DNA of 26,097 bases from a virus: the IMG/VR virus record IMGVR_UViG_3300025647_000235, positions 1 to 26,097 of that record. The stretch is one strand, 5' to 3'. Shown one piece after another: positions 1-26,097 of the stretch. The translations under genes and the position numbers were made by a program. The notes below the pieces were generated by a model that was given only the letters and a program-made list of their open reading frames with translations, ran no database searches and was not told where the DNA came from. The stretch's first letter is position 1. Each line of letters begins with the position of its first letter.

Positions 1-476
1 TAGCCAAGGAAGATACAGGCAGACTATCTGCTATCACCGAAGCCAGAGCTAAGCACAAGAGTGCAGTAGTGGAGGCACGCAAGAAGGTGGAGGAGTTCAT
101 CCAGAAGGAGACCGAGCCTTACTACCTGGACTTGCTAGATGCAGTTAGGTTGGCACTACTGGACGGACACTCAGCTAGGCAGATTGGTATGGCGTACGGT
201 TCATCCGACCCGACTACCATCCGCAAGCTAGTGGATGATGCAGGTGTGCAGGACTCAGACGTTACACCGCAAGCCTCATGGCGTTCAGCTTTGCATGGCG
301 ATGACCTAGTGGTCAGACTGATTGCATTCGGGCCAGACAAGCAGACAGGTGAGGCCACGTTCAAGATTGATGATGACGGACAGAACATAACCGTAACCGA
401 TGGTGACTTCTGGATGCAGTCACTACTATACAGAGAAGGAATTGTAGAGGAGGTAATAGCTAATGCGAGACGATAG
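1..476 (+). CDS. HTH-like DNA-binding phage protein, 5' end outside window
   Basis: The frame is open from the window edge (first full codon at base 3) to a TAG at 474-476, so this is the 3' part of a longer gene. A GTG at 69 is only an internal possibility, with no Shine-Dalgarno sequence before it. The first roughly 45 visible residues are charged and helical. Around codons 52-78 lies GHSARQIGMAYGSSDPTTIR and the helix after it, which looks like a helix-turn-helix with a DNA-recognition helix. The C-terminal half is an acidic small domain with beta-strand character. The exact role is not recognised; a DNA-binding or regulatory role is inferred from the HTH-like segment and its place in the early block. 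The stop overlaps the next gene by 14 bases. Confidence 0.75.
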   Translation, partial: AKEDTGRLSAITEARAKHKSAVVEARKKVEEFIQKETEPYYLDLLDAVRLALLDGHSARQIGMAYGSSDPTTIRKLVDDAGVQDSDVTPQASWRSALHGDDLVVRLIAFGPDKQTGEATFKIDDDGQNITVTDGDFWMQSLLYREGIVEEVIANARR

Positions 477-708
477 ATACCTAGAGATAAACGAGATGGC
501 AACCAACCTGACTGAGTTCTATAGCGAGCAGACCGGCAAGGAAGTTGTCTTCGGATACGATGAGGACTTTGACCTATGGGTTACTGCACCACGCACCAAC
601 GGCAAGGAGTACTTTGAGAACTACGGCACAGCAGAGGAGAGAATTCTGCAGTTGTACTCAGAGCTATTCCTTGACGATGATTACGAAGACCCATTAGCGA
701 GCGTATGA
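463..708 (+). CDS. Small acidic hypothetical protein (81 aa)
   Basis: An ATG at 463 follows a strong AGGAGG site (448-453) with good spacing, and the gene overlaps the end of the preceding one, which supports translation in the same transcript. The product is 81 residues, very acidic near the C-terminus (LFLDDDYEDP), with no cysteine pairs, signal peptide or membrane segment. It is not recognised as any family. Its compact alpha/beta look and acidic charge are common among early actinophage proteins of unknown function, but no role can be assigned. Confidence 0.8.
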   Translation: MRDDRYLEINEMATNLTEFYSEQTGKEVVFGYDEDFDLWVTAPRTNGKEYFENYGTAEERILQLYSELFLDDDYEDPLASV

Positions 709-860
709 TGAGCGACCTCAACGACCTGATTCACGTCAATGCAACTATCGCGTTCAACCAAGGTGTTGAGCGTGAGAAGGAACGCATTGTAAAAATCATA
801 AAGGAATATGGTAGCCAAGACTTTACCTCAGAGCTGATTGAAGTAATCACAGCTAAGTGA
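705..860 (+). CDS. Tiny hypothetical protein (51 aa)
   Basis: An ATG at 705 (or the adjacent ATG at 708, same frame) overlaps the TGA of the preceding gene as ATGA, the usual arrangement for coupled translation. The frame runs to a TGA at 858-860. The product is a mostly helical, charged peptide with the segment GVEREKERIVKIIKEYG. There is no clear Shine-Dalgarno sequence, so expression would depend on coupling. Without this gene the region 709-856 would be an unexplained gap in an otherwise gapless operon. The function is unknown. Confidence 0.55.
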   Translation: MMSDLNDLIHVNATIAFNQGVEREKERIVKIIKEYGSQDFTSELIEVITAK

Positions 861-1027
861 AGCGTAAGGTAGAAGACCAACTCCCACCCAAGCAATACGG
901 AATGTTTGGGTGGTGTCTAACCAACAACCACAAGAACTGCCAGACCAATGCAGTCACCGTAGATTGCACTTGTGAGTGTCACAGGAAGGAGAGTGATGAG
1001 AGCCAAGCTACCAAGGCTAACGCCTGA
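857..1027 (+). CDS. Small cysteine-rich hypothetical protein (56 aa)
   Basis: A GTG at 857 overlaps the TGA of the preceding tiny gene as GTGA. The frame ends at TGA 1025-1027, overlapping the start of the helicase gene by 32 bases. The product has cysteines at residues 20, 28, 37, 39 and 41 and the end motif CTCECH, a plausible metal-binding cluster. Small Cys/His proteins ending in CxCxCH are often seen in actinophage early regions (general knowledge; the family cannot be named). No Shine-Dalgarno sequence is visible, so reinitiation is assumed. If the start is wrong, the cysteine cluster still lies in an open frame. Confidence 0.5.
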   Translation: MKRKVEDQLPPKQYGMFGWCLTNNHKNCQTNAVTVDCTCECHRKESDESQATKANA

Positions 1028-2366
1028 CGCCAACCAAGAGAAGGCGATTCAGAAGATGGTTGCCGAGCCAACTAAGGCCGCATTGAATGCTAGCCTTATG
1101 GGCACAGGGAAGACCCTGATGGCAACCGAGGTAGCACTAAGGCTGAACGCGAAGAGCGTACTCATCATTGCTCCTTTGAACACTTACTGGGGCTGGCACG
1201 ACACCATCCAGAGGCAGACCGATTACACCGCAAACGGGTTGCACAAGATAGACAGTAGCACCAAGGGGCGCGAAGCCTTCAGGTCACTATCCGAGTCTGC
1301 TTCTGGGTGGTACTTCGTTGGACGCGAGTACTTCAGGACTAAGGAGTGGCACAAGATTGTGCCTGACATCGTGCTGGTAGATGAGTGCCACTTCATGCAG
1401 AACAGAGCAAGCAAGGGATTCAAGGTAGCCAAGACTCTGAAGGCAGGGTTCAAGCTGTCTATGTCTGGCACGCCATTCGGCAACAGGTTCGAAGGATTCT
1501 GGGCAGTGACTAGATTCCTATGGCCGGAGGACAAGATTGTTCAGCGCTCATTCTGGAAGTGGGTAGAGAAGTGGGCACTTACTGCTTACAACCCATTCAG
1601 CAACGTGGAGATTACAGGCGAGAAGATTCCAGGAGCATTCGCCAACAGCTTGCCATGCTACGTTAGGCTTGAGCCTGACTACAGCATTGACGTGGTGCAT
1701 GAGGTTAGATACGTTGACCTAGTGCCAGCTCAGCGCAAGATTTACCTGAAGTTCCAGAAGGACTTAGTAGTCTGGCTACAGGACAACCCGTTGATTGCAG
1801 AGGTGCCCATCGCTGCTCGCATTCGCTTGCGACAGATGACCTTGGCTGTGCCTAGCCTTAATGAAGATGACCAAGTGTACTTCGAAGAGGGTGCAGTATC
1901 AACCAAGTACCAAGCGCTTGTCGAGATTATCGATGACAACCCTAATGACAAGATGCTCATCTTGACAGACAGCCAGAAGTATGCTAGGCTTGTGACCAAC
2001 AGGCTTAACGCCAAGTACGGTGCCGATTGCGCATTCGAATGGAGCGGGCAGGCCAACCAGTCACAGCGTGAGGAAGCTAAGCAGGAGTTCATCAGCGGTG
2101 ACCGTAGGTTTATTGTTGCTGTGATTCCAGCGATTGCCGAAGGCGTGGACGGATTGCAGGACGCCTGCCGTACTGTAGTATGGCTCAGCCACAGCGACAG
2201 CAACATCCTGAACCAGCAGGTGCTTGACCGCATCCGCAGGCGTGGACAGAAGGAAGTAGTGCAGGTGTTTGACATCGTGGCACGTGACACTTACGATGAG
2301 GGACAACTAGACACCTTGCTACAGCGTGAGCTGGACTCAAGGGCAAGCTTGAAGGGAGACAAGTAA
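996..2366 (+). CDS. SNF2-like superfamily 2 DNA helicase/ATPase
   Basis: This 456-residue protein has the full set of SF2 motifs: a P-loop MGTGKT (35-40), a Walker B box VLVDECH (126-132, DECH rather than DEAH), motif III SGTP (157-160), motif V AIAEGVDGL (379-387) and motif VI with an arginine-rich QVLDRIRRRGQ (408-418), as in SNF2/Rad54-type translocases. It would use ATP to move along duplex DNA in phage replication or recombination. The frame is open further upstream (GTG at 972 and 993), but ATG 996 is chosen because AGGAAGGAGAG lies directly before it. The length is short for the family, with little beyond the two RecA lobes. The stop overlaps the next start (TAATG). Confidence 0.93.
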   Translation: MRAKLPRLTPDANQEKAIQKMVAEPTKAALNASLMGTGKTLMATEVALRLNAKSVLIIAPLNTYWGWHDTIQRQTDYTANGLHKIDSSTKGREAFRSLSESASGWYFVGREYFRTKEWHKIVPDIVLVDECHFMQNRASKGFKVAKTLKAGFKLSMSGTPFGNRFEGFWAVTRFLWPEDKIVQRSFWKWVEKWALTAYNPFSNVEITGEKIPGAFANSLPCYVRLEPDYSIDVVHEVRYVDLVPAQRKIYLKFQKDLVVWLQDNPLIAEVPIAARIRLRQMTLAVPSLNEDDQVYFEEGAVSTKYQALVEIIDDNPNDKMLILTDSQKYARLVTNRLNAKYGADCAFEWSGQANQSQREEAKQEFISGDRRFIVAVIPAIAEGVDGLQDACRTVVWLSHSDSNILNQQVLDRIRRRGQKEVVQVFDIVARDTYDEGQLDTLLQRELDSRASLKGDK

Positions 2367-2569
2367 TGGAAAGCTTCTGGGATTTACTGCCAGGATTTAT
2401 GTTCATCGCGCCACTGATTGGTGTGTTGTTATTTGCGATTTGGATAAAGGCAGTGTTCATAATGACAATGGTAAGGATTATGCTAAACGGAGGTGTCGAG
2501 CGGGCAACTGACAACGGCATGGTATCGGTACGACTAAACAGCTACGACTACGATGAGGATGGTTACTAA
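2366..2569 (+). CDS. Small membrane protein (67 aa)
   Basis: The ATG shares its A with the helicase stop codon (TAATG), with AGGGAG just upstream. Residues 9-36 form a strongly hydrophobic stretch (LPGFMFIAPLIGVLLFAIWI then KAVFIMTMV), enough for one membrane span or a tight pair, followed by a short polar tail ending in an acidic DYDEDGY. The likely site is the host inner membrane. The function is unknown; membrane proteins in early operons sometimes alter the host envelope or exclude other phages, but nothing here shows that. The stop again overlaps the next gene (TAATG). Confidence 0.8.
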   Translation: MESFWDLLPGFMFIAPLIGVLLFAIWIKAVFIMTMVRIMLNGGVERATDNGMVSVRLNSYDYDEDGY

Positions 2570-3117
2570 TGGCAGAGTATAAATGGGAACCAGCTGACAA
2601 GTCTAACCCTTGGGGACGCAAGAGGGCTAAGGGTACGCACTGCTCACAGGGACACGAGTTCACTGAGGAGAACACCTTCATCAGACCTTACGACAAGACT
2701 AGAGTTTGTCGCGAGTGTAGACGTAGGTATGCCCGCAAGAAGTACCAAGAGAACAAGCACTCCGGCAAGACCAAGACAAAGCACGAGCCAATTCGCATGG
2801 TGCCGATTCCAGACAGCGTGTTCCTAACTGACCTTGCTGGTGAGTACTACGCTGAACTGCAGGAAAAGCTTGCAGTGACCAAGGTGCCATGCAGAAACCA
2901 GATGGAGTTGTTCGACAACCCTGAGAAGGTGTCACAGAAACAAGCCAAAGCGGCGTGTCATGGTTGCCCTCTGATACAAGAGTGTGGTAACTTTGCAATA
3001 GCAAGCAAGCAAGAGTACGGCATATGGGGTGGCATCAACTACACAAGGAGGAGGTACAAGAATGGTAGTGAATGGTTCGACTTTAAAGAATCTAGCAGTA
3101 TCTCTGCTGAGGACTGA
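2569..3117 (+). CDS. Zinc-finger/WhiB-family fusion protein
   Basis: The N-terminal part holds a zinc-binding module, CSQGHEF (C25, H29) and CRECRRRYARKK (C47, C50), of the kind found at the start of actinophage HNH-type proteins. Residues 105-163 are a WhiB (Wbl) domain: C108, then C130-HG-C133-PLIQE-C139, giving the four cysteines that hold a 4Fe-4S cluster, followed by the family turn GIWGG (151-155) and a basic segment YTRRRYK for DNA contact. Wbl proteins regulate transcription in Actinobacteria by binding the primary sigma factor and responding to redox or nitric oxide. Actinophage Wbl proteins such as TM4 WhiBTM4 down-regulate a host homologue. At 182 residues it is about twice the usual Wbl length because of the fused finger. 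The next gene begins inside its last 56 bases. Confidence 0.88.
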   Translation: MAEYKWEPADKSNPWGRKRAKGTHCSQGHEFTEENTFIRPYDKTRVCRECRRRYARKKYQENKHSGKTKTKHEPIRMVPIPDSVFLTDLAGEYYAELQEKLAVTKVPCRNQMELFDNPEKVSQKQAKAACHGCPLIQECGNFAIASKQEYGIWGGINYTRRRYKNGSEWFDFKESSSISAED

Positions 3118-3769
3118 GACTGAACGCGACAAGCAGTACAAGGTAGGAGCATCTCAGATATCCAACCCTTGCACCAAGCACCTAGCTATGGACCTAGCTG
3201 GCATCAAGCAACCGCCAAGCAAGTACTGGTTGGGTGCAGTGATTGGGACTGCTGTGCACGCTGCACTAGAGGATGGCATCTCAAAGGTAGCAACGCCACA
3301 GCTAGAGGGTGCACTTGTCGAGCAGAAGATTACGCTCGGTGAGATTCCTGGGTACGGTGTAATCTCAAGCAAGCCTGACCTTGTGCTACCAGCAAGCAAC
3401 CACTTGGTTGACTGGAAGACTTCGACTAGGGCAAAGACCAAGAAGATTCAGGCATGGGTAGATGGCACCAAGCAAGACGCATCTACCACTTACACAATGC
3501 AAAAGTACATCGGGCAGACACAACTGTATGCTTGGGGTGTTACGCAGAGTGGGTTACAAATTGATAACATTTCGTTAGTATTCATCAATAGGGATGGAAC
3601 TAGCGAGGCGGATGTGCTAGAATACACATTCGAATACGATGAGTCTATTGCAGTTGCACTATGGGACAGACTTGTGGTATTGTGGGAGGAGCTGCAAGGC
3701 GGAGCTCATCCTGAGTCGTACAGCGGGCACCCAGAGTGCTTTAACTGTTCGGTAAATGGGTTAGTATAA
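3062..3769 (+). CDS. RecB/Cas4-like PD-(D/E)XK exonuclease
   Basis: This 235-residue protein carries the nuclease signature: H66 in IGTAVHAALE, D106 in SKPDLVL, then D117-W-K119 in LVDWKTST, and Q152/Y156 in GQTQLYAW. This is the RecB-type arrangement used by Cas4-like phage exonucleases that resect DNA ends for recombination. ATG 3062 is chosen because AGGAGGAGG lies 7 bases upstream; the frame is open back to 3029 but without a ribosome site. C37 at the N-terminus and C226/C229 at the C-terminus resemble the Cas4/AddB iron-sulfur cysteines, but the fourth cysteine is missing because the protein ends at residue 235. It is followed by a Sak4-type ATPase and an SSB, which supports a recombination role. 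Confidence 0.85.
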   Translation: MVVNGSTLKNLAVSLLRTETERDKQYKVGASQISNPCTKHLAMDLAGIKQPPSKYWLGAVIGTAVHAALEDGISKVATPQLEGALVEQKITLGEIPGYGVISSKPDLVLPASNHLVDWKTSTRAKTKKIQAWVDGTKQDASTTYTMQKYIGQTQLYAWGVTQSGLQIDNISLVFINRDGTSEADVLEYTFEYDESIAVALWDRLVVLWEELQGGAHPESYSGHPECFNCSVNGLV

Positions 3770-3788
3770 TAAACAAGGAGGAAATATA

Positions 3789-4520
3789 ATGGGCGCAACA
3801 ACTGAATTCCCAGCGTTGTCTTTTGAGAAGTTCATTCACAAGGCAGAGGCGCTGAACACACCAAAGACTATTCTTATCTACGGCGATGCTGGCCGAGGCA
3901 AGACTTGGCTGGCTGCATCTGCAGCAGAGATTGCTGAGCTGTCACCTGTGCTACTAATTGACATCGAGGGTGGCGCATCTGCCATTGCCCGCGACTTCAA
4001 GGACGTAGACGTTATCAACGTGGACGGACACGAGAAGCTAGACAAGGTTATGAATGACCTACTAACTGTCAAGCACAAGTACAAGACTGTCATCATCGAC
4101 ACCCTTGGTGTCGCTATGGATAGGGCAGAGAAGTTCTTTGGTGAGAAGCCAGAGAATAAGGGCAACAAGTTTGGCAAGTGGGGTGACCTGAAGATTTGGG
4201 TCAACGACTTGGTGCGTGCAATGCACGCTGCACCATTCGTTTCCATCATCTTGACTCACGCAGAAGACCAGAAAGATGAGTCTACTGGTGCTGTCAAGAC
4301 TGTGCCTAACATCCCAGGTGGTGCTAAGAAGGACCTACCAGGCATCCCTGACATCATTGGATACATGACTGCACAGAAGCGGGAAGACGGTACGCCTGAG
4401 CGTGTGCTAGTAGTTGCTTCTTCTGACAGGCTAGTAACCAAGAACCGCTTCAACTTGCCACCGGTGATTGCCGACCCAAGCTTGAAGAAGATATTCGCAC
4501 TAATCAAAGGAGGTAAGTAA
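3789..4520 (+). CDS. Sak4-like RecA-fold ATPase (AAA_24 type)
   Basis: Residues 31-39 are a Walker A loop, YGDAGRGKT. LLIDIEGGA (55-63) and the Walker B strand VIIDT (101-105) follow in the order seen in Sak4-type phage RecA-core proteins. The length (243 aa) fits that family, which anneals single strands or assists single-strand annealing in phage recombination and is usually encoded beside an SSB. That is the case here: the next gene, overlapping by one base, is a DUF669-type protein. A good Shine-Dalgarno AAGGAGG precedes the ATG. The late loop with IPGGAKKDLPGIPDIIGY (residues 177-194) fits DNA contact in this group, which is inference. Confidence 0.88.
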   Translation: MGATTEFPALSFEKFIHKAEALNTPKTILIYGDAGRGKTWLAASAAEIAELSPVLLIDIEGGASAIARDFKDVDVINVDGHEKLDKVMNDLLTVKHKYKTVIIDTLGVAMDRAEKFFGEKPENKGNKFGKWGDLKIWVNDLVRAMHAAPFVSIILTHAEDQKDESTGAVKTVPNIPGGAKKDLPGIPDIIGYMTAQKREDGTPERVLVVASSDRLVTKNRFNLPPVIADPSLKKIFALIKGGK

Positions 4521-4987
4521 TGAGTTACACACTGAAGTTCAGTGATGACGTACTGGAGTCCAAGGGCACCGGTACACTAGAGCCAGTACCAGCAGGCTCC
4601 TACAACGCAACCGTCTTCGACATCAAGGAAGAGACAGTTCGCTCCGGCCCTAACGAGGGCAAGCCAAGGTTCAACGTACAGTTCCGCATCTCTGAGGGGC
4701 AGTATGAGAACCGCAGAGTGTTCAGCTATGTTCCACTCTATGTAGCTAACGATGCTTGGAAGGCAGCCGCCTTCTTCAAGTCACTTGGTTATGACGTCAA
4801 GGCGGGCAACTTTAAGGTGCCTGAGACTGCCGACATTCTAGGCAAGTCAATTGGCGTACGAGTCAAGGTAGGCGCAGGCATTAACGGCGAGGCCCGTAAT
4901 GAGGTGGGTGGCTTTGATAAGCCAACCGCAGGTACCGATGCGCTAGTCGCATCATTGGGCGCGGTACCAACAGAGGAAACTTGGTAA
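4520..4987 (+). CDS. DUF669-like phage single-stranded DNA-binding protein
   Basis: This 155-residue protein starts with the pattern of DUF669 proteins: a short lead, then PAGSYNATVFDIKEETV (24-40), GKPRFNVQFRI, a segment around RVFSYVPLY, and a C-terminal acidic EETW. DUF669 proteins are small OB-fold-like phage SSBs found next to Sak4 or Erf-type recombinases. It would coat single-stranded DNA during replication and recombination. The start overlaps the stop of the ATPase gene (TAATG) with AAAGGAGG upstream. The acidic tail ending in an aromatic residue is what SSBs use to recruit partner proteins. It is the last gene before the structured RNA gap. Confidence 0.82.
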   Translation: MSYTLKFSDDVLESKGTGTLEPVPAGSYNATVFDIKEETVRSGPNEGKPRFNVQFRISEGQYENRRVFSYVPLYVANDAWKAAAFFKSLGYDVKAGNFKVPETADILGKSIGVRVKVGAGINGEARNEVGGFDKPTAGTDALVASLGAVPTEETW

Positions 4988-4992
4988 TCCTT

Positions 4993-5110
4993 TAATCCAA
5001 GGCAGGGGTGCGTCTGCTCAACGCACACTAGCTCCGATTGGATTATCCGTCCTCCCTCCTCCTGTTTCATCTCTACGGATAGTTAAGTTCGATTCTTAAC
5101 CGGAGCACCA
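4993..5110 (+). ncRNA. Structured RNA with T-arm, acceptor-like stem and CCA end (tRNA/tmRNA-like)
   Basis: This gap folds almost entirely into perfect helices. P1: TAATCCAA (4993-5000) with TTGGATTA (5038-5045). P2: GTGCGT (5008-5013) with ACGCAC (5021-5026), 7-nt loop. P3: ATCCGT (5045-5050) with ACGGAT (5075-5080), 24-nt pyrimidine-rich loop. P4: GTTAAG (5082-5087) with CTTAAC (5095-5100) around TTCGATT, a textbook T-loop. P5: GCTCCG (5031-5036) with CGGAGC (5101-5106), followed by ACCA. P4 and P5 are the T-arm and acceptor of a tRNA, but no D-arm or 5-bp/7-nt anticodon arm can be built between 5038 and 5081. P5 uses bases in the P1 loop, so P1 and P5 together would be a pseudoknot. It could be a tRNA-like domain, a degenerate tRNA, or a cis-regulatory leader of the primase gene. 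Confidence 0.5.
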
Positions 5111-5139
5111 TCACTATCAGGAGGCTATCGAAAGGAGGA
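5057..5139 (+). promoter_or_regulatory. Anti-Shine-Dalgarno tract facing two ribosome sites of the primase-helicase gene
   Basis: TCCTCCTG (5057-5064), in the loop of the hairpin upstream, can pair over 7 bp with CAGGAGG (5118-5124) or with AGGAGGA (5133-5139). Both lie directly before the ATG at 5142. The second purine-rich site ends only 3 bases before the start codon, which is short. The tract is fully complementary to the sites, so it could hide them in one fold and release them in another. This is read from sequence only; a regulatory role is inference. Confidence 0.4.
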
Positions 5140-5141
5140 AT

Positions 5142-7340
5142 ATGAAGACAGCAGACTTTTTAACAGCAGTGCTTGGCAACGGCACCGGCATCGCTACACT
5201 TGTTATCCGTAACGCTACTTCAGGAGAGCTTACGGAGCAGAAGTTCTATGAGTACCCAGAGCAAAAGCATGAGATGGTGGCCTTTGCTACTGAGCACGCT
5301 ATGCAGGATGTTTACTTCTCACCAATACTATTCAACGCTCAGCGTCGCATCAAGGAGAACGCCAAGACTGTTAGCGTAATCTATGCAGACGCAGACTCAT
5401 GCGCTCCAGAGAACTTCCTGCTACAGCCATCCATATCTGTGCAAACATCCAAGGACCGCTGGCACACCTACTGGATTCTTGACCAAGAGGTCGAGCCACA
5501 TGAAGCTGCACTGCTGTCAAAGAAGGTGGCCTACGCACACCAGCACCAGGGTTGTGACAAGTCAGGCTGGAACACTACTAAGCTGTTGCGCCTGCCAAAC
5601 ACTCGCAACATGAAGCACGAGAACCCTTGGAGCATTGAGGCAACCACCACTGGCGAAGTCTACAGCTTTGAGCAGGTTGAGTCTGTATATGGTGACGTTA
5701 CGGTAGAGCCTATTCGTGAGGCTGCTGACACACCAATGCCCGCTGGATTCCCTTCTATTCTTGAGGTGCTTGAGAAGCTGTCACACAACCCGCAGATTGT
5801 TGGGCTGTACATGGAGCAGCCAGCACACAATGCAGACCTATCACGCCTGCTGTGGAAGCTTGAGATGGAACTGTTCCGCGAGGGATTGACTGCTGAAGAA
5901 GTATTCACAGTTGCTCGTCACGCCAAGTGCAACAAGTACCACAGCCCTGACAGGAGCAAGAGGCTTGATGCTGATGGTGACCTATGGCGTGAGGTCCAGC
6001 GTGCACAAGCCAGCTTCAAGCTAGAGCAAGATGAGTTTGTACCTGAGCCAATAACTAATGACGCACCGTTGGCTAGGTTCCAGAAGGTTGAGGTCTCGAT
6101 GCTTACGCCAGAAGAGCGTGAGCTTGTCGAGATGACGCCAAGCTTTATCGACCGGTATGTTGCATGGGCTAGGTCTAAGACCGATGGTGCGCTTAGCTAC
6201 CAGATTGCCAGCGCATTCACAGTGCTGTCTGCAGTGTTCTCTGACTGGGGTTACGCTGTGCCAAAGTATGGCAAGATGGGCCTGAACCTGTGGTTCATGG
6301 TGCTTGGTGAGACCACGCTAACTCGTAAGTCAACCAGCCGTAACCTTATGTTGCGTGTTGTGCGTGCCTACGAGAAGTTTGGTGGCTACCAGATTGACAT
6401 TGGTTCGGATGCTACGCCTGAAGGTGTTACCAAGATTCTTGCAGACAGAGACAAGAAGACTAGCCTGTTGCACCGCGATGAGGTTCAGGGTATGTTCAAG
6501 GACTTTATGAACAAGACCTACATGGCCTCAGCTGCCGAGCGATACACCGAGCTTTACGATGGGCAGGTGCCTGTTGTAATCCGTTCAGCCAAGGATGCAG
6601 GCCAGACCCAGAGGGCTGAGACCAACTTCATCCTGTACTTGATGGGTATCACTAGCAAGGTGGCCGACGTCCTGACCACTGAGTACTTCCGCTCAGGATT
6701 CTTGGCACGATTCATTTACGTGACTGCTGACGCACCGGACAGGACTCGTGAGCTTGAGGACATCCAGCAGGCAGATGAGTATGAGGTTAACGTCAAGGAC
6801 ACCGGACTAGATGCCATGGTTCGCGGACTGTTTGAGTCTGTGACTTACTGGCAGAAGAAGGGCCAGCCCTCACCTCGCCCGCTAAGACTAACCCAAGCTG
6901 CACTTGACAGGTTCAACCAGTACAAGTGGGAGATGGGTAACTTCGCTGAGTCACACAGAGAGAAGGAGTCAATTGAGCCATCGCGCCAGCGACTTGCCTT
7001 GTCTGTGTGGAAGTCGGCAACCCTGCTTGCTATGCACGACAAGTCGGATGAGGTAAAGCTCAGCCACTTGCTCACTGCAATCTACTACTCAGAAGAGTGG
7101 TTCGAGAACCTAGTGAGGATGGCATCTGCTATCTCTGCATCTGAGTGGCAGCGTGATGTTGACTCACTTGAGGCTTACATCGTTGACCGCGGTGGTCGTG
7201 TTCGATATGAAGAATGCTATCGCAAGTTCAGCAACAAGAAGAAGCGAGAGTTCGACGACATGGTTGAGGCCCTCAGGTCGCAAGCAAGAGTCGGAGCAAT
7301 CGTTGATGGCAGAAAAACTTATTTGGAGGTAATAGCTTGA
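5142..7340 (+). CDS. Bifunctional primase-helicase (RepB-like PrimPol domain plus DUF3987-like ATPase)
   Basis: The N-terminal part (about 1-190) looks like an archaeo-eukaryotic-type primase of the phage RepB/PrimPol group: a metal-binding YADAD (81-85), SKDRWHTYW (103-111) with the catalytic His, and RLPNTRNMKH (150-159), the nucleotide-binding R-x-P-x-T-x-N-x-K signature. The C-terminal part (about 330-700) matches helicase-like ATPases of the DUF3987 kind: a loop GETTLTRKST (389-398) in the P-loop place, and HRDEVQGMF (444-452) as Walker B. It would start and unwind DNA at the phage fork. The P-loop is degenerate, lacking the glycine before the lysine. The gene follows the structured RNA and its stop overlaps the next start. 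Confidence 0.85.
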   Translation: MKTADFLTAVLGNGTGIATLVIRNATSGELTEQKFYEYPEQKHEMVAFATEHAMQDVYFSPILFNAQRRIKENAKTVSVIYADADSCAPENFLLQPSISVQTSKDRWHTYWILDQEVEPHEAALLSKKVAYAHQHQGCDKSGWNTTKLLRLPNTRNMKHENPWSIEATTTGEVYSFEQVESVYGDVTVEPIREAADTPMPAGFPSILEVLEKLSHNPQIVGLYMEQPAHNADLSRLLWKLEMELFREGLTAEEVFTVARHAKCNKYHSPDRSKRLDADGDLWREVQRAQASFKLEQDEFVPEPITNDAPLARFQKVEVSMLTPEERELVEMTPSFIDRYVAWARSKTDGALSYQIASAFTVLSAVFSDWGYAVPKYGKMGLNLWFMVLGETTLTRKSTSRNLMLRVVRAYEKFGGYQIDIGSDATPEGVTKILADRDKKTSLLHRDEVQGMFKDFMNKTYMASAAERYTELYDGQVPVVIRSAKDAGQTQRAETNFILYLMGITSKVADVLTTEYFRSGFLARFIYVTADAPDRTRELEDIQQADEYEVNVKDTGLDAMVRGLFESVTYWQKKGQPSPRPLRLTQAALDRFNQYKWEMGNFAESHREKESIEPSRQRLALSVWKSATLLAMHDKSDEVKLSHLLTAIYYSEEWFENLVRMASAISASEWQRDVDSLEAYIVDRGGRVRYEECYRKFSNKKKREFDDMVEALRSQARVGAIVDGRKTYLEVIA

Positions 7341-7522
7341 CAGACAACTACAGCAGAAAAGCAAAGTTCGACAACGTAAAGTATGACGAAGATGCACTTA
7401 GATTCCATGCAGAGAAGTATGAGCTAGGTTTCAGGTACACACTATCCCTAGCTTGCTACCAATATTTACAGATTGCCAAGATGAAAGAGGAGGTACTACG
7501 TGAAAACAATGCTAAGCTTTGA
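7337..7522 (+). CDS. Small hypothetical protein (61 aa)
   Basis: The start is a TTG at 7337 that overlaps the TGA of the primase-helicase gene as TTGA, with GGAGGT about 10 bases upstream. The product is charged and helical, with ALRFHAEKYELGFRYTLSLA and a helical basic/acidic tail. No metal site or membrane span is seen. It is not recognised. The next gene begins inside its last 23 bases after a strong AGGAGG that lies within this frame. Its position between the primase and the resolvase suggests a small accessory factor, but nothing in the sequence proves it. Confidence 0.65.
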   Translation: MTDNYSRKAKFDNVKYDEDALRFHAEKYELGFRYTLSLACYQYLQIAKMKEEVLRENNAKL

Positions 7523-7940
7523 CCCAGGGGGCACGACAGGTGTTGCACTTTTTGATTACAGCGACAACGCCTATGAGCTCCAATGGAAGAAGCAGATACC
7601 GAACGGCCTTCAAGGCTTCCTTGACTGGCACTGGGATGAGGGTGAAGACATAGCAGTTGACACCATTGTCTGTGAGTCATTTGATTTGCGGGCTGGCATC
7701 TACCCAGACCTCAGCCCTGTGTATATCATCGGCGCACTAGAGGCAGTGTGGCCAAATGCACTTACTCAAATTGTTTACCAGAAGCCAAGCATGAAGCACC
7801 TGTGCGAGGACCCTGTACTAAAGAAGATGAACCTGCACTCACCGGGCAAGCCCCACGCAAACGATGCGGTCCGTCACGGTATAATATATTTACGGAATAA
7901 AAAGAATAAACAAGTACTAACGGAAGGATGGGGTGATTAA
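7500..7940 (+). CDS. RuvC-like Holliday junction resolvase
   Basis: This 146-residue protein has the RNase H-fold acidic triad of RuvC-type resolvases: D8 in SFDPGGTTGVAL, E59 in IVCESFD, and D122 in HANDAVRHGIIYL with H119 before it. Such enzymes cut branched DNA before packaging. The start is a GTG at 7500 with AGGAGG at 7487-7492. The length matches phage RuvC-like proteins, which are a little shorter than host RuvC. Its place between the primase and a DnaQ-like exonuclease fits late replication or branch removal. An alternative is a transposase-like RNase H protein, but the context argues against it. Confidence 0.85.
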   Translation: MKTMLSFDPGGTTGVALFDYSDNAYELQWKKQIPNGLQGFLDWHWDEGEDIAVDTIVCESFDLRAGIYPDLSPVYIIGALEAVWPNALTQIVYQKPSMKHLCEDPVLKKMNLHSPGKPHANDAVRHGIIYLRNKKNKQVLTEGWGD

Positions 7941-7942
7941 TT

Positions 7943-8779
7943 ATGCCATATTACATAGCACAAAACCATCCCGACTGTTCAACTAAATGGGCTGTTGTAA
8001 AAGAGTCTTATGAGCTAGTCGCGTGTCACCGCACTAAGACCGCTGCAGTTGCGCAGATGGTTGCAATCTCCACCGAAGAGGGCATCGAACCAGGTGGCAC
8101 ACACCCTCGCGACGAAAGGAAAGAGTCAGTGAAGAAGAGGGTTAAAGAAGTAACTCAAAGCTTATACTCACAGCTCGAAGGCGATGAGAAGGCACTCGTT
8201 GACTCTATGCTTGGAGTCGTTAATGAGTTTGGAAAGTTTGGTTCAGACACCAGCAGTGTCTTTGTCAACTACCTGCCACCAGCCGAGAACACAGACAGTG
8301 CAATTGGCGTTAAGTGTGGCAACTGTGTATTCCATGCGATGACCGAAGATGGCATCGAGTGTAGTGCCGTTGCTGTTGACATCGAGGAAGACGGTGCCTG
8401 CAGATTGGCAATGATTCCGCCAGGATTGGTGACTGTTAACGAGTCTGCTTTGCGCGAAGCAGAGAAGACCTACAAGGTGCCTGAGGGCGTCTCTAGTGCC
8501 GCCAAGAGGGCACAGAAGTGGATTAGCGAGGGCAAGGCTGGGTCAGGCTTTACCGACACCGGACGCAGGCGAGCAGCACAACTTGCATCTGGTGGCTCTG
8601 TAAGCAGGGATGTCGTTGGAAGGATGAAGTCTTACTTTGCAAGACATGCTGGGGACAGCAAGGCTGAAGGATTTAACTCGGGCGAGAAGGGCTATCCAAG
8701 TCCGGGTCGTGTAGCTTGGGATGCTTGGGGCGGCGACGCTGGCAAGACCTGGGTTAGCGGCATTAAGTTGGACCGATGA
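7943..8779 (+). CDS. Multi-domain phage protein: N-terminal 'NHPDC' domain, four-Cys site, C-terminal KSYFARH-type domain
   Basis: Three parts can be seen in 278 residues. Residues 1-50 (YYIAQNHPDCSTKWAVVK, then CHRTKTAA) resemble a small domain found at the front of many actinophage head proteins. Residues 125-153 hold C125-GN-C128, C140 and C153, a metal or iron-sulfur site. Residues 180-270 hold GFTDTGRRRAAQLASGG, then VVGRMKSYFARHAGD, then WDAWGGDAGKTW, a conserved phage module often attached to capsid proteases, portals or nucleases. No protease or nuclease active site is recognised here. All three modules are usually met in virion-associated proteins, so finding them in the replication block is odd. 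The start follows AAGGATGGGGTGATTAATT, a weak ribosome site. The biochemical role is unknown. Confidence 0.7.
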   Translation: MPYYIAQNHPDCSTKWAVVKESYELVACHRTKTAAVAQMVAISTEEGIEPGGTHPRDERKESVKKRVKEVTQSLYSQLEGDEKALVDSMLGVVNEFGKFGSDTSSVFVNYLPPAENTDSAIGVKCGNCVFHAMTEDGIECSAVAVDIEEDGACRLAMIPPGLVTVNESALREAEKTYKVPEGVSSAAKRAQKWISEGKAGSGFTDTGRRRAAQLASGGSVSRDVVGRMKSYFARHAGDSKAEGFNSGEKGYPSPGRVAWDAWGGDAGKTWVSGIKLDR

Positions 8780-9510
8780 AGATATTATTCTTAGACATCG
8801 AGACAACACCTAACTTGGCTTACGTCTGGGGGCTGTTCAAGCAGAACGTCTCCATCAATCAGATTGAAAAGTCAACCGAGATGCTATGTTTCGGCGCTCG
8901 CTGGTACGGAGAGAAGAAGGTAACCTTCAAGTCTGTGCACCACGATGGCAAGCAGGCAATGCTTGAGGAAGTTCACCGCCTGCTTGATGAGGCTGATGTA
9001 CTTGTCGGCTGGAACTCTAAAGGCTTTGACTCTAAGCACCTGAAGCGTGAGCTATTGCAGGCTGGTATGAAGCCACCGTCCCCTTACAAGGAGATGGACC
9101 TAATGCTGGCTGTCAAGTCTCAGTTCAGGTTCCCAAGCAACAAGCTAGACTATGTAGCCCAGACACTTGGTGTTGGCGCTAAGGTTCAGCACAGTGGATT
9201 CGAGCTATGGACACGCTGCATGGCTGGCGAGAAGAAGGCTTGGACCGAGATGAAGAAGTACCAGATTCAGGATGTCAATCTTTTGATAGACCTTTATGAG
9301 ATACTGAAGCCTTGGATTCCTAACCACCCTAATACCGCACTACACGATGGGCTAGAAGAAGGCTGTGTAGTCTGTGCGTCTAACAACCTACAGCGCAGAG
9401 GCGTGGCAAGAACTGTTTCTGGTACCTACCAAAGGTTCCAGTGCCAGAGTTGCGGCAAGTGGCAACGTGGTCCCATCTCAATTAACAAGACATTAACAAG
9501 GTCAATATGA
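8776..9510 (+). CDS. DnaQ-like 3'-5' exonuclease with C-terminal zinc ribbon
   Basis: This 244-residue protein carries the DEDDy exonuclease motifs: DIET (7-10), GWNSKGFDSKHL with N80 and D85, and Y162-QIQ-D166. These hold the two metal ions that remove nucleotides from the 3' end. A zinc ribbon follows (C197, C200, C223, C226), suited to nucleic-acid binding. It may proofread, trim recombination ends or degrade host DNA; the replicative polymerase itself is not in this window. The ATG overlaps the previous stop (ATGA). Some RNase_H_2-family phage proteins share this layout, so DNA versus RNA preference is open. Confidence 0.87.
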   Translation: MKILFLDIETTPNLAYVWGLFKQNVSINQIEKSTEMLCFGARWYGEKKVTFKSVHHDGKQAMLEEVHRLLDEADVLVGWNSKGFDSKHLKRELLQAGMKPPSPYKEMDLMLAVKSQFRFPSNKLDYVAQTLGVGAKVQHSGFELWTRCMAGEKKAWTEMKKYQIQDVNLLIDLYEILKPWIPNHPNTALHDGLEEGCVVCASNNLQRRGVARTVSGTYQRFQCQSCGKWQRGPISINKTLTRSI

Positions 9511-9830
9511 TTAAGCGGTGGATTGCTAAGCTATTCGGCCTGCATGTGCCACCGCAAATAATCATTGAGCCAGAACCAGAGTATGACTACATGGGCTACA
9601 CCATGACCGATGAAGAAACGGGCATGACTCTATCTGTGCTCATGATTTGTGGTTGTGGTGGCCCAGTGGTTGTTGCAGGTGCCGATGAGAAGAACTTCTG
9701 GTGCGAGCATTGTGATAGAGAATGCACAGAGGATAAGCCCTGTGGCTTATGCGAGGCTCACTTTATATTCGATGCGGAAGCTGCTAAAGCAGAGGCCGCC
9801 GGATTCTATTACGACGACGAAGAAGAATAA
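9507..9830 (+). CDS. Hypothetical protein with two CxC/CxxC metal-binding clusters (107 aa)
   Basis: The ATG overlaps the previous stop codon (ATGA). The middle of the protein has CGCGG (C49, C51), then CEHCDREC (C70, C73, C77) and CGLC (C83, C86), a set that would fit one or two structural zinc sites. The N-terminus (MIKRWIAKLFGL) is basic and amphipathic; the C-terminus is acidic (DDEEE). No family is recognised. It is the last gene of the plus-strand block, followed within 6 bases by a terminator hairpin. Confidence 0.75.
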   Translation: MIKRWIAKLFGLHVPPQIIIEPEPEYDYMGYTMTDEETGMTLSVLMICGCGGPVVVAGADEKNFWCEHCDRECTEDKPCGLCEAHFIFDAEAAKAEAAGFYYDDEEE

Positions 9831-9835
9831 AACGA

Positions 9836-9868
9836 AGGGCCCTACTGTCACCTCTGCAGTAGGGCCCT
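9836..9868. terminator. Hairpin terminator between the convergent blocks
   Basis: AGGGCCCTACTG (9836-9847) pairs perfectly over 12 bp with CAGTAGGGCCCT (9857-9868), with a 9-nt loop. On the minus strand the stem is followed by TCGTTTTATT, a passable uridine tail, so it should end the lysis/structural transcript. On the plus strand the tail (CGCTCGTCGGGTATTT) is weak, so plus-strand termination is less certain. Its position 6 bases after one stop codon and 17 before the facing one supports a bidirectional use. Confidence 0.85.
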
Positions 9869-9884
9869 CGCTCGTCGGGTATTT

Positions 9885-10154
9885 CTAACCGCCCCAGTTC
9901 CCCAGGACACTTGACAACGCAGCTACAACCGCAATCAGCGATGCAACTAGCGCTACATTCTCTTTGGTAGTGTTTCTCTGAGTCTTTAGCTGCTGAATTT
10001 CCAGCTGCATCTCATTAATAGTTTCGTCTTGAGCGTCAGATTTTCTGTCCAAGCGGTCAATTGATTCGCGCAATCCCTTAATGCCTTCCTCGATGCGCCC
10101 AATTGCTACTAGGACTTCCACCCAGTCCCTATTGTTTCCGTTTTCTAAGCTCAT
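9885..10154 (-). CDS. XhlA-like coiled-coil membrane protein, lysis cassette (89 aa)
   Basis: Residues 15-60 form a heptad-rich coiled coil (GRIEEGIKGLRESIDRLDRK and onward to LEIQQLKTQR), and residues 66-84 form one hydrophobic span (VALVASLIAVVAALSSVLG) close to the C-terminus. This is the shape of haemolysin XhlA-type proteins, which sit in lysis cassettes and work with a holin. Family membership is inferred from shape rather than a specific motif. No clear ribosome site precedes the ATG. It is the last gene of the minus-strand block and lies next to two other small membrane proteins. Confidence 0.7.
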   Translation of the reverse strand: MSLENGNNRDWVEVLVAIGRIEEGIKGLRESIDRLDRKSDAQDETINEMQLEIQQLKTQRNTTKENVALVASLIAVVAALSSVLGNWGG

Positions 10155-10160
10155 TATTGA

Positions 10161-10400
10161 CTACTTAATACTTGGGTCTGAGTCGTCATGCTTTACTCCC
10201 TTAGCGCCAAAATAGCCACCGATGATACCGATGACGCCACCAAGAGCGGTTTGAACAAGGGTCATAACGTCGGACGATACTTCAACAGCCTCGCGAGTTA
10301 CGCTGGTCTCGATGCCTGCTACTACATAGTCTCCGATAATTGCGACAAGTATAGCAACCATCACACCTGCGGCTAGGATGAACATAATTTTTTCTTTCAT
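10161..10400 (-). CDS. Putative holin, two membrane spans (79 aa)
   Basis: Residues 5-28 (IMFILAAGVMVAILVAIIGD) and 48-66 (VQTALGGVIGIIGGYFGAKG) are two hydrophobic spans separated by a short acidic stretch, followed by a charged tail (KGVKHDDSDP). Size, topology and place just after the endolysin operon fit a small phage holin, which would make holes in the host membrane to release the endolysin. The start codon overlaps the stop of the upstream gene. It cannot be told from sequence whether this or the 85-aa neighbour is the true holin. Confidence 0.65.
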   Translation of the reverse strand: MKEKIMFILAAGVMVAILVAIIGDYVVAGIETSVTREAVEVSSDVMTLVQTALGGVIGIIGGYFGAKGVKHDDSDPSIK

Positions 10401-10657
10401 TACATTAGTTCTTCATCAGAGTCGTCGTGGTCAGCTGCGGCCTTGCCGAAGATTCTGTCTTCGTCCTCTGCGCTGATGTCGCCATCTTCAACGTATGCAC
10501 GGGATAGCTCTTCGCTAATCTCCATGAAGCCGATGAAGGCTGCCATAGCAGCTGCTTGCCAGACCTCAACGCCAAATACAAATCCACCACCCAAGGTTCC
10601 AGAAACCTTTAGAATCATGTATGCGAGAGTTCTTTTTGAAATTGACTTTAGGTTCAC
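10400..10657 (-). CDS. Small membrane protein of the lysis cassette (85 aa)
   Basis: The frame is open further upstream to 10789 inside the endolysin gene, but the likely start is the GTG at 10657, which overlaps the endolysin TGA (GTGA) and has AAGGA shortly upstream. The product has a hydrophobic, glycine/alanine-rich stretch at about residues 12-43 (MILKVSGTLGGGFVFGVEVW, then AAAMAAFIGFMEI), long enough for one or two membrane spans. The C-terminus is strongly acidic (DHDDSDEEL). It may be a holin, an antiholin or an accessory membrane factor. The extended upstream version would be an out-of-frame copy of endolysin codons and is not believed. Confidence 0.65.
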   Translation of the reverse strand: MNLKSISKRTLAYMILKVSGTLGGGFVFGVEVWQAAAMAAFIGFMEISEELSRAYVEDGDISAEDEDRIFGKAAADHDDSDEELM

Positions 10658-11271
10658 TTGAGTTCCTTCTTGCAGTGCGGGCAGGCATAAACTGTCCTGA
10701 CCTGGGTTTTTACGGACTTGGCAGCAGCTGGTGCTGGTGCCTTTTTTGTTGCGCCCTTCACAGCAGGCTTCTGCTGTGTTTTTACCCATTTAACAAAATC
10801 AAACTTTGCAGAAGTAACTCCGAACACACCCTTCAGCGTGTGCGAAATCGTGAGGTGCAAATGGACACCGGAGCTAGCTGACCCAGTGTTCCCCATTATT
10901 GCTAGGTCGGCACCTTCTTCGAGCTTATGCCCAACCTTTTTATCAATCGGCATGTGCTCGCCATGAACCTTTGGCCCCTTGCAGTTAACGCCATGAGTCC
11001 CACAGCTGATGTGTGAGTAGCCGATATAAACGACCTTCTTTGTATTGACATCCCAAGCGGTCTGCACAATCACCCAGCCAAGCACATTGCTCCACTGTAT
11101 GAGCTTGATGGTACCCTTCGCTGATGCAGGAATCATTGTCTTGCCACGGCTTGAACCGGCTGGAGCAAAGTCCGTACCGCTGTGAGGCTGTAGTCCATGC
11201 TTACGCCTGTAATCAGACATGCTTCCATAGACGCCTGTAATTGTGTTCTCAGGAAAAGGCAAACGTGCCAT
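10654..11271 (-). CDS. Endolysin, M23 (LytM-type) peptidase with C-terminal CxxC knuckle
   Basis: This 205-residue protein has the M23 metallopeptidase signature: H30 and D34 in PHSGTDFAP, H87 in YSHIS, and HLH (137-139) in GNTGSASSGVHLHLTI. H30, D34 and H139 bind zinc, and H137 or H87 helps catalysis. The enzyme would cut peptide bridges in host peptidoglycan. A linker rich in Ala, Lys and Pro (168-190) leads to VYACPHCKKELK, a single CxxC knuckle that may pair with another protomer or bind metal loosely. There is no signal peptide, so export through a holin is expected, and small membrane proteins follow directly. The ATG overlaps the upstream stop, with GGTGAT as a weak ribosome site. Confidence 0.9.
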   Translation of the reverse strand: MARLPFPENTITGVYGSMSDYRRKHGLQPHSGTDFAPAGSSRGKTMIPASAKGTIKLIQWSNVLGWVIVQTAWDVNTKKVVYIGYSHISCGTHGVNCKGPKVHGEHMPIDKKVGHKLEEGADLAIMGNTGSASSGVHLHLTISHTLKGVFGVTSAKFDFVKWVKTQQKPAVKGATKKAPAPAAAKSVKTQVRTVYACPHCKKELK

Positions 11272-11633
11272 TAGTTCATCACCGCCCAGACTAGGTTGAT
11301 TGTTTGAGTTCCAGTTGAGCCACCAAGCCTGTAGATTAAGGCAGTAAAACTGGTGGTACTGCTGTTTGTAATTGTAGCAATGTATGCGCTGGAGCCAGAT
11401 ACTGGCCCCTTAACGGTTGCAATTATTTTATCCGGAGCAGACGACAGCGCAGTGTCAAACGTAACGGTAACAACTTGAGTGCTACCTGCAGCTGCGCTGA
11501 ATGAGACAGATTCAGAACCCGACAAGGGTAGGGCTGCGTCAATGCTGCTAGCCATGGTCGAAAATACAGACTCAAGTGGCGTAATCTGGTCCGTAGACAC
11601 AGGGTAAAAAATATTTTTTGAGGTAATAGCCAT
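11271..11633 (-). CDS. Small fibre-like protein with C-terminal beta domain (120 aa)
   Basis: Residues 1-35 look helical and could form a trimer stem. From about 40 on the protein is rich in Ser, Thr and Val with alternating strands (SVSFSAAAGSTQVVTVTFDT, then KIIATVKGP, ending TINLVWAVMN). This pattern resembles the H-type lectin fold seen at the tips of some phage fibres. A receptor-binding or fibre-tip role is inference from fold pattern and its place between the S74 fibre and the endolysin. The ATG has no ribosome site but lies 7 bases after a TACAAT box, so it may be read from a leaderless transcript. Confidence 0.65.
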   Translation of the reverse strand: MAITSKNIFYPVSTDQITPLESVFSTMASSIDAALPLSGSESVSFSAAAGSTQVVTVTFDTALSSAPDKIIATVKGPVSGSSAYIATITNSSTTSFTALIYRLGGSTGTQTINLVWAVMN

Positions 11634-11637
11634 GTTA

Positions 11638-11646
11638 TCTATTGTA
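11638..11646 (-). promoter_or_regulatory. Candidate -10 element TACAATAGA for leaderless gene start
   Basis: On the minus strand TACAAT (11646-11641) lies so that a transcript beginning 7 bases later would start one base before the ATG at 11633. No Shine-Dalgarno sequence precedes that ATG. TANNNT boxes at this distance are the known mark of leaderless actinobacterial genes. No good -35 is seen. The same nine bases recur at 24791-24799. Confidence 0.5.
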
Positions 11647-11648
11647 TC

Positions 11649-12830
11649 CTATTTAGTTTCTAGGGCTTCGATGCGGGCGGTCAGCGATTCAATTAAAGCC
11701 TGCTGCTGTTTAAGTACAGGGATAATTGCCACTGCAATTCTGTCGTAGCTAATTGCCTCTGGCTGCCCCTCATCATTGTAAACAACTAATTCAGTAAAGC
11801 CAAGTTCATCGAGCTCTTCAGCAATGAATCCAGCAACCCTGCTCAAGCCCTCTGCCGAATTGCCGTTCTCTTCATATTGGCCCTTATCAATCCAAGTTCT
11901 GGGCCTAAGGTCAAGCGCCTTCATGCCGTAGTCTATGTCTTGAACGTCAGTTTTATACCTTAAACTAGAGGTGCTTCTTGCAAGGTTACCGTTTGATGCG
12001 ATAAAAACGTTTGCAGCTGATGAGATTGTAGCGTTATAAGTTCCAACAGATGAGATTCTGCCAGATAGAGTAGAGTCACCTGTTATGCCAAGTGAACTAC
12101 CGCTAATAGAGCTTCCACTAATAGAGCCAGATGAGCCGACTGAGCTGCAAGAGACTCCACCTGTGCTCACAGATGAGGAGCTCATTGAACCGGTGGCGAC
12201 TAAGTTGCCGTCCGCTTCAATATTAGCTCCAATTGTGTAGAGCCTATTACCACCGACGCCAAATCCATTGTCGCTTAGTGCTGCAAATGTACCACCAGCG
12301 CCATAGGATATAACCCCGCCATTCCAGATTTGTAGCTCACCTGATGCGCCGCTAGTAAGTTCAAGCGTTGAACCCCTAGCAGTACCAGCACCAAGTATCC
12401 GACCAGTAAAATTGCCATCTTCGTCATAATAAGAAGTATTGGTATTCTGAATTTCCACTCGCCTTCCAGAGCTGGCGGTAGTAAGCGTAGAACCAGTGAT
12501 AACAGAACCATTAATATTAATTGCGTTTATAGTTCCAGCAGTTAAGTTAGAAGCATTAATCTTGTAGGTGCTTGTAGGCTCATCCAAGTTTCCAAGTCCA
12601 GTGATTGCAGTATTTGCAGCAGCCGCAGCAGCAGAAGCTTCATCCGCTGCCGCCTGTGCTTGACTGGCAGCAATCAACGCTTGATTGGCAGTTACCGTCA
12701 GCTGGCTGTCGCGTGTCGTGTTGTTAATGTCAGAACTTCTCAGGGTGTTCTCAAGGTTCGTGACCTTCTTCTCGACCTCTCTGGCCCAGAACTTAGACTG
12801 ACTTGGCAGGTTGTTTAATGGGAATGTCAT
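11649..12830 (-). CDS. Tail fibre/tip protein with C-terminal S74 intramolecular chaperone
   Basis: The N-terminus (about 1-50) attaches and forms a coiled region rich in Ala (AALIAASQAQ-like heptads to residue 75). The middle is a Ser/Gly-rich, repeat-like beta stalk (SSSVSTGGVSCSSVGSSGS and similar). The last about 110 residues are a peptidase S74 domain: SSLRYKTDVQ with the Ser-Lys pair for self-cleavage, ALDLRPRTW, VAGFIAEEL, then SYDRIAVAIIPVLKQQQ and a terminal coiled coil. S74 domains help trimeric fibres fold and then cut themselves off. It follows the two minor tail genes. AAGGAG precedes the ATG. Confidence 0.88.
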   Translation of the reverse strand: MTFPLNNLPSQSKFWAREVEKKVTNLENTLRSSDINNTTRDSQLTVTANQALIAASQAQAAADEASAAAAAANTAITGLGNLDEPTSTYKINASNLTAGTINAININGSVITGSTLTTASSGRRVEIQNTNTSYYDEDGNFTGRILGAGTARGSTLELTSGASGELQIWNGGVISYGAGGTFAALSDNGFGVGGNRLYTIGANIEADGNLVATGSMSSSSVSTGGVSCSSVGSSGSISGSSISGSSLGITGDSTLSGRISSVGTYNATISSAANVFIASNGNLARSTSSLRYKTDVQDIDYGMKALDLRPRTWIDKGQYEENGNSAEGLSRVAGFIAEELDELGFTELVVYNDEGQPEAISYDRIAVAIIPVLKQQQALIESLTARIEALETK

Positions 12831-12831
12831 G

Positions 12832-14328
12832 CTACTCCTTAGCTAACGCAATCACGCTGAACTCGTTAAAGCTTATCCCGCTCATCGAGGTGTTGAAATC
12901 TTCAATTGTTGAACCGCTCCATACGGAATCAAAGTCCGCAAAAGTTACATAGCTGCTTGCCTGGATATCTACACCAGACTGAGAGAAGCTAGTGCTATCA
13001 ATCCTGAACTTAGAGTCGAAGGCAGAAACTATCGAGCCAGTAACATTGCCAAACTCTACTCCAACTGGGATGCTCTGGTTTAGTCTGAACGAAGGACCAC
13101 ATAGCTCCTGTGCAATGCGCACACCTTTGCTCCATAGTATTCTATCGTTAACTATGAATGGGTTATCAATTACCGTGGCATCTTGTATCTCGCTGGCTGG
13201 GGCACCGGTGTAGATTGTATGCTCAGTCTTTTCAAAGAATACTCCAGTACCGCGAACATAAAATGCTGGGTAGTCATCTCCACCTGCAGACTCAACACCA
13301 ATTTTAAATGGCTCAAGCTCTGGATAGTTCGCTCCGACTACTGTAATCTCAATTTCATTAGGATTTTCAGTTAGCTCTATGGTGACCGAGCCTCCCTGCC
13401 CATTCCATTGCGCTGGCGTGAGTGGGATTCCGTCCTTTGCGACAATTACATATTGGCTATATGTGACTGGGAAAGCTACGGTTTGTACAGCTATCGGTTG
13501 CTCAACGCTTTCAAGCGATGCGTTTACCAAAACTCTTCTTGTAATCTTTTCGTTTGCACTTACCTGGAAAGAGTCTACAATTGACACGAATTCTAGGTTT
13601 GCATAATTTAGCTCATCAATACCCTGCTGCTTAAGAAGTGAGTTTGCCCTATAGTCTGTGTTGTATTTGACCACGGATACGCTTTGCGCAGCATCGTAGG
13701 CATCTATCTCTACAGTCTCGTTTGAGATAATCTGAGAGGTATCTACCTGTGATTGTCCCCCTTCTCTAAACCATAGCTCATCATTAAGTATGTACATTTC
13801 GATGAATGAGCTGTCGTCTTCGTCTACATAGGATGCCGCACAGAGCATCTTGAGGTGCTCCCAAACATTACCCTGCCAGCCAACAAAGTCTACGTCAATT
13901 GCGTCAAGCTTGTCGTAAAGTCCCGCCTCAAACATTGGGGCGACATCAACCAGGGAGCAATAGTACTCAATCGCAGCTGCGAGAGTGTATCCTCCAGCAT
14001 CGCTACCCTGTGGAAGTGCGGTGCGGTCAACGTCTAGCTTTGCCTGAACGGTTTCGCCTACGATGGAAACTAAGTCATCATTAAAGGAAAGCTTTTTAAT
14101 TGTAAAAGTAACATCGCCGTACTCTTCGTCCGACAAAATGGCTTCATTATTAATTGCAACTCGGCTACCCCTGGTTGTCACATCAGAGACAAGCTGAGCG
14201 GTGACCTGTCCGGTACCGCCATCAAGATTAGCTGCACTTATCGGGGTCGCATCCTCAGAGTATGAGAAACTGATTAAGGTTGCATCCTTAAAGTCTCCGC
14301 TACCGCTTACCGTTTCTAGGGAAGTCAA
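12832..14328 (-). CDS. Minor tail protein, probable tail hub/baseplate component (498 aa)
   Basis: The start is a TTG at 14328 with GAGGAG at ideal spacing. The protein is a mix of strands with few motifs: an N-terminal section with ISFSYSEDATPISAANLDGG, a helical middle (AAAIEYYCSLVDVAPMFEAG), and beta-rich C-terminal parts. Position (second gene after the tape measure, before the fibre) and size match the tail-hub-like minor tail proteins of actinobacterial siphoviruses. Assignment rests mainly on gene order; no catalytic site is visible. Confidence 0.75.
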   Translation of the reverse strand: MTSLETVSGSGDFKDATLISFSYSEDATPISAANLDGGTGQVTAQLVSDVTTRGSRVAINNEAILSDEEYGDVTFTIKKLSFNDDLVSIVGETVQAKLDVDRTALPQGSDAGGYTLAAAIEYYCSLVDVAPMFEAGLYDKLDAIDVDFVGWQGNVWEHLKMLCAASYVDEDDSSFIEMYILNDELWFREGGQSQVDTSQIISNETVEIDAYDAAQSVSVVKYNTDYRANSLLKQQGIDELNYANLEFVSIVDSFQVSANEKITRRVLVNASLESVEQPIAVQTVAFPVTYSQYVIVAKDGIPLTPAQWNGQGGSVTIELTENPNEIEITVVGANYPELEPFKIGVESAGGDDYPAFYVRGTGVFFEKTEHTIYTGAPASEIQDATVIDNPFIVNDRILWSKGVRIAQELCGPSFRLNQSIPVGVEFGNVTGSIVSAFDSKFRIDSTSFSQSGVDIQASSYVTFADFDSVWSGSTIEDFNTSMSGISFNEFSVIALAKE

Positions 14329-14330
14329 GC

Positions 14331-15209
14331 TTACTCCTCAATAAAGTCTGTAGCTACCTCGACATAGCCATCGTTTATCTTTGCAGATACATAAGTAATT
14401 GTAGGTGCAGAAGAGAACAATAATCCTCTTGTTCCGCGACCTGAGATGAAATCGCCTTGCTCTACAGTAGATAGTTCAGGCAGCACCTGTGCAATCATGC
14501 CTGCAATATCAATCACGCTTGTAGATGCGCTTGGGTTTTTAACAATTACATCTACCATAGAGTAATCGCGACCACGAACCTGCGAGTTTGTCCTGATTGC
14601 ACTGGTAACTGATAGTGGCTCAGTTTCTACGTCGGTTGTAGTTCCGCTGTCTCTGTCGTAACAGCGCAAGATAACTGTAGCATCACCGGATTCTTGCTCT
14701 CCATGCCAACCGAAGTGTAGCCTGTAATCTTCAGGGATAATAATTCTAAAGTATTCGGTGCTCTCCTGCACAGATGCCCCGAAGCTCAGCCTTAGGGATT
14801 TGTAAGGATAGTTCCTAGTGTTTGTTGCTGTATCAACCAAGCTGGCAGTTCCAACTGAGCTGATAGATGACCAGCCGTTTTGAGTTAGCATTGGTGACGC
14901 CCAGTTAGGCGCAAGCAGGTTGCTGTCTACGGCAAATGGGTCAAGCCAGTAAAACGGACCGTCTCCATAGATGCCATCGAAGTAATCTTTTACGGTGTGC
15001 AAGCTGTCGTTAACTGATGAGGCGTTTAGCGGACCAATCCAGGCAGGAGAGAACCGCCTGTGGCTGGCCTTAGAACGCTTTATAAAAGCTCGACCACTGA
15101 GGAGTTGCGAATCGGTAAAATAACCCGCTGAGGAGGCGTTCAGGCCCGTCCTAGGTGCAGGTATCCAGAGCTGCTTAGTGGCGTTTCCGAAATATACCTT
15201 GCGTTCCAT
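14331..15209 (-). CDS. Minor tail protein, probable distal tail protein (292 aa)
   Basis: It is encoded directly downstream of the tape measure gene (one-base TAATG overlap) with GAGGA before the ATG. This is where siphovirus distal tail proteins sit; they close the tube and join it to the baseplate. The first part has YGDGPFYWLDPFAVDSNLLA (residues 81-100), similar to the conserved phrase seen in actinophage proteins at this place, followed by a beta-rich C-terminal domain (about 115-285) that may bind carbohydrate or form a galectin-like fold. The family assignment is from order and pattern, so it is moderately sure. Confidence 0.75.
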   Translation of the reverse strand: MERKVYFGNATKQLWIPAPRTGLNASSAGYFTDSQLLSGRAFIKRSKASHRRFSPAWIGPLNASSVNDSLHTVKDYFDGIYGDGPFYWLDPFAVDSNLLAPNWASPMLTQNGWSSISSVGTASLVDTATNTRNYPYKSLRLSFGASVQESTEYFRIIIPEDYRLHFGWHGEQESGDATVILRCYDRDSGTTTDVETEPLSVTSAIRTNSQVRGRDYSMVDVIVKNPSASTSVIDIAGMIAQVLPELSTVEQGDFISGRGTRGLLFSSAPTITYVSAKINDGYVEVATDFIEE

Positions 15210-18200
15210 TATCTGATTCCTCTTTGAGCTAGAATTCTATTGCCTTCATTTGCTGATTGTGCAATTGTAGCATTATCTGTGTACAACGCAACTGGTCTGT
15301 CAATTGCTTGGCGAAGAAGCTGCCTGTCCTCTGGAGATAGGTAAACAGTCTGGGATGAGCCAGCTGCAGAAGAGCTTGTGACCCTGCTTGCAGTTGAAGC
15401 CCTCATCTGGTTGATTGAGTTAAGGAAGTCTACACCGTATCTGCTGACTGCTGATGCTTTAACGACATACTCGCCGTTAGATAGCAGTGCAGGAATGCTG
15501 TCGCTTGTTGCGCTTCCTGGGCCGGTGACCAATCCACCAGCTGCCCTTCTAATTACGCTTCCACCAGTGCCTCCCGCTCCAGAAGAAGCAACTTGCACCT
15601 CTTTATAGGTAGTGGTAACTGTGATGTTCTTGTCCTTGATTGTCGCAAGTCTAGCGTTAGCATCCTTTGCAAACTGAGTTACCTTGCCAAGAGCCTCTGA
15701 GGTCTCCGCGTTTATATCAGTTGTAACATCTTCAGGGATTTTTTCAAGAGAAGCAAGTAGCTCGGTGCGCAAAACATCTGCTAGGTCCGATGCTTGAGTC
15801 TCTGTGTAGCCCATTTGAAGGGCGTTATTATAGAAGTCGGTTACCTGAGATTCAATAATCTCGTTCAGGTCTTCGCCTTCTCCAGCAGTCGCCAGCATCC
15901 AAGCTGCAGCATCAGAATATTTTGTCGCCATGTCCTGAAGGGCTCGGTTCTGTTCTACAATCTGACGTGTCGTGGAGCCGATGCCTAGCTCACCTTGTGC
16001 TGTTGCTATTTCCTGCTGAGATTTAGCCACAGCGGAGTTAGCATCTGCGATGTTGTCTTGCTCTGAAGCTATATCTGCATTCAGTTCAGCAAGCTCACCG
16101 CGAATTTCATCAGCCCTCAGAGTGTCGCCATATTTCAGTGCAATCTGGAGCTGGTACTCAAGGGTGTTACTCTGTGCTGAGAGGCTTTGAATTGACGCAT
16201 TTGCCTCATCAATCGTGCGCCTTGCATCATCAATCGACTTCTCTGCGTCCTCAATCGAATCCCTAGCGGCATCTGAGGCATCTGCCATGTCGAGCCAGCC
16301 AAGGGTAATGTCATCGATTGCATTCTGCTGAGCAAAATATGCAGAGATGCTGGCCCTTAGAGCGGACTGGATGTTTCCAACAGCAGATGCTATCTCAGCA
16401 AGTGACTTCTTTGCATTGTCGTTATCAGCAAGCTCCCTGTAGAAGTTCTCAACTTCCTTCTTAGATACCTTAGCTGTTTTTCCAGTCTTCTTAAGGGCAT
16501 CGTCAATAAGCTTTAGCGCACTTGCAGGTGCACCGGCACGCACAAGGGCTTGACGCATAGCGCCTAGCTGATTTGCAAAGACCTGCAGGTTGCCGTTTGA
16601 CATCACTGCCATGTTGTCAATTACATCTAGCAAAGAGTTGACGTTGCTTCTTCCCTCTTTGCTCCAGATGCTAAATGTATTTCCGTTTTCCTCAAGCGAG
16701 TCGCCCAAAGAGTTGATGCTTTCCTGCAAAGCCATTCTCTTGTTAGTCCAGCTGAACAGTTTGCCAATCAATTCCTGCAGCTTCTCAAGCGCAGTTTGAG
16801 CCTTCTTGGATTCAGTCGAAACCGAACCAAGACTAACTTTAAAACGAGAAGTGTTTTCGCTGAGTGCCCTGATTGCAGTTTGCCACTCATTGTTAAGAGT
16901 AATCGACCAGCCCTCTGCTGCAATTCTTGCCGCGTAGAACGAGTTAATAATTGCACGCATACCAGCAAGGTCAGGAGCGGTTGCAAGCTGAGCTCTAAAC
17001 TCCTCAAGCTTAGGATTAATTGAAATTAAAGCGTTGACAATAAAGACCTTGGCAACATCGAATGCTTCAGCAGCGTCTAGCCCAGCATTCTCCATCTCGG
17101 TAAGTGCGTCAACAATTCTATCTACCGTTCCAAGCCCGCCTTCACCTGCGGCATCGGCAGCTGCTACTGCAGCCTCAATGAATGACGCAAAGTTTCCGAA
17201 GTTCTCTCTGGCCGACTTGGTTAGGCCAGCCATCTCACCAGCAGTATTCTGTGCGCCTTGAATTAGAGTGTCTAGTGCGTCTGCCACCTTGTTCTCGGCA
17301 AGTTGTGCGCCAAACAGGTCTGTTAGAGCATCCTTTAGGTCGATAACCGCATCTTCAGCATCTTCTACATCTTCTGTAAGTCCAGCTGCACTATTGCGAA
17401 CTCTCTCAATAGCATCTGCAGTTGCGAGGTTCTCAACTTCCTTGTTAACCGCATCAGCAGCAAGTGCCGCCTCATCAAAAGCATTAGGAATTACTCTTAC
17501 TTGCTTAAAGAACTCTTGCATTGACAGGCCAGATTCGTCAAACATCTGCGTAAACGCAGCGCCCTGTTCTTCTGTTATTTCCTTAAAGTCAATAGCTTGA
17601 GCAATCCTGTCAGAGAATGTAGCGCCAGACTTAAATGCTACTGCGTCAATTGCATCAGTAAATTCCTTGTCAAAGGCATCAGCATAAGTCTGCGCACCGG
17701 CACCATCACCTGCAGCATCTTCTACTGCTGCAGTGTACATTTCCATGTAGTCAAAGCCAAGTGCACGCAGGCTGGCTTCAACGTTTGTACCAACACCGAA
17801 GTCAAGCATCTCAGCAAGCAGGTCGCCAGTTGAGCCATCTTCTTTGGCATATTTCCTAGCGCCGAGAGCAAGCCACTTGACGTACTCTTCTCCCTGCTCA
17901 ACTGCTAACTGCTCATCAATTTCAACGCCACCGGATACTCCAGCTTGAGCGCTTTGATTGTCAAGCAATGCTGCAGTGTTATCTTCGATTGCACCTGTGG
18001 TTGTGTCGAATGCACCTGGAAGCTCTTTTTGGCTTTCAGTCCTGGCCTCGTGTGCCTCAGCCATCTCTATATATGCTTTTTTGTTTGCTCTGGCTTGCTT
18101 TTCCTCATCTGACATCGTGATTTTTAGCGTGTTAATTGCCGCGTTGCCCAATTCGGCGTCTCTTGCCATTGCCTCCATCGCGGCACTTAGGCCACCGCCT

Positions 18201-20413
18201 GCCTCAACTCCTGCCTTGCCTAGCTTAGAGAAGTCTTCTGCACTCTTGCTGGCTCCAATTCCTGCGTCAATAAGCACAGCTGCTATAGTAGCAAGGGTGG
18301 CAACCAATCCCACAAATGGGAGAGTTTTAATACTAAGTCCAAGAACCTTGAAGCTTCCAGCCAAGCCGGTCACACCTGCGGAAGCCCCCGCACTTGCGCC
18401 GGTCATTGACTTAGCTAAAGCGATAAAGGTTCCAACGCTAATGTTAGCCTTTATCCCCTCACCAGCGAGGGCTTTAAATGCAAACTTAAGTGCAAGCAAT
18501 CCTGCTATACCACCGGTTAGGGCGGCAAAGAACAAAGTGGCACCTGCTAGAAGGCCACCAAAGATTGCAATTACCGTCTTACCAACTGGCCCCATGTTCG
18601 ATAGGAACTGTGCTGCACTGGCAACCATGTCAGCAAAGATTCCCGCTACGCCAGCAAGAGGCTCCCCTACGGCTGCAGCAAGCGCCTGAATGGAGTTTTG
18701 CATAATCTGAATTCTTGATGCAACATCATCTACTACCTGTCCGAATGCCTCGGTAGAGTAGGTGCCAAGTAGGTACTGCTCGCGGCTGTCTGCTAGTGCT
18801 TGTTCAAGCACACCCATGTTGCCGGCAAGTCTTGTGATTACGTTTAGCTCACGAGTGTTGACAATTCCCAGTTCCTTCATAGCAACGTTAAGCTCACCGG
18901 TTGCATTTGCGCCGTAGAGGAACTGTCTAAAGAAGTCGCTTGGGTTGGTCCTGTAAAGCGCTACAGCCTCCTCGGTTGTTCGCCCCATCATGGCAGCAAA
19001 CTTATCCATACGCTCGCTTGCTAGGGATGCCTCTAGGTCAAAAGTCCTGAACAAGCGGGTAAATACACCACGTGCCTCTTCTGGCCTAACCTTTAAGGAG
19101 GCAAGCGCTGAGCTGAAGCCTACAACTTCGTCTGCCGATAGACCGGCTTGGTAACCCGCAGCACCAATAGATTCTGACATCCTCAGGATTTCACGGTCAG
19201 TCGCTACCGAGTTGATACCAGTATAGGTAATTGCGGAGGATAGGTTTTCAAACTTAGATACGGGTACATCCAGCAGCTGTGCTAGACGACCAAAGCTCAT
19301 ACCTACTTCATCTACGCTGATGCCAGTAATGGTTGAGAACTTGATTACAGTCTCTGAGAAGGAGTCAACAGCATCAGCAGCGATACCTAGCTGCGCACCT
19401 AGAGTAGCAGCCTTTGTGATGTCCTCAAATGCCACTGGTATTTCAAGTGACATCTGGATTAGCGTCTTTCTAAGTTCTTCCGCCTGTCCCCTAACTTCAG
19501 GGATATTTGACTGTAGGCTTAGCTGAGTAGTTCTCTCAACCGAAGTAAATGCCGACTGGAACTTGATGGCTTCTCTGGCGGCTAGTCCGAAGGCTCCTGC
19601 AAGTGCGGTTCCAAACATGGCTGCCCTGCGAGAGATGTCGTAAAGAGCATACCTAGCGCCCGCCATCTGGCGTTCGAACTGCTTGGAGTTGAAGTAGTCA
19701 ATCTTGTTGGACTGAGCATCCTGCTTCATCTTCTGTAGAGAAGCCTTGTGTGCTTGCTCCCTTTGCTTAAGGGCAGCCTTCCAGAAGTTTACATACTCCT
19801 TGGTCTCTGCTTTGTTTCTGTTTGCAAGCCACTTCTGCACAGCTGCAGTTTCTGACTTAGCTTTCCTCTCAGCAGCAGACTTCTCTTTTAAAGCCTGCTT
19901 CCAGAATGATACATACTCTTTGGTTGACTGCCTGTTAGAAGAACGTAGCCATTTGTTGTATCGCTTTTCATCTGACTCGTTGCGCTTGATAAACGCCTTA
20001 GAGTCTGCAGCCTTCTGCTTCTGAAGTGCTTTAAACTCTCTGGCTAGCTGACGCTCATACTGTGCCCGCTGCTTTGCTGACATCTGAGCGATGCGGGCAA
20101 TCTTCTTCTCTTCGAGACCTAGGTTTCTTCCAACATTTGTTCCAGGCTTAATCCCGCCCCGGTTGCGGTACTTCTCCAGCTCAATCTGGGAGAGAATCTT
20201 TGCTTTTCTACGAGCAGACTCAATCTCCTGGGCTTCGGTGCGCTTTATTTGCGCTTTGCGCTTGTCGCTACTTGACTTTAGGTAGCCATCGATTTTATCC
20301 GTGCTAATCTTAGCAGAGCTGGCAATAATCTTAAACGAAGCACCCGCAGCTTTTGCGTTTGCTTTGAATTTGCCTACTTCAAGATTTAATCTGGCACGAA
20401 TGTTCAACGGCAC
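15209..20413 (-). CDS. Tape measure protein (1734 aa)
   Basis: It is the longest gene, following the tail chaperones as in all siphoviruses. Layout: a highly charged helical N-terminus with a 40-residue duplication (KEYVSFWKQALKEK and KEYVNFWKAALKQR), a TP901-type tape measure domain (about 250-580, with SAFTSVERTTQ), hydrophobic spans at about 612-645 (IAIFGGLLAGATLFFAALTG) and 700-725, long coiled coils (about 1430-1540), and a C-terminal AAGGLVTGPGSATSDSIPAL with LSNGEYVVKASAV typical of tape measures. It fixes tail length and is ejected with the DNA. The GTG start sits right behind AGGTGGT; a TTG at 20407 has better spacing and may be the true start. Confidence 0.95.
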   Translation of the reverse strand: MPLNIRARLNLEVGKFKANAKAAGASFKIIASSAKISTDKIDGYLKSSSDKRKAQIKRTEAQEIESARRKAKILSQIELEKYRNRGGIKPGTNVGRNLGLEEKKIARIAQMSAKQRAQYERQLAREFKALQKQKAADSKAFIKRNESDEKRYNKWLRSSNRQSTKEYVSFWKQALKEKSAAERKAKSETAAVQKWLANRNKAETKEYVNFWKAALKQREQAHKASLQKMKQDAQSNKIDYFNSKQFERQMAGARYALYDISRRAAMFGTALAGAFGLAAREAIKFQSAFTSVERTTQLSLQSNIPEVRGQAEELRKTLIQMSLEIPVAFEDITKAATLGAQLGIAADAVDSFSETVIKFSTITGISVDEVGMSFGRLAQLLDVPVSKFENLSSAITYTGINSVATDREILRMSESIGAAGYQAGLSADEVVGFSSALASLKVRPEEARGVFTRLFRTFDLEASLASERMDKFAAMMGRTTEEAVALYRTNPSDFFRQFLYGANATGELNVAMKELGIVNTRELNVITRLAGNMGVLEQALADSREQYLLGTYSTEAFGQVVDDVASRIQIMQNSIQALAAAVGEPLAGVAGIFADMVASAAQFLSNMGPVGKTVIAIFGGLLAGATLFFAALTGGIAGLLALKFAFKALAGEGIKANISVGTFIALAKSMTGASAGASAGVTGLAGSFKVLGLSIKTLPFVGLVATLATIAAVLIDAGIGASKSAEDFSKLGKAGVEAGGGLSAAMEAMARDAELGNAAINTLKITMSDEEKQARANKKAYIEMAEAHEARTESQKELPGAFDTTTGAIEDNTAALLDNQSAQAGVSGGVEIDEQLAVEQGEEYVKWLALGARKYAKEDGSTGDLLAEMLDFGVGTNVEASLRALGFDYMEMYTAAVEDAAGDGAGAQTYADAFDKEFTDAIDAVAFKSGATFSDRIAQAIDFKEITEEQGAAFTQMFDESGLSMQEFFKQVRVIPNAFDEAALAADAVNKEVENLATADAIERVRNSAAGLTEDVEDAEDAVIDLKDALTDLFGAQLAENKVADALDTLIQGAQNTAGEMAGLTKSARENFGNFASFIEAAVAAADAAGEGGLGTVDRIVDALTEMENAGLDAAEAFDVAKVFIVNALISINPKLEEFRAQLATAPDLAGMRAIINSFYAARIAAEGWSITLNNEWQTAIRALSENTSRFKVSLGSVSTESKKAQTALEKLQELIGKLFSWTNKRMALQESINSLGDSLEENGNTFSIWSKEGRSNVNSLLDVIDNMAVMSNGNLQVFANQLGAMRQALVRAGAPASALKLIDDALKKTGKTAKVSKKEVENFYRELADNDNAKKSLAEIASAVGNIQSALRASISAYFAQQNAIDDITLGWLDMADASDAARDSIEDAEKSIDDARRTIDEANASIQSLSAQSNTLEYQLQIALKYGDTLRADEIRGELAELNADIASEQDNIADANSAVAKSQQEIATAQGELGIGSTTRQIVEQNRALQDMATKYSDAAAWMLATAGEGEDLNEIIESQVTDFYNNALQMGYTETQASDLADVLRTELLASLEKIPEDVTTDINAETSEALGKVTQFAKDANARLATIKDKNITVTTTYKEVQVASSGAGGTGGSVIRRAAGGLVTGPGSATSDSIPALLSNGEYVVKASAVSRYGVDFLNSINQMRASTASRVTSSSAAGSSQTVYLSPEDRQLLRQAIDRPVALYTDNATIAQSANEGNRILAQRGIR
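19768..19928 (-). repeat. Two-copy 120-bp repeat inside the tape measure gene
   Basis: Two stretches 120 bp apart encode KWLRSSNRQSTKEYVSFWKQ and KWLANRNKAETKEYVNFWKA with matching codons (plus-strand cttccagaa near 19780 and 19900). A more degenerate third copy may lie just before them (IKRNESDEKRYNKWL). This is a 40-residue internal duplication in the N-terminal helical part of the tape measure protein. Duplications here can change tail length. Confidence 0.7.
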
Positions 20414-20430
20414 ACCACCTATCGTCAGCT

Positions 20431-20439
20431 TCTATTCTA
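20431..20439 (-). promoter_or_regulatory. Possible -10 element TAGAATAGA before the tape measure gene
   Basis: TAGAATAGA lies on the minus strand at the very end of the second chaperone frame and 17 bases before the GTG of the tape measure gene. It matches the TANAATAGA pattern of three other minus-strand gaps. It overlaps coding sequence (codons for Ile-Glu-stop), so it could be chance. Confidence 0.25.
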
Positions 20440-20857
20440 TCGTATCCGCATCTATCATTGCCTGGTAGTAGGAGGCACGGGTGGGCATGTCGCCTTCATC
20501 ATAGGTGTAAGGCACGACATAAGGATACTCGCCATACGTTTTCTTGCTAGACTTTTTCTTCTGTTCCTTTTCGTGCCACTTGTCTAGCTCTGCTTTTGCG
20601 AAGCACTTAGCGGTTTTGACTTTAAACCCTACATTGTGTGCGTGTTCATTACGACAAATCCAGATTGGGTTACCGCATTCCTGACATGTCTCCTCTTGAA
20701 GAATCTGGTACGCTTCTAGGAGTTTAAAGTCAAAGGGTGTCCACGGGTCTGTTGGCTGCTCATGGAACAGCATAGCCACTGGCCTTACACCAGCGGCTAT
20801 TGCTGCCTTGATTGCAGTTACGTAACCGCGGTTACCCTCCCATGTCAGGACTTCGGT
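20432..20857 (-). CDS. Tail assembly chaperone, frameshift extension (gpT-like part)
   Basis: This frame has no start site of its own that fits: the first usable codon is a GTG at 20779, without a ribosome site, while the frame is open all the way up to the slippery site in the preceding chaperone gene. Reading in the -1 frame from 20857 gives TEVLTWEGNRGY followed by a stretch to the GTG and on to a TAG at 20432, so the fused product would be about 328 residues. The domain has CQEC and C-x-N-E-H motifs (CQECGNPIWICRNEH) that may bind zinc. In siphoviruses such gpG-gpT fusions coat the tape measure during tail assembly. Confidence 0.82.
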   Translation of the reverse strand, partial: TEVLTWEGNRGYVTAIKAAIAAGVRPVAMLFHEQPTDPWTPFDFKLLEAYQILQEETCQECGNPIWICRNEHAHNVGFKVKTAKCFAKAELDKWHEKEQKKKSSKKTYGEYPYVVPYTYDEGDMPTRASYYQAMIDADTIE

Positions 20858-21417
20858 AAAAAACCTGCGTCCGTCGCTGACTCAAAATAGCTAGAAGCTA
20901 GAGTAAGCTTCTGCATGGTGTCAATTAGGATTTCCCATGAGTCAACTGGGATGGCGTCACGCAGGTCCATAATGTCCTCAACGGTGAACTTGCTCTCGTC
21001 CTCATTGCCCTCAGTGTCTGAGACCTTGACTACGTTCTCCGCAATCAACGCACAGAGGTAGTGCTTAATCCACTCTGGCTCGTTAAGCCCGCCGTCCTGT
21101 CCGAACTTCTCGTTTGCTTCCTTGGTAATCTTTTCGACTACTCCCTGGCCAACGCCACGCATGTGGAAAGTAAGCTTTGACTCAACGATTTTCTTGCTTA
21201 GTAGCTCAGCTTCTTTGTTAAGCTCTTCGTACTCAGCAGAAGCTGGGTCGGTTTCCTTGAGTGCGGCTGTAATCGCATCTAGCTCAAACGCTGATGCACC
21301 ATCGATATAAATATCAACGGACTTCTCTGGGTAAGCCCTGCCCTTAATGGCATCGGCCAAAGAGAACTTGCCCTTTTTCTGGGCCTCTTCTGCAAGATTA
21401 ATAATATTGTCGCTCAT
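20845..21417 (-). CDS. Tail assembly chaperone (gpG-like), 190 aa
   Basis: The gene sits between the major tail gene and the tape measure gene, the fixed place for the first tail assembly chaperone. The product is mostly helical and acidic: SLADAIKGRAYPEKSVDIYI near the start, then helices with ELNKEAELLSKKIVESKL, and a C-terminus with EILIDTMQKLTLASSYFE. It has no catalytic motif. GGAAGG precedes the ATG at 21417. Its end carries the slippery site T-TTT-TTA, so a fraction of ribosomes should read on into the second frame. Confidence 0.88.
   Translation of the reverse strand: MSDNIINLAEEAQKKGKFSLADAIKGRAYPEKSVDIYIDGASAFELDAITAALKETDPASAEYEELNKEAELLSKKIVESKLTFHMRGVGQGVVEKITKEANEKFGQDGGLNEPEWIKHYLCALIAENVVKVSDTEGNEDESKFTVEDIMDLRDAIPVDSWEILIDTMQKLTLASSYFESATDAGFLPKS
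20857..20863 (-). promoter_or_regulatory. Programmed -1 frameshift site T TTT TTA
   Basis: The minus-strand codons GGT TTT TTA contain the heptamer T-TTT-TTA in the correct phase, four codons before the chaperone stop at 20845-20847. Slipping back one base leads into an open frame with no stop for 141 codons. The palindrome GTAACCGCGGTTAC (20822-20835 on either strand) lies 21 bases downstream and might form a hairpin, though the spacing is longer than usual for a stimulator. Confidence 0.82.
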
Positions 21418-21450
21418 TTTGCGCCTTCCGTTTATCGCCGTTTAGGAGGT

Positions 21451-21494
21451 GAAAAGGCTGGGTGGGGCAAACGGGCGCAAAACCCCACCCAGCC
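21451..21494 (-). terminator. Intrinsic terminator after the major tail gene
   Basis: On the minus strand GGCTGGGTGGGG (21494-21483) pairs perfectly over 12 bp with CCCCACCCAGCC (21467-21456), with a 15-nt loop, and is followed by TTTTC. It begins 13 bases after the major tail stop codon. A terminator here is usual: it holds high expression to the head and tail tube genes while letting some polymerases read into the chaperone and tape measure genes. Confidence 0.85.
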
Positions 21495-21507
21495 GGTTGT
21501 TCAGGTG

Positions 21508-22590
21508 TTAGGCTACAGTCGCAACGTTAACACCAAGCTTGCCCTGAGGGGCAAAGTTAACCATGAACTTAACGCTGTCTTCACCCTCGGTGTTGTCCAT
21601 GAAAGCGTCTGCGATGAACTTGAATGCAGATACTTCCTGGTCAACGTCAAGTGCGGTAGACGCTGGGATACCAACGCGGGTAACCAAGAAGCCAACTGGG
21701 CGTGAGCCGTCGGTAGCTGCCTTGAATGCCTCGAATGCGTCGTAGTATGCACCAGAAGTCTCCGAGGTAATACCACGGAAGAAGGTTAGGTTGCCAGAGA
21801 ATTGTGCGAATCCACGAGTCTGAACCTGGCCCTCGTCTAGGATACCGCGGTCGTCGATTGCGTTCGAGTCGGTTGAGCCTAGCTCGTATCCGTCGAATGC
21901 AATAGCAGCAGTTAGGTCGATAGAACCTGAAGCCTCGATGTCAGCAACAGAAGGCTCTGCAACGAACTCGTCCTCGGTGCCAGAGATGTTGGATACTGGA
22001 ACCCAGTAAACCTTAATCTTAGCGTTTGAGGTGGACTTGGTTCCTACAAGAGACTTAAGCTCTGGACCTGCACCAGCAGTACCTGCGGCTACGGCTACGT
22101 TTACACGAACCTCACCGGTTACTAGGAAGCGTGCACCAGTGCGTAGCATTTCGCCATCGCCTAGTAGCTCTACTGGGAAGTCAGTCTTGACACCGTAGAC
22201 GCTGATAAGGTCACCAGCAGCGAATGCTGCATCGTGGACCTTGCCAACGCGCTTGATTAGGTAGTACTTCACGTCTGGCTGTGAGAACAGCGAACGGAAC
22301 TTGTTGTACACAGAGTCAGCAGCTAGGTTCTCATCACGGAATCCGTCAAGTGAAGCCTCGTAGTTGCTGTAGGTTGGGGTCTGTACAGTGGCGTTGTCAA
22401 CAATAGCTAGCGAGTCATCGCTGTCGCTGTCAGTCATGTTGAGAGTATAGTCATCTGTAACAGCCGGGGAGATGTTGAACACCTTGGTTGCGCTAGTAAT
22501 CTCGGTCAGCGTTGGTGCTGTCCAGTCTGCAAACGCATCTGCGGTGGCAACGTAGAGGCCCACATTTGGGCGTAGCATCTTAGTAGCCAT
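21508..22590 (-). CDS. Major tail tube protein (360 aa)
   Basis: Its place between the tail completion genes and the tail chaperones, its size and its strand-rich make-up fit a siphovirus tail tube subunit. The N-terminus (MATKMLRPNVGLYVATADAF) is short, followed by beta segments, and a C-terminal about 120 residues (FSGNLTFFRGITSETSGAY, ending PQGKLGVNVATVA) that resembles the core of tube proteins. Residues 55-60 (DSDSDD) are a tight acidic cluster. The start has GAGG at good distance and overlaps the upstream stop (TAATG). No membrane or enzyme motif is present. A terminator follows closely. Confidence 0.85.
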   Translation of the reverse strand: MATKMLRPNVGLYVATADAFADWTAPTLTEITSATKVFNISPAVTDDYTLNMTDSDSDDSLAIVDNATVQTPTYSNYEASLDGFRDENLAADSVYNKFRSLFSQPDVKYYLIKRVGKVHDAAFAAGDLISVYGVKTDFPVELLGDGEMLRTGARFLVTGEVRVNVAVAAGTAGAGPELKSLVGTKSTSNAKIKVYWVPVSNISGTEDEFVAEPSVADIEASGSIDLTAAIAFDGYELGSTDSNAIDDRGILDEGQVQTRGFAQFSGNLTFFRGITSETSGAYYDAFEAFKAATDGSRPVGFLVTRVGIPASTALDVDQEVSAFKFIADAFMDNTEGEDSVKFMVNFAPQGKLGVNVATVA

Positions 22591-22877
22591 TAGTTATTTT
22601 CCTCGTTACTTTCGATATCGATTTCGGGAGCAGGCTGCTCCTCAATTTCGGTACCAACTGGGCGCTCCCACTCAGTACCATCTTGAACTAGCCCATCACC
22701 GTCTGCGTCTACTGCGTTAGGGACGTACTTAGCTTTTCTTTTTGTTTCTTTTTTTGGTGCAGCCTGAGCCTCAGCACCATCTAGCGCCTCAAGGTCTTTG
22801 CCCAAAACTTCGTGACCAATGTAGTGGTCTGGCACAGATACAATCTTGCCTGTGCGGGTATTCATAGCTAAAGCCAT
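22590..22877 (-). CDS. Small virion-associated protein with calcium-loop motif (95 aa)
   Basis: The N-terminus NTRTGKIVSVPDHYIGHEVLG resembles a short phrase found in phage proteins placed near head-tail genes. Residues 57-70 are VDADGDGLVQDGTE with W70, the D-x-D-G-D-G loop of calcium-binding dockerin/Excalibur-type repeats, followed by ERPV. This DGDG...DGT...ERP phrase recurs in actinophage structural proteins (general knowledge). The C-terminus is acidic. GGAAGGA precedes the ATG. Likely a minor virion component or chaperone of the tail tube, but the role is unproven. Confidence 0.65.
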   Translation of the reverse strand: MALAMNTRTGKIVSVPDHYIGHEVLGKDLEALDGAEAQAAPKKETKRKAKYVPNAVDADGDGLVQDGTEWERPVGTEIEEQPAPEIDIESNEENN

Positions 22878-22896
22878 TAGAATCCTTCCAATCTGT

Positions 22897-22905
22897 TCTA
22901 TTTTA
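22897..22905 (-). promoter_or_regulatory. Possible -10 element TAAAATAGA before the 95-aa gene
   Basis: TAAAATAGA on the minus strand overlaps the stop codon of the upstream gene and lies about 20 bases before the ATG at 22877. A transcript from it would carry a short leader with the GGAAGGA ribosome site. It fits the TANAATAGA pattern; no -35 is evident. Confidence 0.35.
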
Positions 22906-23328
22906 CCATACGGTGTTAACTTGAAACAGGAATCCTATCTCAACTACGTATCTCTTTGCCTTGCCATCTGGGGCAGCGTAAGTAACGGAGCCGCCTTCGA
23001 ACCTAATTTCACCAGCATCAGTCGCTTGGAAACCTACAATTTTATTCTTGACAGCATCTGCAACCTGCCTGGATGCCCTCTCGTTTTCTGAGATACAGCT
23101 TACAAGGGCGTAGCTTTGTGCGGCATCATACTTCGCTCCAGTAATACCGTTGCCGGTTCCCGTTGGGTACATGTCAGAATACTGCACAACGATGTAGGGA
23201 AGCAGCCTGCCGTTAGCATCAAAGCGTAGTTTGGCATCGTCAGGAGCAGACGTCTCGTAGACATCCTGTGGCAGCTCATTCAGCTTTGCGGTTATCTGGT
23301 CGTGAATAGCAATAAGATTTAAGCTCAT
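22903..23328 (-). CDS. Probable tail terminator/completion protein (141 aa)
   Basis: It is the last of the small genes before the tail tube gene, the place of the tail terminator that caps the tube and joins it to the head. The pattern is alpha/beta: an N-terminal helix (LIAIHDQITAKLNEL), LLPYIVVQY near residues 43-51, ALVSCISENERASRQVADAV and a final strand KRYVVEIGFLFQV, a fit to gpU/gp17-type terminators. Overlap with the upstream stop (TAATG) supports a single operon. The assignment rests on order and fold pattern. Confidence 0.72.
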   Translation of the reverse strand: MSLNLIAIHDQITAKLNELPQDVYETSAPDDAKLRFDANGRLLPYIVVQYSDMYPTGTGNGITGAKYDAAQSYALVSCISENERASRQVADAVKNKIVGFQATDAGEIRFEGGSVTYAAPDGKAKRYVVEIGFLFQVNTVW

Positions 23329-23636
23329 TAGATATTACTCTTTCCTGCTTTAAGTAGGTAGTCCCTGTAGAACTTCCTAACTCTATCGTCAAACATCTTT
23401 TCACCACGTAGCCTAGTGTTAAATAGTGCCTTCATTGGCGGTATGTATTGTGTGCCATATTCCTGGTAGTCAAAGTATTTGTACCACAAGCGAACCCAGC
23501 CAACACGAATGTTGAGTCTCTTTATCGAACCGTCAGACTCAATTCTGTAACGAACTTCTCTGTTCATTGTACCAGTATCTATACGGTTGACAAAGCCCTT
23601 CATCATCCTGGTAACGTCTCTGGCAAATGGCGTCAT
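23328..23636 (-). CDS. Head-tail connector/tail completion protein, gp10-like (102 aa)
   Basis: This small basic protein has an N-terminal helix (DVTRMMKGFVNRIDTG) and the phrase DYQEYGTQYIPPMKALF (57-73), the 'YxxFVEYGT-xPxPF' type motif seen in HK97 gp10-like proteins that sit at the head-tail joint. Its place between two other connector genes supports this. The start overlaps the end of the preceding gene by 4 bases. It is the best supported of the small connector genes by motif. Confidence 0.78.
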   Translation of the reverse strand: MTPFARDVTRMMKGFVNRIDTGTMNREVRYRIESDGSIKRLNIRVGWVRLWYKYFDYQEYGTQYIPPMKALFNTRLRGEKMFDDRVRKFYRDYLLKAGKSNI

Positions 23637-23932
23637 TGCTTTCTTTGCTGAACCTGCATCTCTACGGTTCCAGCTGGCAGCACTCTTCTGGATACTTGGC
23701 TTGCGAACATATTTAAGTCGCCCTCCATAATCCTGAACTGTGCGGACTTACCACCCTTAGAATTAATAAACCTTGCTACTGAACGAATTTCTTTAGATAG
23801 TCTTTGAGTATCTTGCCTAGCCTTGCGCAGGCTGCGGTCGTAGTCGGAATAGTCTAGCTGAAAGTTAAGCGAGCTTGGACCAGAGGCTTTGGACCTGTCC
23901 TTTGAATATCCGTACTCGGAACGCCTAGTCAT
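23633..23932 (-). CDS. Small basic protein of the connector operon (99 aa)
   Basis: The N-terminal half is charged (RRSEYGYSKDRSKASGPSS), followed by a helix with YDRSLRKARQDTQRLSKEIR and a short C-terminal region. It lies between the stopper-like gene and the gp10-like gene and overlaps both. No family is recognised. Some phages carry an extra gp10-like half at this place (a split or duplicated connector), which is possible here because both proteins begin with a basic helix. The function is inferred only from context. Confidence 0.6.
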   Translation of the reverse strand: MTRRSEYGYSKDRSKASGPSSLNFQLDYSDYDRSLRKARQDTQRLSKEIRSVARFINSKGGKSAQFRIMEGDLNMFASQVSRRVLPAGTVEMQVQQRKQ

Positions 23933-24392
23933 TTGTCGGGTCTAGCTCCAGGTCAACTCTGCAGAGCAGGGTTCGCTCCCAAGCGTTGCTAGAGTTTAAG
24001 ACGCCGATAACCATGTAAGAAAACTTCTCGAGCTGAGCGTTGTGTGGAGATGCTGTGACAATCATCTTGTCATTTGGCCTGATGTCTGGGACTACGCCGT
24101 CAGAGCCCTCAAGAGTGTTTTTGTTTAGCGGTAGAACTACACGCACACTCTGCAGAGCGGTAGGGTTATACTCTTCTGGGGTTTCTGTGACATTTGATAC
24201 CGGCTGAATTCTGGCTGGACCTGTGTAAAGGTCGGTTGATGTACCAGAGAAGCTGTTAGTAGCAGGGTCGTAGGTCTGGTCACCCGATGCTGGGTTGTAG
24301 ATACGCACAGTTGCGAGCTGCAGAGCATAGCCCACGGGCTGATTGTGGGTCAGCCAGCGTGGGTCTACAGCTCCTCTAGTGTTTAGAGCCAT
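23925..24392 (-). CDS. Probable head-tail stopper protein (155 aa)
   Basis: It follows the first connector gene, with an overlap of 10 bases. The pattern is beta-rich: QLATVRIYNPASGDQTYDP, then LYTGPARIQPVSN (55-68), VRVVLPLNKN, IRPNDKMIVTAS and a last strand RTLLCRVDLEL. This 'x-YxGPARI-x-P ... IRxxDxIxV' style is typical of head-tail stopper proteins in actinophages (DUF6093-like). Its function would be to close the portal channel after packaging and bind the tail. The ATG has no strong ribosome site, so translation is probably coupled. Confidence 0.75.
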   Translation of the reverse strand: MALNTRGAVDPRWLTHNQPVGYALQLATVRIYNPASGDQTYDPATNSFSGTSTDLYTGPARIQPVSNVTETPEEYNPTALQSVRVVLPLNKNTLEGSDGVVPDIRPNDKMIVTASPHNAQLEKFSYMVIGVLNSSNAWERTLLCRVDLELDPTND

Positions 24393-24787
24393 GAGTTGTC
24401 CGGTTTGGTCGTAAACGAAACCAGAGCAATCTCTTCGTAGGAGTCTTCGGCTTCGTCTTTGTCAGCCTCTGCTTGTAGCAAAGTGGCCTGAGCTCTTAGC
24501 TCGGCTCCTAGCTTGGCTCCGTCGGTTGCGTAATCTGCAGTCTTGATTACCTTGTTGATAAGGGACTCTGAGGTAGCAAGCACAAGCTTAGCCTGAGCCG
24601 CTGCTCGCTTTACATTGTTTGAATACAGAGCAAGGAAAGCCTGCACCTGTGAGTCGTTAAAAATATAAGACGCTGCGGCACTTGGGTCTGCTAGGTTGTC
24701 TAGCTGCTCTACATCTGGGATAAGCAGGCGAACCTGCCCAACTGCTGTTGAGTAGTCTGGAGGAGTTAAATCTGGTGCGTCTGGCAT
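24383..24787 (-). CDS. Probable head-tail adaptor protein (134 aa)
   Basis: First gene of the connector run. It is mostly helical: VGQVRLLIPDVEQLDN (17-32), a span with FNDSQVQAFLALYSNNVKRA, and LGAELRAQATLLQAEADKDE, a fit to the helical adaptor of gp6/gp15 type that binds under the portal ring. The LLIPD and DSQVQAFL phrases are common in this actinophage group (general knowledge). No ribosome site lies before its ATG; instead TACAAT sits 7 bases upstream, so it may start from a leaderless transcript. Confidence 0.78.
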   Translation of the reverse strand: MPDAPDLTPPDYSTAVGQVRLLIPDVEQLDNLADPSAAASYIFNDSQVQAFLALYSNNVKRAAAQAKLVLATSESLINKVIKTADYATDGAKLGAELRAQATLLQAEADKDEAEDSYEEIALVSFTTKPDNSWL

Positions 24788-24790
24788 GAC

Positions 24791-24799
24791 TCTATTGTA
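24791..24799 (-). promoter_or_regulatory. Candidate promoter TACAATAGA for the head-tail connector operon, with inverted repeat
   Basis: On the minus strand TACAAT (24799-24794) is placed so that +1 falls on the A of the ATG at 24787, giving a leaderless message. Immediately upstream lies an imperfect inverted repeat TCAAGGC-ATATAA-GCCTGA (24818-24800), which could be an operator or a weak terminator of the preceding gene pair. No clear -35 is seen. Confidence 0.5.
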
Positions 24800-24822
24800 T
24801 CAGGCTTATATGCCTTGAGCGA

Positions 24823-25152
24823 TTATCGCACCAACCCTGCAACTAGAGCGGAGACTTCTGCTTCTGTTAGACCTAAAGCAAGGAGCTTAGCCCTAGCACT
24901 GGCAGGTGCATCTCTGCGCTCTACCTCTTCGGCGGTTAGTTCACGAATTGTCCAGCCCTGCGACAGAACGCCGTCAATATCTATTGGGCCTGAGTCGTAA
25001 ACCACTTGGTCTGTCCCTGCAACTGGTCGCTCAGTCTCAACAACTGCTTGCCAGCCATCTGGTAGCGCATCTCCTTCTTGCCATTCAGCTACGACCAGCT
25101 GAATATCTCCAATGTGGCGTGGATATTCGCCCTCTGCATTTATATATATCAT
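24823..25152 (-). CDS. Small partner protein of the repeat fibre (109 aa)
   Basis: This acidic protein is encoded 4 bases downstream of the beta-propeller gene, with TAGGA before its ATG. The N-terminal half (DIQLVVAEWQEGDALPDGWQ) suggests a small beta domain, and the C-terminal half is helical (LTAEEVERRDAPASARAKLL). It is not recognised; small proteins encoded directly after fibre genes are often fibre assembly chaperones or attachment pieces, so that is the leading guess. The gene is followed by the connector promoter. Confidence 0.6.
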   Translation of the reverse strand: MIYINAEGEYPRHIGDIQLVVAEWQEGDALPDGWQAVVETERPVAGTDQVVYDSGPIDIDGVLSQGWTIRELTAEEVERRDAPASARAKLLALGLTEAEVSALVAGLVR

Positions 25153-25156
25153 TTGA

Positions 25157-26097
25157 TTATCCTATCTCTTTAAAGTCTTGCGGTAAAGCGGCGCTTGCGT
25201 CTATAAGCGCCGAGGTTCCTGCCGTTAGTGAACTGGTTGCTGCCGTTAGTGAACTGGCTGCTGCCGTTAGTGAAATGCTTCTTGAAGTTGAAGAACCTGC
25301 TATATAATTTATGGGGATTTGCATTTGATAAAATCCAGTTAGGCTGCCGTCATTAGGTAGCGCAGCAAGGAAGAATTTATCTTTACCTACGACATCCATA
25401 TAACCAGACACATAAACAGTACCACTTGAGTTAATTTTTATTGAATCGGCTAGGTGCTGATTGTTGCCATACAATATTCGCTGCCACTGAAGAGTGCCGC
25501 TTGAGTCGTATTTAACAATGAAGAACCTGTTGTACGCAAAGCCTCCCGAGCTCCATTTGCCATTTATATAAACGTTACCACTTGAGTCAAAAGCTAGCCC
25601 CTCACCAGTTTGACTGCCGGAGCCCTCCAAAACTCTTTGCCACTGAATAGTGCCACTTGAGTTGTATTTAGCAAGGAAGAGTTCAAGGAGGCCCGTACCC
25701 GTTGACCTTGAATAACCAGTTATATAAACGTTGTCATTTGAGTCAACTCCTACTGCATTGCCATAGTCACTACCACTCCCACCCACTGTTCGCTGCCACT
25801 GAATAGTGCCGCTTGAGTTGTATTTAGCAAGGAAGAGGTCGTCACTGCCAGCACCTGCCGAGCGTGTACGACCAGCTACATAAACGTTGCCACTTGAGTC
25901 AACTGCTATTCCATAGCCATATTCATCACTCCCCCCACCCAATGTTCGCTGCCACTGAAGAGTGCCGCTTGAGTTATATTTAGCAAGCAAGATGTCCCGA
26001 CTGCCAGCACCTGTTGAGCGTGTTTCACCGGATACATAAATGTTGTCATTTGAGTCAATAGCTAGTGCCCAGCCATAGTCAACACCACCCCCCCAAT
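25157..26097 (-). CDS. SBBP-type beta-propeller repeat protein, 5' end outside window
   Basis: The frame is open from the right window edge to TAA at 25157-25159; an internal TTG near 25990 is not a credible start. At least 310 residues are visible, made of about five 52-residue blades, each with a core like VDSSGNVYVAG, then LFLAKYNSSGTIQWQR, a fit to seven-bladed beta-propeller (SBBP) repeats. The blades become more divergent toward the C-terminus, which ends in a 7-residue Ser/Thr/Ala repeat (SLTAAAS type) and an acidic tail. Such proteins act in surface binding or as decoration. Its place upstream of the connector genes, rather than with the tail fibres, suggests a head fibre, a capsid decoration or an inserted cargo gene. 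Confidence 0.82.
   Translation of the reverse strand, partial: WGGGVDYGWALAIDSNDNIYVSGETRSTGAGSRDILLAKYNSSGTLQWQRTLGGGSDEYGYGIAVDSSGNVYVAGRTRSAGAGSDDLFLAKYNSSGTIQWQRTVGGSGSDYGNAVGVDSNDNVYITGYSRSTGTGLLELFLAKYNSSGTIQWQRVLEGSGSQTGEGLAFDSSGNVYINGKWSSGGFAYNRFFIVKYDSSGTLQWQRILYGNNQHLADSIKINSSGTVYVSGYMDVVGKDKFFLAALPNDGSLTGFYQMQIPINYIAGSSTSRSISLTAAASSLTAATSSLTAGTSALIDASAALPQDFKEIG
25219..25281 (-). repeat. Three 21-bp tandem repeats near the end of the propeller gene
   Basis: CTGCCGTTAGTGAACTGG... occurs at 25219-25239, 25240-25260 and 25261-25281, the first two differing at one base and the third at its end. Read on the minus strand it encodes a 7-residue motif (S-L-T-A-x-x-S). Such short perfect repeats can slip in replication. 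Confidence 0.85.
25479..26097 (-). repeat. 156-bp tandem repeats encoding the beta-propeller blades
   Basis: The string (c)g(c)tgccactgaa...gtgcc.cttgag recurs at 25479, 25635, 25791 and 25947, each exactly 156 bp apart, and the repeats run to the window edge. The blade sequence is highly alike at DNA level around this string and looser between. The fixed period means blade number can change without breaking the frame. Confidence 0.88.

Follow-up and report, generated by a model that had tools for sequence, protein, structure and literature searches.

A Predicted tRNA-Like RNA with a 5′ Pseudoknot and an Anti-Shine-Dalgarno Loop Upstream of the Primase Gene of Uncultured Phages

Introduction

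RNA viruses provide familiar examples of tRNA mimicry, as do a few bacterial leaders. In the thrS operator of E. coli, an mRNA leader with tRNA-like parts controls the access of the ribosome to the downstream gene, and it is the anticodon arm that is mimicked in order to bind ThrRS. The tRNA-like structures of plant viruses, in which a pseudoknot domain precedes the tRNA-like domain, end the genome and are aminoacylated. In MALAT1, a U-A.U triple helix that protects the 3′ end lies directly 5′ of mascRNA, a tRNA-like element that is cut by RNase P. Finally, the tRNA-like domain of tmRNA (RF00023) combines an acceptor stem and a T-arm with a D-loop that has no D-stem, while a long helix takes the place of the anticodon arm.

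The element analysed here lies at about 5002-5106 on the + strand of a 26,097-base IMG/VR virus record (the window, that is, the whole stretch of DNA that was analysed). It shares with the tmRNA domain all the features just listed, but it is devoid of a tag reading frame and of the internal pseudoknot ring, does not conserve the CCA, carries its pseudoknot 5′ of the acceptor and has an anti-Shine-Dalgarno (anti-SD) sequence as its loop. With tRNA (RF00005) it has in common a TTCGA T-loop, the GG of the D-loop and an acceptor/T spacing of 12 in 28 of 41 versions, whereas it has no D-stem and no 7-nt anticodon loop, contains a long variable hairpin and scores below the Rfam threshold. Like the thrS operator, it would be an mRNA leader in which tRNA-like parts control ribosome access, but what it mimics are the acceptor, the T-arm and the elbow, and the loop itself would pair with the leader. 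As in MALAT1, a compact structure is found directly 5′ of a tRNA-like element for which processing can be proposed, although the structure is an H-type pseudoknot instead of a U-A.U triplex and the carrier is a bacterial virus. The order of pseudoknot domain and tRNA-like domain is that of the plant virus structures, from which the element differs in being internal to the mRNA of a DNA phage and in having no conserved CCA.

The RNA family can be regarded as undescribed. Each of its parts resembles something known; the combination fits no tested family. A literature search among openly licensed papers returned no description of such an element. In the window, ARAGORN reported 0 genes, and Rfam gave no match at the gathering score and only chance-level matches, none of them to tRNA, at E<=10; tmRNA was likewise found neither by Rfam RF00023 nor by ARAGORN, and no tag peptide was seen. 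A sequence-only reading of the same DNA had described a pseudoknotted tRNA-like RNA resembling the tRNA-like domain of tmRNA, without a D-stem and with a long hairpin replacing the anticodon arm. That description has held up, while membership of the tRNA or tmRNA family is not borne out by the ARAGORN and Rfam searches.

Genomic Context and Relatives

The element belongs to a replication and recombination module that occupies the + strand from about 970 to 9830 and that, according to Pfam and PHROG matches, encodes a SNF2-type helicase, a WhiB-like protein, an exonuclease, a Sak4-like ATPase, a DUF669/SSB-like protein, a primase and a DNA polymerase exonuclease-like protein. The upstream gene (4520-4987, + strand) codes for the 155-aa DUF669/SSB-like protein (Pfam PF05037, E=1.3e-5; PHROG SSB-type matches), and the gene at the equivalent position of Arthrobacter phage Molivia is annotated as 'single strand DNA binding protein'. 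The downstream gene (5142-7340, + strand), presumed to be the regulated one, codes for the 732-aa primase (PHROG 10514 DNA primase, E=2.3e-173; Pfam DUF3987), and the 154-nt gap between the two contains the RNA element. The nearest named relatives of the primase are found in Arthrobacter, Curtobacterium, Clavibacter and Streptomyces phages (about 28-37% identity), together with one Stenotrophomonas virus (38% identity). Because of these relatives and of the WhiB-like protein, the hosts of the phages carrying the element are probably actinobacteria. A DNA similarity search against named phages gave no real match, and no prophage copies were found when they were sought in sequenced genomes by means of the primase.

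Relatives were collected by scanning IMG/VR with the DUF669 protein (39 loci), a DUF669 alignment (80) and a primase alignment (80), the resulting sets being overlapping. The primase start could be placed in 209 loci with usable upstream sequence, which yielded 88 distinct upstream regions, and 82 DUF669-bounded regions were handled by the parser. In 73 of these 82 gaps the parser recognized an H-type pseudoknot with a tRNA-like domain behind it, and some of the parses without a pseudoknot (e.g., L216, L251 and L256) visibly hold one that falls outside the limits of the parser. From the 73 pseudoknot-bearing gaps, 41 non-redundant versions were picked at <88% identity; relatedness is handled by this thinning only, so that related lineages are not fully independent. 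The element is widespread in a large group of uncultured phages, where it occupies the gap that separates the SSB-like DUF669 gene from that of the primase.

The Pseudoknot and the tRNA-Like Domain

The element begins 5-22 nt after the stop codon with an H-type pseudoknot, which 3-4 nt of linker separate from a tRNA-like domain. In the window, the DUF669 stop codon lies 14 nt 5′ of the pseudoknot (5002-5026, + strand), in which stem S1 pairs GCAG (5002-5005) with CTGC (5014-5017), stem S2 pairs GTGCG (5008-5012) with CGCAC (5022-5026), and TCAA (5018-5021) forms loop 3. Besides being returned by the parser, the pseudoknot shows double changes in both S1 and S2 in the two alignments described below. 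The linker ACTA (5027-5030) leads to the acceptor stem, and its length is 3-4 nt in 34/41 versions. Different sequence classes of pseudoknot are interchangeable at this position, namely GGGGTGCG...CGCAC in the window, CCTGAG...CTTAAAAC...CTCA in many relatives, and rarer others. When the upstream 50 nt were shuffled with preservation of dinucleotides, the same parser found any pseudoknot in 224 of 8200 shuffles (about 1 in 37), while a pseudoknot that equals the real one was obtained in 22 of 8200. In most relatives (e.g., L018, L030 and L175) a conserved motif, (A)AUGGGC(A), is also seen just 5′ of S1; it has no evident covarying partner and is missing from the window's own clade.

The tRNA-like domain (5031-5106, + strand) is indicated by covariation, by the spacing between T-loop and acceptor and by a covariance-model match. 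It consists of a 6-bp acceptor stem (5031-5036/5101-5106), a D-loop-like ATTGGAT with GG at 5040-5041, a central hairpin (approximately 5044-5050/5075-5081), and a 6-bp T-stem (5082-5087/5095-5100) closed by the T-loop TTCGATT (5088-5094), which fits the TTCRANY pattern of tRNA and builds with the acceptor a 12-nt stack of 6+6 bp. In the relatives, the acceptor has as a rule 5-7 bp, with inner pairs mismatched in some versions, the D-stem is absent, the central hairpin varies in length, and a T-arm of 4-7 bp carries a TTC(G/A)A loop. The D-loop GG is retained at offset 9 from the first acceptor nucleotide in 34/41 versions. The distance from T-loop to acceptor end, 12 nt in most versions, is 10-11 nt in the remaining ones. 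The acceptor is usually trailed by A and C, with R-C in nearly all versions, while a full ACCA is found in only 4/41, the window included, so that amino acid charging is unlikely as a common function. An essential role of an encoded CCA is not supported. In three relatives (L002:6475-6715, L003 and L009) two tRNA-like units stand in tandem with a long hairpin between them, and only the second has the anti-SD loop.

The five helices of the sequence-only reading are all present in the window, and four of them are kept with compensatory changes in the relatives. The fifth, an enclosing 5′ helix (TAATCCAA/TTGGATTA, 4993-5000/5038-5045), reaches 8 bp only in the window and elsewhere amounts to 3-6 bp at shifting positions. 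Of the H-type pseudoknot, that reading had listed the helix at 5008-5013/5021-5026, which overlaps S2, but had missed the true partner, the S1 pairing. The absence of a D-stem was correctly noted, the D-loop GG being nevertheless retained. Also missed, together with the H-type pseudoknot as such, were the anti-SD loop and the way in which this loop covaries with the primase leader.

Since a parser that seeks helices finds helices anyway, three further controls were run, of which the dinucleotide shuffles given above are the first. For the second, RNAalifold was applied to parse-blind MAFFT alignments. On a mixed alignment of the tRNA-like domain (A4) only the T-arm was recovered because hairpin lengths vary, for which reason each pseudoknot class was given an alignment of its own. 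In the 22-sequence class, S2, the acceptor, the central hairpin and the T-arm were recovered with changes on both sides, while in the 17-sequence class S2 and the T-arm were recovered and the acceptor and hairpin were not. Third, pairs were counted in both alignments, including those of S1, for which MAFFT and RNAalifold can have no preference, and with the central hairpin counted in the 22-sequence alignment only. Paired cells amounted to 94.5% and 96.6% in the 22- and 17-sequence alignments, respectively (shuffled, 78.0 and 77.1), double-change cells to 94 and 66 (shuffled, 24.7 and 19.8), and the covariation score to 0.512 and 0.578 (shuffled, 0.196 and 0.193). In both alignments 0 of 500 shuffles were as good, the statistics collapse when partners are slid by 1-3 columns, and pseudoknot, acceptor and T-arm covary in both classes. 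In addition, a covariance model (R1) built only from the other pseudoknot class, without the window, matches the window with 46.1 bits (E=1.3e-8) and likewise matches L302, L087, L300, L198 and L123, all outside its alignment. On these computational grounds, the fold is that of a tRNA-like domain with an H-type pseudoknot.

The Anti-Shine-Dalgarno Loop and the Primase Leader

At the position of the anticodon arm, the loop is a pyrimidine tract that usually contains CTCCT(TT) and resembles the 3′ end of 16S rRNA. In the window it is the 24-nt loop CCTCCCTCCTCCTGTTTCATCTCT (5051-5074, + strand). It cannot pair with the 16S anti-SD and would instead compete with it for Shine-Dalgarno (SD) sequences. 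The primase leader (5107-5141, + strand) comprises the ACCA, a purine element CAGGAGG (5118-5124) and the Shine-Dalgarno sequence AAGGAGG (5132-5138), and CCTCCTG of the loop (5058-5064) can pair with the purine element. Loop and leader can form 7-11 bp in most versions, with little or no complementarity in L336, L246, L123 and L014. The primase start lies 15-42 nt downstream of the element in 16/41 versions and 73-712 nt downstream in 25/41, bona fide tRNA-Asn, -Thr or -Trp genes often intervening in these far versions.

Part of this complementarity is expected, since any anti-SD pairs with any SD, and for the window alone the match between loop and leader is no better than that of shuffled loops (p=0.14). 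The comparison of own with other leaders is more informative. For adjacent loci, none of 5000 permutations was as good, and with one member per SD family 40 of 20000 (helix score) and 2 of 20000 (duplex energy) were; for the far loci alone the count was 0/20000. Over all 41 versions, the association of each loop with its own leader reached z=6.3 (Watson-Crick helix) and 5.1 (duplex energy), again with 0/20000 permutations as good, and it holds even with genuine tRNA genes in between. Joint changes of loop and leader are exemplified by CCCTTTCTC/GAGAAAGGG (L300), CCTCCTCCCTG/CAGGGAGGAGG (L194), CTTCTTCTCC/GGAGAAGAAG (L172 and L059), TTTATCTCTC/GAGAGATAAA (L017) and TCTCTCT/AGAGAGA (L247), and the most telling cases are those that jointly depart from the standard anti-SD (L300, L194, L247, L172/L059, L017/L018 and L319). 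Within contigs, where a simple script was used to call gene starts, the loop scores on average 4.5-5.1 units higher with the primase leader than with the remaining genes, about twice the difference of 2.3-2.4 obtained for the 16S anti-SD. The duplex predicted for the window has -20.1 kcal/mol for loop:leader versus -15.8 kcal/mol for 16S anti-SD:leader, and the former is the stronger in 5/6 checked. The computed statistics show that, within each phage, the anti-SD loop and the purine-rich primase leader evolve together. A conserved structure upstream of a gene and a covarying anti-SD:leader pairing are what a leader sequestering the SD presents, with the peculiarity that 25/41 versions lie 73-712 nt off.

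Proposed Mechanism and Alternatives

Taken as a guide to function, these patterns make it probable that the element regulates the primase cistron in cis, as a tRNA-shaped RNA by which the ribosome-binding site of the primase is hidden. A switch for the primase gene is also the best supported of the three functions first suggested for this DNA, and no supporting evidence was found for another of them, the priming of replication. In the proposed sequence of events, the SSB-primase transcript would fold into the pseudoknot and, 3-4 nt on, the tRNA-like domain, and pairing of loop and leader would compete with 16S rRNA, holding primase translation low relative to that of SSB. A cut by RNase P at the 5′ end of the domain, predicted at 5030/5031, and tRNA-type 3′ processing would then release the domain and free the ribosome-binding site, while the pseudoknot, which would now close the SSB message at its 3′ end, would shield that message from exonucleases. 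Release by RNase P is inferred from the acceptor/T-arm stack of the domain, which has the ruler length that the enzyme measures, and an elbow. Indeed, RNase P gauges the distance from elbow to cleavage site on this stack and accepts non-tRNA RNAs that have it (PMC4919913), and its substrates in vitro even include a small pseudoknot RNA that ends in RCCA (PMC12710915).

Besides the part of the complementarity that any anti-SD would show, two observations count against the cis-regulatory reading. The CCA end is not conserved, and in the far versions the processing of intervening tRNAs should part the loop from its target, so that pairing would have to precede tRNA processing or to persist in trans. 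If the reading is borne out, tRNA processing would be linked to the control of phage DNA replication via the primase ribosome-binding site. It is a more tentative proposal that RNAs of this kind form a new class of gene-control element, in which a repressor shaped like a tRNA reads the ribosome-binding site of its own gene with its 'anticodon', is switched by tRNA maturation and is capped by a pseudoknot; if true, synthesis of the replicative primase would be coupled to RNase P processing and the cap would protect the remaining message.

Genuine tRNA genes follow the element within the same gap in many relatives, the next one being only a few nt away in some versions. The domain standing in line with real tRNA genes, and the anti-SD loop being retained where the primase lies hundreds of bases off, would both suit an excised small RNA acting in trans, a tRNA-shaped anti-SD RNA by which the translation of messages from host or phage would be lowered. 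We consider this rather unlikely, as the margin by which the loop favours its own primase leader over the contig's remaining genes is wider than that of a generic anti-SD, and coevolution with that leader is unneeded by a general repressor. Less probable still is that the element only punctuates the operon transcript, with an RNase P site and a pseudoknot cap splitting it and the pyrimidine loop being secondary. Three findings agree with such punctuation: only 3-4 nt of linker part the pseudoknot from the tRNA-type element on its 3′ side; in Molivia, the corresponding two genes enclose a similar pseudoknot-like sequence that is directly followed by a tRNA-annotated element; and lone pseudoknots occur a few nt past stop codons in about 100 other phage loci. 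Punctuation would explain neither why the anti-SD loop is conserved nor why it covaries with the leader. The conservation of tRNA elbow elements without decoding capacity could also be read as a decoy or mimic for a host factor that handles tRNA, such as an anticodon nuclease or a modification enzyme; this seems very improbable, given that the loop has no conserved anticodon but a long tract of pyrimidines that fits the leader of the phage itself, and that no known target was identified. A degenerate tRNA or chance folding, to which the silence of ARAGORN and Rfam might point, is contradicted by the compensatory changes and by the fact that diverse phages have kept the element at this one place, between DUF669 and primase.

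Other RNAs at the SSB-Primase Junction and Stand-Alone Pseudoknots

The junction of the SSB and primase genes is a recurrent home for tRNA-type RNAs, as seen from three named phages. In Molivia (L178:2060-2253), a sequence like the second pseudoknot class is followed at once by the tRNA-annotated element, to which, as to its neighbour, ARAGORN could assign no anticodon. Curtobacterium phage Yappy has a tRNA-Leu in this gap. Stenotrophomonas virus Jojan60 has tRNAs and, just upstream of the primase, an 83-nt tmRNA-like element (L182:2362-2444) that scores 61.8 bits with Rfam tmRNA while missing the whole tag and pseudoknot region. Short tmRNA-like pieces (GGGACTGGAGTGGTTTCGATT ... TTCGACTCTCAGCAGTTCC) occur among tRNA genes in L220 (about 1538-1622), L327 and the L035/L037 gaps, with no Rfam tmRNA match at the gathering score in L220, L327 and L037. 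In Clavibacter phage CN1A (L180:2367-2495), a differently built tRNA-like end with a T-arm, a short acceptor and ACCA appears, by eye, to lie directly before the primase. The element itself may have derived from a tRNA with a retooled anticodon arm. Because cultured Arthrobacter phages carry tRNA-type elements at the same place, the proposal is in part open to laboratory tests.

Alongside the composite, a second undescribed RNA element emerges, likewise without an Rfam match here: a stand-alone H-type pseudoknot (AGGGGTGCGNCT..ACGCAC) that occurs in L044, L053, L072, L137 and about 100 other IMG/VR loci, and whose copy in the window is the one at 5002-5026. In the pseudoknot-only stretch of L053, Rfam gave no match at the gathering score. 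Readthrough of the stop codon or frameshifting driven by the pseudoknot was considered and rejected, as reading frames mostly end rather than run past it; at least 60 open codons past the pseudoknot were found in frames 0, -1 and +1 in 4, 15 and 11 of 95 pseudoknot-only copies, respectively. Of the 106 copies that have no tRNA-like domain, 104 stand no more than 80 nt past an open frame (median 7 nt), typically 4-10 nt past the stop codon, and they are usually a short distance upstream of the next start codon. S1 varies together with its partner, and some phages have several copies each.
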